Part shown: one piece after another, positions 1 to 64,000 of the stretch
Position numbering within the stretch: position 1 is the first letter of the stretch
Layout: each line of letters starts with the position of its first letter
IMG/VR virus record: IMGVR_UViG_3300025102_000015
Coordinates: 21,635-85,634 of that record
Strand: one strand, 5' to 3'
Length of the DNA: 64,000 bases
Source of the DNA: a virus
Position numbers and translations under genes: made by a program
Notes under the pieces: generated by a model
What the model was told of the DNA's origin: nothing
What the model saw: the letters and a program-made list of their open reading frames with translations, nothing else
Databases searched by the model: none

Positions 1-2172
1 TCTAAGATCAATAGTAAAAAATCTGCCGGTGATACATATAGTTTTAACAACACTATAGGACCTTCTTACGGTAACTTAAACATCGTTCTTACTGGATTTG
101 CTACGCTTAATACTGTTGGTGTTGTTAAACCTTCAGTAATCGGTGGTTTTGATTCTGCTGGTGATACATTTACTTTATCTGCACAATCTATACAGCAAAT
201 TTCAACTAACTTAGATACAGCTTCAGCGGTATATGTGTTAGGTCAACCTACTCACATAGAACTTACTGAATCACAATATCTTAGCGCTTTAGAAGATACA
301 GCGTTTACATGGTCTGCAACGGCAGGTGCTAAAGATTCGTTTGCTACTATTGCTAACGCTGGTGGAGCTGGAGCGGTTATATTAAACAAGTCAACATCAA
401 CTATTAATAACCAGTTTGAAGGTTATTATGTTGGACTTGCTGATAATACAAACACAACTCCAGGTAGTAACTTTAACAATATTTTAACAACTAAAACGCT
501 TACGCAATCAGCTGCGGCAACGGGTATAAGCCCAACGTTTACGACAATACCAGCTGGTACGCAAGTGTTTAAACTATCAGCTAACTTCCAAACAGGTACA
601 ACTAATTCAGTATCTGAGGTAATGGAAAATCTTACTGATTTTGAGATTGACGGTAGAGATGACGATGATGTGTTAAGCTTAGGTGTATTTAAACTGCGTA
701 AGTCAATTTACGCCAATGAAGCGTTTAAGCTTGATTATGTGTTAGAAGATGGAATAGCAGGATCTATTAACTACTATAGAACAAAGCTTAATCCAGCTGG
801 TGGCTTAGATGTACCGTTCTTTGTTGAGAGTCGCGATGATTCGTCACGAAACGTGGTTGTAAAAGTTAATGATTATGTCTCTAATAGACTTAGAGGTACA
901 AATGCCTTAGATGCTGCCGGTAATGTTAATAAGAGAGTTAGAGTATTAACAACTCAACTAGCTACTAATACTGATGCGGCTGGAGTAGCAAAAACTGGAA
1001 TCGACGGAGGTTTATATACAGGTCTAGATACAGCATTAGGTAAAGCTGAAAGTATATATGGGCTTGGTGCTTATACTGAAGCAACTGTTAAGGGTAAGGA
1101 ATTAGGTGATATACCTAGTAAGCTTGAAAGAGCTCTTGACGGTGTTAAAAATGATGACATCTACGATATTGATGTTGTTGTTGAAGGTGGCTTAGGAACA
1201 ATCTATGCAATTGCTAGCGCAGACAGTACAACGTACTATGATGAATATTCCTCAACATCTGCTGCGGCTGTTAATGGATTAAGAACTTCTAATGATATTA
1301 CTGGAGATGCTTTAACTCTTAGAAATAACTACTCTACTATCTTTAATAAGTTTGAGCAATTCTGCTCACCGCCTTATCTTGGTGGAGGTAGAGGTGATTG
1401 TATCTTTATTGCTGATCCATTACGTCAGATCTTCATACAGGGTTCTGGTGGTAGAGTGTTAGATGATAAGAATAAAAACTTCCAAACTGACATTTACTGG
1501 CCTATAAGACATCAGTTCGCAAATGAGAATACATCTTACGCTACTGTATATGGTAACTGGGCATTAGTTTATGATAGCTACTCAGGACGTCAAGTTTACG
1601 TTCCATTCTCTGGCTTTGCTGGAGCTACAATGGCAAGAACAGATGCAGCAACCTTCCCATGGTTTGCACCAGCTGGCTTTACTAGAGGGCTTGTAACATT
1701 TGCAAATGATATTGCAGTTAATCCAAATCAGAAGCAAAGAGATGAGCTTTATAAAGCTAATATTAACCCTGTAGCACAATTCCCATCACAGGGATTAGTA
1801 ATATTTGGTCAGAAGACACTTTCAAAGAAATCGAGCGCATTCGACAGAATTAATGTTAGAAGGCTGTTCTTAAGCTTAGAGAGACCAACTAAGAAAGTTT
1901 CTAGATTCTTCGTATTTGAACAGAATACAGAGTTTACTAGAACCAGAATTGTTAACACACTTACCCCGATCTTTGAAAGGGCTAAGAATAATGAAGGTCT
2001 GTTTGACTACTTGATTGTTTGTGATGAAAGAAACAACACTCCGCAAGTTATCGATGCTAATGAGTTGGTAGTTGATATTTACATCAAGCCGACAAGAACA
2101 GCAGAGTTTATATTAGTTAACTTCTACGCTACTAGAACAGATGCTAATTTTGAAGAATTAATCGGTGGTTAA
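1..2172 (+). CDS. gp18: Contractile tail sheath protein, 5' end missing
   Basis: This is the subunit of the contractile sheath around the tail tube. The frame is open from the first base of the window, so the N-terminus lies to the left; 723 codons are visible and T4 gp18 has about 660 residues, so the homologue is on the long side. The C-terminal part carries the usual conserved sheath domain, ending in a segment like I-K-P-T-R-T-A-E-F-I-L-V-N-F with a short tail after it. It is followed at 24 nt by the tail tube gene, the standard 18-19 order. An internal GTG at 235 could be mistaken for a start, but the upstream codons are sheath-like and uninterrupted. Family call is firm; the true start cannot be seen. 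Confidence 0.9.
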   Translation, partial: SKINSKKSAGDTYSFNNTIGPSYGNLNIVLTGFATLNTVGVVKPSVIGGFDSAGDTFTLSAQSIQQISTNLDTASAVYVLGQPTHIELTESQYLSALEDTAFTWSATAGAKDSFATIANAGGAGAVILNKSTSTINNQFEGYYVGLADNTNTTPGSNFNNILTTKTLTQSAAATGISPTFTTIPAGTQVFKLSANFQTGTTNSVSEVMENLTDFEIDGRDDDDVLSLGVFKLRKSIYANEAFKLDYVLEDGIAGSINYYRTKLNPAGGLDVPFFVESRDDSSRNVVVKVNDYVSNRLRGTNALDAAGNVNKRVRVLTTQLATNTDAAGVAKTGIDGGLYTGLDTALGKAESIYGLGAYTEATVKGKELGDIPSKLERALDGVKNDDIYDIDVVVEGGLGTIYAIASADSTTYYDEYSSTSAAAVNGLRTSNDITGDALTLRNNYSTIFNKFEQFCSPPYLGGGRGDCIFIADPLRQIFIQGSGGRVLDDKNKNFQTDIYWPIRHQFANENTSYATVYGNWALVYDSYSGRQVYVPFSGFAGATMARTDAATFPWFAPAGFTRGLVTFANDIAVNPNQKQRDELYKANINPVAQFPSQGLVIFGQKTLSKKSSAFDRINVRRLFLSLERPTKKVSRFFVFEQNTEFTRTRIVNTLTPIFERAKNNEGLFDYLIVCDERNNTPQVIDANELVVDIYIKPTRTAEFILVNFYATRTDANFEELIGG

Positions 2173-2184
2173 TGAACTAAACAA

Positions 2185-2190
2185 TAAATA
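2185..2190 (+). promoter_or_regulatory. T4-type late promoter core (TAAATA) before tail tube gene
   Basis: ATAAATA ends 5 nt before the ATG at 2196. No Shine-Dalgarno sequence is seen between. If +1 is 6 nt after the motif, as in T4, transcription starts on the A of the ATG. Confidence 0.7.
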
Positions 2191-2195
2191 ATATT

Positions 2196-2732
2196 ATGGC
2201 AACAACTATTCAAAACTTCTTTACCAGAGCTGCAGAAAAGCAATTTTCCCGTGACTTTCTATTTCGAGTAAGGCAAATAGACTTAATCGGTGGAATTAGT
2301 TTTAACGGGGAAGATGACCTAGTTTACGCTAGGACTGCAAACTTACCAGGAAGAAACATAACTAACCAAACTGTTAACTATTTCGGTCAACAGTTTCAAG
2401 TACCTGGAAGGTCAACATATGCTAACGCTGAAGGTTATTCAATTGAGTTCTATCACGATGAAGATTGTGAACTAAGAACGAAAATGGAGCAAGCTTCAAG
2501 AGCAGTGTTTAATAATGAAACATCTCTCGGTTCATATGGTATGCCTGGTGAAGAGTCAAGAATTAACTTAGTTCAAATTGATAAAGGTCTGAACGATGTT
2601 AGAAACATTGAGCTTGTTGGAGCATCAATTAGAGAGATTGGAGACATTGAATACTCTATTGCTGAAGGTGAAGGAGCCATTTTAAACTTCTCTACTACAT
2701 TCGCTTACCACTTCTACAGAGATTTTAGTTAA
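2196..2732 (+). CDS. gp19: Tail tube protein
   Basis: Major tail tube subunit, 178 residues against 163 in T4 gp19. The sequence has the gp19 hallmarks: an N-terminal F-x-x-R-x-R-Q-I-D-L segment, a central R-T-A-N-L-P-G-R strand, a Y-F-G-Q-Q-F-Q-V-P-G stretch, and a C-terminal region ending in F-A-Y-H-F-Y-R. It lies directly behind the sheath gene and behind its own late promoter. The ATG at 2196 is chosen because it sits 5 nt behind the TAAATA core. Function is assigned from family resemblance and gene order. Confidence 0.9.
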   Translation: MATTIQNFFTRAAEKQFSRDFLFRVRQIDLIGGISFNGEDDLVYARTANLPGRNITNQTVNYFGQQFQVPGRSTYANAEGYSIEFYHDEDCELRTKMEQASRAVFNNETSLGSYGMPGEESRINLVQIDKGLNDVRNIELVGASIREIGDIEYSIAEGEGAILNFSTTFAYHFYRDFS

Positions 2733-2757
2733 CTGTATCTTTAGCAGGTTTGCCGAT

Positions 2758-2763
2758 TAAATA
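2758..2763 (+). promoter_or_regulatory. Late promoter core (TAAATA)
   Basis: ATTAAATA ends 6 nt before the ATG at 2770; no Shine-Dalgarno sequence follows. Confidence 0.65.
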
Positions 2764-2769
2764 TTATTA

Positions 2770-3399
2770 ATGGCAAGAGAACAATATGACTTTCTCAGTA
2801 ACTATAGCGTTGGTGGTCCTCCAAAGTTCTATCTCTCTTTACCATCTCTATGGAAAATAGAATTCTCTAATGCAAGCTCGGTAGTTGGTCAAGTCGACCA
2901 GGCATTATCAAAAGCTCGTGAGCGGTGGAGAGTTAAAAATACACCAGAGGAGTTTGTATCTAATGGTAACACTATGGTAGCTCGTGAAGTAACTGTTCCA
3001 GGTGAAACAACAGAGTTTCTTGAAGCAGGAGGAGATATAAACAAAGGTGGATTCTTACCAGCATTTGGTGTAGAAAAGAGACAAGGGTTCTTAAATAGAA
3101 ATCTTACAGTAAATGTATTTGATACAAATGAAGATTTAGAGCATAACTTTTTTAGACCGTGGATGATAGCAATAGGTATTGATGGTTTAATAAATAGAGG
3201 GCTGCTATGTCCTAATGTTGTTTTAAGACAATATAATAACAAAGGTGAAATTCGTAAAGGTTATATTTTTACTGATGTATTTCCTACTAACATAGAAGGT
3301 TATACAATTGATTATGATAATGAATCGTTTTTAGAAAAAAGCATTACGTTTGCATTTAGAAACTACGAACCTATCGATACAAATCAGTCTCCTTCTTGA
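2770..3399 (+). CDS. Tail-tube-like structural protein
   Basis: A 209-residue protein with its own late promoter. It looks like a distant second member of the tail-tube fold: an R-E-V-T-V-P-G-E-T-T-E-F strand near residues 72-83, a central L-T-V-N-V-F-D-T-N-E-D stretch, and a C-terminal segment S-I-T-F-A-F-R-N-Y matching the end of the tube protein just upstream (F-A-Y-H-F-Y). It could be a tube-initiator or terminator (T4 gp54 or gp3 role) or a baseplate protein of the same fold. The resemblance is by eye and weak, so only a structural role is reasonably safe. Confidence 0.5.
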   Translation: MAREQYDFLSNYSVGGPPKFYLSLPSLWKIEFSNASSVVGQVDQALSKARERWRVKNTPEEFVSNGNTMVAREVTVPGETTEFLEAGGDINKGGFLPAFGVEKRQGFLNRNLTVNVFDTNEDLEHNFFRPWMIAIGIDGLINRGLLCPNVVLRQYNNKGEIRKGYIFTDVFPTNIEGYTIDYDNESFLEKSITFAFRNYEPIDTNQSPS

Positions 3400-3427
3400 C
3401 AATTTATTTTGCGCTATAATTAATAAT

Positions 3428-4222
3428 ATGGATCTCTCCTTTACCCTTCCTAATAAAAAGGAAGTTGTAGTAAAAGAAATATTATACAAGGATCTACGAA
3501 AGATGGCTTTGTATAATGACTCTTCTCGCTCTAATATAATTAAATTTCTGGAATCATTTATTGTAACAAAAGGTCTAAATGTAGTAGAAAAATTATTTAC
3601 ATTCTTTATTTTAAGAGAAAAATGTATTGGTGAACAAGTTGCTGTCGGATCTAAAAAAGGTAATGTCAATATTGACTTACAACTCTTTAGAAAAAATATT
3701 GGCTCTTTTGATGATATAAGACAGGAAATAGATGTTGAGGGAATTAAATGCGTTCTAAACTACCCCTCAAGGTTTTATGTTGGTGATACTGATTTTATTT
3801 TTTCACTTATTGAGAGTTTGGAAATTGATAATGAAAAGATAATATTGTCTTCATTATCTGAAGAAGACTACACAAATGTTGTCGGTAGGTTACCTGACAC
3901 TATCTTTAACTATATCGAAAAGTTTGTAAAAAGTAATGCACCGCATTTTAGTATGATTGTCTATAACGGTAAAGAGAGTATGGAGATAGATGAAATCAAA
4001 CTTAACATGTTAGATGGATCTCTTGTTGCTTTTATCGTCAAATTATTTGACTGTATAGGTGATACAGACTATAGGGAAATGTTATTCGTCTTAAGCAAAA
4101 GGATTCCGGATGTACTATTTCTTACAAACTGTACATATCTTGAACTTTTTGATTACTATAAATTATATCAAGATGAGGTCGAGAAACAAAACCAAGACTT
4201 GCAAAATCAAAGTGCTAGCTAA
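3428..4222 (+). CDS. Putative baseplate hub assembly protein (gp51/gp26-like)
   Basis: A 264-residue, soluble, mostly helical protein. The start is placed at the ATG at 3428, not at an earlier in-frame codon, because the earlier region overlaps the previous gene and because TATAATTA, a variant of the late core, ends exactly 5 nt before this ATG. It is followed 8 nt later by another protein of similar size and composition. In T4, genes 51 and 26 (hub assembly catalyst and hub protein) are neighbours near the hub genes, and the position here, just before the tape measure, fits that pair. The N-terminal pattern (short beta-strand, K-E-V-V-V-K-E-I, then helices) is typical of these small factors. 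No catalytic motif is visible. Confidence 0.4.
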   Translation: MDLSFTLPNKKEVVVKEILYKDLRKMALYNDSSRSNIIKFLESFIVTKGLNVVEKLFTFFILREKCIGEQVAVGSKKGNVNIDLQLFRKNIGSFDDIRQEIDVEGIKCVLNYPSRFYVGDTDFIFSLIESLEIDNEKIILSSLSEEDYTNVVGRLPDTIFNYIEKFVKSNAPHFSMIVYNGKESMEIDEIKLNMLDGSLVAFIVKLFDCIGDTDYREMLFVLSKRIPDVLFLTNCTYLELFDYYKLYQDEVEKQNQDLQNQSAS

Positions 4223-4225
4223 ATA
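4220..4225 (+). promoter_or_regulatory. Late promoter core (TAAATA)
   Basis: TAAATA begins in the stop codon of the upstream gene and ends 5 nt before the ATG at 4231. Confidence 0.65.
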
Positions 4226-4230
4226 TATGT

Positions 4231-4959
4231 ATGAGTAAAAATGTCTCGTCCTTTTTAAATAAATTAGATAAACTTAATGACGTAACTATTGAAGTTTTTG
4301 TACCATCGTTAAAAAAGAAGGTACCTACAAAGCCTTTAAACTTAAAGCAACAAAAAGATTTAATCTCTTCTGCACTTGACGGTCTTAAAGGTACATTAGA
4401 TTTTAACAGAACACTTAATAAAATTATCATTGAAAACTCTGGGTTATCAGATTTAAAGATATATGATAAGCTTCCTTTTATTGTTGCATTAAGAAAGCAT
4501 GCTCTAGGTAATAAAGTAGGTAAGATTGAACTACAGGGCGTTCTTAACAACATTAAAAATATTCCACTAAACGTTAAAAATGAATCAACTATTAAGCAGG
4601 ATACTTTAAAACTGACACTTAAGATACCTACTTTACGAGAGGAAAACATGCTACTTAATAAGTGTGAGCAGGAAATTAATACTGAGCAAGAGTTACTTAA
4701 AGAAGGTATTGGAAAATTGTACATTTATGAAATACTCAAGCATATCAATACAATCCAGGTTGATGATGATGTAATCGATTTAGACGATATACGAATTCAC
4801 GAGCGTGTAAAGCTTGTTGAAAAACTTCCTCTCAGCGTCTATTCTAAAATTTCAGATTTTATTGAAACTATTAATAAGTATAATACTGATATACTTACAG
4901 TTGATGAGACAGAGTTAGCAATTGATGCTGAATTCTTCGATACTTCAGGGAGCGATTAA
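4231..4959 (+). CDS. gp26: Putative baseplate hub protein of the gp26 family
   Basis: 242 residues. The N-terminal third reads like the T4 gp26 baseplate family: I-E-V-F-V-P-S-L-K-K-K-V, then P-L-N-L-K-Q-Q-K-D-L-I at about residues 20-46. The rest is helical and charged. It has its own late promoter 5 nt before the ATG and lies between another putative assembly factor and the tape measure gene. The family pattern is recognisable but short; exact equivalence to gp26 rather than gp51 is not certain. Confidence 0.5.
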   Translation: MSKNVSSFLNKLDKLNDVTIEVFVPSLKKKVPTKPLNLKQQKDLISSALDGLKGTLDFNRTLNKIIIENSGLSDLKIYDKLPFIVALRKHALGNKVGKIELQGVLNNIKNIPLNVKNESTIKQDTLKLTLKIPTLREENMLLNKCEQEINTEQELLKEGIGKLYIYEILKHINTIQVDDDVIDLDDIRIHERVKLVEKLPLSVYSKISDFIETINKYNTDILTVDETELAIDAEFFDTSGSD

Positions 4960-4962
4960 ATA
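4957..4962 (+). promoter_or_regulatory. Late promoter core (TAAATA) before a GTG start
   Basis: ATTAAATA overlaps the stop codon of the upstream gene and ends 5 nt before the GTG at 4968. The fixed spacing supports the GTG start. Confidence 0.65.
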
Positions 4963-4967
4963 TTTAG

Positions 4968-7085
4968 GTGGCAGGACCTGATGATATAATTGCTTTAACT
5001 GATGCGACAGAGAAACTGGCTGCTATGCAGGAGTCAGAGGCTCAAGCAGCAGGTGACTATGATGCTATTGACAGCATCGGTAAAAATGTTACCAATTCAT
5101 CTTTATACGGTGTTAAAAAGGGACCAAAAGTAAAAGCTAATTTAACTTCTCCTGAAAAGTCTCGTCTTAAAAATAAGATGAGTATTGTTTTTAAACAATG
5201 GTTTCTGGAAAAGAGTAAGTATGACAAGGATGACAAGCCTGATACAGTTATAAAGAGAAAAAAAGACCAAGTTAAAAAGAGCGGTGATGATCGATTAACG
5301 GCGGAAGAAGGTGAAGAAGATGGTCAGGGTCTTCTAGATTGGATATCGGGCATGCTTGGCATACTAGGTATTGGTGGGTTTGCCGGTCGAAGAGGGTTAA
5401 TGAGGATGCTTGGTGGGTGGATATGGAAAGGTGTAAAATGGGCTGGTGGTAAAATATGGGGTGCTCTTAAAGGTGTGGGCCGAGCCGCATGGGGAGCAAT
5501 TAAAGCTGGTTTTAGAGGAGTAGGAAATTTCTTTAGTGGGTTATGGCAAGGGTTTAAAGGATCAGGGTTTTGGAAAGGATTCACCGGTGCTCTGAGCAGT
5601 GGAGTTAATGCTGCAAAAGGTATGTTAAGCTCTGCAAAAGGCGCTTTAACAAGCGCTTTATCAAGTATTGGTAATGCTACTAGGTCTGCGTTTGAAGCCG
5701 GTAAAGGCGCTTTGAAAAGTGTCGGTCAGAAAGTTGCTGAAAAAGGAGGAGGATTTGGAAATTGGCTGGGTGGTAAGCTCAAAGGGGGATTCCAAGCAGC
5801 TAAAGATTTTGGAGGGAAAGCTATACAAAAAACTGGAGCAGCACTAAAAGCAGGTAAAGATGTAGCTGTAGATCTTGGAAGTAAAGCGATCCAAAAAACC
5901 GGAACAGCACTAAAAACAGTTAAAGATGTGGCTGTAAAGGGAGTACAAGCCGGATACCAAGGTGTGAAGGCAGCGGGGGGCGCTGTTTACAATGTAGCTA
6001 AGAAAGGAGTTGCATTAGTAGGTAAGCCGTTAAAAATGGCCTGGGATGGAGCAAAAAATTATATGATTAAGGGCGGTGGTAGTAAAGCATTACAGGGTGT
6101 TTTAAAGAGAATACCTTTTATTGGTGCAGCTATTGAAGGTGCTTTTGCTGCTTATGATATTAATAAATTTTCTAAGAATCCGGAATCATCAATGGAAGAG
6201 TTAGAGCAAAATATAGGTAAGCGTGTTGCAGAAGGTTTAGGTGGTGTAGTGTTGGGTGCAGCGTTAGGAGCGGCGTTATCTGGTCCTCCACCATTTGGAT
6301 TAGGACCGGTCGGTACCTTCTTAGGGTTTATGGCCGGTGATTGGGTTGGTAGAAAAATAGGGGGAATGTTATCAGATCATTTTGGAGCTAGACCGCTAGG
6401 ACGTATGATAATGTCATTCTTCCCTGGTTTAACAGAAAATAGAACACAAGCAATTCAGGCTGCTGCAGGTGGAGATGAAGAGGCAAAGGCTAATTTGAAG
6501 AAAAAGAACCCTGAGTATCAAAAAGATCCAGAATTTAATGACTTTATTTGGAGACCTGGAGCTAAACGTCCTGTTTCATTTAGCCGGAGTGATATTGTAA
6601 TGGGAATGAAACGTGGTGGTCCTATAGGGGAAATGGTTGGAAGATCAGAAAGTATTGTTGATAAATTATTAGGCAATACCAGTAAAACTGTAAAGAGCCT
6701 ATTTGGTAAAACTCAAGACGCATTGAAGAGCTTAACGAGTCGTTCAGAACAACCAAAGCAATATACAACTGTAAATCAAATATTAAGTGATCCATTTTTA
6801 TCAGCTGAAGGCAATGAAAGTGAACAGTCTGGAAGAATAGCAAGTCTTCAATTAAAAGCTATAGGAGTATCTAATACGTACTTAGCGCAACTAGTACAAC
6901 TTACACAGGCATTAGTTAAAAAACCAACCGGGGGTGGTAGTGGTGGTAACGTAGTAAGTGTATCACCGCCTAGCAACTCTATTGCTGGGACACAAGGAGA
7001 TCCATCTGGTCCACAAATGGGTGATAGTAGAGTAGAATTTTATAATTCGCCTTATAGTATGCATACCCCAGGTACGCTTACATAA
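4968..7085 (+). CDS. Probable tape measure / baseplate hub protein (gp29-like)
   Basis: A 705-residue protein starting with GTG. An N-terminal charged part (1-120) is followed by a long Gly/Ala/Lys-rich region (about 125-400) with amphipathic repeats of the type G-x-A-I-Q-K-T-G-x-A-L-K, including two tandem 22-residue units. A hydrophobic, Gly-rich stretch follows near residues 415-475 (V-V-L-G-A-A-L-G-A-A-L, then F-L-G-F-M-A-G-D-W-V-G). This composition, one or two hydrophobic segments in a long helical protein, is typical of tape measures that fill the tail tube and may insert into the host membrane. Its position before the gp48-like tube cap matches the T4 29-48 order. T4 gp29 has 590 residues. 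Assigned by architecture and context only. Confidence 0.6.
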   Translation: MAGPDDIIALTDATEKLAAMQESEAQAAGDYDAIDSIGKNVTNSSLYGVKKGPKVKANLTSPEKSRLKNKMSIVFKQWFLEKSKYDKDDKPDTVIKRKKDQVKKSGDDRLTAEEGEEDGQGLLDWISGMLGILGIGGFAGRRGLMRMLGGWIWKGVKWAGGKIWGALKGVGRAAWGAIKAGFRGVGNFFSGLWQGFKGSGFWKGFTGALSSGVNAAKGMLSSAKGALTSALSSIGNATRSAFEAGKGALKSVGQKVAEKGGGFGNWLGGKLKGGFQAAKDFGGKAIQKTGAALKAGKDVAVDLGSKAIQKTGTALKTVKDVAVKGVQAGYQGVKAAGGAVYNVAKKGVALVGKPLKMAWDGAKNYMIKGGGSKALQGVLKRIPFIGAAIEGAFAAYDINKFSKNPESSMEELEQNIGKRVAEGLGGVVLGAALGAALSGPPPFGLGPVGTFLGFMAGDWVGRKIGGMLSDHFGARPLGRMIMSFFPGLTENRTQAIQAAAGGDEEAKANLKKKNPEYQKDPEFNDFIWRPGAKRPVSFSRSDIVMGMKRGGPIGEMVGRSESIVDKLLGNTSKTVKSLFGKTQDALKSLTSRSEQPKQYTTVNQILSDPFLSAEGNESEQSGRIASLQLKAIGVSNTYLAQLVQLTQALVKKPTGGGSGGNVVSVSPPSNSIAGTQGDPSGPQMGDSRVEFYNSPYSMHTPGTLT
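5811..5942 (+). repeat. Two tandem 66-bp repeats inside the tape measure gene
   Basis: Units 5811-5876 and 5877-5942 encode two 22-residue copies of a G-x-K-A-I-Q-K-T-G-x-A-L-K-x-x-K-D-V-A-V module. The copies have diverged at synonymous and some non-synonymous positions, so this is not a recent duplication. Confidence 0.75.
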
Positions 7086-7088
7086 ATA
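7083..7088 (+). promoter_or_regulatory. Late promoter core (ATAAATA)
   Basis: The motif overlaps the stop of the tape measure gene and ends 5 nt before the ATG at 7094. Confidence 0.7.
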
Positions 7089-7093
7089 TTATT

Positions 7094-8239
7094 ATGGCCG
7101 ATACGGACATAGTTAGAAATTATGACTGGACCTCAGTTCCCAGAAACTCACCTTTAAGGGAAGAGGCTCCACAGGCTATTTGCACGGCACATGATCTCGA
7201 TTCTAACCAGCTTCAGCAATTTGTTAATGGTTATCTGAATACTGTACGACCGGCATCTAAAGAGGGCAGTGGAATTGATGACGGTATTGCATTTTATAGA
7301 GGTCTTTACGAGGGTGGTAAACAACTTGGTACTTATTTCTTTCCCTTCTTTACTGATGATTATCGATCATTTAGCAACGAATATGCTGACTCTTTTTCTC
7401 CGATAAGTCAGAGAGGTGCACAAATGATAGGGGCAGAGGTAATTGAAAACTTAGCAGGTGCTGGTGAGAAGCTTATTGGTGGTGGTACAGCGTTGGGTAA
7501 AGGTCTGCTATCGGTTGGTAGTAGCTTAGTAGATGGTGTAAAGGCAATGGGGGATCCTAAAGCAGAGGGTGGTGGTGGTACTGAGGCAGGTTTTAAAGGA
7601 ATAATAGATAAGATCGGTAAAGGGGCTAGGACAATGCAAGGCAGCATGGCAGGTACGAAAACAGTAGGTTCCCCGGGTAGTTTTATTGAAACGCCTAAAT
7701 TTTATCAGTATGCCAATACCGATCAAGGGTTACAGTTATCTTTTGCTTTATCTAATACTCTCAATGACGACGCTATAGTTAAAAATGCTGAGTTTATAAA
7801 GGAATTTACTATGATAAACAGACCTACACGTGAAGGTGCTCTTGGTATGACCTTCCCAGCAATCTATCATATTGAAGTGCCTGGTTTGAGATATATAGAA
7901 TGGGCTTCATTAGATAACTTTAGTATTTCAATGCAAGGTCAAAGAAGAAGAATAGGTGGATCTATTGTCCCGGAAGCCTATATAGTAAATCTAACCTTTA
8001 CATCGCTCACAATCGAGCCAGCTAACTTTATGAAGATGGTGAAGACACCGGGACAGAGTCCAGCAGAATATGAATATAAACGTTCAGAAGCTCTCGGGCT
8101 ACTGAGAACACAGGCTGCGAGAACAGGGAGCTTCTTTAACGCGTTTGAGCAGGTTTCTTTAGATTTAGCGGCGGATGCAGCGAATGCTGAGTTGAATGCT
8201 GCTAGAAGATCGACAGGGCAAGCAACAACAAATGAATAA
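7094..8239 (+). CDS. gp48: Baseplate tail-tube cap protein (gp48-like)
   Basis: 381 residues against 364 in T4 gp48, which caps the hub and nucleates tail tube growth. The C-terminal half has the tube-fold pattern: a strand around I-Y-H-I-E-V-P-G-L-R, then W-A-S-L-D-N-F-S-I-S-M-Q-G, then a strand ending L-T-F-T-S-L-T. The middle (about 110-180) is Gly/Ala-rich and flexible. The N-terminal helices at 38-73 (N-Q-L-Q-Q-F-V ... F-Y-R-G-L-Y-E-G) reappear in the 441-residue protein starting at 10037. It follows the tape measure and precedes gp53- and gp27-like genes, a normal baseplate neighbourhood. Confidence 0.7.
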   Translation: MADTDIVRNYDWTSVPRNSPLREEAPQAICTAHDLDSNQLQQFVNGYLNTVRPASKEGSGIDDGIAFYRGLYEGGKQLGTYFFPFFTDDYRSFSNEYADSFSPISQRGAQMIGAEVIENLAGAGEKLIGGGTALGKGLLSVGSSLVDGVKAMGDPKAEGGGGTEAGFKGIIDKIGKGARTMQGSMAGTKTVGSPGSFIETPKFYQYANTDQGLQLSFALSNTLNDDAIVKNAEFIKEFTMINRPTREGALGMTFPAIYHIEVPGLRYIEWASLDNFSISMQGQRRRIGGSIVPEAYIVNLTFTSLTIEPANFMKMVKTPGQSPAEYEYKRSEALGLLRTQAARTGSFFNAFEQVSLDLAADAANAELNAARRSTGQATTNE

Positions 8240-8240
8240 A

Positions 8241-8648
8241 ATGAGTTTAACAGGCACAACAGGAAAATACCAAAACGATATCGAAGCGCTTGATAGGCTT
8301 CCATTAACTCGTTACGAGAGAATATTTCGTATATACACAGAAGGAAAGAGTGATAAGCAGTTTTATTTTTATAATATTCTCAATAAGATAGAATTTCCTA
8401 ATAATATAGATCCTGAATTACTTGAAACTTATATAGTTAAATCACGTGAACCTTTAACTACTACTTCACATAATATATATGATGATATTGATAGTTGGTG
8501 GATTATATATTTACTAAACAAGCCTCTTCTTAATAACTTATTTTACGCTGAAGGAGGTATGCAGCTAAAGTATATTAAGAAAAATGAAAGGGGTTTAATC
8601 TATCAACAGATTACCGAGACAACTGCCTTTAGTAACAGACACTTCTAA
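8241..8648 (+). CDS. gp53: Baseplate wedge protein (gp53-like)
   Basis: 135 residues counted from the ATG at 8241, which lies one base after the stop of the upstream gene; an in-frame start at 8196 would overlap that gene by 44 nt and is less likely. The section around residues 75-95 (Y-D-D-I-D-S-W-W-I-I-Y-L-L-N) resembles the Y-W-V-L-L-x-x-N motif of T4 gp53 and its LysM-linked relatives, and the N-terminal region has the Y-E-R-I-F-R-I-Y pattern. It is shorter than T4 gp53 (196). Its stop overlaps the next ATG in TAATG, implying translational coupling. Confidence 0.55.
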   Translation: MSLTGTTGKYQNDIEALDRLPLTRYERIFRIYTEGKSDKQFYFYNILNKIEFPNNIDPELLETYIVKSREPLTTTSHNIYDDIDSWWIIYLLNKPLLNNLFYAEGGMQLKYIKKNERGLIYQQITETTAFSNRHF

Positions 8649-10036
8649 TGAAGCCAGGTAAAGACATCTATCCAATTAACGGTAGTGAGTTTTTCTGTAA
8701 GTTTAATCTCACCGGACCGGGTACCGGTGGTGGTCCAGCTGAAATTAACTTTACAAAATCGGCAGTTGTTACATTTGAGTTAGAAGAAAACTTTTTTGAG
8801 CCATTCGCTAGTGCAAGTGTAACCGTTAACAACCCATTTGATTTTATTGAAAACACTGTATTTACAAGAGGAGATGGTAGAGATAAATTTAAAATTACCC
8901 TCTTTAATAACTTAGATACGAGACCGAAAGATGAAATAAAATTAGAATATGACTTTGTTATAGCTAATGAAAGCAACAGTGTCTCAAAAACAGATCGATC
9001 AAATAATTTTAAAACATATACATTAATAGAAGAAAATTATTTTAAGTTAAATGAAAAAATTCCTTATGGGAAGAGGTATGGTGGTGGCGGTCGAGGAGGA
9101 CCTGCTGTTGCAATTGGTGATATAATTCAAGAAATTTTAGAAGAGGTTATTGGACCAGGTTGTATTGATGAGGAAAACTGGGAGCCAGGTGATATGGTTA
9201 TAGATAATTTTCCAGAGTATATTATACCGCCTATATCATTTAGATATTCTGATTTAATAAAGTATTTACTTAGAATATATTACTTTATTGACGGCGATTT
9301 ATCATGTCAAGGGTTTCTTACCTTTGATAGAGTAAATAAAAAATATCAATTACGACCCATAAGTAAAATATTTGGTGAAAATTCTAAGTTAACACAAGAG
9401 ACTTTTGGTGTAGGTGACTTAACTAATATGAAAAATCTTGGAGATTCTCCAGATAACCCAATTGATGAAAAGATTCCTACTAACGAATACACTAACGCGT
9501 TAAAGAGTACAAACTTTACTACACCTATGGTAACATACAGTAATGAATTTTTTACTAATTATTCTATTGCTACAACTGATAGAGAGTTAGGGATAGAAGT
9601 TAAAAAGCTAATGACAATTAAAGACGTGAAGGAAGCATGGACAAAATCATTTGTTGATGTTTTTAAGTATGTCGGTGGTAAGCCTGAACCTTTCTTACCT
9701 TTAAATCAGGCAAAAAGCGAGATATTTAAACCCTTTATTCTACCATATAAGAAAGAGCATGTTAAGCATATTGCTAAAGCTCAAATGGTATCTAACTTAA
9801 CATTTTTTAATCTTCAACTAGCTATCGATAATATTGGTGATACAGCGAGAAAGCCTGGTAAGTTTATAGATGTATTTAAAAGAAATAAAGAAGAAGAGAT
9901 TGTAGATAAAAAGTTATTAGGTAGATGGTTTGTTACTAAAGTGAGACATCTATTCAATAAGGATAAGTACTATAACGTAATATCATGTATTAAGACATGT
10001 ACGGGGCCTGGAATGAAAGTTAAAGATGTAAATTAA
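8648..10036 (+). CDS. gp27: Baseplate hub protein (gp27-like)
   Basis: 462 residues (T4 gp27: 391). The N-terminal half forms a beta-rich hub-type domain (S-A-V-V-T-F-E-L-E-E-N-F-F-E-P-F), followed by a helix-rich part with R-Y-S-D-L-I-K-Y-L-L-R-I-Y-Y. The C-terminal section contains the F-x-x-G-K-F-I-D-V-F pattern common in gp27-like hub proteins, then G-R-W-F-V-T-K-V-R-H, typical of the second tube-like barrel. It is coupled to the gp53-like gene by TAATG and abuts the next gene. The call rests on architecture and order, so moderate confidence. Confidence 0.6.
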   Translation: MKPGKDIYPINGSEFFCKFNLTGPGTGGGPAEINFTKSAVVTFELEENFFEPFASASVTVNNPFDFIENTVFTRGDGRDKFKITLFNNLDTRPKDEIKLEYDFVIANESNSVSKTDRSNNFKTYTLIEENYFKLNEKIPYGKRYGGGGRGGPAVAIGDIIQEILEEVIGPGCIDEENWEPGDMVIDNFPEYIIPPISFRYSDLIKYLLRIYYFIDGDLSCQGFLTFDRVNKKYQLRPISKIFGENSKLTQETFGVGDLTNMKNLGDSPDNPIDEKIPTNEYTNALKSTNFTTPMVTYSNEFFTNYSIATTDRELGIEVKKLMTIKDVKEAWTKSFVDVFKYVGGKPEPFLPLNQAKSEIFKPFILPYKKEHVKHIAKAQMVSNLTFFNLQLAIDNIGDTARKPGKFIDVFKRNKEEEIVDKKLLGRWFVTKVRHLFNKDKYYNVISCIKTCTGPGMKVKDVN

Positions 10037-11362
10037 ATGGCAATATGTAATAAAAGTGTAGAAACGTTAAGAGCTTTAGAATTAACTAAAGATCAGTTTG
10101 TATCTGTCATAGAGACAGATTGTAAGGATCAAAGTAAAGGTCCAATATTAGGTTATACATTTACAAATAAAGACAAAGAGCTTTGTGAGTCATTTAAGAA
10201 AGTATATCAGCTAGGATTTAACCAACTACAGATTTTTGTTGACGATCTCATAAAAGGTAACCCTGAAATAGATGAACAAGCTGCTCTATATTATATAAGA
10301 CAACTATACAATGGTCCGTTTACTAACCAAGTAGCTATATATGCTCAAAATCCTTATAGAGGTAGAGGGAGAGAACAAAACTGTTTTTTCCCATCACCTG
10401 ATATATTAGGTTGTCTTGCAAATACAGCTCAGCAAAATGCCGGTACAGCAATTTATTATGGCGAATCAAACGACATATCCTTAAATCTAGTTAAAAAGAC
10501 TCCAGCATTTATTCGCAGAAATCTTAGTAACTGTCAAAGAACTTGCGCGCAAGTCATTCAATATAATACTGAGAGTACTGTTTATAGTGATAACACACTT
10601 CCATATATTGATAAACGCTCTGTTGAACGTGTTAACACAGAATATTTAGGTAGGTATACAGCCTCTACAATTGCTGTAGGTAACCTCATGCTGAAGGATA
10701 TTAATTTTAGTAATATTTTACGCGGAATTGCTAATACCATTATTGGTATAATTGAAGATTACCTAGGAGTAGATGCATTTAGATTATTTGAGTATAAGAG
10801 AAATATAAACTTCTTTGACCCAGAACAAAATATATCAAAAACAGAAAACGGTCAAGTATGTAAATCGTTTTTAATTTTGAAGAAAGCTTTTGATGAGCAA
10901 GGAAATGAGTATATTGATGAAGAGTGTGTTGAAGTGTGTTGCAGTTGTTGCTGTGGACCATCAATACCTAATTTCGGACTTACACTTTCCACTAGTAGTG
11001 GTTCTTTTGATTTATACACTGTCGCCGGTCAAGGTGGTGCTAGAAGTGGGGGTGGTAGACCTCGGGAAAATCCTAATATAGGCGGGACTCAATTAACACC
11101 TGAACAAACAGCTATCGATAGACTCGGTACTTTTCCAGGTGTGTTAAATGTTACAACCTTTACAAGCCCACAAAGCGCTTCAAATAAGACACTTGAATTG
11201 ACTAACGGTGCTTTGTCTGGTTCACACTCCCACCCAACAAGTACAGGTGAGACGGTATGGATGCCATTCCCGACAATGAAAGAGTTTGAAAATTACCTAG
11301 CTCAAACTAAAGAAAAGGATATTTGTGTTAGTGAGGATAGTTGCGATAATCTTAAGTTTTAA
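10037..11362 (+). CDS. Unknown baseplate-region protein with Cys cluster
   Basis: 441 residues, starting immediately after the stop of the gp27-like gene. I do not recognise a family. Visible: a helical N-terminal module (62-93, N-Q-L-Q-I-F-V ... I-R-Q-L-Y-N-G) that matches the N-terminal module of the gp48-like protein; a hydrophobic helix near 235-250; a cysteine cluster near residues 297-307 (C-V-E-V-C-C-S-C-C-C-G); a Gly/Arg-rich low-complexity stretch near 335-350; and a C-terminal H-S-H-P motif near 395-400. Position suggests a hub or central-spike role, since the T4 spike gene would be expected about here, but no lysozyme or spike repeat is visible. The gene converges on the next one with a 4-nt overlap. 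Confidence 0.55.
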   Translation: MAICNKSVETLRALELTKDQFVSVIETDCKDQSKGPILGYTFTNKDKELCESFKKVYQLGFNQLQIFVDDLIKGNPEIDEQAALYYIRQLYNGPFTNQVAIYAQNPYRGRGREQNCFFPSPDILGCLANTAQQNAGTAIYYGESNDISLNLVKKTPAFIRRNLSNCQRTCAQVIQYNTESTVYSDNTLPYIDKRSVERVNTEYLGRYTASTIAVGNLMLKDINFSNILRGIANTIIGIIEDYLGVDAFRLFEYKRNINFFDPEQNISKTENGQVCKSFLILKKAFDEQGNEYIDEECVEVCCSCCCGPSIPNFGLTLSTSSGSFDLYTVAGQGGARSGGGRPRENPNIGGTQLTPEQTAIDRLGTFPGVLNVTTFTSPQSASNKTLELTNGALSGSHSHPTSTGETVWMPFPTMKEFENYLAQTKEKDICVSEDSCDNLKF

Positions 11363-11802
11363 ACGTCTATAACATCCTCATCCTTTTCGACTAAAGCCTT
11401 CATTATATCGTCTCTAGATAATAACATTTTAGTTTGATTGTCAGCAATGTTTAATCTCTCTTTAGATTCTACATCCATTCGCTTAACTTCTTTTTGCGTT
11501 TCATTTCTCTCATTTGAGCTATGAAGCTTTTGTAGTGTATCTATTGAACCAGCTGTTGCTTTTATTACTTCAGCTAAGGCTGCAACATCTCTATTTTCCG
11601 GAGCTGATGAAATATAATCATTTACATTATCAACAATTTCAAGGGATTTAGCAACTAATTTACCTGAGGACTTCATGATAAACTCTTCGAGATTATCTTT
11701 ATCGATAGTTACATCTTGCTTTTTTTCGCGTACAGTATTATTATTGCCCTTTATTTGGGCAATAATATCGTTAACCGCTTCATCTAGCTCTTCTTCAGCC
11801 AT
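11359..11802 (-). CDS. Possible small terminase subunit (gp16-like)
   Basis: 147 residues, acidic, almost entirely helical. The pattern V-N-D-Y-I-S-S-A-P-E-N-R-D-V-A-A-L-A-E-V-I-K-A-T-A-G followed by S-I-D-T-L-Q-K-L-H and a charged K-E-V-K-R-M-D-V helix resembles the central oligomerising coiled coil of T4 gp16 (164 residues), which guides the large terminase to DNA. No large terminase is in the window. Transcribed opposite to its neighbours; TAAATA lies 8 nt before the ATG. It could instead be another coiled-coil structural protein. Confidence 0.45.
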   Translation of the reverse strand: MAEEELDEAVNDIIAQIKGNNNTVREKKQDVTIDKDNLEEFIMKSSGKLVAKSLEIVDNVNDYISSAPENRDVAALAEVIKATAGSIDTLQKLHSSNERNETQKEVKRMDVESKERLNIADNQTKMLLSRDDIMKALVEKDEDVIDV

Positions 11803-11810
11803 TACATATA

Positions 11811-11816
11811 TATTTA
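11811..11816 (-). promoter_or_regulatory. Late promoter core (TAAATA), minus strand
   Basis: TTAAATA on the minus strand, ending 8 nt before the ATG at 11802. Confidence 0.5.
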
Positions 11817-11824
11817 ATCCATAC

Positions 11825-11852
11825 TTGAATTTTTTACAATATATCTTATCAT
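11825..11852 (+). promoter_or_regulatory. Sigma70-like promoter of dut
   Basis: TTGAAT at 11825-11830, 16-nt spacer, TATCAT at 11847-11852, then only 6 nt before the ATG at 11859. Same geometry as the gp32, uvsX and gp55 promoters in this window. Confidence 0.55.
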
Positions 11853-11858
11853 AAGTAT

Positions 11859-12281
11859 ATGATATTGAAATTTAAGAAGATTAGTGAGAACGCGGTTCTC
11901 CCTTCAAAAAACCATAAGGACGACACAGGGCTAGATGTTACGTGTGTGGAGGATAAAACTATTCCTGCAAAAGGATCTGCTGTTATTGATGTGGGGTTAA
12001 AGTTCGCTTATATTCAGCCGGGGTATTGGGTAAGAATTGAAGGTAGATCGGGTCTAGGATTTAAACACGGTATTTTACCTCATCCAGGTATTATTGATAG
12101 TGGTTATAGAGGTAGTGCTGGAATTAAGCTGTATAACCTAACAGATAAAGATTATGAAATCAAAGCTGGTGATAGAATAGCGCAGTTTGTAGTTTATAAT
12201 AATCACGATGTTAACGTTATTGAGGGTGAAATTGAACAATCTTCTCGTGGTGAAAAAGGCTTTGGTTCATCTGGTAAGTAA
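11859..12281 (+). CDS. dut: dUTP diphosphatase (trimeric dUTPase)
   Basis: Hydrolyses dUTP to dUMP and diphosphate, keeping uracil out of phage DNA and feeding dTMP synthesis. 140 residues, the normal length. All five motifs are present: D-T-G-L-D at 22-26, G-R-S-G-L-G at 62-67, G-I-I-D-S-G-Y-R-G at 77-85 with catalytic Asp80 and Tyr83, G-D-R-I-A-Q-F at 104-110, and the C-terminal R-G-x-x-G-F-G-S-S-G at 130-139. First gene of a two-gene plus-strand operon with the clamp loader (2-nt gap), placed among tail genes and driven by a sigma70-like promoter rather than a late one, which fits an early enzyme. Confidence 0.95.
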   Translation: MILKFKKISENAVLPSKNHKDDTGLDVTCVEDKTIPAKGSAVIDVGLKFAYIQPGYWVRIEGRSGLGFKHGILPHPGIIDSGYRGSAGIKLYNLTDKDYEIKAGDRIAQFVVYNNHDVNVIEGEIEQSSRGEKGFGSSGK

Positions 12282-12283
12282 TT

Positions 12284-13204
12284 ATGATTGATTTTGATAA
12301 AATTTGGGTTGAAAAATATCGACCACAAACGCTGAATGATGTTATTTTAGATAATGAGACATTACGCGTTGTCGAAGAATATACGAATGAAATACCTAAT
12401 CTTCTTTTTGTTGGTAATCCTGGTACTGGTAAGACCACCCTTGCTAGAGTTATTGTTAACGATATTCTCGGATGTAATTACCTTTATATTAATGCTTCTG
12501 ATGAGTCTGGTATTGATACTATTCGACATAATATCACTAATTTTGCACAAACTAAGTCTTTTGATGGCGGGGTTAAGGTCGTTATTCTAGATGAGGCTGA
12601 TGGTCTCACTTCACAGGCGCAAGCTGCTTTGCGTAATACTATGGAGACGTATGCTAAGTACTGTCGGTTTATCCTTACTGCAAATTACAAACATAAAATT
12701 ATACCAGCTCTACAATCAAGATGTCAATCACTAACTATTAAACCTGTTGTTGAATTAGCAGTTAAAAGATGTTATAATATTCTTAAAGATGAAAATGTTA
12801 AAGTACCGGAAGAGCAAAAGAAGAAGTTTGTCCAACTTGTCAAGCGTCACTTCCCCGATTTACGGAAAACGATCAACGAGCTACAGAAGAACGTCATTGA
12901 TTCAGAGTTGTGTATTACTAGCGTTGTTAGTGATAACGAGCTGCTCGAAGCCGTTTTCAAAAAAATAGCTTCTAAGCAATGTTTAGAAGCAAGAAGGTAT
13001 CTAATTGAAAACGAAGACAGATTTCAAGGTGATTATGATACTTTATTAAGTAACTATCTAAATTTTATCTACTCTGCTAATATCGATGATATCAAAAAGA
13101 AAGAGATGATTGCTATTATTGCAGATCATCTCTATAAAAGTGCGTTTGTAGTAGATAAAGAGATTAACGCCTTTGCTTGTTTAGTTAACCTAGAAAGAGT
13201 TTAA
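12284..13204 (+). CDS. gp44: Clamp loader large subunit (gp44, RFC-small-subunit-like ATPase)
   Basis: AAA+ ATPase that opens and loads the sliding clamp (gp45, encoded at 43867). 306 residues; T4 gp44 has 319. N-terminal W-V-E-K-Y-R-P signature at 8-14, Walker A G-N-P-G-T-G-K-T at 44-51, Walker B V-V-I-L-D-E-A-D at 99-106, sensor-1 T-A-N at 132-134 and the S-R-C arginine-finger motif at 145-147. The C-terminal collar domain is helical. It follows dut with a 2-nt gap and no Shine-Dalgarno sequence. In T4, gene 44 lies beside 45 and 62; here it is about 31 kb from gp45, and no gp62-like gene is recognisable next to it. Confidence 0.93.
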   Translation: MIDFDKIWVEKYRPQTLNDVILDNETLRVVEEYTNEIPNLLFVGNPGTGKTTLARVIVNDILGCNYLYINASDESGIDTIRHNITNFAQTKSFDGGVKVVILDEADGLTSQAQAALRNTMETYAKYCRFILTANYKHKIIPALQSRCQSLTIKPVVELAVKRCYNILKDENVKVPEEQKKKFVQLVKRHFPDLRKTINELQKNVIDSELCITSVVSDNELLEAVFKKIASKQCLEARRYLIENEDRFQGDYDTLLSNYLNFIYSANIDDIKKKEMIAIIADHLYKSAFVVDKEINAFACLVNLERV

Positions 13205-13211
13205 GCTCCTT

Positions 13212-13802
13212 TTATTTTAAGTCAGAAAGATACTGTTTTGTATATGTCGCAGCTTCTGGAGAAGGTGTAGCTGGCTCGCTTGGAATTACCGTATTTTGTT
13301 TCGGTAAAGATCTTTCCGTTGGAGTGAGACCATGTGGCTCAGTACCACCTCTATCAGTTCTATTTGAAATTTGCTCTTCATCCTCAACATATTCTTCTGG
13401 TTTAATGTTTACCTTATCTTTTCTTCTTATAGCATCAGGAATAGGTAAGAGATTTGGAGCATATTGTACAGCGTGTCCGAGTAGACCGGGTACTGTAACA
13501 TGGTATGAATATCTACCACCACCTTCATCTAGAGCGAGATTTAAATTTACATCTAAGGAAGACTGTTGCGAACTAGCAGGGTAACGAGTAGGTGATGTAT
13601 CTTTAATACCGGTAACTCTAATATGAAGACCGGATTCTTTCATTTTAGTTAAAAGATCTTTTGTAGCTTTTGGAAGTTCTTTATAACAATCAGTTGATTC
13701 ATAGTCATCATTAAACTCAAAAACGTCACCAACGAGGAAGCCCCCACGCTCGTATCTTCTCATATAAGATTCATGCAAGTTTACAAACTTTTTATCTGCC
13801 AT
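13212..13802 (-). CDS. Hypothetical late protein
   Basis: 196 residues counted from the ATG at 13802, which sits exactly 5 nt behind a TAAATA core; an upstream in-frame start would lie upstream of the predicted transcript. No family recognised. The N-terminal two thirds look folded (Y-M-R-R-Y-E-R-G-G-F-L-V-G-D-V-F-E-F; a beta-rich part with G-G-G-R-Y-S-Y-H-V-T-V-P-G), while the last 60 residues are Pro/Thr/Glu-rich and probably disordered. The late promoter and place among tail genes suggest a virion or assembly role. Confidence 0.65.
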   Translation of the reverse strand: MADKKFVNLHESYMRRYERGGFLVGDVFEFNDDYESTDCYKELPKATKDLLTKMKESGLHIRVTGIKDTSPTRYPASSQQSSLDVNLNLALDEGGGRYSYHVTVPGLLGHAVQYAPNLLPIPDAIRRKDKVNIKPEEYVEDEEQISNRTDRGGTEPHGLTPTERSLPKQNTVIPSEPATPSPEAATYTKQYLSDLK

Positions 13803-13807
13803 AATAT

Positions 13808-13813
13808 TATTTA
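13808..13813 (-). promoter_or_regulatory. Late promoter core (TAAATA), minus strand
   Basis: CATAAATA ends 5 nt before the ATG at 13802 on the minus strand. Confidence 0.65.
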
Positions 13814-13849
13814 TGCAGACCTGCAAATAATCACACGGTATAGGGTAAC

Positions 13850-14116
13850 TTAATCTCTAAGAAATTCTGCTATAGTATGAAACGCTGTAAAAACGTCAGT
13901 ATCGTCTTCTATAGCAAGACCTAGATCTTCTTCAATTTCGAAAGAGTGTGTTGTATATACGGACTTTTCATGAACAAATCGACCGTCTTTAATATACACC
14001 CGCCCTTCTCTAGGTTTAGGAAGATTTAAGGCTGCATAAACTTCTTCTTTAAGAGCAGATACTAGTTCTGACACTGTTATCTCTACATCTACTTCGGTCT
14101 TTCCTTTAACACGCAT
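13850..14116 (-). CDS. Hypothetical protein with GGAACT-box promoter
   Basis: 88 residues, acidic, helix plus beta pattern (V-D-V-E-I-T-V-S-E-L-V-S-A-L-K-E-E-V-Y-A-A-L). No family recognised. It has no TAAATA core; instead an exact 20-nt sequence shared with the gene starting at 39786 ends 2 nt before its start codon. That suggests a non-late promoter class and a small early or middle protein. Confidence 0.6.
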   Translation of the reverse strand: MRVKGKTEVDVEITVSELVSALKEEVYAALNLPKPREGRVYIKDGRFVHEKSVYTTHSFEIEEDLGLAIEDDTDVFTAFHTIAEFLRD

Positions 14117-14118
14117 AC

Positions 14119-14138
14119 TATAATTATATTATAGTTCC
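14119..14138 (-). promoter_or_regulatory. GGAACT-type promoter box, copy 1 of an exact 20-mer
   Basis: Minus-strand GGAACTATAATATAATTATA, identical over 20 nt to 39789-39808 and ending 2 nt before the start codon in both cases. It contains a TATAAT -10-like hexamer 4 nt after GGAACT. No TTGACA-like element is seen at the normal -35 distance. Confidence 0.5.
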
Positions 14139-14164
14139 TTAATTTCGATTTACCACTAAGGTAT

Positions 14165-14170
14165 TAAATA
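14165..14170 (+). promoter_or_regulatory. Late promoter core (TAAATA) of the wedge operon
   Basis: ATTAAATA ends 6 nt before the ATG of the gp25-like gene at 14177. Confidence 0.65.
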
Positions 14171-14176
14171 TTATAA

Positions 14177-14665
14177 ATGGCTCTAATTAAGATAAAGGAC
14201 GTATCAATAGACAAAGGTGGCGAAGCAGCCTTAGAAGGAGGCTATCTTTACAAGGATCTCTTTTTAGACCTTGTACCTGAAGTATATTATAATAAACAGC
14301 TTAAGAAAAATGTAATTTTAAAAGATGTTCAAGGGTCGTATGATTTACAAGCCATTAAAAATAGTATTATAAATATATTTTTAACTTCACCTGGTCAAAA
14401 AATCTTAAATCCAGAATTTGGTTTAGATTTGAGAAGATATCTATTTGATCCTGTAAATAGCTCCACTGCTTATAAAATTAAATATGATATTGATACCTTA
14501 CTACCTTCACAAGAACCACGTATACAACTAGAAAATGTTAATGTAGATGCTATTACAGACGCACAAGAATATTATATTGAAATGCAAATAAACATTCCCT
14601 CATTAGATGCTTATGGGATAACTCTCAAATCATTATTAAATAGTAACGGATACTACGTATTATAG
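14177..14665 (+). CDS. gp25: Baseplate wedge protein (gp25)
   Basis: 162 residues (T4 gp25: 132). The GPW/gp25 family signature is clear: L-Q-A-I-K-N-S-I-I-N-I-F-L-T-S-P-G-Q-K-I-L-N-P-E-F-G (starting near residue 57), then L-R-R-Y-L-F-D-P. This sheath-initiator subunit sits at the top of the wedge. It starts the operon 25-6 in the same order as in T4 and other contractile machines, with a late promoter just before it and the next ATG 2 nt after its stop. Confidence 0.9.
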   Translation: MALIKIKDVSIDKGGEAALEGGYLYKDLFLDLVPEVYYNKQLKKNVILKDVQGSYDLQAIKNSIINIFLTSPGQKILNPEFGLDLRRYLFDPVNSSTAYKIKYDIDTLLPSQEPRIQLENVNVDAITDAQEYYIEMQINIPSLDAYGITLKSLLNSNGYYVL

Positions 14666-14667
14666 CC

Positions 14668-16512
14668 ATGCCAACTAACACAAACGAGACATCAAATAAG
14701 TTTTTAGATTTTAATCTTCCGCAGGACGCGTATGTTGCGTTTGATGCTGTAAGTTTAAAAGACTATATCATTAACCGGTTAGACGAGAATCAAAAATTTA
14801 CAGATCAAAACTACGAAGGTAGTAACTTAGCAGCAGTTATTGATATAATTGCTTATTCGTATCATGTTCTTCTATTCTACTTAAACAATACAGCAGCTGA
14901 AGTAAATTTTGATCAAGCTACTCTATACGAGAACATGAATAAGATTGTTAAGTTGATTGGTTATAAACCAGCTGGTAAACAAACTTCAATCGTGCCTATA
15001 AACGCCGTCGCATCTGCTTCACTACCTATAGGCAATTACACTATTCGTAAATATTCGTATTTTTTAGCTGATGGGGTACAGTATAATTTTAACAAAGATA
15101 TATCTTTTAATAAATCAACTAATGGTGTAGAGACATTACAAAGTGTAAATGATGAAACAATATTATACCAAGGTACAATAAAAGAGTATCCAGATTACAC
15201 TGCTCAAGGAGAAGAGTTTGAAATTCTACCTGTTGTGGTTGATAACATTGTTGATAGTAATAGTGATAAATTTATTGCTGATGGTACATTGAGCGTTTAT
15301 GTTAAAGAAACGAGTAACAACACATATTATGAGTATGAAGTTATAGAAAGCTTATACCTTACAAAGTCAGTTGATAGAGTTTGTGAGTTGAGATTAAACG
15401 AATACGGTCACTACGAAGTAAAATTTGGAAATGGTGTGTTTGGTAAGAAGCTTGATGAGGGAGATATAGTATCAGTAAACTATATACAATCTGATAATAC
15501 CGCTGGTGTTATTAGTAAGAATATTATCAACGGTAATAAGCTGTTTGTTTATGACTCTACAAGACAGCGTGAATTGTTTCAAGACTTATATCCAAACAAA
15601 GATGAAACTACCTTTTTAAATATTACTAATAGTCCAAAAATTACATTTAATAACCCACTCAACTCTTCTGCGCTATCTACAGAAGAAACAGTAGAGCAGA
15701 TTAGACAAAATGCTCCAAAAATGTTTTCTTCGCAACTAAGATTGGTTACGGAGGGTGATTATCAATCATTTTTACAAAAAAATCTAGCCAACATTGTCTC
15801 TAGTACAAAAGTTGTTAGTAATGATAGTTATATTAATGAATATATACAATATTTTTACGACATATGTGTCGATCCAAATAAAGTTAATAGAGTAATAATT
15901 AATCAAGTTAATTTCGCTGATTCATGTGACTTTAATAACATAAATGTTTTTGTCGTACCTAAATTTAAAATAACAGAGGATAAATCTTACCCGCCTTTTT
16001 TGAGTAACTCGTTTAAAAATTATATTGTTACTCAAACGCAAGATAGAAAAATGTTATCGAATACTGTTGTACCGCGAGATCCTATTTACATGGCTTTTGG
16101 ATTAGGTATAGGCGATGCATCAGATTTAACATTGGATATACTTGATCAAACAAAATTATATGCTGTAAGAGAGACAAATAATAAAATTAATAAGACAACT
16201 TTAAAGACAAGAATTGGTAGTTTGATTAAAAAGTTTTTTAATCCTGATGATAATGTGTTAGGTGGTAATTTAAAATTAATAAATCTTGCTAATGATATAC
16301 TTTCTTTAGAGGGAATAAAACGAATCGAAACTAGGAATGAATCAACAGGAGAAATCTTTACCGGTGGTGTTTCGTTTTTATCATTCAATCCACAGTATCC
16401 AGATAGTGACATAGAATTAGTGAATCAAGATAAGACATTACCGTTTTTTAAGTTTCCATATTTATATTCGCCACTATCTGTAGCTGATCGCATTGTTATA
16501 ACAGATGAGTAA
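14668..16512 (+). CDS. gp6: Baseplate wedge protein (gp6)
   Basis: 614 residues (T4 gp6: 660). The gp6/BaseplateJ-like family forms the inner ring of the baseplate. Recognisable are the N-terminal helix with D-A-V-S-L-K-D-Y-I-I-N-R-L, the segment Y-E-G-S-N-L-A-A-V-I-D-I-I-A-Y-S-Y-H-V near residues 51-69, the E-E-T-V-E-Q-I-R-Q-N-A-P-K-M-F helix and the T-E-G-D-Y-Q-S-F motif typical of BaseplateJ proteins. It directly follows gp25, and its last 8 nt overlap the next gene. Confidence 0.88.
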   Translation: MPTNTNETSNKFLDFNLPQDAYVAFDAVSLKDYIINRLDENQKFTDQNYEGSNLAAVIDIIAYSYHVLLFYLNNTAAEVNFDQATLYENMNKIVKLIGYKPAGKQTSIVPINAVASASLPIGNYTIRKYSYFLADGVQYNFNKDISFNKSTNGVETLQSVNDETILYQGTIKEYPDYTAQGEEFEILPVVVDNIVDSNSDKFIADGTLSVYVKETSNNTYYEYEVIESLYLTKSVDRVCELRLNEYGHYEVKFGNGVFGKKLDEGDIVSVNYIQSDNTAGVISKNIINGNKLFVYDSTRQRELFQDLYPNKDETTFLNITNSPKITFNNPLNSSALSTEETVEQIRQNAPKMFSSQLRLVTEGDYQSFLQKNLANIVSSTKVVSNDSYINEYIQYFYDICVDPNKVNRVIINQVNFADSCDFNNINVFVVPKFKITEDKSYPPFLSNSFKNYIVTQTQDRKMLSNTVVPRDPIYMAFGLGIGDASDLTLDILDQTKLYAVRETNNKINKTTLKTRIGSLIKKFFNPDDNVLGGNLKLINLANDILSLEGIKRIETRNESTGEIFTGGVSFLSFNPQYPDSDIELVNQDKTLPFFKFPYLYSPLSVADRIVITDE

Positions 16513-18787
16513 TATACAAGTTAATTATGCAACCTTTGATGTAGAAGATTATAAGCGTGAAGCTAAATTATCTTCATACAATCTACCCTTTACACCGCTT
16601 ACATTTAAAGCGCGTATACCTAGCTCTCTAGGCGGTGAAGCTGTAACTACACAATATAATACTCTTAAAGCAACCTTCGACTTTGGTGATGGTACCTACG
16701 GTAACACACTAACAAGTATACACGCATACCAATATCCAGGCGTATACAATGTTCGAATGATTTTACGGGATTGTGATAACAATAGTATATTAGCGTCATA
16801 TAGTACTAATGTCACAATACATGATTATATTACTAATACTTTTACTTTAACAGCAGGTCCGACTAAATCTAATATATTAGAATTATCAGCAGGTGAATTT
16901 TCTAACCCAATAACAATTAATTCCCAGACGCCCTTTTATCAAGATTTTCAAGATATCTATTTTTCTGTATCAGGGTGTGATGTACCTAACTTTTTTAATC
17001 TAAAACCAAATAAATTTAATAACCTTAGAGCATTTCACTCGTTTTATAAGAAAAACTACATTGACACGCTATCGGGATTTGAATATGAAGAGATAAAGAA
17101 AATGTCTTTATCATCTACAAACATATATATACGTTTAAGTGGAAACAATCATACATCAGGTAAAGGACCAACAGCTTTCTCTATAGTTAACACTATTAGT
17201 TCACATATTTCAAGCTTTCACGCTGGTAGCTCTGGTAAAGATATATTTTATTTTAAAACTGACAAACAAAAACAACCCTATAGACCTATTAACATATCTC
17301 TCTTTAAAGATAGAGATAATATTTTTTCAGATACTACATCTGGGTTTAAGAATAACGATTATTCAAATAACTTTACTATTGCTCTCTCTTCTTTAGTTGG
17401 AACGGTTTCTTCGCAAACTATTAGTAGTATAGCAATCACATCAAATGGTATACCTGGTGAAGGTGACAGTGTCACAACTTTTGAAGTTTCACCAGTTCAA
17501 TTTAAAGGGTTAGGTATCCCGTTTATTTTATCACCAAAGAACACAGGTTATTATACAATGAAGTCGTTGTCAAGTAACACAACACCTACATTCGAATTGT
17601 TATCTGGAACATCACCAGAAATTATACCTGGAGTCAGTGGTGTTGTTGTATCCACAACTCATTATGATATACAGAGTTTAAGTGGCGCGCCTTTATCTGC
17701 TTTTGATACAAGATTTTGGTATAGAGGTTTGTTAACATTTAATGACAAGACCTTAGCGACACTTTCTGGTAAACCATCTGTATTAACTTTAAGCGCCAAA
17801 TGTTTATATGAAGATACTGCTACGAGCCCAACGTTAAAAAATACTGTAACTGGTTTTGCTCCATTTACCTGTTACCCTAAAAATTATTATGAAGCTTATA
17901 AACAAAATGAAAATTTTGATTTTGAGCAAACAATAAAAGATTTAAGATTTCAAGAAATATTATTAGATAAAGATATACTATTTACGGATTTTATAGGTAC
18001 TATATTTGGTAGTGTTAGTAGCGATTATACTGTTCTTGGTAAAAAGTTATGGTCAAAGATACAAAACTTTACATCAAATACTAATGATATAGATTATTGT
18101 GATATAACATCTCTTATTAATTTAGCTAGTTTAACAGATGATGATGGTATAGTATTTGATAGAGCTTTGGCCCAGCAACCGGAGATGGTAGATAGGTTAA
18201 TGAGTGTCTTAAGTGTTAACTATAATAAATTTAGAGGTACACAAAATAAATTTGATGAAAATTATAACCCTCAAGGACATACGACAAAAGCCACATATGG
18301 TAAAAATTTAGATGGGTTGTTAAATACATCAACATATGAAGTATCTGCCGGTACAGATATAGTAGCTTATGAAAAATTTAGTGAAACGTATACAAGGTTA
18401 AATACATATCAACCTCTATGTGCACTAAGTGGTGGGTCTGGTGAGTTTGGCGCAGCATATTCACGTTCACGTAATACAAATACATATATGTTAAGTGATT
18501 TTAGTACAACCGTACCTACAGGATCTGCTATAACGAGTAGTGGCTCGTATTGGGGGTGGCCTTTAGTATTACCAACGTCGTATGATACAACAGAAGTAGA
18601 TAAATTTTATAAATTTTACAGTCTATCTGCTGGGTTTGATAATACTATAGAAGGAGGGTTAATTGATTATAAAAATGGCTTAACAACACTCGATTATAGT
18701 ACACCACTCAGTTCACTAGAGGGTGATAACAATGTATTTGATGTTATGATTCGAAACTCCTTATTTAGTAGTCTATCTCTGTTCTAG
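16505..18787 (+). CDS. Large baseplate/tail protein with PKD-like domain
   Basis: 760 residues. Near residues 58-100 there is a PKD-type Ig-like domain: F-D-F-G-D-G-T-Y-G, then H-A-Y-Q-Y-P-G-V-Y-N-V-R-M-I-L-R-D. The rest is Ser/Thr/Asn-rich and beta-like with no recognised family. Its ATG overlaps the end of gp6 by 8 nt, so it is co-translated with the wedge proteins. In T4, gp7 and gp8 follow near this position; this protein may take one of those roles, or be a peripheral wedge protein that contacts fibres. The role is inferred from position. Confidence 0.6.
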   Translation: MSNIQVNYATFDVEDYKREAKLSSYNLPFTPLTFKARIPSSLGGEAVTTQYNTLKATFDFGDGTYGNTLTSIHAYQYPGVYNVRMILRDCDNNSILASYSTNVTIHDYITNTFTLTAGPTKSNILELSAGEFSNPITINSQTPFYQDFQDIYFSVSGCDVPNFFNLKPNKFNNLRAFHSFYKKNYIDTLSGFEYEEIKKMSLSSTNIYIRLSGNNHTSGKGPTAFSIVNTISSHISSFHAGSSGKDIFYFKTDKQKQPYRPINISLFKDRDNIFSDTTSGFKNNDYSNNFTIALSSLVGTVSSQTISSIAITSNGIPGEGDSVTTFEVSPVQFKGLGIPFILSPKNTGYYTMKSLSSNTTPTFELLSGTSPEIIPGVSGVVVSTTHYDIQSLSGAPLSAFDTRFWYRGLLTFNDKTLATLSGKPSVLTLSAKCLYEDTATSPTLKNTVTGFAPFTCYPKNYYEAYKQNENFDFEQTIKDLRFQEILLDKDILFTDFIGTIFGSVSSDYTVLGKKLWSKIQNFTSNTNDIDYCDITSLINLASLTDDDGIVFDRALAQQPEMVDRLMSVLSVNYNKFRGTQNKFDENYNPQGHTTKATYGKNLDGLLNTSTYEVSAGTDIVAYEKFSETYTRLNTYQPLCALSGGSGEFGAAYSRSRNTNTYMLSDFSTTVPTGSAITSSGSYWGWPLVLPTSYDTTEVDKFYKFYSLSAGFDNTIEGGLIDYKNGLTTLDYSTPLSSLEGDNNVFDVMIRNSLFSSLSLF

Positions 18788-18790
18788 AGA

Positions 18791-18796
18791 TAAATA
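18791..18796 (+). promoter_or_regulatory. Late promoter core (TAAATA)
   Basis: GATAAATA ends 6 nt before the ATG at 18803, just after the stop of the previous gene. Confidence 0.65.
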
Positions 18797-18802
18797 TGTT
18801 TA

Positions 18803-21796
18803 ATGGATACTATTGTTACAGGCTACCCTGAAGTAGATTTATCTATAACTAATCCTAATGTAAAGCGTGATGATGCATTAGATAGGTTTACTCCATTTTC
18901 TTTTGTTCAGTTTATAGAAACTGTAACTGAGCAATATAATCCGGATACACTAACTGGATTTTATAATACGTATATTAGTAGATGGAATACACAAATTGAA
19001 GGTAAAGATAGTGATAATAAAGATATAATAATTGAACGATATCGTGACTTCTTAAAAGATATTACTTTAAATTTTTCTACTAATGCAGAGCGAAGATATC
19101 TTACACAGTTAGATTTTTCAGACGCGCATGATTTAGAAGTAGCGATGTCTTTTTACAGTAAAAAGATACGAAGTATTATATCATACTACAAAAGCAAAAG
19201 ACAGAAGCTACATTACGCATCTACAAAAGCAAAAGTAAAAGGTAGTACATTAGGCGCAGAGCAGGCTGCTATAGATCTTATTTTAGAATTTTTAGAAAAT
19301 CGAAGTACAGCTGCTAAGGACTACGATATAGATAAAATTAAAGAAAAGTTATCAATATCTATGACAGAGTATTTCGATAACTTCGCACAATACTTTAATA
19401 GGGATCCTAACGCGTCATCTTATGGTGAAACTTTTAAAGGTTACGATCCTTTACAAACACCACGGGATAATATATTTTTATCAGATGATGAGTCTCTTAT
19501 ACAACAAGTTTTTGCTAATGTCGCGAGTGATTTAATTGAGCTTAAAGAAGCTCAGCAAACTTTAAATTTTAACATAAAAGAAGATTCATTATTCAATAAT
19601 AAAAGAAAGCTTACAGAAAAGTTTATGGGGGCTGACTTCTATTATATTGCAACAGATGACGATGGACATCCGGAGCTAGATGAAAACAACAATATAAAAA
19701 TGTTGTTTAAAGCTGAAAAACCATATGCTAATTTCTTAAATCAAGATTTTCCATCAACTGCGTCAGTTTTTTCTAATGATATAATTAGTAAGCGAGATCT
19801 AGGATTTTTTAGACCGCAAAATTCTGCAATTGTAGTTATCGAGGGTAAGAGATTACAATTTTTTACAAGAAAAAAATACCCACCAAATCAATTATATATT
19901 TTTCCTGATCCTAGTTTATTTACAAATACAGAAAATGTTCTTACATTTATTATTGATACATCACGCGCCATTAATAACGCAAGTAAGGGTATTGCAGTTA
20001 ATCAGCCCAACACAGATAGAGACAGTACCGCTTTTATAGGTTATAATTCTGAAATGGGGCAGGATAGAAACTTAAATACTGATCTATCTTATCTATTCGA
20101 TGAAGGTTATATTTATGATGGTAAAAAGGATCTCATCGGTAATATATTTGGGTTAGTAAAGGACTCAAATTACTATAGAAATAATGTAACACTTGAAACG
20201 CGTAAACAGGTTAAGAGTCTGTTAATGAATGGTTATCAGTTTTTTGATGATCTATACGGTGAAGGATATAAATTTTCTTATAAAACAGCTGACTCGTCTA
20301 CATTTTCTGAAACTATAAGATCCGGATTATCTACATTCACTAATGGGTTTACAGGTAGAGGGCCTGCTGACTTATTACCTGATACGCCTGGTAGCTGGAC
20401 GAGCTTCCCAACTTCTGCTTATAATATATTTTACAGATATTTTAACCCATATCAAGGGCTAAAAGAGCCATCTAATTACTTAGAAGTTGACTATAAGAGA
20501 CCGGAGGGCTTAGTCATAGATGCAGATGTAAAGGAGGGAGCATATTTTGCCTTTTCAGATACAGAAGCTCTCGTAGACCCAACAAGTGCAACTGATATAG
20601 GTGTGTCAAATGTTTCAGATTTAAGCTCCTACGCTACAAGCACTGCACAATTTTATTTTTCAGAACTAGCTGAAGCGGGTATCGGGTTGTTTAACTCAAA
20701 TCCGCCGTACCCTGCTTCGTTTCCTAATAAGACTATCTTCACAGCGTTATGTGATCCAACTGATGCTTTTACTAAAAGTCTTGTAGGTAACTTTAGTTAC
20801 AATGTACGTTTATCTGGTGGGTCTGGAAACTCAGGGAATGATGTTAAAAATTATGACGGTGGGTTGTTTACAGATAATATAATATTCAATTATTCACAAA
20901 ATAGAGAGACATTTGATTATAATACTGACGTCTTTGCAAAGACGTCTATTGCAGATGTAACATCAGCGACTTCAAGATTTTTTAATAAGAGAGAGCATTT
21001 AGGTAAAATATATGTTAAAAATATAAACAAAGCGTGGAACGCGCCAGCGGTACAAGAGCTTACAGAAACACTACCATATCTCTCCACTAAATATAACAAA
21101 GCGGTTTGTAATGAATTATCTACAGCTGTGGTTAATTTTGATATCTTCTATAATACACTTTTTATTGAGACAAGTAGTTATGTAGTTATTGAAAGAACTA
21201 ACTATGACAAAGATACGTTTGAAACACCAAACACATTTACCAATTCTTTAACAATAAATACAAACTTTTTTGATAAAGCTAGTAATAGATTAAAAGTTGA
21301 GGATAATGTTTTTTATTGTCGAATGGCGAGGCAGCAAGTAAATTATAAAGGTGATAATTTTTACCCAGAAATTTACAGATATAATTATACAAAAGATAGT
21401 AGCGAACAAATATACCCAACAGCTGGTAACTCTGTTCTTTCGTCAGCAGCATATTTTGCATTAACGGCTGATGATTCTGTATACATTGAATGTAGTCGCC
21501 CGCAACTAACCTATAGCAGTGATAATAATCAATTTAATCTCGCTGTAATCTTAAAGGATCAGAATAAAGGCCCAGTTTTATTAAATTATCTCTTTGAGTA
21601 TGTTGATGACATTAAGTTTTTAAATACAGAGGCGTATGTATGTAATAATAGTAGATTTACCTTTAACTTTACTCAATCTGCAAAAAATATACGTAATTTA
21701 AATAATATTAATTTTGTACTATCGTCTATCGTACCTACACTTACAACAACATACGTTACCCCTTCACCTTTATCCGGAGCAGCTTTAATACTATGA
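18803..21796 (+). CDS. Very large baseplate protein, possible gp7 equivalent
   Basis: 997 residues, close to the size of T4 gp7 (1032), the clamp-like wedge protein. The first 250 residues are helical and charged (S-F-Y-S-K-K-I-R-S-I-I-S-Y-Y-K-S-K-R-Q-K near 110-130); the rest is beta-rich with many aromatic residues. No motif was recognised, so the gp7 suggestion rests on size and on its place two genes after gp6. It has its own late promoter and ends in an ATGA overlap with the next gene. Confidence 0.55.
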   Translation: MDTIVTGYPEVDLSITNPNVKRDDALDRFTPFSFVQFIETVTEQYNPDTLTGFYNTYISRWNTQIEGKDSDNKDIIIERYRDFLKDITLNFSTNAERRYLTQLDFSDAHDLEVAMSFYSKKIRSIISYYKSKRQKLHYASTKAKVKGSTLGAEQAAIDLILEFLENRSTAAKDYDIDKIKEKLSISMTEYFDNFAQYFNRDPNASSYGETFKGYDPLQTPRDNIFLSDDESLIQQVFANVASDLIELKEAQQTLNFNIKEDSLFNNKRKLTEKFMGADFYYIATDDDGHPELDENNNIKMLFKAEKPYANFLNQDFPSTASVFSNDIISKRDLGFFRPQNSAIVVIEGKRLQFFTRKKYPPNQLYIFPDPSLFTNTENVLTFIIDTSRAINNASKGIAVNQPNTDRDSTAFIGYNSEMGQDRNLNTDLSYLFDEGYIYDGKKDLIGNIFGLVKDSNYYRNNVTLETRKQVKSLLMNGYQFFDDLYGEGYKFSYKTADSSTFSETIRSGLSTFTNGFTGRGPADLLPDTPGSWTSFPTSAYNIFYRYFNPYQGLKEPSNYLEVDYKRPEGLVIDADVKEGAYFAFSDTEALVDPTSATDIGVSNVSDLSSYATSTAQFYFSELAEAGIGLFNSNPPYPASFPNKTIFTALCDPTDAFTKSLVGNFSYNVRLSGGSGNSGNDVKNYDGGLFTDNIIFNYSQNRETFDYNTDVFAKTSIADVTSATSRFFNKREHLGKIYVKNINKAWNAPAVQELTETLPYLSTKYNKAVCNELSTAVVNFDIFYNTLFIETSSYVVIERTNYDKDTFETPNTFTNSLTINTNFFDKASNRLKVEDNVFYCRMARQQVNYKGDNFYPEIYRYNYTKDSSEQIYPTAGNSVLSSAAYFALTADDSVYIECSRPQLTYSSDNNQFNLAVILKDQNKGPVLLNYLFEYVDDIKFLNTEAYVCNNSRFTFNFTQSAKNIRNLNNINFVLSSIVPTLTTTYVTPSPLSGAALIL

Positions 21797-22329
21797 ATAC
21801 TTTTACTCTCTCTTTATCTACAACACAAGCTGGTGATTCTACACTCTATGAAACTATTGATCTTTTCGATGTTACTAGCTTTAATATAAATTTGGTAGAT
21901 ATATTTACCGATACATTTCCAAATTATCTAGCAATTGATTGGGGCGACGGTACACCTGTACTAGAGCCCAATGTTACTATTTTTCGCGACTATTTAAAGG
22001 ATTCAATATATCCTGAAGTAAATAGAGGTATTGCACCAAAATATCTATCAGATCTATATAATCATATATACGAGCCGTCTAATTATGCGCTTAACAAGTC
22101 TGTAGTATTAAAAATTAATGTGGGGTATGTTACAGGTGAAACGACGCAATTAAGCGCACCTATAAATATACGAACGGGCGGTTATTATCAAACTGTTGAA
22201 GATATTGACTTAGTAGGGCTGGATCTCTTAAACAAAAGCTATAATAGCTCTAGATTTACATTTCTTACTAAAAAAGATAATTATATAGTTCAATTGGATA
22301 ACGAATCTTATAAAGAAGACACAGCATAA
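21793..22329 (+). CDS. Small tail protein with W-G-D-G motif
   Basis: 178 residues, starting in an ATGA overlap with the upstream gene. Residues about 47-57 (Y-L-A-I-D-W-G-D-G-T-P-V) resemble the start of a PKD-like or Ig-like strand pair, as in the 760-residue protein two genes upstream. No other family signal. Probably a baseplate accessory protein made together with its large neighbour. Confidence 0.5.
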   Translation: MNTFTLSLSTTQAGDSTLYETIDLFDVTSFNINLVDIFTDTFPNYLAIDWGDGTPVLEPNVTIFRDYLKDSIYPEVNRGIAPKYLSDLYNHIYEPSNYALNKSVVLKINVGYVTGETTQLSAPINIRTGGYYQTVEDIDLVGLDLLNKSYNSSRFTFLTKKDNYIVQLDNESYKEDTA

Positions 22330-22332
22330 ATA
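22327..22332 (+). promoter_or_regulatory. Late promoter core (TAAATA)
   Basis: CATAAATA overlaps the stop of the upstream gene and ends 6 nt before the ATG at 22339. It argues for that ATG over the in-frame TTG at 22333. Confidence 0.65.
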
Positions 22333-22338
22333 TTGTTA

Positions 22339-24717
22339 ATGGGATCTTTAGTAAAATCTAGTCTAAGTGCACTTAGCTCAGCAGAGGCTAGCTTTTGTCC
22401 GATGAATATTGAATTAGATCAATTTCCACGGACATTTAATGGCGGCTTTAAGATAAATTTTATTCAAGCTCTCTCTAGCTCACAAAGCTTTAAAAATTTA
22501 AATTATACTAACTTTTATCTTACTAATAATGTTTTATTAGATAGCGTTACAACATATAACGCACCAAAAATAAAGCCGAAAAAATATACATCGACGTTAA
22601 ATTTTGGAATTAGCGCTACGGCTTTTTGTACCTTCAAACAAGCTTCCTTAAGCACGTTTAAAATACAAAATAATATTTACGAAGCAGAAAATTATGGGAC
22701 AACATCAATTAGCTCTGAGAAGGGTGATGTTTTTGAAATTGAATTAGTGGATGATTTCAATTGTAGAGTTGCAACACGTGTTAACAATATTCGATATTTT
22801 CTTGTTGTAGAAGATGATAACACTAGCGAGTTTAAAGATACACGTGAAGTATTATTTGTTGCAGAAAGTCAGTTACCTTTATCAGGCTTTAATCTAAACT
22901 ACAACTTATGTAAATATACATCAATAAGCTATATTAATTTATATTCAACAAAAGCTAAATCTGGTACCCGGACGGTTTACGCCCTAACGAGTGATGGAAA
23001 TAAGGTTGTAGCTACAAGATTAAATCCAATAAATCAATATAATGAACTTGCAGTTACAGCTTTTAGTATAAGACTGGATCAGGAATTAAATTTAACTCTA
23101 CCGTCTCCGTATAATACATCATATATAACATATGATAATTCCGGTAAGGTTAAAAATGCAGCAAGCGATTTTAATTTACCCTCTAACTACTTATTTTATA
23201 GTTCGAGTAACAACGATAAGCAGGTTTTTAATTTTTTAACTTTAAAAAATATAGTAAATACACAAGATTCATTTACATCATCAAATAACCTCCTATCTAC
23301 ATCTGAAACTACTACCTTTGCGCAAAATTTAAGAAACTATACTAGTATTTTTTCTGACGTAGATAGTGAAGAAAATGAAACATTAGCATTAAACTATATT
23401 TACAATAATTATGATATAGTTATTAGGTCAGGCACGACACGCTTTACAACACCATCTTCACTTCAACCCTTTGATAAGATTAATATCAATGATACAAAAT
23501 TTGCAGATTGTGGTTCTTTTTCATTCGTTACGCCAGATTTATCAGATAGGGTATACAGTTTAGATGATAACTCTATTAAAGGTGAAAATGTAACCTACTT
23601 ATGTACGTGGTTATCTGGTGGTATAGGTAAACGCGGAACGTGGGTAGATAGATATTTTTATCCTGATTTAGTCACAAAAGAAGAAGCTTTAGGCGGAGTT
23701 GGATCATTTAATGTAACTTATGATCAAGCTGTTGAAAACTTAATTATGACTAATTCAGATCTTAAGACGTCGGTAACTGAAAAATATTATTTTGATAAAA
23801 AGAGTGATTTAGTTTTTGAACCATCAAAAAGATACAAATATGTGAGAATTGCAAAACAAGATTTTACTAAAAAATCTCCGACAAATTTTTGCGAAACTTC
23901 GGTTGTAAATAGAAAGGTTAATAATTACTTTTCTAATATAAATGAAAATGGTGGTTTTGGATTAGGATTTACAATACAAAACGATACAAATGATTTTTAT
24001 ATAGAGTCGGAATATAATTCAATTGACGGTGGTATTTGTTTTAAGAAAAATGGAAAAACTTGTAAGTTTACCTATAAGTTATTTGATAATAGCACCGAAG
24101 GTTTAAGTTTATCAGCTAGGATTGCGCAAACAACGTATGAGTATGAATTTGATATTGATTTATTTGAACAAAATAATGTTTTCTTATCTTTTGATGCTGT
24201 ATTAGGTGAGTTTAAATTATATTTAAATTCAATTGAGTTGTATACATTTGAAATTAACGCTTTTCAAATGTATACTAAACGACTTCTATTTGGTGATATT
24301 TTCATATATTATATGAATGAGGATAATGAGCAACAAAGTATAGAAATATTACGTAATGCTGCTAGCGACCCGGAAGATAGAATAGCTATTGATAATCTAT
24401 ATCTCTCCCTCGAACCTCTTAATGAGAATGAACGATTAGCTTTCTTGTTTAATTCCAGTCTTAATAATATACAAGATATTACTATATCTCTACCGTGTGG
24501 TCAGAGAAATTTAACAGACAACATACAATTAGTAAACTCGATTAATACAAATCTCAAACATAAGAGTAATGCGGTGGATATTAACATTAAGAATTTAAAT
24601 ATAACAGACAGTAGTATTCGCGATGAGGTTAAAAATATTATTTTAACAAACATTAAAAACTCTATTCCTAAAACAACTAATATTAACGAGGTTAAATTTA
24701 TAAACTATAAAAAATGA
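22339..24717 (+). CDS. Large tail/baseplate protein, possible lectin-like domain
   Basis: 792 residues from the ATG at 22339, chosen by the late promoter spacing. Beta-rich, Asn/Ser/Thr-rich. Around residues 540-680 the pattern F-G-L-G-F-T-I-Q-N-D ... G-G-I-C-F-K-K-N-G-K ... N-N-V-F-L-S-F-D-A-V-L-G-E-F-K-L-Y-L-N resembles a concanavalin/LamG-like jelly roll, which would fit carbohydrate binding. The very C-terminus is helical and Asn-rich. The last 4 nt overlap the next gene (ATGA). The fold suggestion is by eye and tentative. Confidence 0.5.
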   Translation: MGSLVKSSLSALSSAEASFCPMNIELDQFPRTFNGGFKINFIQALSSSQSFKNLNYTNFYLTNNVLLDSVTTYNAPKIKPKKYTSTLNFGISATAFCTFKQASLSTFKIQNNIYEAENYGTTSISSEKGDVFEIELVDDFNCRVATRVNNIRYFLVVEDDNTSEFKDTREVLFVAESQLPLSGFNLNYNLCKYTSISYINLYSTKAKSGTRTVYALTSDGNKVVATRLNPINQYNELAVTAFSIRLDQELNLTLPSPYNTSYITYDNSGKVKNAASDFNLPSNYLFYSSSNNDKQVFNFLTLKNIVNTQDSFTSSNNLLSTSETTTFAQNLRNYTSIFSDVDSEENETLALNYIYNNYDIVIRSGTTRFTTPSSLQPFDKININDTKFADCGSFSFVTPDLSDRVYSLDDNSIKGENVTYLCTWLSGGIGKRGTWVDRYFYPDLVTKEEALGGVGSFNVTYDQAVENLIMTNSDLKTSVTEKYYFDKKSDLVFEPSKRYKYVRIAKQDFTKKSPTNFCETSVVNRKVNNYFSNINENGGFGLGFTIQNDTNDFYIESEYNSIDGGICFKKNGKTCKFTYKLFDNSTEGLSLSARIAQTTYEYEFDIDLFEQNNVFLSFDAVLGEFKLYLNSIELYTFEINAFQMYTKRLLFGDIFIYYMNEDNEQQSIEILRNAASDPEDRIAIDNLYLSLEPLNENERLAFLFNSSLNNIQDITISLPCGQRNLTDNIQLVNSINTNLKHKSNAVDINIKNLNITDSSIRDEVKNIILTNIKNSIPKTTNINEVKFINYKK

Positions 24718-26678
24718 TTGAATATTTTAAATATGCTGCTACTGGTAGTTTTACCTTAAGTGGTGCACCATATACGGGATTTGTTAACGTAAGAGATGGT
24801 GTAGCTTATACCGGTAAATCACTTACTCAGTCTTCACAAATTTTACAATCTACTGATACTTTTTTCGCAAATAGTATTTTACATGAATTAGAGTTTGATA
24901 GAACAACAACACCTACTGTAGAGTCCGACATACTAACTAGACCTGTTATATCTCCGAGAAGTGTAATTGATCAATCTTTTATTGATACAAATTTAGGTAT
25001 TTTAAATCAAAACAATCTTAATTTATATGCATTAAATATAACATCGCGAAATGATTTGCTTAACTTTAAAAATTCTGCAAAAAATGGAAATGCATACTTT
25101 TTGGGGCTATCGAGTGGTAAAAATGATACACGTAATGATGATACAAAACTAGCTAAAGATAATCAATTTCCTATACAAATAGACCCGTTTAGTTTTATTG
25201 ATAAAATACAAGGTGTAAGTGTATTGGATGATACTATCGATAGCACTCTTTTTGTTTATAATAATGAAACGTATTTTTATTTTACGACAACCTCTTCATC
25301 ATCGCACACCTTTTCAGGTAGTTTTGTTAAGAACAGTACTCTAGTGCCTATTACACCTGATGAGGATACAGGTGAAACTTTATTTAAAGGTGGTACTAGG
25401 TTTACATATGACAATTCAACGGATATATTATATAGCTTGTCTGCTGGTTCTGCAGAAATAAATCTTAATTTATACGATAATAGCTTTGTTAATCCTTGCG
25501 GTAAGTTAAAATTAGTAGATAAAATATCCTTACGAGAAAATATTATTGATGAAACAGTTAAAATAGGAAATAATTTATTAGGGTATAGATACCGGGAGGA
25601 CGGGGAAGAGAATAATACAATTGCTATTTCTATTAGGAATAAGTACTCGAATAAATTAATTGCAACAATCACAGCCGAGGAAGATGAAAGTATAGTTTCT
25701 TTTGATATAAGAGACTCGGATGATTCTATTTTAATTTTAACCGAGCCGGGTCAGGTACCACCAGAAGTTAGTGAAAAAGACACTAGCGGTGAAGGTGTAT
25801 TTTACCTATATCAATTAGACGCTGAAAAAATAACTAATCTAAGTTCGAGTTTAAATCCAAAATGTGTATTTAGACATAGACCAACATATGAGTTTTCTGC
25901 AGTTGAGGGAGATGATATTAATATATTTTTCTCTCAAAACGATTCAAACGTCTTTATAATAAATGATAGGGGATTTATAACAACAAGATTTATATCGAAT
26001 CCTGAAGAAGTTTCTGGCTTTGCAGATCCAGATAATTTACAATATCTCCCCGATATGTATTTTGATAACACAGGGGAGAGATTTAATTTAATTGAAAAGA
26101 AGTTTAATTCTAATACACTTAGATCAAACTACTTTAATTACATAAATTATATAGTATCAAAAAATGAAACTGATCTATTTTTTCTTCTACATAATATAGG
26201 CCGTATATATTTGTTTAAAGAAAGCAATTTATTGTATCAAAATTTTGTACCACTCGATCTTAAGAATTTGTATGAAAAAATTACTAGTTGTGAGTCCAGT
26301 TTAGGAAGTACATTGAATAGTGAGATACAAAACATTATTAAAGATACGGTAAATATCTTTTTAAGCCTTAGTCTTATACCAGCTGCAACAATATCAGCTG
26401 GTATACCTATACTAAGAGATTATATAACATATAAAGGGTTAGACATTAATTTTAGAGATATCGAGTTTCATGAAAACGAAGCAGTAGATTATAATGTTGT
26501 TTCTCGTGTAATCAATCAACTTTTTGAGCTACAGCAACAAGTTTTAAATAGTATAATAGATAAAACAGAATTATTAGAAGAACCGGAGGAGGACTTTTTC
26601 GGTGAAATTGTAATCGGTGAGACTGAATTTGATGAAATAAACCCAGGTAGTACTGATAGTGGTTCTCCTAATTACTAA
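24714..26678 (+). CDS. Tail/baseplate structural protein, unknown
   Basis: 654 residues, coupled by ATGA to the previous gene. Mostly beta-type sequence with a repeated spacing of short strands (possibly a propeller) followed by a helical segment from about residue 515 to 620 with I-I-N-Q-L-F-E-L-Q-Q-Q-V-L-N-S-I-I-D, which could be a trimerising or anchoring coil. The acidic C-terminus (E-E-P-E-E-D-F-F-G-E) may be a docking tail. It stands between wedge-type proteins and the fibres, so a fibre-attachment role is plausible but not shown. Confidence 0.5.
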   Translation: MIEYFKYAATGSFTLSGAPYTGFVNVRDGVAYTGKSLTQSSQILQSTDTFFANSILHELEFDRTTTPTVESDILTRPVISPRSVIDQSFIDTNLGILNQNNLNLYALNITSRNDLLNFKNSAKNGNAYFLGLSSGKNDTRNDDTKLAKDNQFPIQIDPFSFIDKIQGVSVLDDTIDSTLFVYNNETYFYFTTTSSSSHTFSGSFVKNSTLVPITPDEDTGETLFKGGTRFTYDNSTDILYSLSAGSAEINLNLYDNSFVNPCGKLKLVDKISLRENIIDETVKIGNNLLGYRYREDGEENNTIAISIRNKYSNKLIATITAEEDESIVSFDIRDSDDSILILTEPGQVPPEVSEKDTSGEGVFYLYQLDAEKITNLSSSLNPKCVFRHRPTYEFSAVEGDDINIFFSQNDSNVFIINDRGFITTRFISNPEEVSGFADPDNLQYLPDMYFDNTGERFNLIEKKFNSNTLRSNYFNYINYIVSKNETDLFFLLHNIGRIYLFKESNLLYQNFVPLDLKNLYEKITSCESSLGSTLNSEIQNIIKDTVNIFLSLSLIPAATISAGIPILRDYITYKGLDINFRDIEFHENEAVDYNVVSRVINQLFELQQQVLNSIIDKTELLEEPEEDFFGEIVIGETEFDEINPGSTDSGSPNY

Positions 26679-26680
26679 GA

Positions 26681-26686
26681 TAAATA
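26681..26686 (+). promoter_or_regulatory. Late promoter core (TAAATA)
   Basis: GATAAATA ends 6 nt before the ATG of the large fibre gene at 26693. Confidence 0.65.
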
Positions 26687-26692
26687 TAGATA

Positions 26693-29482
26693 ATGCCAGA
26701 GAGTCTTTCACAACAACGTATATCAGATCAATACACATCTCTATTACATATAAGCGGTGGTAGTATTGCTTCTTGGGATAGGCGTAGCGCTGGAGAACAT
26801 CCAGCTAAAGTGGCAAAAGTATACGACGGTGCTGGAAATGTTACTGGTATTTCTTTAAGTTCAGCAGACGATAGATTTATTATTAATAACTTCACTAAGC
26901 CTATAGGCTGGTCCTATCAAAAAGAGTGGTTGGATGCTTTTTTTCCTATTAATGTTATAATAATGACAACAAATTTTGTAAACCCAGGAACGAGAATAAT
27001 GGGTACAAGATGGGTTCTGCAATCAGAAGGATTATTTACAGTTGGTGCTGGAACGTATACTGATAAAAATAACGATACTTTTACTTTTACTGCAGGAAAT
27101 AATAAGCAAAGAAATGGTAATAATCTTCAACAGGGTGATATAGCTGGTGAGTATAGAGCCCCTGTATTATTAGAAGATCTACCAAACCATACCCACACAA
27201 CTAATACTAGGACAGAGATAGTTCCAGCTGGTAAACAAGGTGAAGGTACAAATGTTGGTTTTATATATTACTTCGGAGATACTATTAACCCGAAACAATT
27301 AACTGGTGAGGATGAGCGTTATCTAGATAGTGATGCTATTGTAGCATTTCAAAATAATACCGAATACAACGATCAATTAAATTACCGTGATTATTTAATT
27401 AAAACTCGTCATGAGCAGGGTAGAACATATACTGATGCAGATTTTGATCCACAATATTCAAATCAATCACTGAGAGGCTGGGCGCAGCCATCTGCTGGTG
27501 GCCCTGGTTGGGGTGGTATGTTAAATACAACAGGTAAATTTATTGGCAATAGTCCAAGACCAATTGATGTAAGATGGACATTTCAAGGTACAGAGTATTT
27601 TATTGCTAGACCTATATTTGATCCTCGTACACAGAGTAGAGTGCATCCAGGTAGATTTACAAATGCAGATTTACTTAAAGCACGTGATTTTATCATCGGT
27701 GTTCTCGGGGTAAAAGAAGCACAAAAAGCGTTAGCGGGTGTTAATAGATTGATAGAGTTAAACGAATTACCGGAGCAAGCACGTTTTGGTGAAAATTTAT
27801 ATTATGGATTAGTTCCAGGTTCAAGAGTTGTTGAATCCACAACTACTGGTCAGTGTATAGGTCATAATAATATACCACCAAATTACCCAGTATATTTTTG
27901 GAGACGTGTACCTCTTGATTCTGTTGATAATATACCTCCAGCTGAACGACCAAGAGAAAACTTACCATTTGAGCTTATTATCGATAGTAATCAAAAGTCT
28001 ACTAAAGGGAATGTATTTAATTTAAATAGGTGGGCAGTAGATAATGGTTGGAATGGTCAAGCTGCTTGTCGAATTATTATTGACACTGGCGTTTACATTT
28101 ACTCTGATGATCCAAATGATGATAAGGTACCAGGGATGATTATAGATGATTTTCCTGGTGGTTTAACCTTAATAAACAAGGGATTTATTATGGGTAGAGG
28201 CGGTAACGGCGGTAGTTTTTATTCTGACGCGCAAAATGGTGGAGATGCTATACATGTTATTGGAAACTCTGAAATTACTATCGATAATACTGCTGGTGGT
28301 ATTGGTGGTGGAGGTGGCGGTGGTTCTGCTTCTCTAGAAGGGGAATCAGGAGGCGGCGGTGGCGCCGGTGGTGGTTGGGGCGGTACGTCTACAATATTTC
28401 AATATCCAGGGTGGGATTTCGGTGATGGGGATGGTGGTCTAGTAGATATATCTACAGTAAGAGGTGCAAGGAATGATTTATGGAAAACTACTGCTGCTGG
28501 TGGAGCAGGTGGCGCGCCTGGTGAACTTGGCAGTAACGGTCGGTGGTATAATAAGTTTACTAGTCAGTATTCATTACAATTATTTAAATCTAGAGGTGAT
28601 ATTGTAACAATTGGCTGGGGACCATTGTGGCCTGCATTACCAGGTGTAGGTGGACAAGCCGGGGGGAGCGGTGCTCATGGAAGAAGAAGAAAAGGCTACG
28701 ATGATCAAGGGACTGGTGGTGGAGGTGGCCGTATACTAACAGCTACTGCTTATGGTGGCGGGACAGGCGGTATTCCTGGAGCACGTTTCGGTGCTATAGA
28801 TGCTGATGGTAACTTAAAAACTGATGGCCCGGAGTGGAGTAATACAGCACCGCGTAATAACGGATCAGTTAATGTACAGGTAATACCTAGGCCAGGTAGA
28901 TCAAGAGATAAAGTAATTGAAACATATGTAACAGCTTATAATAGAAGTCAACCATATCGTGGTTGGAACTCTGGTTATACGTTAAGACAAGCAAGAGGAT
29001 TTGGTGCTGGTCGAAACTGGGCAGTAGGTCCTCACTGGAGAGCTGATCAGGTTAATAATAATACACCTGGACTTCCTTATATTGTAGCTGGTGTAAATAA
29101 ACCAGGTAGGGGATCTCATACAGAGTTTGGTACTACAACAACTTTAAATTATAATGGATTTTCATACTTATCACCAACCGGTTGGGATGGTTATAACCAT
29201 AGATCTGCTTTAGTACGTGGTGGCAGTACTAATCAACCTGGTGTATATGAGATTGCACCAGTTCGTAGAATAGGTGGGCAAGATCTTTGGGCTGCGCGAT
29301 GGACTGAATATGTTAGTGCAGGTGGCGGTGGCTGGGGAGCAGCTGGAGGCCAGTCATGGGCTTCTACTAATCCAAGAAAACCTGGAAATGGTGGATTTAC
29401 AGTAAAAGCTACGGCTGGTACTGTTACTATAATAGGTGGTTTAGTATATGGTGAAACTCAAGGAAATGTCAACATTAGATAG
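26693..29482 (+). CDS. Tail fibre/adhesin with polyglycine-rich tip (gp38-like region)
   Basis: 929 residues. The first ~410 residues parallel the whole 359-residue protein encoded next (shared M-P-E-S-L start, T-S-L-L-H-x-S-G, E-W-L-D-A-F-F-P, an H-T-H-T-T motif near 166-170 like metal-binding motifs of short tail fibres, and the closing H-N-N-I-P-P-x-Y). After this comes about 520 residues absent from the paralogue, with G-R-G-G-N-G-G and long Gly runs (about 500-570, with further blocks to the C-terminus). That pattern is characteristic of the distal adhesin gp38 of T-even and S16-like phages, whose Gly-rich segments pack as polyglycine helices and present receptor-binding loops. Likely a receptor-binding protein at the tail tip. 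Confidence 0.7.
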   Translation: MPESLSQQRISDQYTSLLHISGGSIASWDRRSAGEHPAKVAKVYDGAGNVTGISLSSADDRFIINNFTKPIGWSYQKEWLDAFFPINVIIMTTNFVNPGTRIMGTRWVLQSEGLFTVGAGTYTDKNNDTFTFTAGNNKQRNGNNLQQGDIAGEYRAPVLLEDLPNHTHTTNTRTEIVPAGKQGEGTNVGFIYYFGDTINPKQLTGEDERYLDSDAIVAFQNNTEYNDQLNYRDYLIKTRHEQGRTYTDADFDPQYSNQSLRGWAQPSAGGPGWGGMLNTTGKFIGNSPRPIDVRWTFQGTEYFIARPIFDPRTQSRVHPGRFTNADLLKARDFIIGVLGVKEAQKALAGVNRLIELNELPEQARFGENLYYGLVPGSRVVESTTTGQCIGHNNIPPNYPVYFWRRVPLDSVDNIPPAERPRENLPFELIIDSNQKSTKGNVFNLNRWAVDNGWNGQAACRIIIDTGVYIYSDDPNDDKVPGMIIDDFPGGLTLINKGFIMGRGGNGGSFYSDAQNGGDAIHVIGNSEITIDNTAGGIGGGGGGGSASLEGESGGGGGAGGGWGGTSTIFQYPGWDFGDGDGGLVDISTVRGARNDLWKTTAAGGAGGAPGELGSNGRWYNKFTSQYSLQLFKSRGDIVTIGWGPLWPALPGVGGQAGGSGAHGRRRKGYDDQGTGGGGGRILTATAYGGGTGGIPGARFGAIDADGNLKTDGPEWSNTAPRNNGSVNVQVIPRPGRSRDKVIETYVTAYNRSQPYRGWNSGYTLRQARGFGAGRNWAVGPHWRADQVNNNTPGLPYIVAGVNKPGRGSHTEFGTTTTLNYNGFSYLSPTGWDGYNHRSALVRGGSTNQPGVYEIAPVRRIGGQDLWAARWTEYVSAGGGGWGAAGGQSWASTNPRKPGNGGFTVKATAGTVTIIGGLVYGETQGNVNIR

Positions 29483-29500
29483 TATTTTCAAATTGTGACA

Positions 29501-29506
29501 TAAATA
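29501..29506 (+). promoter_or_regulatory. Late promoter core (TAAATA)
   Basis: CATAAATA ends 8 nt before the ATG at 29515. Confidence 0.55.
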
Positions 29507-29514
29507 ATAGTAGT

Positions 29515-30594
29515 ATGCCAGAAAGTTTAACAAATCAATTTATATCTGATTTTTACACTTCTTTGCTCCATTTAAGTGGTGCGGAGTTAGGGGATACTTT
29601 AAATAAAGTTTTTGATGGTGCTGGTAATTCTACAGGACTTGCGTTAAGTGGTGATAGAGTTATAATTAATAATTATATATACCCTGAAGGACCTCTATCT
29701 GAACCAATAGAATGGTTAGATGCGTTTTTCCCTGTTGGTTGTCTCCAATTAACTTTTGATAATATAAACCCTCAAACAAGAATAGCTGGAACTACTTGGG
29801 AGATAGCTGCAGAAGGAAGGTTTTTAGTGGGTGTTGGTGGTCATACAGATAAAAACACCGATTATAGAAAATTTTGTGAAGATGGCTTACCTCCTGAGTC
29901 TGGTAACAGAGCAGGTGAATATATGACAGAGCTTAATGTTGGTAACATGCCAGCACATACACATACAACTAATGTTGGTTCTAATGATGTATTTGTATCT
30001 ACCGGTACAAGTGTTGCTAATGGCCAGCCCTTTGTTGCAACAGGGGTAGGTGTGACAAATTCAACACAAGCATGGCAAGAGCAGCAACGGGCAAGAAACG
30101 CGTTAGGAGCAGCGAGTGGATGGAATTGGAATAATCAGTTTGGAAACAGAACAGCAAATAATGATGATCCACAAGATATTGTAAGAAGATCACTTGATCT
30201 TAATTTTCAATTAGGTTCTGCTGCAAACTATGATCCGGATATAAGAAGCAGATATCTAAGTAATACACAGTTTCAATATAAAGAAGTAATCGGACTATGG
30301 AATGGTGAAACGCGATTTGTAGCGAGTAAATCGCCTTTAGGTAATGGATCGCAGTGGGACTTTAATGCTTATAGTTGGTGTATCGAGAAGGGTGCTGTGG
30401 ATGTAGGGTCAGCACAAGCTGGAGAGCTAGCTAATAATGCTAGCCGTGCAAGTGTTGTAACAAGAGATAATCAGCAAGTTAATTTTAATGAAGGATCTGA
30501 GAGCATTAGACAATCTACGTCTGTAGGTGAAGGTAAAAAACATAATAACATTCCTCCATCATATGGAGCATATGTATGGAGAAGAATAGCATAA
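29515..30594 (+). CDS. Short tail fibre-like protein, paralogue of the upstream adhesin
   Basis: 359 residues. It shares with the N-terminal part of the upstream 929-residue protein the opening M-P-E-S-L, the E-W-L-D-A-F-F-P segment, the G-x-x-T-D-K-N turn, the P-A-H-T-H-T-T motif and the C-terminal H-N-N-I-P-P-S-Y ... V-W-R-R ending. It lacks the polyglycine tip. A pair of fibre proteins with a common base and different tips could form a hetero-assembly, or alternative receptor-binding proteins. Confidence 0.65.
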   Translation: MPESLTNQFISDFYTSLLHLSGAELGDTLNKVFDGAGNSTGLALSGDRVIINNYIYPEGPLSEPIEWLDAFFPVGCLQLTFDNINPQTRIAGTTWEIAAEGRFLVGVGGHTDKNTDYRKFCEDGLPPESGNRAGEYMTELNVGNMPAHTHTTNVGSNDVFVSTGTSVANGQPFVATGVGVTNSTQAWQEQQRARNALGAASGWNWNNQFGNRTANNDDPQDIVRRSLDLNFQLGSAANYDPDIRSRYLSNTQFQYKEVIGLWNGETRFVASKSPLGNGSQWDFNAYSWCIEKGAVDVGSAQAGELANNASRASVVTRDNQQVNFNEGSESIRQSTSVGEGKKHNNIPPSYGAYVWRRIA

Positions 30595-30600
30595 AAAATC

Positions 30601-32151
30601 ATGGCAAATATTACTATAGTAAAATTAAAAGTTAGAAGAGGTACTGATAGTCAGCGTCAAGACATTGTATTAGATCAAGGAGAGGTTGGTTATACTCTTG
30701 ATTCTAAGAGATTATTTGTTGGTGACGGAGCAACTTACGGTGGTACTGTTGCTGGTAATAAAGCAGTAGGCCCATTTGCATCAGTTGCTAGTTTAGGTCC
30801 AGGTGCTGGGGAATCTCCTTACTTACAAATCGGTGACCTTGGATATGCAGATAGTCGGTTATATATTTTAACTGGAGCTAGCTCGACTGGTAAAGCATAT
30901 ACTAATGCTTTGTCAGGATGGGCATATATAGGCAATATACCTGATGATACATCTATCGAATTTGATAGTAATAATAAGCTTTCTGTTAAAAACCAAGGTT
31001 TAGATTCGCAAAATATAGGTACAACATTTTTTGGAGATGGTTTATTATCATCTAATACAGAGGCTGGGCAAGCAAGTGTAGCATTCAATACAGACTTTTT
31101 AGAGTTATCAAGTGCTGCTGGAGTAAAAGGGAGGCTAACACCTAAGCAGAATTCTATAACAAAGCGAGAAATAAAGGCTTTATTTCCATCTGCAAGTGGT
31201 TTAAAAGGCGGGGACGGTGAAGAGTTATCTCTCAGCGTTAATGAAGATCAATTTAAGTTTGATGTTAATAATAAGTTAGAACTTAAGAGTGTTGGATCAT
31301 TATCATTTCCTATATCTACATGGGCTGGACCAGGCGATGGAACATCCTCAACAGAGGGTAGATTAGGTGGTGGTTTAACTGTAAATACAGCATCTAATAG
31401 ACTCGAAACAACATTACAATCTGTTGACGGAGCACTTTTAATAAATGATAACGGCGTTGTAACATTAAATGGATCTACTTCAGCATTTCAAGAAATGCCT
31501 TATGTTAATGTAGAAAAGGGGTTAGTCACTGACGTACAAAGCTCTATATTTGATGTTGTAACAGCTACTGGGTTATCTGGTGCAGGTGCTGGTGATGGTG
31601 TGCCAATTGGTTCTATTTTACCACATGCGCAAGCGTTTAGCACCCCTCCCGCAGGTTATCTATTGTGTGATGGTCATGCATATGATGCAAATACTGATCC
31701 GAAGTATAGACAGCTTTTTGATAAGATAGGTACTGTATATGGAGGTACAGGAATGTCTCTCTTTAGAGTACCGAGTTTAACTGGTGGTGACGTTATGCTT
31801 TACGGTGCAGATGGTGCTATTACAGCAAGTACAAAAACACTATTCTTAAGTGCTACTGATGATGATCCTAACGGACTGCAGCAAAATAATTTAAGCGCCT
31901 TTGGTGTTAACTTTATTATTAAATATGCTGAAGATCCTGTTTTAAACATCTTTAATGGCGCTCCTAATCAGGTGAGTCAGGGATTTTTAGGTAAATATGC
32001 ACAGCAAGTATGTAACGGATTAGATTCAGGTGGAGGTGCAGTATCTTTAAGTTCTGCTGGATTTATTACCATGGCTTTATCCGGTGCTGTGCGTAATAGC
32101 GGTAGTAATGAAACATTTGATAGATTTGCAATACCGGTTTATAGCTATTAA
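30601..32151 (+). CDS. Tail collar fibre protein with Mtd-like N-terminal domain
   Basis: 516 residues. The N-terminal ~45 residues (V-K-L-K-V-R-R-G-T ... G-E-V-G-Y-T-L-D-S-K-R-L-F-V-G-D-G) are the Mtd-type domain found at the virion-proximal end of many phage fibres. A phage tail collar domain follows near 337-400 (P-I-G-S-I-L-P, then P-A-G-Y-L-L-C-D-G, ending F-R-V-P-S-L-T-G). In between lies a long beta-repeat shaft. It starts 6 nt after the previous stop, without a clear promoter of its own, so it is probably cotranscribed. Confidence 0.75.
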   Translation: MANITIVKLKVRRGTDSQRQDIVLDQGEVGYTLDSKRLFVGDGATYGGTVAGNKAVGPFASVASLGPGAGESPYLQIGDLGYADSRLYILTGASSTGKAYTNALSGWAYIGNIPDDTSIEFDSNNKLSVKNQGLDSQNIGTTFFGDGLLSSNTEAGQASVAFNTDFLELSSAAGVKGRLTPKQNSITKREIKALFPSASGLKGGDGEELSLSVNEDQFKFDVNNKLELKSVGSLSFPISTWAGPGDGTSSTEGRLGGGLTVNTASNRLETTLQSVDGALLINDNGVVTLNGSTSAFQEMPYVNVEKGLVTDVQSSIFDVVTATGLSGAGAGDGVPIGSILPHAQAFSTPPAGYLLCDGHAYDANTDPKYRQLFDKIGTVYGGTGMSLFRVPSLTGGDVMLYGADGAITASTKTLFLSATDDDPNGLQQNNLSAFGVNFIIKYAEDPVLNIFNGAPNQVSQGFLGKYAQQVCNGLDSGGGAVSLSSAGFITMALSGAVRNSGSNETFDRFAIPVYSY

Positions 32152-32154
32152 ATA
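32149..32154 (+). promoter_or_regulatory. Possible late promoter core (TAAATA)
   Basis: TTAAATA overlaps the stop of the upstream gene; 9 nt before the ATG at 32164, longer than the usual 5-6. Confidence 0.4.
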
Positions 32155-32163
32155 TTTTAACAC

Positions 32164-33825
32164 ATGTCCATACAAATTTTAGAAAACACATTATTAAAAC
32201 TTCTTGTTAGGAGAGGTACGAATTTTGATCGACAGCAAATAACATTAGAAACTGGCGAATTAGGTTACACAACTGATACAAAGAGATTATATATTGGTGA
32301 TGGTACAACTAAGGGTGGTATTATAGTTGGAAATAAATGGGCAGGTGAAGCAGCTGATCTAACATCATTAGCACCTGTAGCGAGTGGTGATTATGCATAT
32401 GATACAGATAATCGTGAATTTAAAATTCTAGTTAAAGGTACAGGAAGCGTAGCAGCTGATTGGGTAACTGTTGCAACATATTTAAGTGCATTTAACCCAT
32501 CTATTAATATTGACGCCAATAATAGGATATCAGTTGGTACATTATCAGCTGGTAATTTTTCTTTAAATGCAATAGGAAATTCCTTAACAATCGATGGATC
32601 AGAAAAATTAGCGTTAAGTTCTACTATAAGTATAGACAAGATTACACAGAATAGTACGGGCTTAACTGATTATCTTACTCTACCATCAAAAGTAGATGTA
32701 GGTGGTGTACCATATACTTTTCCTACTACAGGTCCGCAAAAAGAGGACTTTTTGGCTTTCGAAAAGAGTAATGGCGCTGGGGGATCTCAACTTGCTTGGA
32801 AAGTACCCAAAGAAGTTTTAACAGCTGTTGCACCAACCACAGCTGCTTTAATTCCGGTTGGTTCTATTCAAACATATGCCGGTCCATTGACAAGTGCACC
32901 ATATGGTTGGTTGAATTGTAACGGGCAAGCTGTTAATGCTGTAACATATTCTGAGCTTCTCACTGCTCTTAATGGACAATATGGGCGTAATTTTACAGAT
33001 AATACTTTCAATGTTCCAAATTTAAGTTCTACATTTATACATGGCTTTGATTCAACAACCAACAGTCTAGGAGCTCAATTCCCTTCTCGTGGAGTAGGAT
33101 TATCGGCTCAAAAAACAACACTTTCAGCTGTTGGTATGAATTTTATTATCAAAGCTTTTGGCGGTGTAACTAATCCAACATATACCATTGGTAAAAACTT
33201 ATCTGCTACTATTACTTCAGGATCAGGTGTTACACAAAATGTAACCGATACAGCCTTTAACCCACTTAGTGGTGAAGTAAGAATAACAAGACCACAGCCT
33301 GGTATGCAAATATACGATACACCGAATATAGAACATACCTTTAAAATGCCAGGTGGTGTATCGTATGTTAAGTTTTACGTAACCGGGTCAGGATCTCCCG
33401 GTGATAAGCAATCGGGTAACGCCGGTGCTACAGCTATTGGATATCTTTCTGCAAAACCCGGAACAGAGTTTCCAGTTATTGTTGGAGCCGCTCCAATTGG
33501 ACTTACTAGCGGACAAACTAGTTACATATATGAACCTAAAGCAGATGGTAATGATCCAATAGTTACAGCGCCAGGTGGCGCGTTTGGTTCAATAGACGCT
33601 GCGTCTCCAACAATTGCTGAAAGTGGATATTTACCGACAGGTACATTAAGGATTTTAGGTGGGGTTGGATTTATCGATACAGACGATGGTGGAGATGAAG
33701 AAGATGTTGGTGGAGCTGGATTTTATGGACACTCACCTGCATATGGCGGGGGTGGAGGGTCACATGCTGATAAACCCGCAAGTGCTGCCGTTGCAACTGG
33801 TGTTGTTGTGTTTGAATGGAACTAG
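32164..33825 (+). CDS. Tail collar fibre protein with Mtd-like N-terminal domain and Gly-rich tip
   Basis: 553 residues, paralogue of the previous gene: V-R-R-G-T ... G-E-L-G-Y-T-T-D-T-K-R-L-Y-I-G-D-G at the N-terminus and a collar domain near 230-300 (I-P-V-G-S-I-Q, then P-Y-G-W-L-N-C-N-G, ending F-N-V-P-N-L-S). The C-terminal 150 residues differ from the paralogue: a beta domain ending in a short Gly-rich stretch (Y-G-G-G-G-G-S-H-A-D), likely the receptor-contacting end. Probably part of the adsorption apparatus. Confidence 0.75.
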   Translation: MSIQILENTLLKLLVRRGTNFDRQQITLETGELGYTTDTKRLYIGDGTTKGGIIVGNKWAGEAADLTSLAPVASGDYAYDTDNREFKILVKGTGSVAADWVTVATYLSAFNPSINIDANNRISVGTLSAGNFSLNAIGNSLTIDGSEKLALSSTISIDKITQNSTGLTDYLTLPSKVDVGGVPYTFPTTGPQKEDFLAFEKSNGAGGSQLAWKVPKEVLTAVAPTTAALIPVGSIQTYAGPLTSAPYGWLNCNGQAVNAVTYSELLTALNGQYGRNFTDNTFNVPNLSSTFIHGFDSTTNSLGAQFPSRGVGLSAQKTTLSAVGMNFIIKAFGGVTNPTYTIGKNLSATITSGSGVTQNVTDTAFNPLSGEVRITRPQPGMQIYDTPNIEHTFKMPGGVSYVKFYVTGSGSPGDKQSGNAGATAIGYLSAKPGTEFPVIVGAAPIGLTSGQTSYIYEPKADGNDPIVTAPGGAFGSIDAASPTIAESGYLPTGTLRILGGVGFIDTDDGGDEEDVGGAGFYGHSPAYGGGGGSHADKPASAAVATGVVVFEWN

Positions 33826-33857
33826 TTGCTTTATAGCGTAGAGAAAATAACTACAAT

Positions 33858-34025
33858 ATGGAAGAAGTTATAGTTGAAGGTCTCGATTTTGAAGACTTTG
33901 TAACTCTAAAACAAATTTTAGCTAATAACACTAGCTTTAGATATGGTGAAAGTCAACTGCATGCTGACACCAGTATTTTAATTGAAAAGATAGATAAAAT
34001 TCTTCAAGTCTTTGATGAAGAATAA
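33858..34025 (+). CDS. Short hypothetical protein
   Basis: 55 residues, acidic and helical (M-E-E-V-I-V-E-G-L-D-F-E-D-F at the N-terminus, L-I-E-K-I-D-K-I-L-Q-V-F at the C-terminus). It fills the gap between the collar fibre gene and the next small gene, whose TAAATA core overlaps its stop codon. No promoter was identified. Codon pattern and tight packing support a real gene; function unknown. Confidence 0.5.
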   Translation: MEEVIVEGLDFEDFVTLKQILANNTSFRYGESQLHADTSILIEKIDKILQVFDEE

Positions 34026-34028
34026 ATA
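34023..34028 (+). promoter_or_regulatory. Late promoter core (TAAATA)
   Basis: AATAAATA overlaps the stop codon of the 55-residue gene and ends 5 nt before the ATG at 34034. Confidence 0.6.
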
Positions 34029-34033
34029 CTTGT

Positions 34034-34246
34034 ATGAATACAAGTGTTTGCAGAGCTAATGCACTCTGCGAAGAATTTTCCGACTACGTTATATATGATA
34101 ACGAGTCTGAAAGTATCCTTGTCAATATACCATTCGAGCACTTTAAAACGGTACATTTAGAGTTATCAAAGTTAGGTTACATGTTAGTGTTTAAAACACA
34201 AATCAAAAAAACAAAATCTCTAACCTGTACTTTTATAAAGGAATGA
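34034..34246 (+). CDS. Small hypothetical late protein
   Basis: 70 residues, no family recognised. Mixed alpha/beta pattern with the segment S-I-L-V-N-I-P-F-E-H-F-K-T-V-H-L-E. The ATG is exactly 5 nt behind a late promoter core, which supports the start and a late expression time. Confidence 0.55.
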   Translation: MNTSVCRANALCEEFSDYVIYDNESESILVNIPFEHFKTVHLELSKLGYMLVFKTQIKKTKSLTCTFIKE

Positions 34247-34251
34247 GTAAT

Positions 34252-34257
34252 TAAATA
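34252..34257 (+). promoter_or_regulatory. Late promoter core (TAAATA)
   Basis: ATTAAATA ends 5 nt before the ATG at 34263. Confidence 0.65.
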
Positions 34258-34262
34258 TATAT

Positions 34263-35189
34263 ATGGCAGCATTAGCAGGATTTCCAACAGATATATCATT
34301 ACCCGCGGAGGCAAGATATTATACCTTCGTCGAAGTTGGTAAATCTTTTAATTCAAATTATGATATTACGTGGTCTTTTCAATATAAGCTACCGAGTACT
34401 AGTTTTGGTACAACAGCTAAATCTCATAATTATGAATTAGGTTTTTCAACGTTTTTAACTAATTTACCTAAACCTCTATCTTGTCTACCTGGACAATATA
34501 TTGGTGATCAAGACCCAGAATTTGTATTATCAGCAAATGCACTGCTGACGGAAGGATATACCGCCGCAGGTGTTTTATCCTCTTCTGAACCTTTAAAAAC
34601 AGAAGGCGCTTCTACAGTTTTACTCCAAGGGGCTGTACTTAGTGGTATGTTAGTTAAAGTAGCGTTTGATTCTACTGGTAAATACGCGTTAACAGGTAGA
34701 GATGATCGACCCGGGGTAAAGCCTCACCAAGTATTAAGAGAATCAATTATAACACGAGACTTTTTACATAATGTAGTTGTTAATAACCACCTTTCTTCCA
34801 TTTCTACTACATTTAGTACTATATCTACAGATACATATAGAACTTTAAGATTTAGGTATGTTGATCTTGGACGAACCCTGTATGTTGATTCACGAGAGAG
34901 TGATACTACAACATATACTTTACTAACAGCTATTAACCTCGGTACAAGATATAGTACTCTTTCTAATATAGAAAACATTTATTGCGGGTTTGCCTTCTCT
35001 ACTCCAATTTCAGCGAATTATGCAGCAACTGCTGCTGCTTATCAATTAAGTGCAAAAGACTTTTTCTTAAGAAACTTTCATGTTGAAGGGTATGAAGGAA
35101 GTGAGGTACTTACTGAAACTATACGTACACCTCGTTTAAGTTCAGTGCCTAGTACTCCATTTACAACTGTTACTAACATTACTGCATAA
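34263..35189 (+). CDS. Structural protein, possible lectin-like jelly roll
   Basis: 308 residues. Beta-rich throughout: D-I-T-W-S-F-Q-Y-K-L near the start, L-R-F-R-Y-V-D-L-G-R-T-L-Y-V-D-S-R-E in the middle, Y-C-G-F-A-F-S-T-P-I and then D-F-F-L-R-N-F-H-V-E-G-Y-E-G near the end. The order of strands is reminiscent of L-type lectin/concanavalin folds, a common choice for phage surface or fibre-tip proteins. Its stop overlaps the ATG of the giant protein that follows (TAATG), so the two are translated together and may interact. Confidence 0.5.
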   Translation: MAALAGFPTDISLPAEARYYTFVEVGKSFNSNYDITWSFQYKLPSTSFGTTAKSHNYELGFSTFLTNLPKPLSCLPGQYIGDQDPEFVLSANALLTEGYTAAGVLSSSEPLKTEGASTVLLQGAVLSGMLVKVAFDSTGKYALTGRDDRPGVKPHQVLRESIITRDFLHNVVVNNHLSSISTTFSTISTDTYRTLRFRYVDLGRTLYVDSRESDTTTYTLLTAINLGTRYSTLSNIENIYCGFAFSTPISANYAATAAAYQLSAKDFFLRNFHVEGYEGSEVLTETIRTPRLSSVPSTPFTTVTNITA

Positions 35190-38100
35190 TGGAAACGCCA
35201 GCACCAGATTTTTCTAATACACCACCACCTGATCCATATGGAGTACCATCTGGAACACCGGCGCCGGCTGCTGTACATTTAGGAAGCCCAGATGTAGAGA
35301 TACAGGATATTTTTGTAACTGTTATATCTTACCCACAACTCGGTGCAGGTGGTGTTGAGGGTTCATTTGATAACACTAGAGGTAGTGTTAATGTTGATTA
35401 CGTTTCTTTAAGTAGGGGGTTTGATGGTGAAGTAGAATATTTTGTTGAAGATTTTAACAATAAGGAAGAACTTGAGGATGGTGTTTCAGCAGTATCACCT
35501 GGTACTGCGCAAATAACTATAAATGCTGCTAACTTAACTTTAGGTGCTGATGAAGTCTCTAGAGACGGCAGCATGGATGTTACTATATCTCTTCAGCAAA
35601 TTGTAGATGGTAGACCATATGTTAAATCTCAAACTTTAAACATACCTAACCCTAATTACGATCCTTCAACACCTGGTGTTACTCCACCACCGGAACGAGA
35701 GAGTGAGGGGGTAAATGTAAGGGAAGTAGAGATTATTACGGATGTTTTGGAATCAGAACCATCACGTCCTACTATTGTTGAAGACACGGGCGTTACACAA
35801 CCGCCTGATGAAGCTACACCTCCTCCTACTGTTACAGATGCTGACCCCACACCTGAATTAACTTATACAGATGACAGCGGGTTAAGTGATCAGACTGAAG
35901 ATTTTGAATCAGCTCCGGAGACGGAAACTGTTACGATTAGTAAGAGTGATATTGTTGATACAATACGTGATCCGTTAGCAGCAGCAGCTAAGTTAGCTGA
36001 AGAATCAGTTACTGCTGCTGAAAATACAATTGGAAATGGTCGTCCAGGAGGTCGTGGTTACGCGCCCGGTACACTTGGCTTATCATTAAGAGTACAAAAT
36101 AGAAGGCCTAATGAATTTCCGCAAAGTTTTGTAACTCGAGTTGCAAATCTAAATGACATGGCTGAAAGCGCCCGAGACTCAGCGAACTTAGCAAATGGAA
36201 AGGTTGCTATGGCTTTGATGAGTGTTAACCAATGGTTAAATACAGCTAATAATTTTGATGTATTATCTAATACATCGATAACAGACGTTTATAATAATAT
36301 TGACAGTGCTGCAATAGCTATAAACGCAGCAGCTGGTGATGCAGAGGAAACATATCGAATTGGCCAAGCTGGGAAGCAGCATGCTGCTTGGCAAATTACA
36401 TCTAGAACAAGTGCTAGTAAAACTACAGCTCTTAACCTTGCGGGAGCTTTTATTAGCATACTTGCAAAAATAGAATCTCTTAAAGAAGCAGTGGATGCAG
36501 CGCAGCTAGCTGCTGATAGGGCTTCAGCAGATGCTGCTGCACGAATTGCAGCAGAAAGGCTTGAAAGACTTAATGCAATAAAAGACCGGGCGATAAGTTC
36601 ATTAGGCGAGGATGTTATACCTTATTATAGAAAGCAAGAGTATATTGATCAAATTAATTCGTTAGGTACAACAACAGTATTAATAAATCAGTTTTTATTT
36701 AATGCAGCTCAAGCTCGACAACAAGCTATTCAGCAAGTTAGTGATGATAAAGTAAAGGAAGCAGAAGCTCGTGCTGAAGCGAAAAGACAAGAAGAAGAGG
36801 ATCGAACAGCGCAGGCTGAACTAGAATATGAAGCTCAGAGACAACAAGGTATAGATCGAGCGGCTAGACTTGAAGAAATTGCTGCTAAACGCTTCGAGGC
36901 TCGTGAACGAAGCCTAAACAGTCGATTAGAGTTATTAACCTGGACAGAAATAACTGAACTGGCTGAGGAAATATACGCAAAGTACGTAGAAGTCCGAGAT
37001 AGTAATCTGCCGGCGGATGCTAAGCTTATACAGATGCGTTTTCTAGACGATGATCTCGGTATTATTCAAAAGTTTTTAGATGATAATCCAGAGTTAGTAT
37101 TTGAAGACCCAACGACCATAGAGTCGCAGCTAGCTGCGCGAGAGCTATCACAAACAGCTAAGAATATAAATAAGGTTCTTTTAGATGCAATGCCTATTAA
37201 CTTTGGTACTGGGCTATCAAAAGTAGATTTTTCCGGAGTTAATGAGGCTGGTGCAGAAAACTGGTCTCCACAAAATCAAAATGATAGACCACCTCCATGG
37301 AGAAAGGCAGCTACATTAATAACCCCGCAGCATGTCGTCCTATCAAAACATTGGCCTGTTTTATATGGTCCTAATGATCCATTTGGCGGTGAAGTAGTTT
37401 TTGTAGATAAAAATGGAAATAGAATTACTAGAAGGATAGTTTTAACGCAAAATCTAGATCGGGAAGTCGGAGGTAATAGTAAGTATGATGTAACTGTTGG
37501 TTTACTCAATGAACCGGTTGATAATGTAACAATTTACTCACTACCTCAACCTAAGAGTTTCACTGAATATTCAGAAATTCTAAAAGGTAGTCATTTTGTA
37601 CGCACGGATCAAGAAAGAAAAGCGCTTATTGTAAAATATGGAGGGGGATCTAATAATGGTGTTAATATTACATTTCCACCACACACTAATGTTGACGAGG
37701 AATATCGAGAGTCTGATAATTACATCAATGAACCATTAGAAAGAGGCGATAGTAGTTCCCCTACTTTTATATATACAAATAATACACCGATTCTAATTGA
37801 AACTCATTTTACTACTAGCGGTGGTCCTTTCTACGGTACACTTGCGATACAGGAGCTTATAAACAAAGCAATAACTAAACTAGCAGGTGAAACGATGGGT
37901 GTGTATGGTGGTAATTATACACCTAACACAGTTGATATTGATGAAGAACTTTTAAAAGGTATTTCATCAAGTGATGATGATAGTTATGGTGTTGTACGTA
38001 CAACACCACCGCCGGATGAAACCACTCCTCCACCACCTCCAGTAACCCAACCTCCGTGTCCTGAAGGTAAGGAAAGAGTTAACGGTGAATGTGTAGATGT

Positions 38101-38719
38101 TTGTCCTGACGGTTGGAGGCGTAATGAACAGGGTATATGCTATGATCCGTATCCTGAGCCGGTTGATGAATCGGATGGTTCATTAAACGGTAGCCCGATC
38201 ATAAGAACACCAGATTTACCCGGATTAATATTTTCTGATCCAACCGACGGTAGTAGTAGTGATTTTAGGATATATGAAGATCCTACTACTGAGCCACCGT
38301 ATAGAACTACACCACCGTATACTACGCCACCTTATACGACTACACCGACGTATACCACACCGACGTATACCACACCGGTATATACTACCCCACCGCCGCC
38401 ATGTACAACTATTCCACCACATATTGTACCACCGGGAGAGAGCTTTCCTCCAGATCCTAGAACCCCAATAATTACTCTACCTCCTGAACCACCAGAGCCG
38501 CCGGAGCTACCGGAAACACCTGAGACTCAAGAGGTGCCGATATTTTTATATCCGGCTCCTATTTTACCGTTACAAACACCGTTCATAATGGACGAGGTTA
38601 CAACTACGACTACTACAACTACTACAACTACTACTACGACAACGACAGTTCCTCCTGTATTAACGGTGACTACAACTATTTGTCCGGAGGATGAAGATTG
38701 CAATAACCTACAGTTTTAG
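35189..38719 (+). CDS. Giant virion protein with trypsin-like protease domain and Thr/Pro-rich tail
   Basis: 1176 residues. Order of parts: beta-rich N-terminal domain (about 30-165); Pro/Thr linker (165-230); long helical and Ala-rich coiled-coil region (about 255-590); a predicted chymotrypsin-fold domain (about 700-910) with I-T-P-Q-H-V-V (His715), Y-D-V-T-V-G-L-L (Asp767) and R-G-D-S-S-S-P (Ser855), spacing close to the 57-102-195 triad; a Cys motif near 957-990 (C-P-E-G-x-E-R-V-N-G-E-C-V-D-V-C-P-D-G); then a Y-T-T-P-type repeat tract and a run of 16 threonines. Coupled to the upstream gene by TAATG. The late position and shape suggest an extended virion fibre or whisker. The protease call rests on motif order; the Gly after Ser is replaced by Ser. 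Confidence 0.6.
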   Translation: METPAPDFSNTPPPDPYGVPSGTPAPAAVHLGSPDVEIQDIFVTVISYPQLGAGGVEGSFDNTRGSVNVDYVSLSRGFDGEVEYFVEDFNNKEELEDGVSAVSPGTAQITINAANLTLGADEVSRDGSMDVTISLQQIVDGRPYVKSQTLNIPNPNYDPSTPGVTPPPERESEGVNVREVEIITDVLESEPSRPTIVEDTGVTQPPDEATPPPTVTDADPTPELTYTDDSGLSDQTEDFESAPETETVTISKSDIVDTIRDPLAAAAKLAEESVTAAENTIGNGRPGGRGYAPGTLGLSLRVQNRRPNEFPQSFVTRVANLNDMAESARDSANLANGKVAMALMSVNQWLNTANNFDVLSNTSITDVYNNIDSAAIAINAAAGDAEETYRIGQAGKQHAAWQITSRTSASKTTALNLAGAFISILAKIESLKEAVDAAQLAADRASADAAARIAAERLERLNAIKDRAISSLGEDVIPYYRKQEYIDQINSLGTTTVLINQFLFNAAQARQQAIQQVSDDKVKEAEARAEAKRQEEEDRTAQAELEYEAQRQQGIDRAARLEEIAAKRFEARERSLNSRLELLTWTEITELAEEIYAKYVEVRDSNLPADAKLIQMRFLDDDLGIIQKFLDDNPELVFEDPTTIESQLAARELSQTAKNINKVLLDAMPINFGTGLSKVDFSGVNEAGAENWSPQNQNDRPPPWRKAATLITPQHVVLSKHWPVLYGPNDPFGGEVVFVDKNGNRITRRIVLTQNLDREVGGNSKYDVTVGLLNEPVDNVTIYSLPQPKSFTEYSEILKGSHFVRTDQERKALIVKYGGGSNNGVNITFPPHTNVDEEYRESDNYINEPLERGDSSSPTFIYTNNTPILIETHFTTSGGPFYGTLAIQELINKAITKLAGETMGVYGGNYTPNTVDIDEELLKGISSSDDDSYGVVRTTPPPDETTPPPPPVTQPPCPEGKERVNGECVDVCPDGWRRNEQGICYDPYPEPVDESDGSLNGSPIIRTPDLPGLIFSDPTDGSSSDFRIYEDPTTEPPYRTTPPYTTPPYTTTPTYTTPTYTTPVYTTPPPPCTTIPPHIVPPGESFPPDPRTPIITLPPEPPEPPELPETPETQEVPIFLYPAPILPLQTPFIMDEVTTTTTTTTTTTTTTTTVPPVLTVTTTICPEDEDCNNLQF
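38291..38400 (+). repeat. Degenerate tandem repeats encoding Tyr-Thr-Thr-Pro units
   Basis: About eight imperfect units of the type tat-acn-acn-ccn, giving Y-T-T-P / T-Y-T-T-P in the giant protein. Looks mucin-like at the protein level; length variation between related phages would be expected. Confidence 0.7.
38600..38647 (+). repeat. Run of 16 threonine codons
   Basis: Sixteen consecutive ACN codons (mix of ACA, ACT and ACG) near the C-terminus of the giant protein. The codon mix argues against simple slippage of a single trinucleotide only. Confidence 0.85.
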
Positions 38720-38730
38720 TAATTATTAAT

Positions 38731-39558
38731 GTGGGAAAGCTAACTATCGGAACTTGCGTTTATGATGACTATGAAGGTCTCTATTTTACTATTCAATCCT
38801 TAAGATTACATCATAAAGAGGTATTAGATAGGCTAGAATTTGTTATCATTAATAACAACCCAAAATCAGCACAAGGAAGAGAGATCCGTAAGTTTGTCGA
38901 CTGGCTTAAAGAGCCTGTAACATATGTTGAGTTTGATGGTTTCTCAGCAACCTCACTAAGAGATAAAATATTTGGTTTAGCTAACACTGAATACGTATTA
39001 GTATTAGATTGTCATGTATTATTAGATCCTGGTAGCTTAAAGAAGCTTTTAGATTTTTATGATGCAGGTAAAGATCATCAAAACTTATTACAAGGGCCGT
39101 TAATATATGATGATATGAAGAATGTAAGCACCCATTTTAATCTCGATAAGTGGGGTAGTGATATGTGGGGCGTTTGGGATACAGATAAACGAGGTAAAGA
39201 TCCTAATAATAAACCATTTGAAATACCAGCACAAGGTTTAGGTTTATTTACATGTAGAAAAGATAGCTGGTTAGGCTTTAATAAAAAGTTTAGAGGATTT
39301 GGTGGTGAAGAGGGCTATATTCATGAAAAATATAGATTAGCTGGGCGAAAGGCTGTTTGTTTACCGTTTCTTCGATGGTTACATCGCTTCGGTAGACCTG
39401 CTGGTGTTCCTTATCGCCCAACTAAAGAGGATAGATTCCGTAATTATATGATTGGATTCCAAGAAATTGGAAAAGATACTAATGAAATAATCGAAAGATT
39501 TAAAGGTAAAGTATCAACAGAATATATCCAAGCCGTTAAAGAAGAATTAGGTTTATAA
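38731..39558 (+). CDS. Family 2-type glycosyltransferase
   Basis: 275 residues with a GT-A layout: N-terminal strand L-T-I-G-T-C-V-Y-D-D-Y-E-G-L, V-I-I-N-N-N-P, then the nucleotide-sugar binding L-V-L-D-C-H-V (DxH in place of DxD) near residues 89-95 and a later G-F-G-G-E-E-G-Y-I-H-E-K segment typical of GT2 enzymes. Starts with GTG, 11 nt after the giant virion protein; no TAAATA or Shine-Dalgarno is evident. It probably transfers a sugar to a virion protein or DNA base; the Thr-rich tail encoded just upstream is an obvious candidate substrate (inference). Its end overlaps the converging small gene by 6 nt. Confidence 0.75.
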   Translation: MGKLTIGTCVYDDYEGLYFTIQSLRLHHKEVLDRLEFVIINNNPKSAQGREIRKFVDWLKEPVTYVEFDGFSATSLRDKIFGLANTEYVLVLDCHVLLDPGSLKKLLDFYDAGKDHQNLLQGPLIYDDMKNVSTHFNLDKWGSDMWGVWDTDKRGKDPNNKPFEIPAQGLGLFTCRKDSWLGFNKKFRGFGGEEGYIHEKYRLAGRKAVCLPFLRWLHRFGRPAGVPYRPTKEDRFRNYMIGFQEIGKDTNEIIERFKGKVSTEYIQAVKEELGL

Positions 39559-39786
39559 GTTACCTAAAGTAGCTTCTACCTTGAGATCATGCTTCATTGA
39601 ATGAAATCTCTCATCAATATACTTTTGAAAAGCGAGAGGCTTAATCCAGTTATTACTTTCAATATCGATATCTTCTCTACCACCTACTACTTCAAGCGCT
39701 TCAATTAGACAAGCCCAACGAACTAGTTCATCAAAGTCCATCGTCTTCGTTGTACCGTCTTTTAGTTTAAATTCATGTTTATTCAT
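39553..39786 (-). CDS. Hypothetical protein with GGAACT-box promoter
   Basis: 77 residues, soluble, helical (D-F-D-E-L-V-R-W-A-C-L-I-E-A-L-E-V-V). No family recognised. Converges on the glycosyltransferase with a 6-nt overlap. Its upstream 20 nt are identical to those before the gene starting at 14116, though the two proteins are unrelated by eye, which points to a shared promoter. Confidence 0.6.
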   Translation of the reverse strand: MNKHEFKLKDGTTKTMDFDELVRWACLIEALEVVGGREDIDIESNNWIKPLAFQKYIDERFHSMKHDLKVEATLGNL

Positions 39787-39788
39787 AA

Positions 39789-39808
39789 TATAATTATATT
39801 ATAGTTCC
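39789..39808 (-). promoter_or_regulatory. GGAACT-type promoter box, copy 2 of an exact 20-mer
   Basis: Identical over 20 nt to 14119-14138. It ends 2 nt before the start codon at 39786, and its GGAACT part overlaps the last codons of the upstream gene (Glu-Leu-stop). Confidence 0.5.
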
Positions 39809-40254
39809 GTTCCTGGCTTATAGTCAGATGTTATTTTTATATCCTGGCTTTCGCTTACTTCTTTCGCTAAGTCAGAGAATGTCTTATTAACATCGAGAGT
39901 TTCGGTTAGGAGCGTTGGTACTAGATTTATATCTACTCTATATGTATTGTTACACTTATCACATGTAAATGTATTATCCATATTTACAAATACATTCTGC
40001 TGAAAAGTATTATTATTACATGGGCATACAATTGTCGCTTCATTAAGATCGAGAAGTTGTTGTAATTCTCCTTCAAACTCTGCAGTAAGATTATCTACTT
40101 TATTAATCTTGAGAGATGAAACAATAAAAGCAATTAAAAACTGACAAACAAAAACGAGAACTGTAGTCTCCCAAAATCCAAATATATTGCGTAATCCAAA
40201 ACCAATAGCAAGAGATACAAGTATAGTAATAAAAAACGACCTTAAGATAGTCAT
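39799..40254 (-). CDS. Membrane protein with a zinc-ribbon-like domain
   Basis: 151 residues. Two adjacent hydrophobic helices in the first 50 residues (F-F-I-T-I-L-V-S-L-A-I-G-F-G-L and T-T-V-L-V-F-V-C-Q-F-L-I-A-F-I-V), then a soluble part with C-P-C near 76-78 and C-D-K-C near 98-101, spacing suited to a zinc ribbon. Likely an inner-membrane protein with a cytoplasmic zinc module; function unknown. Coupled by an ATGA overlap to the upstream minus-strand gene. Confidence 0.6.
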   Translation of the reverse strand: MTILRSFFITILVSLAIGFGLRNIFGFWETTVLVFVCQFLIAFIVSSLKINKVDNLTAEFEGELQQLLDLNEATIVCPCNNNTFQQNVFVNMDNTFTCDKCNNTYRVDINLVPTLLTETLDVNKTFSDLAKEVSESQDIKITSDYKPGTEL

Positions 40255-40577
40255 ATAGCTATTTTAGCCATATCCTCTGGAATATCAAGTAGTAGTTCGT
40301 TAATTTGATCAATTTTATTGTTAATTTGATCAATAACACCACCAGCAATATTTTCATTAGATTTTGCTGCTGCTAACATATTTCTTACTTCAACTAAATT
40401 TGTAAACGTGTCTCCTAGGAGCTGATTCATTTGCTGTAAGTGATATGGTAAGATAGGCGGCGCTTTTTGGTGTTTTTCATTATCCTTATACATACCCATT
40501 TGATCTGAAGCATTCATATGAAAGTTGATAGGCTTATCTTCTGGGCCTACGCTGTAAGGAAATTCTGGTCCATCCAT
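40251..40577 (-). CDS. Hypothetical late protein
   Basis: 108 residues. Pro-rich N-terminal half, then a helical part with N-N-K-I-D-Q-I-N-E-L-L-L-D-I (coiled-coil-like heptads). No family recognised. The ATG is 5 nt behind a late core, and the gene diverges from the one at 40610 with 32 nt between. Confidence 0.55.
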   Translation of the reverse strand: MDGPEFPYSVGPEDKPINFHMNASDQMGMYKDNEKHQKAPPILPYHLQQMNQLLGDTFTNLVEVRNMLAAAKSNENIAGGVIDQINNKIDQINELLLDIPEDMAKIAI

Positions 40578-40582
40578 GTAAT

Positions 40583-40588
40583 TATTTA
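40583..40588 (-). promoter_or_regulatory. Late promoter core (TAAATA), minus strand of a divergent pair
   Basis: CATAAATA on the minus strand, ending 5 nt before the ATG at 40577. The opposing late core on the plus strand begins 11 nt away. Confidence 0.65.
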
Positions 40589-40598
40589 TGCTAGAGAC

Positions 40599-40604
40599 TA
40601 AATA
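40599..40604 (+). promoter_or_regulatory. Late promoter core (TAAATA), plus strand of a divergent pair
   Basis: ACTAAATA ends 5 nt before the ATG at 40610. Confidence 0.65.
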
Positions 40605-40609
40605 ATTTT

Positions 40610-41047
40610 ATGACCAAATTTGAAAACCGTTTTTTTAAATCTCTTAATGAACAAGCTGAAGAGGAGAGAGCAGCTTTTGAAGCAGAATTAGAGGATAATA
40701 CCGAGGCTGGTGATTTTGACGTAGATGTTGAAGTAGATGAAGTTGCTGTTGATGAAGATCCAAATGTAAAGGCTGCACAAGCTGTTAGCGAGCGCAACGC
40801 GGCTATGAGAACTAAGCTTGAAGGTTGGGTTGGTGAAATTGAACAGTTTTTAGAGTACTTAAATGGTTCATCTCCAGATTCAATTCAAACTCTACTAGCT
40901 AATGCTGAGCCTGATACAATCTTTGATCGTATGAAAGCTTCTGAACAGCGTAAAATTGCTAGAGTTGCTACAGAGCTAGCTGCTCTAAACGAGTCGTTTA
41001 AAGGTTATATTGCCCAGACCGGAAATGCTCAGTTTAAATACGTTTGA
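40610..41047 (+). CDS. Acidic hypothetical late protein
   Basis: 145 residues. A strongly acidic N-terminal 65 residues (D-F-D-V-D-V-E-V-D-E-V-A-V-D-E-D) followed by helices. The composition recalls internal or prohead-core proteins of T4-like phages, but no family is recognised. It is a lone late plus-strand gene between minus-strand blocks; its last 19 nt overlap the converging primase gene. Confidence 0.55.
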   Translation: MTKFENRFFKSLNEQAEEERAAFEAELEDNTEAGDFDVDVEVDEVAVDEDPNVKAAQAVSERNAAMRTKLEGWVGEIEQFLEYLNGSSPDSIQTLLANAEPDTIFDRMKASEQRKIARVATELAALNESFKGYIAQTGNAQFKYV

Positions 41048-42090
41048 TTTCGATATTTTTTAATCTCAGATAATCTCACAATACCTTCGATTCCATCGAA
41101 GGTATTTTTTTCTATAAAGCTCCACTTTATTTCATCTATCTTACAAGCAATTGCAATATCATTAAAGTCTTTAAATCTCTTGCCAAACTTCTCCGGCCAT
41201 ATAAACACTCTCTCTCCTTGTTTGAGTAGTACTTCAGACTTTACTAAGGATGCCTGATCAACCCACTGTGAATCAAGGATCCACGTTTTATCATACCATT
41301 TAAGCGTTGTATTTAACTGCTCTTCTTGCCGTTGTGTAAACGATTTACCACGTTCAGTAATACCTGCTACAGCAATTGAATTTTTCGTAAAGAAAGCATT
41401 AATTGGCCCCTCAAAAATATAAACACAATCATGATCACTACTTACACGATTAATATTAAAGAGCGTTTTTTCAGCATTTACCTTTCCTAAATATTTCGGT
41501 TTAACTTTATTATCTTTGTTTAGGACGGTCCTTGTTTGATAGAACTCTATTTCATCACGCTCATTAAAAAAAGGTATAACGAGTCTATTTTTATGTACCA
41601 TATCAGTTAATGATACATATAACGATGAAGGTTTGTTTATCGCGGTATCTAATCGCCGCTCTTTAATTAAATGTCTAACAGCTGTAACAACGTTACTACT
41701 ATTATAAAAGTTAAGCTGAAGCTCGTCAGACAAATTAATACTATCCTTAGGTAAGGTAGCGACTTTAAAGTTTGGTTTAGTATCTTCACTTCTTTCAACA
41801 ATATCTTCAGCATCTGGAACATGATCTTTTAATTCTTTAATTATATCTTTATCCGTAGTACCTGATACTTCTTTTATCCATCTTAACGGTTTACCAGACC
41901 ACCCACAGTTATGACAAAATATATTTTCATTTTTAGGTATGTAATAACATCGTCTTTTTTTACCTAATGACTTACCCTCTCTGCAGATAGGACAACTACA
42001 TTGATAAACGTTATTAAATTTGTTATACTTAGGATAAAAACCTAGCTCAAAGAATTTTAGTATAACAAAATCTTCAGGAAGCGATATCAT
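41029..42090 (-). CDS. gp61: DNA primase (gp61)
   Basis: Makes RNA primers at the fork together with the gp41 helicase. 353 residues (T4 gp61: 342). N-terminal zinc-binding domain with C-S-C-P-I-C at 31-36 and C-H-N-C at 59-62; catalytic Toprim-type core with I-F-E-G at 225-228 and the downstream acidic segment I-L-D-S-Q-W-V-D at 271-278. Overlaps the 5' nuclease gene by 17 nt, so the pair is cotranscribed. Confidence 0.85.
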   Translation of the reverse strand: MISLPEDFVILKFFELGFYPKYNKFNNVYQCSCPICREGKSLGKKRRCYYIPKNENIFCHNCGWSGKPLRWIKEVSGTTDKDIIKELKDHVPDAEDIVERSEDTKPNFKVATLPKDSINLSDELQLNFYNSSNVVTAVRHLIKERRLDTAINKPSSLYVSLTDMVHKNRLVIPFFNERDEIEFYQTRTVLNKDNKVKPKYLGKVNAEKTLFNINRVSSDHDCVYIFEGPINAFFTKNSIAVAGITERGKSFTQRQEEQLNTTLKWYDKTWILDSQWVDQASLVKSEVLLKQGERVFIWPEKFGKRFKDFNDIAIACKIDEIKWSFIEKNTFDGIEGIVRLSEIKKYRNQTYLN

Positions 42091-42958
42091 TTAACTTATT
42101 ATATAAGTTTTTCATAAAAAACAAATTATGCCAATCTTCTTTTTTATCTAAAATTCTCTTAAAGGAATATTCCTCGCAATATTCAAGAAATACCTTATAT
42201 GAAGGATCAACTTTAACAGCTAATTGATCTTTATAGTATTGTGCTTCATCAGGTAGAGACTCATACTTATCTAAACAAAATATATCTACGTTTCGTTTGA
42301 ATATTTCGCGTTGAGAATCATCTAGCATAAATCCAGGATCTTCAAAATATTTTTTAACTGAAGCTTTACCAAAGCGAGGTATACCTGGTACATTATCCGA
42401 CTTATCACCCGTCAAACATTTTGCAGTAAACCATTGCTCAACATCCTTATACCCTGTCTGCTCTTCAAAATTACTATCTTCAAAGAATCTCTTACGTATC
42501 GGATCGTATAAGGTACACTCAGAACTAACCAATTGCAGAAAGTCTCTATCAACCGAGATAATTACTTTCGAACCTTCGTGCTCTCTACAAATATATGCAA
42601 CAATATCATCTGCCTCTAGTTCACGAGGAAAGATAGAATTAATACCCATTGAGTAGAGTATCGACTTTATGACCTCGTTATTTTGATGAGGTGAAAGATC
42701 CTTAGATCGATTACCCTTGTATTCCTTAAGGATGCTCTTGCGTATATTGGGTTTATAGTCTTGCTTTTCATCCCATACAAATATCGTAGTATCAGGAACA
42801 AACTGCTTCACGTAGGAGCTAACAGCGTTAAGCGTAAAGTAAATATGGAAGTTACTTACCTGGTAATCCGAGTGGTTCTCCGTCTTCTTCGACTGAATCT
42901 TCGCTGTATGATATGTTCGGTGTATTAAATTGTTCCCGTCTATTATTAGAGTTTTCAT
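42074..42958 (-). CDS. rnh: RNase H / 5'-3' exonuclease (FEN1-like)
   Basis: Removes RNA primers from lagging-strand fragments. 294 residues (T4 RNase H: 305). Acidic active-site residues are all visible: Asp7 (I-I-D-G-N-N), Asp63, the E-L-E-A-D-D motif at 113-118, S-V-D-R-D at 135-139, and G-D-K-S-D-N at 184-189 followed by the helix-hairpin-helix P-G-I-P-R-F-G-K-A-S. The ATG at 42958 is required because Asp7 is close to the start. The first 107 nt overlap the upstream gene in another frame. Confidence 0.92.
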   Translation of the reverse strand: MKTLIIDGNNLIHRTYHTAKIQSKKTENHSDYQVSNFHIYFTLNAVSSYVKQFVPDTTIFVWDEKQDYKPNIRKSILKEYKGNRSKDLSPHQNNEVIKSILYSMGINSIFPRELEADDIVAYICREHEGSKVIISVDRDFLQLVSSECTLYDPIRKRFFEDSNFEEQTGYKDVEQWFTAKCLTGDKSDNVPGIPRFGKASVKKYFEDPGFMLDDSQREIFKRNVDIFCLDKYESLPDEAQYYKDQLAVKVDPSYKVFLEYCEEYSFKRILDKKEDWHNLFFMKNLYNKLNDIAS

Positions 42959-43193
42959 TTTTATTATATTGAGCCTCTACAACAGAATATACGTTTTTAG
43001 GAAGCTTCTCTACAAACTTAATTATATCATTGTTCCTTCCGTTATCAAATGATTCTATCGGAACATCAACGTTTTCCATTTGCGGTAAAATAAGACAGCC
43101 AATGGTGTCTTTTTTTAATTTTACCACTGCAAACATTTTACCTACGTAGTCTCCCGTCTCAACTGCGTATATATCTCTTTTACGATATTTCAT
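42852..43193 (-). CDS. Hypothetical protein overlapping the 5' nuclease gene
   Basis: 113 residues from the ATG at 43193; an alternative ATG at 43208 adds five residues. N-terminal beta-type domain (R-D-I-Y-A-V-E-T-G-D-Y-V-G-K-M-F-A-V-V-K-L), then an acidic, Asn/Glu/Ser-rich disordered tail. The last 107 nt are read in another frame as the start of the RNase H gene. No family recognised; position between gp45 and rnh suggests a replication accessory role, but this is only inference. Confidence 0.55.
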   Translation of the reverse strand: MKYRKRDIYAVETGDYVGKMFAVVKLKKDTIGCLILPQMENVDVPIESFDNGRNNDIIKFVEKLPKNVYSVVEAQYNKNENSNNRREQFNTPNISYSEDSVEEDGEPLGLPGK

Positions 43194-43524
43194 CTGGACC
43201 GAACCCATGGCCTTTTATATGATGCATTTCAGATGCAAAGTATTTTAATAAAAACGAATTTAATGCTTCTTGTTGTTGTGGTGTTTTAGACGCTTTAATG
43301 TCTAAATGTTGCCCTTGAAAATCATAACCCAATAAAATATAACAATCTAAATATTCACTAATAATATTGCATAACCTACGCGCTAAATCTTGTCTTCTTT
43401 TAAATGTTTTTTTCTCAACTATACTTTGCTTAAGGGCCTTTTCAACCAATTCTCTTAATTCCTCATCATTTTCAACCGGATCCTCAAAATCTTCAAAATC
43501 TTTTTCTGGTTGATCATCGCTCAT
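43180..43524 (-). CDS. Small acidic hypothetical protein
   Basis: 114 residues, very acidic N-terminus (D-F-E-D-F-E-D-P-V-E-N-D-E-E), then helices and a C-terminal H-H-I-K-G-H-G-F-G-P segment. No family recognised. The start is 5 nt behind TAAATA, so it has late expression although the surrounding genes are replication genes. Overlaps the next gene by at least 14 nt. A late-transcription co-activator (T4 gp33 role) would fit size and place but there is no sequence proof. Confidence 0.55.
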   Translation of the reverse strand: MSDDQPEKDFEDFEDPVENDEELRELVEKALKQSIVEKKTFKRRQDLARRLCNIISEYLDCYILLGYDFQGQHLDIKASKTPQQQEALNSFLLKYFASEMHHIKGHGFGPDEIS

Positions 43525-43528
43525 ATAA

Positions 43529-43864
43529 TTATTTATTCAGAAAATCATTCTTATTCCTCTGCTGTACTCCGGATTTTAATAGCTTACTTACAACAACTTC
43601 AATTGAATCGGTTTTCAAACTAAAGTTATTGTTGAATATTTGATTACCGTCATTAAAGTTAAACAGATATTCTCCTTTAAATGGTGTATTTTCAAAACAC
43701 GTAACATAGACAGAAGTTCCACCTGGATCAATTAAAACAGTCCACTTACGAGGATCAGTTTCACTATACTTATCAAATATTCGTAACGTTACAAAATCGT
43801 TATCTTTTAATCTTTTAATAAAATAACCTGCGGTTTTAAGCTTGTTCTTCTTCTGTGTATCCAT
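43529..43864 (-). CDS. Hypothetical protein next to sliding clamp
   Basis: 111 residues. Beta-rich (F-V-T-L-R-I-F-D-K-Y ... W-T-V-L-I-D-P-G-G-T-S-V-Y-V-T-C-F) with a basic start and end. No family recognised. It begins 2 nt after the clamp stop and is likely cotranscribed with it. Confidence 0.55.
   Translation of the reverse strand: MDTQKKNKLKTAGYFIKRLKDNDFVTLRIFDKYSETDPRKWTVLIDPGGTSVYVTCFENTPFKGEYLFNFNDGNQIFNNNFSLKTDSIEVVVSKLLKSGVQQRNKNDFLNK
43530..43535 (-). promoter_or_regulatory. Late promoter core (TAAATA), minus strand
   Basis: AATAAATA ends 5 nt before the ATG at 43524 and lies inside the 3' end of the upstream gene. Confidence 0.6.
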
Positions 43865-43866
43865 TA

Positions 43867-44592
43867 TTATTGAGTTAAGGCTGATATAATATATTTTAAT
43901 TTAATATCTTTATCTTCAATATCAAATACAACAACACCATATTCAGTATTTACTTTAACATTAAATTCTTCATTTATAATTGAAAGTAATCTAATATTAT
44001 CTAAGTTTACCGGTACAGGTTTTAACTCAATATTCGTCTTACCTAAGCTTAAGGTAAAATTATCGGTATTATGTCGTGCACGGTCAGTAAGCTCTGCCAT
44101 TAAGTTATCACCTTCAGTATAAAAATATATTTTATTAGTCTCAGATGCAAAAGTACTGCCTTTAAATAACCGCTGCAGTGTATTTTTATTGAGCTTAAAC
44201 TCAACATCAAATTTAAAGGAATTAATTTTTTCTAAATTAATATTAGGTCTAGTTATAAACCCTTCTTCAAATAAATGATACTTAAACTTAACACTATCAC
44301 CTTTATACTCGAGATTATTCGAATTAATATCTAAAGCTATATCAGTATCTTCTACGGTATCTAGAACATTACGCAGCTTTTTAACATCCGGAATATTTAG
44401 TGAGCTGTTAAAACCAATCTCTGTTTTATATTCAGAGCACAATATTAAAGTACTATCAATACTTGATACTAAACTAGTTATTTTATTTTCTTGTAAATCA
44501 AGAATAACACCACTATCATTTATTTTTGAAATAGCGTCTAATAACTTTAAAAATTCAGCTTTGTTTGCGACCTTTAATTGTCTTTTTTCCAT
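43867..44592 (-). CDS. gp45: DNA polymerase sliding clamp (gp45)
   Basis: Processivity clamp of the phage polymerase and, in T4, the mobile enhancer of late transcription together with gp55 and gp33. 241 residues (T4: 228). The clamp pattern is visible: an N-terminal helix F-L-K-L-L-D-A-I-S-K-I, two repeats of alternating strands, and the F-I-T-R-P linker region. Its start lies inside the upstream Gln-rich gene (38-nt overlap). With gp55 also in this window the core of T4-type late transcription is present. Confidence 0.85.
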   Translation of the reverse strand: MEKRQLKVANKAEFLKLLDAISKINDSGVILDLQENKITSLVSSIDSTLILCSEYKTEIGFNSSLNIPDVKKLRNVLDTVEDTDIALDINSNNLEYKGDSVKFKYHLFEEGFITRPNINLEKINSFKFDVEFKLNKNTLQRLFKGSTFASETNKIYFYTEGDNLMAELTDRARHNTDNFTLSLGKTNIELKPVPVNLDNIRLLSIINEEFNVKVNTEYGVVVFDIEDKDIKLKYIISALTQ

Positions 44593-45043
44593 TATCTAAT
44601 TTTAAGCTAATTTCTTTTAATAGCAAATTTTGCTCTTTTAAGAGATCAAGCAACTTATCTGTGGTAGAAGGTTCGGATAAGTTAAACTCCATTTGATCTG
44701 GATTCTCAACTGGTATGGTATTAGGAATTTGTACTGGTACTGGAGCTTGCTGTAATTCAGCTGCAGCTTGCTCAGGCGTAACTTGTTGCACCTGTGGTGC
44801 TGGTTGCACCGGTTGGTCTGGTTGAGGTGCAGCTTGTGGTTGCTGCTGATATTGCGGGTGTTGTTGTACAGTAGGCATATGAGCAGTTTGTTCGAATACG
44901 GCTTTCATTTCTTGTGACTTAGGTTTTAAGTTAGTGGCACTTCCAACAATATTTTGATCTTGTTGGTGTAATTGACCGTATGTCTGGCCCATAAACTGCA
45001 TCACTACAGCCTTTTCTTCTGGTGTCATTCCTTGTGTACTCAT
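44555..45043 (-). CDS. Gln/Pro-rich hypothetical protein between SSB and clamp
   Basis: 162 residues. N-terminal helical part, then a disordered Q/P-rich middle (about 60-120), then Q-M-E-F-N-L near residue 118, resembling a clamp-binding peptide, then a Leu-rich helix (K-L-L-D-L-L-K-E-Q-N-L-L-L-K-E-I-S) and a basic tail. Preceded by AAAGGA 8 nt before the ATG, one of the very few Shine-Dalgarno-like sequences in the window. Lies between gp32 and gp45 and overlaps gp45 by 38 nt; it may help loading or late transcription (inference). Confidence 0.55.
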   Translation of the reverse strand: MSTQGMTPEEKAVVMQFMGQTYGQLHQQDQNIVGSATNLKPKSQEMKAVFEQTAHMPTVQQHPQYQQQPQAAPQPDQPVQPAPQVQQVTPEQAAAELQQAPVPVQIPNTIPVENPDQMEFNLSEPSTTDKLLDLLKEQNLLLKEISLKLDNGKKTIKGRKQS

Positions 45044-45044
45044 A

Positions 45045-45878
45045 TTAAAGATCCTTTAACAAATCATCAATATCCTCTTCTACACTATCATTAGTAGCAG
45101 CTACCGGTTCCGGTTCTGCTGGTGTAGTATTAGTAGGTTCAGGGGCTGAAGTAGCAGGTACTTCTTCTTCTGTCTTACAATAATAATGCTCGTTAAGCAT
45201 CTCTTTAAGTTCATCGTAAGACTTTTGAGTAAACACTTCAGTAAGATCAAATGCACTCTCGTAGATTTCTTTCTGCTTATCATCCGATACATCAATCTTA
45301 CCTGCAGTAGTAAATCTTGATGATACATACGTCGGAAAGTCGCCTTGTTGCTCAACTTTAATCTTAAAGTTTACACCTTCACTACCTAGATCAAAGATAC
45401 GAGGACCAAACTCTTCAGCATCTTCACCTTCAATAGCTTCAGTAATAATTTTTTGAAGCTGCTTACCGTATCGAAGAATTTTTACTTTACCGTTATTATC
45501 CGGATTAGCAGGATCATCGATAACATATACGTTAACAAGCCACTTTTCCAAACGACGAATAGCTTGCATCTTTTCTTTCTCTTCTTCACTACCTGTTCTA
45601 AGAACCTTAAACCTCTCCTCAGCAATCGGATCTCTTTCACCGAAGGTTTGAGGGCTAAGCGTTTGAACATATTGTCCGGTTGCGAAAGAATTCCATCCAT
45701 GATTGTAATAATGGAAAAAAGTCTTACTAGGATCTTTTGCATAAGGCAAAAGTCTTACCGTATAAGTATTACCTACTTTAGTAGGCATAATCTCGTTAAA
45801 TGTAGCTGAACCCTTACTATCGGAGCTAGCTAACGCGTCTTTGATTGATTGAAACATTGAAGTATTAAAAGTACTCAT
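45045..45878 (-). CDS. gp32: Single-stranded DNA binding protein (gp32-like)
   Basis: Coats ssDNA in replication and recombination. 277 residues (T4: 301). The core has the gp32 pattern (T-Y-T-V-R-L-L-P-Y near 38-46, F-F-H-Y-Y-N-H-G-W-N-S-F near 54-65, F-G-E-R-D-P-I). The C-terminus is acidic and disordered, ending D-D-L-L-K-D-L, like the protein-interaction tail of T4 gp32. The His/Cys zinc site of T4 gp32 is absent: no Cys before about residue 230. A strong sigma70-like promoter lies immediately upstream, fitting high early expression. Confidence 0.85.
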   Translation of the reverse strand: MSTFNTSMFQSIKDALASSDSKGSATFNEIMPTKVGNTYTVRLLPYAKDPSKTFFHYYNHGWNSFATGQYVQTLSPQTFGERDPIAEERFKVLRTGSEEEKEKMQAIRRLEKWLVNVYVIDDPANPDNNGKVKILRYGKQLQKIITEAIEGEDAEEFGPRIFDLGSEGVNFKIKVEQQGDFPTYVSSRFTTAGKIDVSDDKQKEIYESAFDLTEVFTQKSYDELKEMLNEHYYCKTEEEVPATSAPEPTNTTPAEPEPVAATNDSVEEDIDDLLKDL

Positions 45879-45884
45879 GCAATA

Positions 45885-45912
45885 ATTATAAGATCTAAAG
45901 AAAAGATATCAA
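45885..45912 (-). promoter_or_regulatory. Sigma70-like promoter of gp32
   Basis: On the minus strand TTGATA (45912-45907), 16-nt spacer, TATAAT (45890-45885), then 6 nt to the ATG at 45878. A consensus -10 so close to the ATG implies a leaderless or nearly leaderless mRNA. Confidence 0.65.
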
Positions 45913-45919
45913 CAGCTTT

Positions 45920-46219
45920 TTACAACTGTATATTCGAATTTGAATTAAGGAACTTAGTAATGTATTTAGACTTTGTTATTGCGGGTTCGAAGTCTATAAA
46001 CAATTTTACTATATCGTAGTTTGTTTCAATTGTTAAAAGTTCCTTTAAAATGTTTCTCAATCTTTCCTCTTGTAATACTAGTATAAAGATATTTTGTAGA
46101 GATAGTTTTTTACCTTTTAGCATTGAGCAAAACGTACAAAAGCAAAGAAGGAGATGCTCTGTCTCGTCTTTAATTAACGTTTTTGAGGGATTTGGGGATA
46201 TATTTGATGTTGTTAGCAC
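45920..46219 (-). CDS. Hypothetical protein
   Basis: 99 residues starting with GTG, overlapping the end of the DHH gene by 7 nt. Helical, with a Cys-rich stretch near 25-32 (L-L-C-F-C-T-F-C). No family recognised. The tight overlap supports translation coupled to the upstream gene. Confidence 0.45.
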   Translation of the reverse strand: MLTTSNISPNPSKTLIKDETEHLLLCFCTFCSMLKGKKLSLQNIFILVLQEERLRNILKELLTIETNYDIVKLFIDFEPAITKSKYITKFLNSNSNIQL

Positions 46220-47088
46220 GGTACAAATGTTTTGGTTAAGTTTGCAAATTGTTCAGTTAATTTACCACCCGCTGATGATGCATGTCCTCCACCCTCACAT
46301 ATTTTTTTAGCTAATATACTTACATCAACGTCACTTTCTTTCGAGCGTCTAAATGAAACTGTTTTAGCTTGAGTATTAACTATTATGCTGATATCTGTAC
46401 TATATTTTTTAATTAAAAAATGCGCTAGCTCATTAATTGCATAATTTGCAAAAGTAGCTACTACACTATAGTCTTTTATCATCCCTGTAAATACTTGCCC
46501 ACTATCTATCTGGTCTTTAAATTTTTTAAAATATAACTTTATAGCATTCTTTTCATGAATTGTAAATTCTCTATAACCATCTATAAACGCTTCTATAAAT
46601 TTTTCAGTTTTAGGGGAATTTAAATTATAATAGACAGCATTTAGTTTTAATGATTCTTTATGTGTTGTGTTATACCAGTCGTAAGTACTGATATATTCTA
46701 ACAGTAGCTTTTGTTTATCGGTTAAATGCTGTAAGTGTTTATTAAATTTATCTAACATTAAGTTAACGCAGGAATAATAACTATCATCTATTATAATTTT
46801 TGCTTCTTTATAAAGATGTTTATGCTTAATGTGACCTCTATGTGTATCAATAACAACAACATTATGGTGATCAGCTAACTTAATTTGTTCTGGCGTTAAG
46901 TCTAAGTCAACAACAAAGACTTTATCATAATGATCTAATGATTGTTCTGCTCCTTTAAATTTACCGGTAAAAGTATACTCAGAAACGTCATTAATGCTAA
47001 ATGTTTTAGCATCTTTATATAACCACTTTAATACAAGAGTAGCACCTGCTCCATGTAAGTCGGTATCTGTCCATACTTGTATATTCAC
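46213..47088 (-). CDS. DHH/DHHA1-family phosphoesterase
   Basis: 291 residues, GTG start. Members hydrolyse phosphodiester bonds in ssDNA (RecJ), short RNAs (NrnA) or cyclic dinucleotides (GdpP/DhhP types). Motif I is T-D-T-D-L-H-G-A-G-A at 7-16, motif II V-V-D-L-D at 59-63, motif III A-D-H-H at 72-75, and the C-terminal DHHA1 motif G-G-G-H-A-S-S-A-G-G at 266-275. All metal ligands look intact, so it should be active. Located between gp41 and gp32; a role in degrading short RNA/DNA fragments or nucleotide signals is possible. Preceded by both a GGAACT box and a TAAATA core. Confidence 0.8.
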   Translation of the reverse strand: MNIQVWTDTDLHGAGATLVLKWLYKDAKTFSINDVSEYTFTGKFKGAEQSLDHYDKVFVVDLDLTPEQIKLADHHNVVVIDTHRGHIKHKHLYKEAKIIIDDSYYSCVNLMLDKFNKHLQHLTDKQKLLLEYISTYDWYNTTHKESLKLNAVYYNLNSPKTEKFIEAFIDGYREFTIHEKNAIKLYFKKFKDQIDSGQVFTGMIKDYSVVATFANYAINELAHFLIKKYSTDISIIVNTQAKTVSFRRSKESDVDVSILAKKICEGGGHASSAGGKLTEQFANLTKTFVPC

Positions 47089-47094
47089 TTCTAG

Positions 47095-47111
47095 TATTTA
47101 CTAAAAGTTCC
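47095..47111 (-). promoter_or_regulatory. Combined TAAATA core and GGAACT box
   Basis: Minus strand: GGAACT (47111-47106), then AGTAAATA with the core at 47100-47095, ending 6 nt before the GTG at 47088. One of two places where both motifs occur together. Confidence 0.45.
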
Positions 47112-48419
47112 TTATTGTGCAAGCCCAGCTAACACGTTAAGGGTATCATCCATTTCCTCACCTACCTCCACATCATCAGCTTGCTCAATTGTTAATGTAG
47201 AATAATCAATTCTCATAGCCTGAGTATTACCTCTTGGACCGTATCGATTTTTCATCATACCTAAACGTATAACCCCTATACCTCTATCTTCTTCATTCTG
47301 AAAGATAGAAATAATAGCATCAGCAGTAGCAGCAAGACCAATAGATTCAGAAATAGTCGCTAAGTCAGGGTTATCTGTATCGAACCCTGCTCTATTCAAT
47401 TGAGTAGCTGAAATAATAGGACAATTAAACAAGTAGCTCATAGCACGTACTTGCTCAGTTACATGCTTGATACGTTCATATGAATTATTACCCACAGTAG
47501 AGTGCATTAGGTTAAGGTAGTCTAATACAATAGCATCTAACTTAATACCTTGCTCTTCAAACTTTTTAACAAACGCTTTAAGTTGATTTGCGGTAATAGT
47601 TGCAGGCGGAAACTCCTTAATAAAAATTTTACCACCGTGCTGATTCATCCCATGTTTAATACTTGCAGAGTTTTGAGCTAGCTCCTTCATTGGAATCTTA
47701 GTAACATTACTACAAATACGTCTAGCATACAATAGCTCAGACATTTCTAAAGTAACCAATAGAACGTTTTTACCTTCTTCAGCTATATTACTAGCAATAT
47801 TACCAAGAAAGATAGATTTACCAATATTAGTTTCACCAGCAAAGACATACAAGGCTTTACCTGCTTCTAAAAAGCCACCACCTAAGCAATTGTCTAACCA
47901 TTCCCATTTACTAGGAACATATCTTTCAACAGAGTTAAGATCATCAATAAGCTTATCAACATCGCCGTAAAAGTCTAAACCAAGATCAGTTACAAGATTA
48001 ATATTACAAGACTTTTCAAACTTATCTAGTACTACGGATGTATCTACTTTACCACTCGATACATCTTCTGCAACATTAAGCATTGTATGATAGACAGCCT
48101 TTTCTTTAAGGAACTGCTCGGTATTATCATACAACTCGTCTTTATCTAAAGTATTATCAATATCAGAAAACGACTTAACAAGTTCCTTAAATGACTCTTT
48201 TTGTTCGTCAGAAACAAGATAAGATTTTATTTCAGTAGCAGTAGGAAGTTTATTCCTCTTTTCAGAAAAGTCTTTGATAATATCAAAGATACTAGCAATC
48301 GATTTATTTTTAAAGTATTCAGGCTTTACAAAATCAGCAATAGAAGCCAGGTAACCACTATCAGTAAGAGACTTATAAATAAGAATATTTTCGAAATAAT
48401 CTAAGTCTAATTTACTCAC
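47112..48419 (-). CDS. gp41: Replicative DNA helicase (gp41, DnaB-like)
   Basis: Hexameric 5'-3' helicase of the phage fork. 435 residues (T4: 475). RecA-like core with Walker A G-E-T-N-I-G-K-S at 195-202, V-T-L-E-M-S shortly after, Walker B A-I-V-L-D-Y-L-N-L near 295-303 and Q-L-N-R-A motif (S-A-T-Q-L-N-R) further on. GTG start. Next to the DHH gene and about 5 kb from the primase, its partner. Confidence 0.9.
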   Translation of the reverse strand: MSKLDLDYFENILIYKSLTDSGYLASIADFVKPEYFKNKSIASIFDIIKDFSEKRNKLPTATEIKSYLVSDEQKESFKELVKSFSDIDNTLDKDELYDNTEQFLKEKAVYHTMLNVAEDVSSGKVDTSVVLDKFEKSCNINLVTDLGLDFYGDVDKLIDDLNSVERYVPSKWEWLDNCLGGGFLEAGKALYVFAGETNIGKSIFLGNIASNIAEEGKNVLLVTLEMSELLYARRICSNVTKIPMKELAQNSASIKHGMNQHGGKIFIKEFPPATITANQLKAFVKKFEEQGIKLDAIVLDYLNLMHSTVGNNSYERIKHVTEQVRAMSYLFNCPIISATQLNRAGFDTDNPDLATISESIGLAATADAIISIFQNEEDRGIGVIRLGMMKNRYGPRGNTQAMRIDYSTLTIEQADDVEVGEEMDDTLNVLAGLAQ

Positions 48420-48438
48420 AATTTAATGGTATAATAGT

Positions 48439-49098
48439 TTATTGAGTTTTCCACTTCTCGAGAAACCAGTCTTCACCTTTTTGAAACTCTTCAGTAAACT
48501 CTGTAAGACCGGGGGATTTATGCGTTACGATAAAATCACCAACACCGACTCTAAATCCAGCTTTATGACATTGCATAGAATAATCTAAATCATAAAAATG
48601 CCACTTAGATGGACACGTTTCATCAAAACGTATTTTTTCAAATACCTTTCTTTTTATAACTAAAAAGACTCCGTCAATAAGAATAGCTCTATTAGGATAA
48701 AATCCAAAACCGCCCATGTGTTTTTGGCCTTCTGTACCATGAGCAACTGCACCTAATAAATTTCCACCTTCGAATCCTCCTCCGAGTAAATGCCATAACA
48801 CTGGTTTTTTAAGAGTTACTTTATTACAGCCAGCTACACCTACTATATCAAATTTTTCAAAGTTTCTCTCTATTCTTTTTTCTGAAAAAGCTTCTAAGAT
48901 TACATCATCGTGAACTAAGACTAAATTTTCAACTCTCTCCTTGATTGCAAAATCGATTGCTTTGTTATATGTTTTTTGTAACGATTCTTTATTATACTCT
49001 TTCATGAAGATATCAATTCCTTCATCTTTACAAGTATTATAAAGCATTGAATCTTCCTTCTTACCTGCTGTTGCAGAAAATATAAATGTTTTACTCAT
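48439..49098 (-). CDS. Glycosyltransferase (GT-A, family 2-like)
   Basis: 219 residues. Rossmann-like start (F-I-F-S-A-T-A-G-K-K-E-D-S), acidic motif V-L-V-H-D-D-V-I-L near 71-79 in the DxD position, later D-L-D-Y-S-M-Q-C-H-K-A-G-F-R near 181-194, all typical of single-domain GT2 enzymes. Overlaps the amidotransferase gene upstream in ATGA, so the two are one transcription and translation unit. Substrate unknown: sugar on DNA, virion or host surface. Confidence 0.7.
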   Translation of the reverse strand: MSKTFIFSATAGKKEDSMLYNTCKDEGIDIFMKEYNKESLQKTYNKAIDFAIKERVENLVLVHDDVILEAFSEKRIERNFEKFDIVGVAGCNKVTLKKPVLWHLLGGGFEGGNLLGAVAHGTEGQKHMGGFGFYPNRAILIDGVFLVIKRKVFEKIRFDETCPSKWHFYDLDYSMQCHKAGFRVGVGDFIVTHKSPGLTEFTEEFQKGEDWFLEKWKTQ

Positions 49099-49757
49099 AC
49101 AAATGCAAATGGGGATTTAACTTCAAAAGTACCGGCTTTATTCCAACGTTTTGTTTTTTTATTTAATTTCATTATAACACCTTCCGGTAAAACTTTATAA
49201 CCAGCACCAGGCATTGTAGTATAGTTACCTCTATTATTGTAATGTAATATAGATCCTACCCTAGCAATAAACACTTCATTCGTTTCACAATTAACAATAC
49301 TCAAAGCAAATGAACCCTCGAGCATTGATAATACTTGCTTTATAGTATTAATAGATGTTTTATTAACTTGAGAGTGTTTCTCAAGCAACTCAACTATAAC
49401 AGCTGTATCGACAGGATTTTCTAGAAACTCTACATGATTTTTTCTTAGCTTCTTTTCATTTGTCAAAACACCATTATGACTCACTAACCAATTCATAGTC
49501 TCAAACGGATGAGATGTATTATAGTTCCAAGTTCTTTTAACTGAAGTTGGAGCTTGTACATGACCTAAAAGATATTCTATGTCTTTTTTACCAGCGTAGT
49601 TAAATTTATCAAAATCTATATCACCTTCATATTTAGCAATAAATTGATCATCATCTGATAGACATACAACACTGCTAGCAAAAGTACCACGATCCTTATT
49701 TGCGTCATATAAGACTTCTAACATATTCCTATCGAATGATCCAAAAATTGCACACAT
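49095..49757 (-). CDS. Stand-alone class II glutamine amidotransferase
   Basis: 220 residues. Ntn-type GATase: Met-Cys start with nucleophile Cys2, R-G at 23-24, G-H-V-Q-A-P-T at 65-71, S-H-N-G at 93-96 with the oxyanion Asn95, and Asp117. These are the residues that take NH3 from glutamine in PurF, GlmS, AsnB and Gat-QueC. No synthetase or isomerase domain is attached, so ammonia must be passed to a separate partner. Candidates nearby are the coupled glycosyltransferase and the QueC-like protein about 2 kb away; in Gat-QueC proteins of archaea and some phages such a domain is fused to QueC. Confidence 0.8.
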   Translation of the reverse strand: MCAIFGSFDRNMLEVLYDANKDRGTFASSVVCLSDDDQFIAKYEGDIDFDKFNYAGKKDIEYLLGHVQAPTSVKRTWNYNTSHPFETMNWLVSHNGVLTNEKKLRKNHVEFLENPVDTAVIVELLEKHSQVNKTSINTIKQVLSMLEGSFALSIVNCETNEVFIARVGSILHYNNRGNYTTMPGAGYKVLPEGVIMKLNKKTKRWNKAGTFEVKSPFAFV

Positions 49758-49786
49758 AATTTATGTTAATATATTCTATGCAATAA

Positions 49787-50239
49787 TCAATCTTCCCAAT
49801 CGAACTTAAATCCTGGCTCCCACATATGTGAATTATCAACATATTTACTCATAGTACCTTCAGGTCCCTCAGCTCTAACTCTTTCGCAAATTTTTCTCAT
49901 TCGTAATGAATGCGCACTTGGTTCAGCGATAGATTGTCTATGCTCCTTAGGTATCCTCCAAAACAAATCAATATTACCATATCTCTTGTCTTTGGCTAGA
50001 CTATAATCCGGGTAATCGACACCATCAATAGTAAACCATTTTTTCTTTTTCTTTTTAGTTTTTTCGATTCCTAGATTCTTAAGTGTCTTTCTACCTAGAC
50101 CCTTTACCTTAAACAGATCGTCATTGTTTCTAAAAGGCCTAAAGCCTAAAACACGTTTAGCTGTGGTCCTCCCTACACCAGGTAGTTTACACAGTTCTTT
50201 TTCAGTCATTTTATTAAAATCCTTATAATTTAGCTTCAT
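49787..50239 (-). CDS. Helix-hairpin-helix DNA-binding protein
   Basis: 150 residues. Two HhH units in the first 65 residues: E-L-C-K-L-P-G-V-G-R-T-T-A-K-R-V-L, then L-F-K-V-K-G-L-G-R-K-T-L-K-N-L, followed by a stretch of lysines (K-K-K-K-K-K) and a 75-residue C-terminal part without recognised motif. Likely binds DNA backbone non-specifically. Its promoter region is shared head-to-head with the late gene at 50257. Preceded by a GGAACT box and a TATAAT, so probably non-late. Confidence 0.7.
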   Translation of the reverse strand: MKLNYKDFNKMTEKELCKLPGVGRTTAKRVLGFRPFRNNDDLFKVKGLGRKTLKNLGIEKTKKKKKKWFTIDGVDYPDYSLAKDKRYGNIDLFWRIPKEHRQSIAEPSAHSLRMRKICERVRAEGPEGTMSKYVDNSHMWEPGFKFDWED

Positions 50240-50244
50240 GGGTA

Positions 50245-50250
50245 TAAATA
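50245..50250 (+). promoter_or_regulatory. Late promoter core (full TATAAATA at 50243-50250)
   Basis: The perfect T4 late octamer, ending 6 nt before the ATG at 50257. Confidence 0.7.
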
Positions 50251-50251
50251 T

Positions 50252-50265
50252 ATTATATGAGTTCC
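50252..50265 (-). promoter_or_regulatory. GGAACT box with TATAAT before the HhH gene
   Basis: Minus strand GGAACT (50265-50260), 2 nt, TATAAT (50257-50252), 12 nt before the ATG at 50239. The box lies within the first codons of the divergent late gene, so the two transcripts overlap. Confidence 0.4.
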
Positions 50266-51642
50266 TTCGATTTTACCGATAATTTTAGCGGCTTTAATGA
50301 TTTATTCAACAGGGCAGAGTTCCTTACGGAAGCTAAAAAGTCACCTTACGCTAAATACCACCCTTCTTTTGGTGGTGTTACTAAAGATCTAAGATCTGCT
50401 GGGTTCAGTTCTGCTCCGTTGGATACAATTAACTTTATTAGAACAGCACTGTATAACTTAGAGCTTATAAGCGATGACGAGTTAGCTGCTGCTAAGAGAG
50501 GAGCTGGGTTTGCTGCCAAAAAGCAAAATCTTCTAGCTTTATTGGATGCAAAAGAGGATGTTATCGAACAAAATAAAGACGCAATTGCTAAAGAAGTTGA
50601 AGATAATCTCGCTCGTTATATTAACAGAGCAACAACTGATAGAGGTAGAGAAGAAAAATATGCAGCACAAAAAGCTGCTTTGGAATTAGCTAAAGACATT
50701 AAAGCAGGTGAAGATATGGGTGATGCTGTTGAAGGCGCTGTAGGTCAAATGGATGCTGCAGAATCTGAGTTAGCTCAAAGTTTGGAAATGTCAAAAAAAG
50801 ATCCAACAACATTTATTGAGATTAAAATTAGAGATGCTGAGCGTGTTGAAGATGTTGGTAATATTGTCTCTAAGTATGCTAATGAAGATGGGTTAGATAT
50901 TAGTGGTAATACAGTTCAGTTTTCAGTTGACCCAGATACTCCATTAGCTAATGCTGTTACAGCACACGGTATTGATAAAATTGAAGCAGCGTTAAAGAGA
51001 GACGTTGATAAGATTAGTGATAGTGTAGTTGTTGTTATGTCACCAGATGAAGATTACGAGGAGATGGGATATGGTTTTGATAGTCCGGAAGAGCCTGATG
51101 AGTATTCAATGGGTGAAGAAGGTGGTGGAATTACTGAAGTAGAAGATGCAGAAGATCTTAGCGCTAAGAAAGCTAGAGCAGGAAAAGATATCGGTAAACC
51201 AGGAAAGAATTTCTCTAAAATAGCAAAAAGCGCTGGTAAAAAGTATGGCTCAAAAGCAGCTGGAGAAAGAGTAGCTGGTGCTGTATTAGCTAAGATGAGA
51301 GGTAATTACGAGGGTGCCGAGGACCTTGATCACTTCTTAACTAAAGAGCAGCCAGAGGATTATGTTCCATCAACTGATTATGAAGACGTGTTAGATGATC
51401 TTGTTAACAAGGATAAAGAAAAGCATGCTATGAAGAAGCTTAGCAATGAAGATGAAGAAGATGCTATAGTAATGCAACCAATGCTTGAGTCACATAAGAC
51501 AGATACATCTGCATATCTTACAGAGCAATCAGCTTCAGATAAACGTAATAAGAAAACGGAGATTGAACCTCAATCCTTTAAGGAAAAATACAAGCCAAAA
51601 ACATCTTGGCAGTTAGAAGAGCTTAGACGCTACGGTCTCTAA
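50257..51642 (+). CDS. Acidic virion or prohead-associated protein, unknown
   Basis: 461 residues, late promoter 6 nt before the ATG. Helical and acidic; a basic segment at about 312-350 (K-F/A-K-I-A-K-S-A-G-K-K-Y-G-S-K-A-A-G-E-R-V-A-G-A-V-L-A-K type, broken here by N-F-S) resembles short capsid/prohead modules seen in phage structural proteins. The C-terminal 100 residues are charged and disordered. No clear family. It is a lone late plus-strand gene within the early minus-strand block and converges on queC with a 4-nt overlap. Confidence 0.5.
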   Translation: MSSFDFTDNFSGFNDLFNRAEFLTEAKKSPYAKYHPSFGGVTKDLRSAGFSSAPLDTINFIRTALYNLELISDDELAAAKRGAGFAAKKQNLLALLDAKEDVIEQNKDAIAKEVEDNLARYINRATTDRGREEKYAAQKAALELAKDIKAGEDMGDAVEGAVGQMDAAESELAQSLEMSKKDPTTFIEIKIRDAERVEDVGNIVSKYANEDGLDISGNTVQFSVDPDTPLANAVTAHGIDKIEAALKRDVDKISDSVVVVMSPDEDYEEMGYGFDSPEEPDEYSMGEEGGGITEVEDAEDLSAKKARAGKDIGKPGKNFSKIAKSAGKKYGSKAAGERVAGAVLAKMRGNYEGAEDLDHFLTKEQPEDYVPSTDYEDVLDDLVNKDKEKHAMKKLSNEDEEDAIVMQPMLESHKTDTSAYLTEQSASDKRNKKTEIEPQSFKEKYKPKTSWQLEELRRYGL

Positions 51643-52397
51643 GCACACTCTTTGCAATTATTTTCTTCGTACAGTTTATCCAACTTTTCTTGTTGGACAT
51701 AGGCGATAGGATCTTTTAAACCGGCATCCACAAACCCTTTTACTCTCATACTACTAGACGGCGTAGTAGCATCTGCTAGTTTATCTTTTCTATCTGAATA
51801 ACAAGTCCAAGTATCTTTATACTTAACACCAAGTCTAGCCCCCTCTTTAATAATTTCAGCTTTAGACATTTCAAGCAACGGAGCTTCAATTACAACTCTA
51901 TTTTCTCTATTAAGATCTGTAACGTTATTAACCACATCTACAAACTCTTCACTACCATCCCAGTACCCAGCTAAGGAATCTACCTGAGCCGCACCATACC
52001 AAACAGTATCAGCACCAACACTTTCAGCATACGAAGAGCAGATAGATAAAAACATTAAGTTTCGAAACGGTACATATGATACAGGTTGTGCATCACCAGC
52101 CATTTCACTAATATTGGGATTATCAATATCTTCATTAGTTAAAGATGAAGTAGGAGCAATATCTCTAATGTATTTTACATCTAAGACCTTATTAGTTACC
52201 TCTAAATTAAACCAACCGGAAAACTGCTCGTTAAAATTATTAATTTGTTTATTAACACACGTTAATTCACGTTTATGTCGCTGACCATAATCAAAAGTTA
52301 GAGTATGTATTTCTTCATAACCTCTATCTTGTGCCATATACAACAGCACAGACGAGTCCATTCCACCGCTAAGAGTTAATACTAGTTTACGTTTCAT
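51639..52397 (-). CDS. queC: QueC-like 7-cyano-7-deazaguanine synthase with degenerate zinc site
   Basis: 252 residues. QueC converts 7-carboxy-7-deazaguanine to preQ0 using ATP and ammonia. The PP-loop S-G-G-M-D-S is at 10-15, with T-F-D-Y-G-Q-R-H at 34-41, P-F-R-N at 110-113 and D-T-W-T-C-Y at 195-200. In normal QueC, C-Y is followed by C-G-x-C-x-x-C; here those three Cys positions read Asp, Thr and Ser (about residues 209-215), leaving only Cys199, while G-F-x-x-A-G-x-x-D-P after it is intact. Two extra cysteines are at the extreme C-terminus (248 and 251). Overlaps the TylF-like gene by 11 nt. Identity is firm; whether it makes preQ0 or a related amide/amidine product is open. Confidence 0.85.
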   Translation of the reverse strand: MKRKLVLTLSGGMDSSVLLYMAQDRGYEEIHTLTFDYGQRHKRELTCVNKQINNFNEQFSGWFNLEVTNKVLDVKYIRDIAPTSSLTNEDIDNPNISEMAGDAQPVSYVPFRNLMFLSICSSYAESVGADTVWYGAAQVDSLAGYWDGSEEFVDVVNNVTDLNRENRVVIEAPLLEMSKAEIIKEGARLGVKYKDTWTCYSDRKDKLADATTPSSSMRVKGFVDAGLKDPIAYVQQEKLDKLYEENNCKECA

Positions 52398-53073
52398 TAA
52401 TTATAAAAGCTTTACAGAAGGTACCGTATCTTAAAAATTCTTCTGTTTTAATATTTTTATTTTCTTCCAAAAATTCTTTAAATGCTAATCGTTCACCTTT
52501 ATTCCTATCACCTTTAAAGTGAAACCAATCATCAAATAAAATTATACTACCTGGAACTAGTTTATCTCTAATTAAATTTAGTACAGTCTTTGTGCTAGTA
52601 TATAAATCACAATCTATATGTACAATAGCAATTTTCGAAATATCATTAATTTCTAGATCTTCAAAATAGCCTGGTCTAATAATAGGTGTTTGTAAATTAT
52701 AATGTGAAAAGAAGTTAACTACCTTCTCAGGCGTCACATCTTCACCATAACCAATTAAAGGGTGAAAAGAATGATTAACTTTAAAGACGCCTTTTTCCCA
52801 TCTTGGATGCCCTTCTGAATCTTGTAACCCTTCAAAACTATCAAACCCATAAATTTTTCTATTTATGCTACTTTTTCTATTATGTTGATTTTCGTCTTGA
52901 AAGTATTGTTGATGAGAGTATGCTAGACTAGCTAAGCTCCTTCCCGTGTAACATCCAAACTCACATATATCACCTGGTACGAGTTCGTAGTTAATAAACC
53001 TCACAGCTTTTTTAAAAGCTTCATGACGAATATCACTTAATATCTGTTCGCGAAATTTATGACCAATTTTCAT
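52387..53073 (-). CDS. TylF-like SAM-dependent methyltransferase
   Basis: 228 residues from the ATG at 53073, which lies 5 nt behind TAAATA; an upstream in-frame GTG at 53088 would lie before the motif. Class I methyltransferase core: C-E-F-G-C-Y-T-G-R-S-L near 33-43, Y-G-F-D-S-F-E-G-L near 71-79, H-I-D-C-D-L-Y-T-S-T near 147-156, and I-I-L-F-D-D-W near 171-177, the signature of the macrocin O-methyltransferase (TylF) family that methylates sugars, metal-dependent. With three glycosyltransferases in the window, a methylated glycan on the phage or host is the natural suggestion. Forms an operon with queC. Confidence 0.8.
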   Translation of the reverse strand: MKIGHKFREQILSDIRHEAFKKAVRFINYELVPGDICEFGCYTGRSLASLAYSHQQYFQDENQHNRKSSINRKIYGFDSFEGLQDSEGHPRWEKGVFKVNHSFHPLIGYGEDVTPEKVVNFFSHYNLQTPIIRPGYFEDLEINDISKIAIVHIDCDLYTSTKTVLNLIRDKLVPGSIILFDDWFHFKGDRNKGERLAFKEFLEENKNIKTEEFLRYGTFCKAFIINET

Positions 53074-53077
53074 TATG

Positions 53078-54193
53078 TTATTTATCACTGTCTAATAAAT
53101 CTTCTAATCCAATCTCATCAGGAGCTTCTTCCCCTTCTTTATTACTATATGACCACTCATCTTTAATTCTTTCTTCTAACTTAGGTAAAATAGTTTCCTC
53201 CCAAAGCTTTTCATCTTTACGCCAATTTTTATAATATCCTAACTTTTTACCATCTTCAAGTTGATAGGTAGCTCCAGTTTGTATCACTGCTCCTACTCCA
53301 ACTGCTAAGTCCACTAGTCCGTAGTATCTATCTAAACCAGTAGAGAAAGAAAGATACATTTCACCCTCTAGGTATTGTTTGATAAATCTATTTTTACGAG
53401 TTAAAGCTCTAATAATAATACCAGAGTATTTTTTCTGACCAACAGCTAACTCACCATCAACAGTTTTACCACCATCCGATTTCATAGGCTTACGCGCTAA
53501 TTGTACAGTTACTGATGGTAGATATACACATGATTTACCACCCGGCATATTTTTTTCAATAGAAGGAAACAATGCAGTAGGGTCGTCGTATACATGGTTA
53601 GTACAGAGGATTGTAGTCTGAGTAATAGCACCTAAGTTGGTACAAGTTTGCATTAAGGTTTTCATAGCTCGAGCTTTAGTACCCATATCAGATGAAGTAC
53701 TATCTTTACTCATACGACTGAGTTCAAGTTCAGATTGTAAATTAGCAAGAGAATCAATAGCTACAATAAACTTACCTTCGAGTCCCTTCTCTTTAACAGA
53801 AGTAAGAAATTTATATAGAGCGTTTCTTGCTTGTTCAATACTAGTAGTAGGTACGTATTTTACTTTACTAATATCTAAACCGAGTCTCTCTGCACCATCT
53901 GGATCAATAGCATTTTCAGTATCAAAAATAACAGGAGTAAGACCTTCTTGCTGTGCTTTAGCTAGAATTTTTTGAACAAACAATGACTTACCGGTCATAG
54001 ATTCACCAGCGAGCATAGTTACTCTACCTTTAGGAATTCCACCATTAATTGAACCAGAAATAATCGCATTTAACACATATGATCCAGTATCAATCCATTC
54101 TCCAACATGACTAAGAGTATTATTATCGAGGTAGGTAGCAAAAGGGTTTACTTTATCTATAGCGTCTAATGCGCTAGCAATATCTTTATCCAT
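53078..54193 (-). CDS. uvsX: RecA-like recombinase (UvsX)
   Basis: Strand-exchange protein for recombination-dependent replication and repair. 371 residues (T4 UvsX: 391). Walker A G-E-S-M-T-G-K-S at 63-70, preceded by G-G-I-P-K-G-R-V; V-I-F-D-T-E-N-A near 93-100; Walker B F-I-V-A-I-D-S-L-A-N-L; and the L-x-R-K-N-R-F region. The acidic C-terminus is typical. A sigma70-like promoter sits 7 nt before the ATG. Confidence 0.93.
   Translation of the reverse strand: MDKDIASALDAIDKVNPFATYLDNNTLSHVGEWIDTGSYVLNAIISGSINGGIPKGRVTMLAGESMTGKSLFVQKILAKAQQEGLTPVIFDTENAIDPDGAERLGLDISKVKYVPTTSIEQARNALYKFLTSVKEKGLEGKFIVAIDSLANLQSELELSRMSKDSTSSDMGTKARAMKTLMQTCTNLGAITQTTILCTNHVYDDPTALFPSIEKNMPGGKSCVYLPSVTVQLARKPMKSDGGKTVDGELAVGQKKYSGIIIRALTRKNRFIKQYLEGEMYLSFSTGLDRYYGLVDLAVGVGAVIQTGATYQLEDGKKLGYYKNWRKDEKLWEETILPKLEERIKDEWSYSNKEGEEAPDEIGLEDLLDSDK
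53079..53084 (-). promoter_or_regulatory. Late promoter core (TAAATA) inside the end of uvsX
   Basis: GATAAATA on the minus strand, within the last codons of uvsX, ending 5 nt before the ATG at 53073. It would give the methyltransferase-queC operon late expression separate from uvsX. Confidence 0.6.
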
Positions 54194-54200
54194 ATATAAG

Positions 54201-54228
54201 ATTATATTTTCTTATATATGCTTTTCAA
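54201..54228 (-). promoter_or_regulatory. Sigma70-like promoter of uvsX
   Basis: Minus strand TTGAAA (54228-54223), 16-nt spacer, TATAAT (54206-54201), 7 nt to the ATG at 54193. The -35 lies inside the 3' end of the upstream gene. Confidence 0.65.
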
Positions 54229-54519
54229 CTGTTTAATTTGCTCTAATAGATGGAATACATTAGTTACTTTTATTCTATCTGTTTGTATTGTCATTGGATA
54301 GTTTAATTCTGTATCAATACGTATACCTTCTACGTCACATTCCGGTGTAACCATATCATCTACAAAGTCATATAAACCTTGACTCTTGAGACTTTTATAG
54401 TGATAATCAATTAATGGTCTAGTTGTCTCAACTACAACGTCAGCATCAACCATCATTGTTAGATACCTAAAGTATAGCCCCTCATTTGTGGTTAAATCAG
54501 CTATAATTATAAGATTCAC
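54202..54519 (-). CDS. Hypothetical protein
   Basis: 105 residues from a GTG start placed by the TAAATA core 5 nt upstream. Alpha/beta pattern (N-L-I-I-I-A-D-L-T at the start; helices V-F-H-L-L-E-Q-I-K-Q-L-K at the end). No family recognised; size and place next to uvsX would allow a UvsY-like role but there is no sequence evidence for it. Confidence 0.5.
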   Translation of the reverse strand: MNLIIIADLTTNEGLYFRYLTMMVDADVVVETTRPLIDYHYKSLKSQGLYDFVDDMVTPECDVEGIRIDTELNYPMTIQTDRIKVTNVFHLLEQIKQLKSIYKKI

Positions 54520-54524
54520 ACTTA

Positions 54525-54530
54525 TATTTA
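54525..54530 (-). promoter_or_regulatory. Late promoter core (TATAAATA) right after a terminator
   Basis: Minus-strand TATAAATA ends 5 nt before the GTG at 54519 and begins a few nt after the T-tract of the terminator at 54536-54562, so the two units are insulated. Confidence 0.65.
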
Positions 54531-54535
54531 TAGAT

Positions 54536-54562
54536 AAAAAAAGCCCCTTTCGGGGCTTTTTA
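54536..54562 (-). terminator. Rho-independent terminator
   Basis: Perfect stem (54538-54547 with 54552-54561) made of a GC-rich core flanked by A/T pairs. On the minus strand the loop is GAAA (GNRA type) and the stem runs into a T-tract, so it should end transcripts coming from hsp20 and the noncoding region. Confidence 0.85.
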
Positions 54563-54766
54563 AAGAGGTGGGTGAGAGGATTGTCTGGTTACCTCCAACT
54601 TTCAGTTAGGCAAGATGCAGTTTCATCTTTTTACCTACTTGTACCCCGCATTATACACATAATAGTCAGTTGACCCTCCATGTAAGTCAGCAGTCCCCTT
54701 AACACTCTTGCTTAAAATGTTTATTCAGGCACACCCGGGTTTGGGCTAGCTAAGCCCATTTAAATT
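54563..54766 (-). ncRNA. Candidate structured noncoding RNA or 3' UTR
   Basis: The largest gap in the window (about 200 nt plus terminator). Its G+C is about 40-45%, above the flanking genes. On the minus strand several local hairpins can be drawn: GGGCT-AGCCC at 54741-54755, AAGATG-CATCTT at 54613-54630, AACT-AGTT at 54594-54606, GAGG-CCTC near 54577-54596. The last is followed by the terminator. No conserved ORF, no tRNA T-loop. It could be a regulatory RNA, an hsp20 3' UTR, or a new phage RNA class; strand is inferred from the terminator. Confidence 0.45.
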
Positions 54767-55177
54767 TTAGACTGTATATGTTTTAATATATTCTTCTTTT
54801 TTCCTACGAGGTACATCTACCTCAAGGACTCCATTGATATAAGTGAAGTTAATCTTGTTAAGATCAAACTCTCTCCCGACTGAGAACGACCTATTATAGG
54901 TTTGTTCTTTTTCACCATCATGAGCCTTAACCTTACGTTTAGCTTTGATGTAGACCTCACGTTGGTCAGTGTCTGTCGAAAGATCTAGATCATCTTTCGC
55001 AACTCCAGGTAAATCGATCTGCACACTTAGTGTGTCTTCGTCTGAAGAAAATCGAACTTGATCACCTGTCTTGTAAACTTCTTCCAATTGATGAAAGACA
55101 GGTGTTAAGTTAAAAAAGCCATCAAAGGCTCTTTCGATTTCAGCAATTGGGTTATGTGTATATTTAGTTAGTTTCAT
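54767..55177 (-). CDS. hsp20: Small heat shock protein (Hsp20, alpha-crystallin domain)
   Basis: 136 residues. ATP-independent chaperone. Alpha-crystallin domain from about 44 to 130 with L-S-V-Q-I-D-L-P-G-V near 50-59 and the conserved N-G-V-L-E-V-D-V-P near 115-124. The C-terminal I-x-I oligomerisation motif is not evident. Such genes are common in T4-like cyanophages and other marine T4-like phages and are thought to assist virion protein folding. TAAATA lies 8 nt before the ATG. Followed by the noncoding region and terminator. Confidence 0.93.
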   Translation of the reverse strand: MKLTKYTHNPIAEIERAFDGFFNLTPVFHQLEEVYKTGDQVRFSSDEDTLSVQIDLPGVAKDDLDLSTDTDQREVYIKAKRKVKAHDGEKEQTYNRSFSVGREFDLNKINFTYINGVLEVDVPRRKKEEYIKTYTV

Positions 55178-55185
55178 AGTAAAAG

Positions 55186-55191
55186 TATTTA
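55186..55191 (-). promoter_or_regulatory. Late promoter core (TAAATA) of hsp20
   Basis: AATAAATA on the minus strand, 8 nt before the ATG at 55177. Confidence 0.5.
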
Positions 55192-55217
55192 TTACACAGT
55201 ATATATTTTTTTATCAA

Positions 55218-55580
55218 TTAATCATCAAAAAGTTTAATTACTTCTGGCTCTTCTGTAGGAGCTTGCTCTTGAATGGGCGGTTGTGGGTTATTAATGTTTT
55301 CGTACTGCGTGATAATTCTTTCATCAAGCTCGACATCAGAAGTACTAATAGAACTCTTGGTAAACGTCCAGTTGTTCTTATCTTTGTCTTTTAAGAACTC
55401 CATAAAGATATATGGAAAGGACTGTACTTGAAGTTGACCAGATTGTGGATCAGGTTGTACGTGAATAATCACAGGATTAAACAATGTAATTGTTTTTGGA
55501 TCCTCTTTAGTGACGGTACCTACAACTGTACGTCCAATATGATCAATAATAGTTTTGATTGTTGGTTTTTTGTCTGCCAT
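55218..55580 (-). CDS. Hypothetical protein, Sm-like beta-barrel pattern
   Basis: 120 residues. After a short helix, residues 13-60 alternate strands as in Sm/Hfq-like barrels (R-T-V-V-G-T-V-T-K-E-D-P-K-T-I-T-L-F-N-P-V-I-I-H-V). The C-terminus is Pro/Glu-rich and ends V-I-K-L-F-D-D, resembling the hydrophobic/acidic clamp-binding tails. No experimental family known to me; position between DNA polymerase and hsp20. The upstream sequence AAAATA is a weak late-like core. Confidence 0.5.
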   Translation of the reverse strand: MADKKPTIKTIIDHIGRTVVGTVTKEDPKTITLFNPVIIHVQPDPQSGQLQVQSFPYIFMEFLKDKDKNNWTFTKSSISTSDVELDERIITQYENINNPQPPIQEQAPTEEPEVIKLFDD

Positions 55581-55614
55581 AATAATATTTTAAATTAAAT
55601 TTTGTAAAAATCCA

Positions 55615-55932
55615 CTAACCTTTTTGATATCTTAGTGTATCTGCTACTTTAATTGCTTCATCAAGCGCTTCTTTTGCTTGCTTTGAAAGGTATGTAGATT
55701 TGTCTGATGCATGTGATAGGGCATCTCTCAGAAGAAAAACTGATCTCCTAATTTTTTCAATCTCCGGGGAGTTAATAGTTCCGGAACCATCGTCGTTGCC
55801 GGTGATTACATCTTTTAAGATTGCTAATGTTTCTAATATACCTTGGATTTTACCTCTATTAAACGCAGGGTGTGCGTTTCGAGTATTATCATCTTCAGGT
55901 CTGTCTGTATATCCGCCGGGTTGTAATGCCAT
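55615..55932 (-). CDS. Small hypothetical protein
   Basis: 105 residues from the ATG at 55932. Helical after a Pro/Asp-rich start (G-G-Y-T-D-R-P-E-D-D-N). No family recognised. A TAAATA core lies 8 nt upstream, in the 3' end of the DNA polymerase gene, so late expression is expected. An upstream in-frame start at 55959 overlaps the polymerase gene and lies before the promoter, so it is not used. Confidence 0.55.
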   Translation of the reverse strand: MALQPGGYTDRPEDDNTRNAHPAFNRGKIQGILETLAILKDVITGNDDGSGTINSPEIEKIRRSVFLLRDALSHASDKSTYLSKQAKEALDEAIKVADTLRYQKG

Positions 55933-55939
55933 AATGTTC

Positions 55940-58516
55940 TTATTTACTAAACAAGTCAAAAAGTTCTACTGTAACATTCTCAGCTGGTTTGCGAATATTC
56001 CAACCCACACAATCATAAAATCTTTCGATACCTTGAAACAAAATCTTTTCAAACATTTTATCATAATCAATCTTAAACGTATCTTTAAACTCAGAAGGGT
56101 AAGCATACTTAAAGCCGATACTATCCAATCCGTATTTATTGGGTTTTTCGACATACATATAACGAACTTTATCACCCGAACCTAACGATTCATACTTGTT
56201 TCCTGTATTAAGCTTATCTAAAAGTAGATTATAAAAATATGCAGACTTAACATGTATTGGCATACTTTTCACAGTATTAAATTCGTTACAATCTACAGCA
56301 TACTTCTCGTAACCCTTTACTCCCATAACAAACGCAAGTTCTTCCGGAGATAAACCTTTAAATATATCATACGTCTCGTTGAGTATCTTATTAGTTTCAG
56401 TCAAAGACTGTGTACTTAACATAGTCTCAATAATTTTTTTAGCATACGGCTTAATAGCATTAGGCATAGTAGTTCGAACTACTTCAACTCCTGTATATTT
56501 AAATTTATTTTCCTTAATACCCTCATCATCAAGGATATGCATAACGTATCTTTTCTTTTGCAAAAAGACGCCTACATCCGCTATACATTCTCGCTTAAAC
56601 ACAAACCTACTATCTTTTGATAGTAGGGATTTTTTAGCCCAATTCTGTACACCTTCATTTAAATAGTCCTCAATCTCTTGAATCTTATCATGTGTATCTT
56701 GATGTACATCATCTCCATCTAAAAAGTTTAAACCCTTGCTAACAAGAGGAGTAATAGAAACATACGACGAGTCCGTATCATTGTATACAATACACTCTTC
56801 AAGCTCATTATCAGAGATATCTGGAATCTCTTTTTTGATAAATTGCTTGATAAGCTCATTTGAATATTTAATGACAGCTTGCCCGGTAAGCGTAACAGAA
56901 GATGCGATATCATCATCACCAATAGGAGCATTCTTATTACCCATGTAACCATAACACGAATTAATAAGAATCTTAATAACCATTTGTGATGTATTCAGTC
57001 TCTCTACTTCATACTTCGCGCTAGTATATTCTGCAGAATCTTTTTTAAGTTTCTTAAGTTTTGTCTTAGCTTTAAAGAGGTCTTTCTTAATTTTAACACG
57101 TTGATTATAATAATGCTCTAGAAACTCTGGTATAATACCTTTCTTCTTTTGAGTAAAAAGGAACCCAGCTTTAGACAGTGCACACTCTTCATCTTTTAGG
57201 AACTTTACAAAAGCAGGCTTATCAAGTTCAAACACTTTACCTGTTACATGCTGTATAATAACCTTATCATCTGTGGTCTTCTCTACTCTACCTACTTTAG
57301 TTTCTGGTGAAGTATTCAAAGATATCATCACATTAGGATATAGAGAATTAGCATCAAACGACACAACATGATTTTTAAAACCTTGCTTAGGTTCTGCAAC
57401 ATACGCGCCCGGATTTTTACCGGTATCAGCATTACGTAAAAATGTAGCAATAACCTCACCTCGACGCCTTGCTTTAATGCAAAGAGCACCGTTAATCACC
57501 TGAATAGTTCCCATTGCTCCCTCAAGAGTCGTTAACCCAACATATGAGAGCATTCTCAATAAAGGAACATATTGAAGCTTTTCTTCTAGTCTTACTAAAA
57601 GGTTAACGTCTTGAATGTTGTAGTCAATAAACGTATCCCAGTCTTCATCAGATAAAGTTGCAAGGTTAGTATCACCGTAATCAATCTTTCGTTGACCGAG
57701 CTCAACTTCACCAATTGCATCCAACTTATAAGACTCACGAAGCTTTAAACAAAACCGTCTATATACATCGAGATAATCTAAACAAGCAATACCATCAATA
57801 TAGTATCTTTTTAGATCACGCCCAAACTTACCCTTTACAGCTCTAAAATGTACTCTACCTAGAGGAGATAATCTATCAACATAATCTTGCCCAAGTATAC
57901 GTTCAATTCGATTAATAATATAAGGTATATCAAAGAATTCAGAGTTCCAACCACTTAAGATATCCGGGTAGTCGCTTTCAAGATATTCAATGAACCGGAT
58001 AAACATTTCACGTTCATCTCTACAATGAACATAGTTTAAATTATCAGCACCTTTACCATTATATGGTTTAATACCAAATGTATGAAACTTTTTACTAAAG
58101 TTATCATAACAAGTTATAACGTTTACAACATGAGTTGGGTCTTCTGGGTTAGGAAACGAATCTGGTGAATATGTCTCAATATCAAGTAAACACGTCTTAA
58201 GCGGGTTAGTACTAAATTCCGGTTCTTCGTTTTGCTGCCAGTATAAATCAAGCAAGAATTGCTGAACGGGCGGCATATTTTCAAATACACGCTTTATGTT
58301 TGAGTCACGAACAAATCTAGATCGGTCAAAACTAGTATTAAATTTACGTTTTGATACCTTAGTCCCGTAGATAGATGTTTTATCACCGGCAGTATTTTCA
58401 ACATAGAGATAAGGCTCAAAAGAGCATTCGTGCATTACACGCTTACCATCTTTATCCCAAGTAAATAAATTTACACAACGGTTTCTACCGTTATAAACAA
58501 CATTACGATACGACAT
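55940..58516 (-). CDS. gp43: Family B DNA polymerase (gp43)
   Basis: Replicative polymerase with proofreading. 858 residues (T4: 898). Exonuclease motifs: D-I-E at 112-114, N-x-x-x-F-D at 191-196, Y-x-x-x-D at 299-303. Polymerase motifs: A (F-D-A-N-S-L-Y-P) at 387-394, B (K-I-L-I-N-S-C-Y-G-Y) at 515-524, C (Y-N-D-T-D-S) at 578-583. The C-terminus V-E-L-F-D-L-F-S-K fits a clamp-binding peptide. Preceded by a GGAACT box and TATAAT, not by a late core. All catalytic residues look intact. Confidence 0.96.
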   Translation of the reverse strand: MSYRNVVYNGRNRCVNLFTWDKDGKRVMHECSFEPYLYVENTAGDKTSIYGTKVSKRKFNTSFDRSRFVRDSNIKRVFENMPPVQQFLLDLYWQQNEEPEFSTNPLKTCLLDIETYSPDSFPNPEDPTHVVNVITCYDNFSKKFHTFGIKPYNGKGADNLNYVHCRDEREMFIRFIEYLESDYPDILSGWNSEFFDIPYIINRIERILGQDYVDRLSPLGRVHFRAVKGKFGRDLKRYYIDGIACLDYLDVYRRFCLKLRESYKLDAIGEVELGQRKIDYGDTNLATLSDEDWDTFIDYNIQDVNLLVRLEEKLQYVPLLRMLSYVGLTTLEGAMGTIQVINGALCIKARRRGEVIATFLRNADTGKNPGAYVAEPKQGFKNHVVSFDANSLYPNVMISLNTSPETKVGRVEKTTDDKVIIQHVTGKVFELDKPAFVKFLKDEECALSKAGFLFTQKKKGIIPEFLEHYYNQRVKIKKDLFKAKTKLKKLKKDSAEYTSAKYEVERLNTSQMVIKILINSCYGYMGNKNAPIGDDDIASSVTLTGQAVIKYSNELIKQFIKKEIPDISDNELEECIVYNDTDSSYVSITPLVSKGLNFLDGDDVHQDTHDKIQEIEDYLNEGVQNWAKKSLLSKDSRFVFKRECIADVGVFLQKKRYVMHILDDEGIKENKFKYTGVEVVRTTMPNAIKPYAKKIIETMLSTQSLTETNKILNETYDIFKGLSPEELAFVMGVKGYEKYAVDCNEFNTVKSMPIHVKSAYFYNLLLDKLNTGNKYESLGSGDKVRYMYVEKPNKYGLDSIGFKYAYPSEFKDTFKIDYDKMFEKILFQGIERFYDCVGWNIRKPAENVTVELFDLFSK
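55941..55946 (-). promoter_or_regulatory. Late promoter core (TAAATA) inside the end of gp43
   Basis: AGTAAATA on the minus strand overlapping the polymerase stop, 8 nt before the ATG at 55932. Confidence 0.45.
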
Positions 58517-58524
58517 CTACTACT

Positions 58525-58543
58525 ATTATAATAGCATAGTTCC
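58525..58543 (-). promoter_or_regulatory. GGAACT box and TATAAT before gp43
   Basis: Minus strand GGAACT (58543-58538) overlapping the end of the upstream gene, 7 nt, TATAAT (58530-58525), then 8 nt to the ATG at 58516. No consensus -35 is visible at 16-17 nt. Confidence 0.5.
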
Positions 58544-59775
58544 TAATTCCACTCTCTTAGGTATCGTCTTTCGGAACTTCCGTATGGTGTATTCAGAGCT
58601 TCAAGATGAGCTCCAATATTAGGATCTAATTCAAGTATTCTCGCTTCACCTATTTTTCGAAGCTTATGTACATTTTGCATGTACTTATTCTTTTTATTTG
58701 GCCTTAGAATACGTTCTATTTTATCTTCGAATTCTTCTACCGAGCTAAATTTTAGGTTACTTGGAGCGTTACTATATGTTTCCATATCTTGACATAAACA
58801 AGGTATACCAAGTATACACCCCTCTATATACTTAATATCAGATTTTGATCGATTAAAATCATTAACTTGTAAAGGTGCTACCATTAATTGCGCTCTTAAG
58901 CTATTAATAAAGTATGGATATCTTAATAAAGTTTGCCAATTATAAAATTCAATTTTTTGCTGCTGTACTAAATCTGCTAGTTGTGGAGGAAAAGCACCAA
59001 CGAAAATCCATTGATATTTATCAACGGTTTTTCTTATAAAGTCGCGTACTTCAGATAAATCATCCTTACCACCAGTTTTATTATCTACATCATAATGGGC
59101 TCCGGAGCCTGTATATAGTATACGAGGCTTCTTTTTATTTTGATCGTAGTTTCTCTCTATCTCTCTCGGATTAAAAAGCTGACCCATCCAACCATGTGGT
59201 ATAAAGTTTGGAATAACAGTAATATTTTGCTGACCAGTTTTTTCTTGATAAAGCTTTCTCATGAAGTCACAAGTTACGGTAACTTCGTCAACTAAATTAA
59301 TTATATCGACACAATTTTGTCGAACTTCCTCTGTATCAAATGCAAATTTAAATTTATTATAATCAGGAATCACTTCCTTAAATACAACATCATCAACTTC
59401 ATATATTATTTTAAAGCCATATTCTTGCTGAACCTGTTTTAAATATTTAACAAACTCGAGTTGATGCTTCGACGCTTGTCGTTGTAGCTTTACTGCCTTT
59501 ACCCCTTGATACCATTTCGGATCAGCAACCATAGCTGTGGTAGATTGAGACATACCATCACCTCTTGCATTAATTACTGCTTCAGGCCAAAGTATTCGCC
59601 AATGTCCACATCCAGAATAGTCTGCTAAATAATTAACATACCTAGGCATATCTGCTTCCGCAGGTTTATTTGCATCCGGCGTTAATGATACACCAGGCAT
59701 TTGTGCTTGTTGACCTACTACTGGAGCAGCAACCGGTGCTACCATTGGCTGCGGATAAGGAGACGGAGTAATCAT
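58543..59775 (-). CDS. GT-B glycosyltransferase (group 1-like)
   Basis: 410 residues. Low-complexity Pro/Ala-rich N-terminal 40 residues, then a two-domain Rossmann-type enzyme: Y-L-A-D-Y-S-G-C-G-H-W-R near 48-59, K-I-I-Y-E-V-D-D-V-V-F near 121-131, N-I-T-V-I-P-N-F-I near 185-193, I-L-Y-T-G-S-G near 219-225 and the nucleotide-sugar binding S-D-I-K-Y-I-E-G-C-I-L-G-I-P-C-L near 313-328. It lies between gp43 and gp46. Preceded by TATAAATA and GGAACT, but the core is only 2 nt before the ATG, which does not fit the usual spacing. Confidence 0.75.
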   Translation of the reverse strand: MITPSPYPQPMVAPVAAPVVGQQAQMPGVSLTPDANKPAEADMPRYVNYLADYSGCGHWRILWPEAVINARGDGMSQSTTAMVADPKWYQGVKAVKLQRQASKHQLEFVKYLKQVQQEYGFKIIYEVDDVVFKEVIPDYNKFKFAFDTEEVRQNCVDIINLVDEVTVTCDFMRKLYQEKTGQQNITVIPNFIPHGWMGQLFNPREIERNYDQNKKKPRILYTGSGAHYDVDNKTGGKDDLSEVRDFIRKTVDKYQWIFVGAFPPQLADLVQQQKIEFYNWQTLLRYPYFINSLRAQLMVAPLQVNDFNRSKSDIKYIEGCILGIPCLCQDMETYSNAPSNLKFSSVEEFEDKIERILRPNKKNKYMQNVHKLRKIGEARILELDPNIGAHLEALNTPYGSSERRYLREWN

Positions 59776-59789
59776 TATATTTATATAGG

Positions 59790-61595
59790 TTAAAGTTCCG
59801 TATAATCTACCCTCTTAGTAATACCATTCTTTTTCTCAAGATATATTACATCACCAGTTACAGCTTTAATTGACTCTTTACGATGTGAAATAACTATCGA
59901 ACATTCATCAAGTTCTTCAACTCTATCTTGTAGTATGCTTGTAATTAATTCGATACCTTTTTCATCAAACGATGAGTCAAACAACTCATCATAGATTGCA
60001 ATATTATACTGTACCCCGCCTTGCAGTCTACGTATATCTGAAAAGGTAAATAGGCATGCTAAGTCAATTGATTTACGTTCAGCACCTGAGAAGTTAAAAT
60101 AGGAACATACTTTATTTTTTTCATTAAGGATTTCTTCCTCAAAATATTCATTAAAAATACAAATTGAGTTTGAATCCAATCTTTTAAGATAATGTAGAAG
60201 TTTACTATTTAAAAGTTCCAATAACTTATTAACAATATAAGATTTTACACCTTCCTCTGAAACTACATACTTAACAATATCAAGCTTAGCTAATTCATCT
60301 CTATATTCTTCAACTCTACCTTGAAGTTTATCAACACGCTTCTTAGTTTCAACAATAAGAGAATCAAAGTCAGTCTCTGTGGACTCTATCGCCTCTAAGT
60401 CACCTTCTAACTCTTCTTGCCACTTATCCAACTGCTCAATTCGTTGTTCAATATTCCTCTTATTTTGTTCTTGTAGCCTTGCTTCAGATATCTTGTTTTG
60501 ACACTGACTTATAGCTCTCGTAAATCTGTCTTTTCTTACTCTTAATTCCTTAAGTCCATCAGAGTAGTTTTTAATATTGTCAATCGCCTCGTGAATATAC
60601 TCTTTGAGGTTTTCCTTCTCTTTAGCTATTAACTCTGCATCGTGTTCTTCCATAGGTCGAAGACATACCGGGCATTTTTCTTCTTCTGTACCCATCTTTT
60701 TATATCTTTCCTTTCTTTCTGCAGCTAAAGCTTTATTACGAGCAACAGCTTCTAAATTACTTTCGATCCTTATATCTTGATCTAAAACAGCCTCTTCAAG
60801 AGAAGATATTTGATTTTGTATCTTACTAATATCTACTTCTTCGACTTCGTTGAGTTCGTTTTCGAGCTTTTCTTTTTCTTCGGTATTATCTTCTTGACGA
60901 CCAAGGTACTTTTTTCTTTTTTCATTTCTTGTTTGAAGGATTCTTTGTTTTTGGTCTTCATAATTTTTATATGCTTTATCAATCTCTTCTAACTTAGTTA
61001 ACTGCGTATCGTGCTCTTTCGAAATTTCATTATACTCTGTACGTAGCATCGTTAACATTGTACTAAAGATTTCCATACCAAAAATATCCTCAATAAACTT
61101 TCGTTTTTCAATTTTATTTTTAGCCATAAAAGGAACTGCATTGTTTACGGTCATAATAACACAGTTTTGAAATATAGAAGGTGAAGCGCTTAACACACTG
61201 TTAATATAAGCAGTTGTATTTTTAATACTATCACGAGTCCTATCAACTCCATCCTTAAAAATTAAAACCTTCGAAGGGGATAGTGTACGAATAATTTTAT
61301 AACTGTTTGTGCCTTTAGGTGAATCTAATTCAAAGTCTAGTTCAATGTGAGTCTTACCGTTTGTTAAATTATTCGGTATAAGATCTTTCTTAAGCTCGCG
61401 TAACGTCTCGCCGAATATAGCAAAATATAAAGCATCTGCTATAGTACTCTTACCAATAGCATTTCTACGATCTGGCTTGTCTTTATTTTTACCGGTGATG
61501 ACATGAAGACCCTTACTAAACTCAACAGTTACAGGTTCTTCACCGACAGATAAAAAATTTACTATACTAAGCTTTTTAAAGTTTACTTTTTTCAT
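59790..61595 (-). CDS. gp46: Recombination nuclease subunit (gp46, Rad50/SbcC-like)
   Basis: SMC-type ATPase that works with gp47 in end resection. 601 residues (T4: 560). Walker A is spread by an insertion, as in some other phage SbcC-like proteins: G-K-N at 35-37, then N-A-I-G-K-S-T at 45-51. Long coiled coil with the zinc-hook C-P-V-C at 308-311, then the signature-type S-G-A-E-R-K-S-I near 500 and Walker B I-A-I-Y-D-E-L-F-D near 545. Overlaps gp47 by 20 nt. Confidence 0.9.
   Translation of the reverse strand: MKKVNFKKLSIVNFLSVGEEPVTVEFSKGLHVITGKNKDKPDRRNAIGKSTIADALYFAIFGETLRELKKDLIPNNLTNGKTHIELDFELDSPKGTNSYKIIRTLSPSKVLIFKDGVDRTRDSIKNTTAYINSVLSASPSIFQNCVIMTVNNAVPFMAKNKIEKRKFIEDIFGMEIFSTMLTMLRTEYNEISKEHDTQLTKLEEIDKAYKNYEDQKQRILQTRNEKRKKYLGRQEDNTEEKEKLENELNEVEEVDISKIQNQISSLEEAVLDQDIRIESNLEAVARNKALAAERKERYKKMGTEEEKCPVCLRPMEEHDAELIAKEKENLKEYIHEAIDNIKNYSDGLKELRVRKDRFTRAISQCQNKISEARLQEQNKRNIEQRIEQLDKWQEELEGDLEAIESTETDFDSLIVETKKRVDKLQGRVEEYRDELAKLDIVKYVVSEEGVKSYIVNKLLELLNSKLLHYLKRLDSNSICIFNEYFEEEILNEKNKVCSYFNFSGAERKSIDLACLFTFSDIRRLQGGVQYNIAIYDELFDSSFDEKGIELITSILQDRVEELDECSIVISHRKESIKAVTGDVIYLEKKNGITKRVDYTEL
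59794..59799 (-). promoter_or_regulatory. GGAACT box before the GT-B gene
   Basis: Minus strand, overlapping the last codons of gp46 (Thr-Glu-Leu-stop), 18 nt before the ATG at 59775. A TATAAATA lies between the two. Confidence 0.4.
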
Positions 61596-62625
61596 ATAAG
61601 CCGAGAGTGTATTTTATTATCTCTTTTTTATTCTTAATTTCAAGCAAGTTTACAAACTCTTCAATAGCTTGTGGTATATCAATGCCTGAAAGATCTTCCT
61701 TATCTTCGGTATCGTCTAAAAGTCTGTTAAAGTTAATATCATAATCAACTGTTAACACTTCAGGTTTCAGAAGTGTTAATTTTTTAATCAATATATCCAT
61801 ATCAGCTTGTGATATATTCATATCGACTTTTAGCTTCGCAATATTACCAGCAAAACTATCTATTACCTCTCGTGTAATATTACCCTCTCTTACTAATTCA
61901 CTAAGTGATATTTTTTTATACGACGGTGATATAGTATTAACGGTAAACTCATACTCTAGGGTATCTAAATCTAGTACATAATAGCCTTTATCATTACCAG
62001 CATCTCCAAAATCCATTTGAAAGGGATTACCAACATACAGTACCGTTCCTTTACCAAATTTTTTCTCATGTCTAGTATGAAAATGCCCGGAAATAACTAA
62101 CGAACTTTTCTTTAATAAGTCTTTAACCTTTAATCCCTCTTCACAAACTTTATAAGAGTTCATCTTGAAGGTTTCTATCTCAAAGTGACCGAAGATAACA
62201 TCACTTTTTGGTATGTCACTTACTTTTGTGTTCCATGGACAAAGAGTAATTGTACGATCAAAAGCTTCAATCGTGTCGAAAGTATCTAAAATTGTAACAT
62301 TTTGTCTTTTCTTAAAGATAGACAATGAATTAACATCTGTTCTATGCTTGTAGTAAATATCATGATTACCAGTGATCGCTATAATATTGAAATCACATAA
62401 TATATCTAAAATATCTGCAGATACTTGCAGAGTACTAACTGATATCTCACTTCTGTTGTGATGCCAATCACCGCAAAAGATTATATCTTTGATATTTTTT
62501 CTCTTACACTCGTCCTTAAACCAATGAGCCCATTCTACAGCATAATTATGCCAGTCTGAACTATTTGTATGAACACCTAAGTGAAGATCTGAAAAAATAG
62601 CAACTCTAGGCTTACTAATCTTCAA
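61576..62625 (-). CDS. gp47: Recombination nuclease subunit (gp47, Mre11/SbcD-like)
   Basis: Metal-dependent nuclease partner of gp46. 349 residues (T4: 339). Calcineurin-type motifs: D-L-H at 13-15, G-D-W-H-H at 52-56, G-N-H-D at 86-89, and G-H-F-H near 194-197. Located between gp55 and gp46 with short overlaps on both sides (11 and 20 nt), so the three are cotranscribed. Confidence 0.92.
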   Translation of the reverse strand: MKISKPRVAIFSDLHLGVHTNSSDWHNYAVEWAHWFKDECKRKNIKDIIFCGDWHHNRSEISVSTLQVSADILDILCDFNIIAITGNHDIYYKHRTDVNSLSIFKKRQNVTILDTFDTIEAFDRTITLCPWNTKVSDIPKSDVIFGHFEIETFKMNSYKVCEEGLKVKDLLKKSSLVISGHFHTRHEKKFGKGTVLYVGNPFQMDFGDAGNDKGYYVLDLDTLEYEFTVNTISPSYKKISLSELVREGNITREVIDSFAGNIAKLKVDMNISQADMDILIKKLTLLKPEVLTVDYDINFNRLLDDTEDKEDLSGIDIPQAIEEFVNLLEIKNKKEIIKYTLGLYEKSKL

Positions 62626-63070
62626 AAGAATTTTCTTCGTCGGGTGGTTTTACATAAACGTGTCCGTGTGTATTATCCGGATTTGACATATAGTCCTCAT
62701 AAACTCGTTCTCTATATTTTGTAACAGCTTCATGGTGCTTCTTTTCCTTTTTTATTCTATTAATAAACGCGTGGTATGCAATAGTAGTAAAATAAGAGAA
62801 AGGATTTGTAGCTTTTTCGAAGTTAAACTTTTTATGTTTTAATGCTGAATACATTTTAATAAGAGCATCACCTATCATATCGTCTTTATACGTATAATTG
62901 ATAAATGATCCATTATAACTTAAACCATAAGCAATCTTCTTAATATTTTCTGCCAAATCATCCGTTAGAATATCTGTATCATAATATTTTTGTAGCGATG
63001 CTTTAAAGACCTTTGGCTCTATGTAATATGGTTTCTTTTCTTTTTTCGGTTTTTTCTCTTTTCCGGCCAT
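62615..63070 (-). CDS. gp55: Late transcription sigma factor (gp55)
   Basis: Directs host RNA polymerase to TATAAATA-type late promoters. 151 residues (T4: 185). Lys-rich start, then the sigma region-2-like helices: Y-K-D-D-M-I-G-D-A-L-I-K-M near 61-73, F-N-F-E-K-A-T-N-P-F-S-Y-F-T-T-I-A near 82-98 and A-F-I-N-R-I-K-K-E-K-K near 101-111, a pattern conserved in T4 gp55. Its presence agrees with the many TAAATA cores found here. A sigma70-like promoter lies 7 nt before the ATG. First gene of the 55-47-46 operon. Confidence 0.88.
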   Translation of the reverse strand: MAGKEKKPKKEKKPYYIEPKVFKASLQKYYDTDILTDDLAENIKKIAYGLSYNGSFINYTYKDDMIGDALIKMYSALKHKKFNFEKATNPFSYFTTIAYHAFINRIKKEKKHHEAVTKYRERVYEDYMSNPDNTHGHVYVKPPDEENSFED

Positions 63071-63077
63071 TTGTTAG

Positions 63078-63105
63078 ATTATAGTATAAAATTTTTATTT
63101 TTCAA
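63078..63105 (-). promoter_or_regulatory. Sigma70-like promoter of gp55
   Basis: Minus strand TTGAAA (63105-63100), overlapping the uvsW stop region, 16-nt spacer, TATAAT (63083-63078), 7 nt to the ATG at 63070. Confidence 0.65.
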
Positions 63106-64000
63106 CAATATTAGTTTCACTATACTTTATCTTCTCTATATCGTAAATTTCCTTACGCTTTTCACAGTGTCTAATACCATATCTCAGTCTATCGCAGAGA
63201 TCAAATATGATAAGTTTGGATTTTAGGTTGTGCTTCCTCAAACCACGGCCAATGGATTGTACTGTACGTACAAACGACTTGCCACCCGAGGCAAAAATAA
63301 TATTATGTATATTCTTGATATTAACCCCGGTAGAAAAAATAGAACTCATTGCTACACATATAACGTCATTATCTTTCTCCATTATCCTCTTTATATCCTC
63401 ACGTGTTTCTACTTCAACTTCACCTCTAATAAAGTAAATTTGCTTATCTTTACATTGAGTAAGGTATTCGGATAGATTTACCCCGTGAGAAATATGATTA
63501 ACAAGTATTAGGGTGTTATTCTCGAGTTTAGAACATAATTTAGTAATAAAATCGTTTCTAAAATGACTTTCATATATGTAATCTAGCTCTTCTCTGTAGT
63601 AATTATCACTATTATATGGCGGTGGTATACGATAATCTAAATTTAAGATCTTAACGTTAACATTAGCGAGGTAATCTTCTATTCTAAGTTCATAACTCGT
63701 CTTTTCGTATATAACTGGTCCTAATTTACCTATAATTGTCCACTTATCTAAGTTGTTCTCCGGGAGAGTACCAGTAAAGCCATACTTATTAGGTGTTCTT
63801 ATTCTAGATACTATTTTACTAATCTTATTAGACGATTTTATCTTATGACACTCATCAACTATAAGTAGATCAATGTGCTTTAACCAGTCATTTTGTTCAA
63901 ACCTACTTTGAACAATACCTATGTTGCAGATAATAACGTTTGCAGTTAAGTCTGGCTTAATTTTACCTGTCCATTTAGTTATTTTAAAGGTAGTACCGCA
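63095..64000 (-). CDS. uvsW: DNA helicase UvsW, N-terminal part beyond the window
   Basis: Superfamily 2 helicase/annealase that unwinds branched DNA and D-loops and switches T4 from origin- to recombination-dependent replication. 301 codons are visible and the frame is open to the last base, so the N-terminal part, including Walker A, lies outside. Visible: motif II D-E-C-H with L-L-I-V before it, motif III G-F-T-G-T-L, the C-terminal RecA domain with I-L-V-N-H near the middle, motif V-type F-S-T-G-V-N-I-K-N-I, and motif VI Q-S-I-G-R-G-L-R-K. UvsW of T4 has about 500 residues. Confidence 0.92.
   Translation of the reverse strand, partial: CGTTFKITKWTGKIKPDLTANVIICNIGIVQSRFEQNDWLKHIDLLIVDECHKIKSSNKISKIVSRIRTPNKYGFTGTLPENNLDKWTIIGKLGPVIYEKTSYELRIEDYLANVNVKILNLDYRIPPPYNSDNYYREELDYIYESHFRNDFITKLCSKLENNTLILVNHISHGVNLSEYLTQCKDKQIYFIRGEVEVETREDIKRIMEKDNDVICVAMSSIFSTGVNIKNIHNIIFASGGKSFVRTVQSIGRGLRKHNLKSKLIIFDLCDRLRYGIRHCEKRKEIYDIEKIKYSETNIVEK

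Follow-up and report, generated by a model that had tools for sequence, protein, structure and literature searches.

The closest described relatives of the gene pair reported here are canonical QueC (7-cyano-7-deazaguanine synthase; 3bl5, 2pg3) and the fused Gat-QueC of phage 9g and archaea, in which a class II glutaminase is joined to QueC. Split QueC and class II Gat are also encoded by the Vibrio phages KVP40, nt-1, and 6E35.1a, where the zinc site of QueC is kept, the substrate motif reads YWDC, the two genes overlap and a DpdA2-type gene lies alongside, and by operons of Chloroflexota, which are cellular, also keep the zinc site and read YWDT. A PP-loop synthetase with a separately encoded glutaminase is likewise known from the two-gene archaeal GMP synthetase, which differs in its substrate and in having a glutaminase of PF00117, not of the Ntn class (PMC13329287). 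No description of a split Gat or of a zinc-less QueC was met in the open-access literature searched.

The window, that is the whole stretch of 64,000 nucleotides analysed, comes from a marine virus infecting bacteria. Its QueC shares with the canonical enzyme the fold, the PP-loop, the motifs YxQxHxxE and VPxRN, the conserved Lys and the first zinc Cys with the Tyr next to it, and FolE2, QueD, and QueE are encoded in the same phage. It differs in lacking the CxxCxxC zinc site, in having YWDG in place of YPDC and a Cys-bearing C-terminal tail, and in being accompanied by a dedicated glutaminase gene. Both halves are recognisably related to those of fused Gat-QueC, but here they are separate genes, QueC belongs to a different branch of the QueC tree, the zinc site has been lost, and QueF is present in two relatives. 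The pair is probably a preQ0 synthase of two components that draws on glutamine, with QueC as its synthetase and Gat as its glutaminase subunit, on the route to preQ1.

QueC and the free amidotransferase of the window

The queC-like gene (positions 51639–52397, minus strand) codes for a 252-aa zinc-less PP-loop ATP pyrophosphatase matching PF06508 (8.7e-54) with 182.6 bits, above the curated cut-off of 22, and the NCBIfam equivalog TIGR00364 with 158 bits (cut-off 150.3); a second QueC equivalog, PRK11106, was not reached (110.9 vs. 378 bits). In the PDB, its AlphaFold model (pLDDT 90) is nearest to the QueC structures 3bl5 and 2pg3. Alignment revealed the motifs SGGxDS, YxQxHxxE, and VPxRN, and every canonical motif is retained except YPDC and the zinc site. 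Within the PP-loop SGGMDS (residues 10–15; 52353–52370, minus strand), S10, G11, G12, D14, and S15 are invariant in the 53 rows of alignment A1. The substrate motif YPDC, canonical for QueC according to PMC13329287, is altered in the motif alignment to YWDG (residues 145–148; 51954–51965, minus strand), with Tyr and Asp retained and the Cys gone, a change that the first-pass annotation did not mention. The solved structure ranking next behind QueC is Cap9 (9nto), which could hint at an enzyme of the Cap9 or QatC kind that deazaguanylates proteins. Such a function is barely credible, since CDG pathway genes and QueF occur in the same or related phages and the QueC motifs retained here are reported to be missing from QatC (PMC13329287).

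The second gene (49095–49757, minus strand) encodes a free class II (Ntn) glutamine amidotransferase of 220 aa (PF13522, 7.8e-11), the proposed glutaminase subunit Gat. Its AlphaFold model (pLDDT 93) has GFAT, GlmS, and PurF as nearest PDB entries. The N-terminal nucleophile Cys2 (49752–49754, minus strand) is invariant in the 48 rows of alignment A2, as are the other members of the glutamine-site set, R23 and G24, H94, N95 and G96, and D117, and the catalytic set is intact. The N-terminal Cys, RG, HNG, and the Asp of the glutamine site make up the class II signature.

Both ORFs lie on the minus strand where the first-pass annotation had placed them, about 1.9 kb apart and not as one fused polypeptide. 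Between them are a helix-hairpin-helix protein (49787–50239, minus strand; PF12836, 4e-10), which is probably outside the enzyme and is missing from some relatives, and a 461-aa gene on the opposite strand (50257–51642, plus strand) without a Pfam match. The latter separates queC from gat in close relatives too, and is missing where the two genes adjoin with a gap of 2–8 bases (L072, L073, L080). A methyltransferase TylF (52387–53088) overlapping the queC start was rejected as a pathway member, being present in only 5 of 91 loci.

Linkage was counted only at loci with at least 4 kb of room on the relevant side. Gat is located downstream in 56 of 57 QueC-fetched loci (46 distinct queC DNAs), the exception, L009, lying on a contig that fuses two phage fragments, and QueC is located upstream in 28 of 28 Gat-fetched loci, or 9 of 9 when DNA already in the QueC-fetched loci is excluded, with the bulk of these counts stemming from one syntenic phage clade. 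Co-occurrence in relatives had been proposed as a check on the idea that QueC and the free amidotransferase form a pair, and these numbers, together with the adjacency of the genes in other phages and in operons, uphold it. Since the two act as a pair, a supply of glutamine-derived ammonia to QueC, suggested earlier, is plausible.

A glycosyltransferase-like neighbour of gat (48439–49098, minus strand; PF13712) overlaps it by 4 bases in the window, and in 51 of the 61 loci having such a gene it directly follows Gat. This arrangement would also fit a Gat serving the glycosyltransferase in the formation of an amidated sugar, with QueC as a separate gene. That is very unlikely, because every Gat with 4 kb of upstream room has QueC, and 10 loci with room, other phage types among them, keep QueC and Gat with no glycosyltransferase match detected. 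The amidotransferase is therefore not conserved with the glycosyltransferase at the expense of QueC, and the glycosyltransferase is probably not an obligate partner. In five of these 10 loci (L061, L064, L066–L068) there are ORFs of 356–373 aa nearby.

Split pairs in other genomes and the QueC tree

Besides the KVP40-type Vibrio phages (KVP40, nt-1, 6E35.1a), the split pair is present in 2.275.O and pf16. A KVP40-type Gat is carried by 51 phage records, some phages being counted by two records; in the 46 records examined for this, it overlaps a feature named QueC or ExsB in 40 and adjoins queC by position in six more. The gene after queC is annotated as hypothetical in KVP40, nt-1, and 6E35.1a, and the Gat partner is mostly unnamed in the phage records and bacterial operons having the pair. 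A gene that is hypothetical in most phage records containing it thereby gains a likely role.

Three Chloroflexota operons of the preQ0/preQ1 (queuosine) type contain the pair, arranged as queF-queC-gat-queD-queE in two of them (L221, L226) and as queC-gat-queD-queE in the third (L223), where queF was not seen. Gat was undetected in three of six Chloroflexota genomes with QueC of that type, and a survey of 301 sampled Chloroflexota genomes found it only in the query genome, plus one weak match, with QueC matched in 72 of the 301; Gat is thus dispensable for the Chloroflexota-type QueC, which speaks against the two-subunit reading. If that reading is right, some phages and a few bacteria would make preQ0 from glutamine, and not from free ammonia.

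In the QueC tree, the protein of the window groups with the KVP40-type and Chloroflexota QueC (branch support 100/97), the join of the latter two (96/83) being flagged as a possible long-branch effect. The fused Gat-QueC of 9g and Xhv form a branch of their own (100/100), represented by two sequences only, both on long branches and neither archaeal. The first-pass annotation had considered it plausible that the pair is a split form of Gat-QueC, the fused enzyme involved in making archaeosine. A split archaeosine synthase would amidate preQ0 to the G+ base, like the fused 9g enzyme, and Gat and QueC indeed match both halves of phrog_10428, the 9g Gat-QueC family (1.7e-7 and 1.9e-17, respectively). 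DNA of nt-1, a phage with the split pair, is reported to contain only about 0.1% dPreQ0, and dG+ at trace level, near 0.02% of G (PMC6884629). In nt-1, Gat is present and QueF is not annotated within the 15.4 kb seen. Apart from the separate branch, QueF speaks against archaeosine, being encoded by two relatives of the window phage and in two bacterial operons; KVP40 and 6E35.1a have it as well. Chloroflexota, moreover, are not known as makers of archaeosine. In 6E35.1a the gene order is queD-folE-TGT-like-queF-queC-gat, and this phage is taken to be the “6E351A” for which a 15% modification of dG with a mass fitting dPreQ1 was reported (PMC12028318). The distinct QueC branch and the dPreQ1 of a phage with queF, queC, and gat favour preQ0/preQ1 over archaeosine; archaeosine synthesis by the pair is unlikely, and the descent from a fused enzyme that had been proposed is left unsupported.

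Loss of the zinc site

One of the four Cys of the QueC zinc site C(x)8CxxCxxC remains in the window, namely Cys199 in TWTCY (51801–51803, minus strand), invariant in A1 and with a majority fraction of 1.0 in the 58 zinc-less rows. The conserved loop LADATTPSSS (residues 207–216; 51750–51779, minus strand) reads D-A-T-T-P-S-S where zinc-bearing relatives have CGxCxxC, and its mean majority fraction in the zinc-less rows is 0.87, as against 0.78 for the whole protein. The C terminus carries a CxxC, C248-x-x-C251 (51645–51656, minus strand), and most zinc-less rows have a Cys in this tail. The loss of three zinc Cys beside a kept PP-loop and the gain of two C-terminal Cys had both been noticed at first pass, and the alignment confirmed them.

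Of 69 different full-length QueC rows, counting that of the window, 58 are of the zinc-less form, in which the replacement loop is conserved; this form has a single origin on the tree (support 99/96). Values of dN/dS against the closest copy are 0.02–0.15 for QueC (nine pairs) and 0.08–0.24 for Gat (eight pairs; one further pair was saturated). With this frequency, one origin and purifying selection, the zinc-less QueC is not a product of decay. A canonical second QueC that could compensate for it was sought over the full length of G003 and G001, relatives of the window phage, and none was found. The pairing with Gat came first, and the loss of zinc is an event of its own. The 9g Gat-QueC retains its zinc motif as CGTCGPC, so the alignment with Gat-QueC, proposed to see whether the same Cys are lost there, gave a negative answer for 9g. 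In the marine clade, the single loss left the conserved Asp/Ser/Thr loop and, in nearly all members, the Cys-bearing tail. The disappearance, once, of a family-defining zinc site from a QueC that otherwise seems catalytically intact is a natural test of the purpose of zinc.

In E. coli QueC, activity was reported to be abolished by the exchange Y189A, which lies in the zinc region (PMC13329287). The equivalent Tyr is kept in the window QueC; even so, judging from the sequence, preQ0 activity may be lost together with the zinc Cys. QueC proceeds through an ADG intermediate according to the same source, both the zinc site and the Cys of YPDC are gone, and phage MED16 is reported to carry dADG. 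Zinc loss might thus halt QueC after the first step, so that the pair yields ADG and not preQ0, but this is unlikely, as the QueF of the zinc-less G003 and G001 would be left without a nitrile to reduce.

Cys199 and the C-terminal CxxC could also form a new metal site, which is compatible with a two-subunit preQ0 synthase. Cys199 is present in all zinc-less rows, 56 of 58 have a Cys within the last 30 residues (4 of 11 among zinc-bearing rows, where it is part of the zinc motif), and the CxxC is present in close relatives. Those with about 72% identity or less, however, mostly have a single tail Cys, and L144 and L145 have none; a rebuilt site is conceivable, but we entertain it only tentatively.

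Pathway genes and destination of the base

The earlier statement that no preQ0-pathway gene is visible holds for the window and is misleading for the phage. The contig G013, which is practically the window's phage (99.98–100% identity in blocks of 14.6–20.8 kb), encodes FolE2, QueD, and QueE at a distance of about 24 kb from queC, so that the search for pathway genes beyond the window suggested at first pass was successful; the apparent absence of the pathway is an artefact of the record's end, which comes before these genes. QueD was found in 9 of 14 records, and these nine include six with FolE, three with FolE2 and eight with QueE. QueF was not found on the contig of the window or on G013; a bimodular QueF is encoded by two relatives read whole, G003 and G001, both with zinc-less QueC.

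For the proposed preQ0 synthase, 7-carboxy-7-deazaguanine would come from FolE or FolE2, QueD, and QueE, encoded by this phage or its relatives, and QueC would activate it at its PP-loop with ATP. The Ntn glutaminase, using Cys2, would release ammonia from glutamine and, in contact with QueC, transfer it to the activated substrate, giving the amide ADG. QueC would then dehydrate ADG with a second ATP to preQ0, the likely product, which in relatives would be converted to preQ1 by QueF.

If Vibrio phage 6E35.1a is a guide, the base would end up in DNA; tRNA may be its destination instead. The recommended search for a transglycosylase elsewhere in the genome has so far given none. In 14 records, which may be fragments, PF01702 and phrog_887 revealed no DpdA and phrog_7068 matched no more than 45 residues, in G000 and G007, and DpdA and DpdA2 sequences and profiles had no credible match in the entire G003 and G001 (197 and 171 kb, respectively), which leaves DNA as a tentative destination. 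In G000, the frame with the 45-residue phrog_7068 match (7e-5) also matches Finch DpdA (E 0.0071); it lies opposite a longer ORF of 279 aa, and these matches were attributed to chance. A DpdA-profile candidate at 9488–10213 of L178 (profile E 0.0038) is PhoH. Phage HVTV-1 has modified DNA and, according to PMC6884629, no DpdA of its own. With no known transglycosylase in two long pathway-bearing relatives, a new insertion enzyme or a use other than in DNA becomes searchable.

In the phage of the window, as in two of its relatives, the place of FolE is taken by FolE2, a GTP cyclohydrolase without a zinc requirement. Two of the three zinc His of QueD are lost in the stretches of all eight close relatives (8/8), and an AAA_28 kinase-like gene is located near QueE in these phages. 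Combined with the zinc-less QueC, this might reflect a zinc-sparing, glutamine-fed preQ0/preQ1 pathway in open-water phages, in which some unrecognised enzyme inserts the base into DNA, perhaps as a nucleotide and with the kinase-like AAA_28 gene taking part, a scenario that we regard as speculative. A coherent zinc-free pathway was rejected as the main claim. Five zinc-less relatives retain a FolE with what look like Cys/His metal ligands; the F/Y change of QueD is also found beside zinc-bearing QueC (phiSM, L149, L150, L225); and L053, L054, and L078 have zinc-less QueC with canonical QueD. A Cys-rich start is also kept in the primase-like gene of the window, which was named by eye.

Linkage of queC and gat

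The window, covering 64.0 of the 85.6 kb of its IMG/VR phage record, appears T4-like in gene content: gp32 is recognised by Pfam, and UvsX, DnaB-type gp41 and DNA polymerase were named by eye. The gp32-like SSB (45045-45878) has a single Cys (position 234) and hence no T4-type zinc finger. Between UvsX and gp41, the minus strand carries queC (51639-52397) and, 1.9 kb beyond it, gat (49095-49757), whose product is a stand-alone class II glutaminase. A 461-aa gene on the other strand and a gene for a helix-hairpin-helix protein separate them; since queC and gat are 2-8 bases apart in relatives' loci L072, L073 and L080, the intervening genes look like later insertions. In L002, from the phage's own record, positions 6690-10013 hold genes that by eye are of nucleotide-sugar type, together with a member of the IMPDH/GMP-reductase family (PF00478, 2.5e-73).

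Cys2, RG, HNG and Asp117 of Gat are invariant (48 rows), and its confidently predicted fold is closest to GFAT/GlmS and PurF. Among 78 loci fetched by QueC, Gat lies downstream in 56 of the 57 that leave 4 kb or more of room there; the single exception, L009, sits on a contig joining two fragments. This contig, 3300030107_007843 (L009/L017), has two different uvsX-queC region copies and looks like two phage fragments merged in assembly. In the reverse count, covering 71 further Gat-fetched loci, QueC was found upstream in all 28 with 4 kb of room, and in 9/9 among DNA not seen before. Co-occurrence in relatives, which the first-pass annotation had proposed as a check, is thus borne out. The outcome that it named as refuting, Gat conserved with the neighbouring glycosyltransferase but not with QueC, is disfavoured by the same counts and by 12 loci with both queC and gat in which the glycosyltransferase had no match, with the reservation that two of these lack room and five have a nearby ORF of 356-373 aa of unassigned identity. 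Compared with the window, L012, L016, L018 and L028 have Gat 57-62% and QueC 86-92% identical; such divergent Gat alleles beside similar QueC suggest recombination between the two genes.

In phages KVP40, nt-1 and 6E35.1a, queC overlaps at its end with the gene for a class II Gat, which is annotated as hypothetical; the arrangement is alike in pf16 and Vibrio 2.275.O. Such Gat occurs in 51 phage records (some phages have two records); of the 46 checked, its gene overlaps a QueC/ExsB-named feature in 40 and is adjacent by position in the other 6. Chloroflexota MAGs L221 and L226 have the order queF-queC-gat-queD-queE, and L223 has queC-gat-queD-queE; in three further Chloroflexota genomes carrying QueC of this type, Gat was not detected. 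Among 301 Chloroflexota genomes, Gat matched only in the query genome and, weakly, in one other, whereas QueC matched in 72; bacterial Gat is therefore rare.

Loss of the zinc site in QueC

QueC of the window scores above PF06508 and the QueC equivalog TIGR00364, and does not reach a second equivalog, PRK11106. Its AlphaFold model (mean pLDDT 90, alignment of 53 sequences) is closest to the solved QueC structures 3bl5 and 2pg3, followed by Cap9. By the motif definitions of PMC13329287, it retains the PP-loop, YxQxHxxE, VPxRN, the conserved Lys and the first zinc Cys with the following Tyr, while YPDC is changed to YWDG and the zinc-site CxxCxxC is lost.

The zinc-less form is old and under selection. 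It is found in 58 of the 69 distinct, complete QueC rows, that of the window among them, the other 11 being zinc-bearing, and in a tree of 73 rows one change suffices for the zinc-less state (support 99/96). Rows below about 215 aa and 21 listed near-copies or truncated rows were dropped before building this tree, in which nine forks are open and several long-branch joins are flagged. Conservation is 0.87 for the replacement loop (207-216) against 0.78 for the whole QueC, and dN/dS is 0.02-0.15 (9 pairs). A Cys lies within the last 30 residues in 56/58 zinc-less rows; in zinc-bearing rows any Cys there is part of the zinc motif. Since YWDG is already present in the closest zinc-bearing relatives (L069-L072, L074, L076), the YPDC change preceded zinc loss.

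Genes of the preQ0 pathway

QueD is present in 9 of 14 records; six of these have FolE and three (G001, G002, G013) FolE2 instead (PF02649, about 2e-72 in each), a one-for-one enzyme swap within one phage group. FolE2 (GCYH-IB) occupies FolE's position of other relatives at L183 4809-5858 (G013), L180 6600-7646 and L181 3499-4578. QueE was detected in 8/9 QueD-bearing records. G013 is 99.98-100% identical to the window in blocks of 14.6-20.8 kb, so the window's own phage has FolE2, QueD and QueE, pathway genes that the first-pass annotation had proposed seeking elsewhere in the genome. QueF is absent from the contigs of G013 and the window, both partial; bimodular QueF (PF14819, 8e-34 and 1.4e-34) is encoded by the two relatives that were read over their full length, G003 and G001.

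In QueE at L175 11601-12389, the second cluster Cys is separated from the third by an insertion (CNLTC...GC). The eight marine stretches carry an AAA_28 kinase-like gene, possibly a nucleotide kinase, beside or close to QueE, or to PhoH in the case of L178 (e.g., L177 13651-14409, L183 9606-10364). Next to the QueD/QueE cluster (L177 598-13654, L175 12391-18530) runs a long series of genes, by eye glycosyltransferase, methyltransferase, aminotransferase and radical-SAM, with an asparagine-synthetase-like gene at L177 8500-9813.

In all 8 stretches of close relatives (ORFs in L175, L177-L183), QueD has Phe and Tyr at two of the three His of canonical QueD, which we take to be zinc-binding (AFR..HGY for A(A)H..HGH); Cellulophaga phage phiSM, L149, L150 and L225 share this change. 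FolE2 is described as not needing zinc (PMC7873864), and its combination with zinc-less QueC and altered QueD suggests zinc sparing. Against this, FolE is still present in five zinc-less relatives, the same QueD change occurs beside zinc-bearing QueC, and loci L053, L054 and L078 contradict it; zinc sparing was therefore not adopted as the main claim.

Product and destination of the base

The simplest reading is that QueC and Gat would form a glutamine-fed preQ0 synthase, with QueF deciding the fate of preQ0. Origin of the pair as a split form of archaeosine-type Gat-QueC, as first proposed, is not supported by the QueC tree, where the fused 9g-type QueC forms a separate branch. Phage 6E35.1a has the order queD-folE-TGT-like-queF-queC-gat; for '6E351A', taken as the same phage, PMC12028318 reports that 15% of dG is modified, with a mass that fits dPreQ1. 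QueF is not among the annotations of the 15.4 kb of nt-1 examined; the modification reported in nt-1 DNA is chiefly dPreQ0 (about 0.1%), dADG and dG+ being present in traces, and the passage on these modifications discusses them in ArcS terms with no mention there of a free Gat (PMC6884629).

Over the 14 records, PF01702 and phrog_887 had no match and phrog_7068 at most a 45-residue scrap. Single sequences (five DpdA, two DpdA2) and profiles (five DpdA, four DpdA2) were run against six-frame translations of the whole of G003 and G001, and against the window and portions of other records; the best match (E 0.0038) was rejected, the gene being PhoH. When the ORFs of G003 and G001 were scanned for a DSG motif, no candidate was convincing. 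Thus, no credible TGT-type gene was found in the records searched, which may be fragments; the lack of a DpdA-like gene first noted for the window extends to these records. HVTV-1 is reported to have modified DNA without a viral DpdA (PMC6884629).

The window, L002, G003 and G001 had no reported tRNA with a GUN anticodon. ARAGORN reported tmRNA genes with tag peptides at L199 15777-16193 (G003) and L216 9252-9661 (G001).
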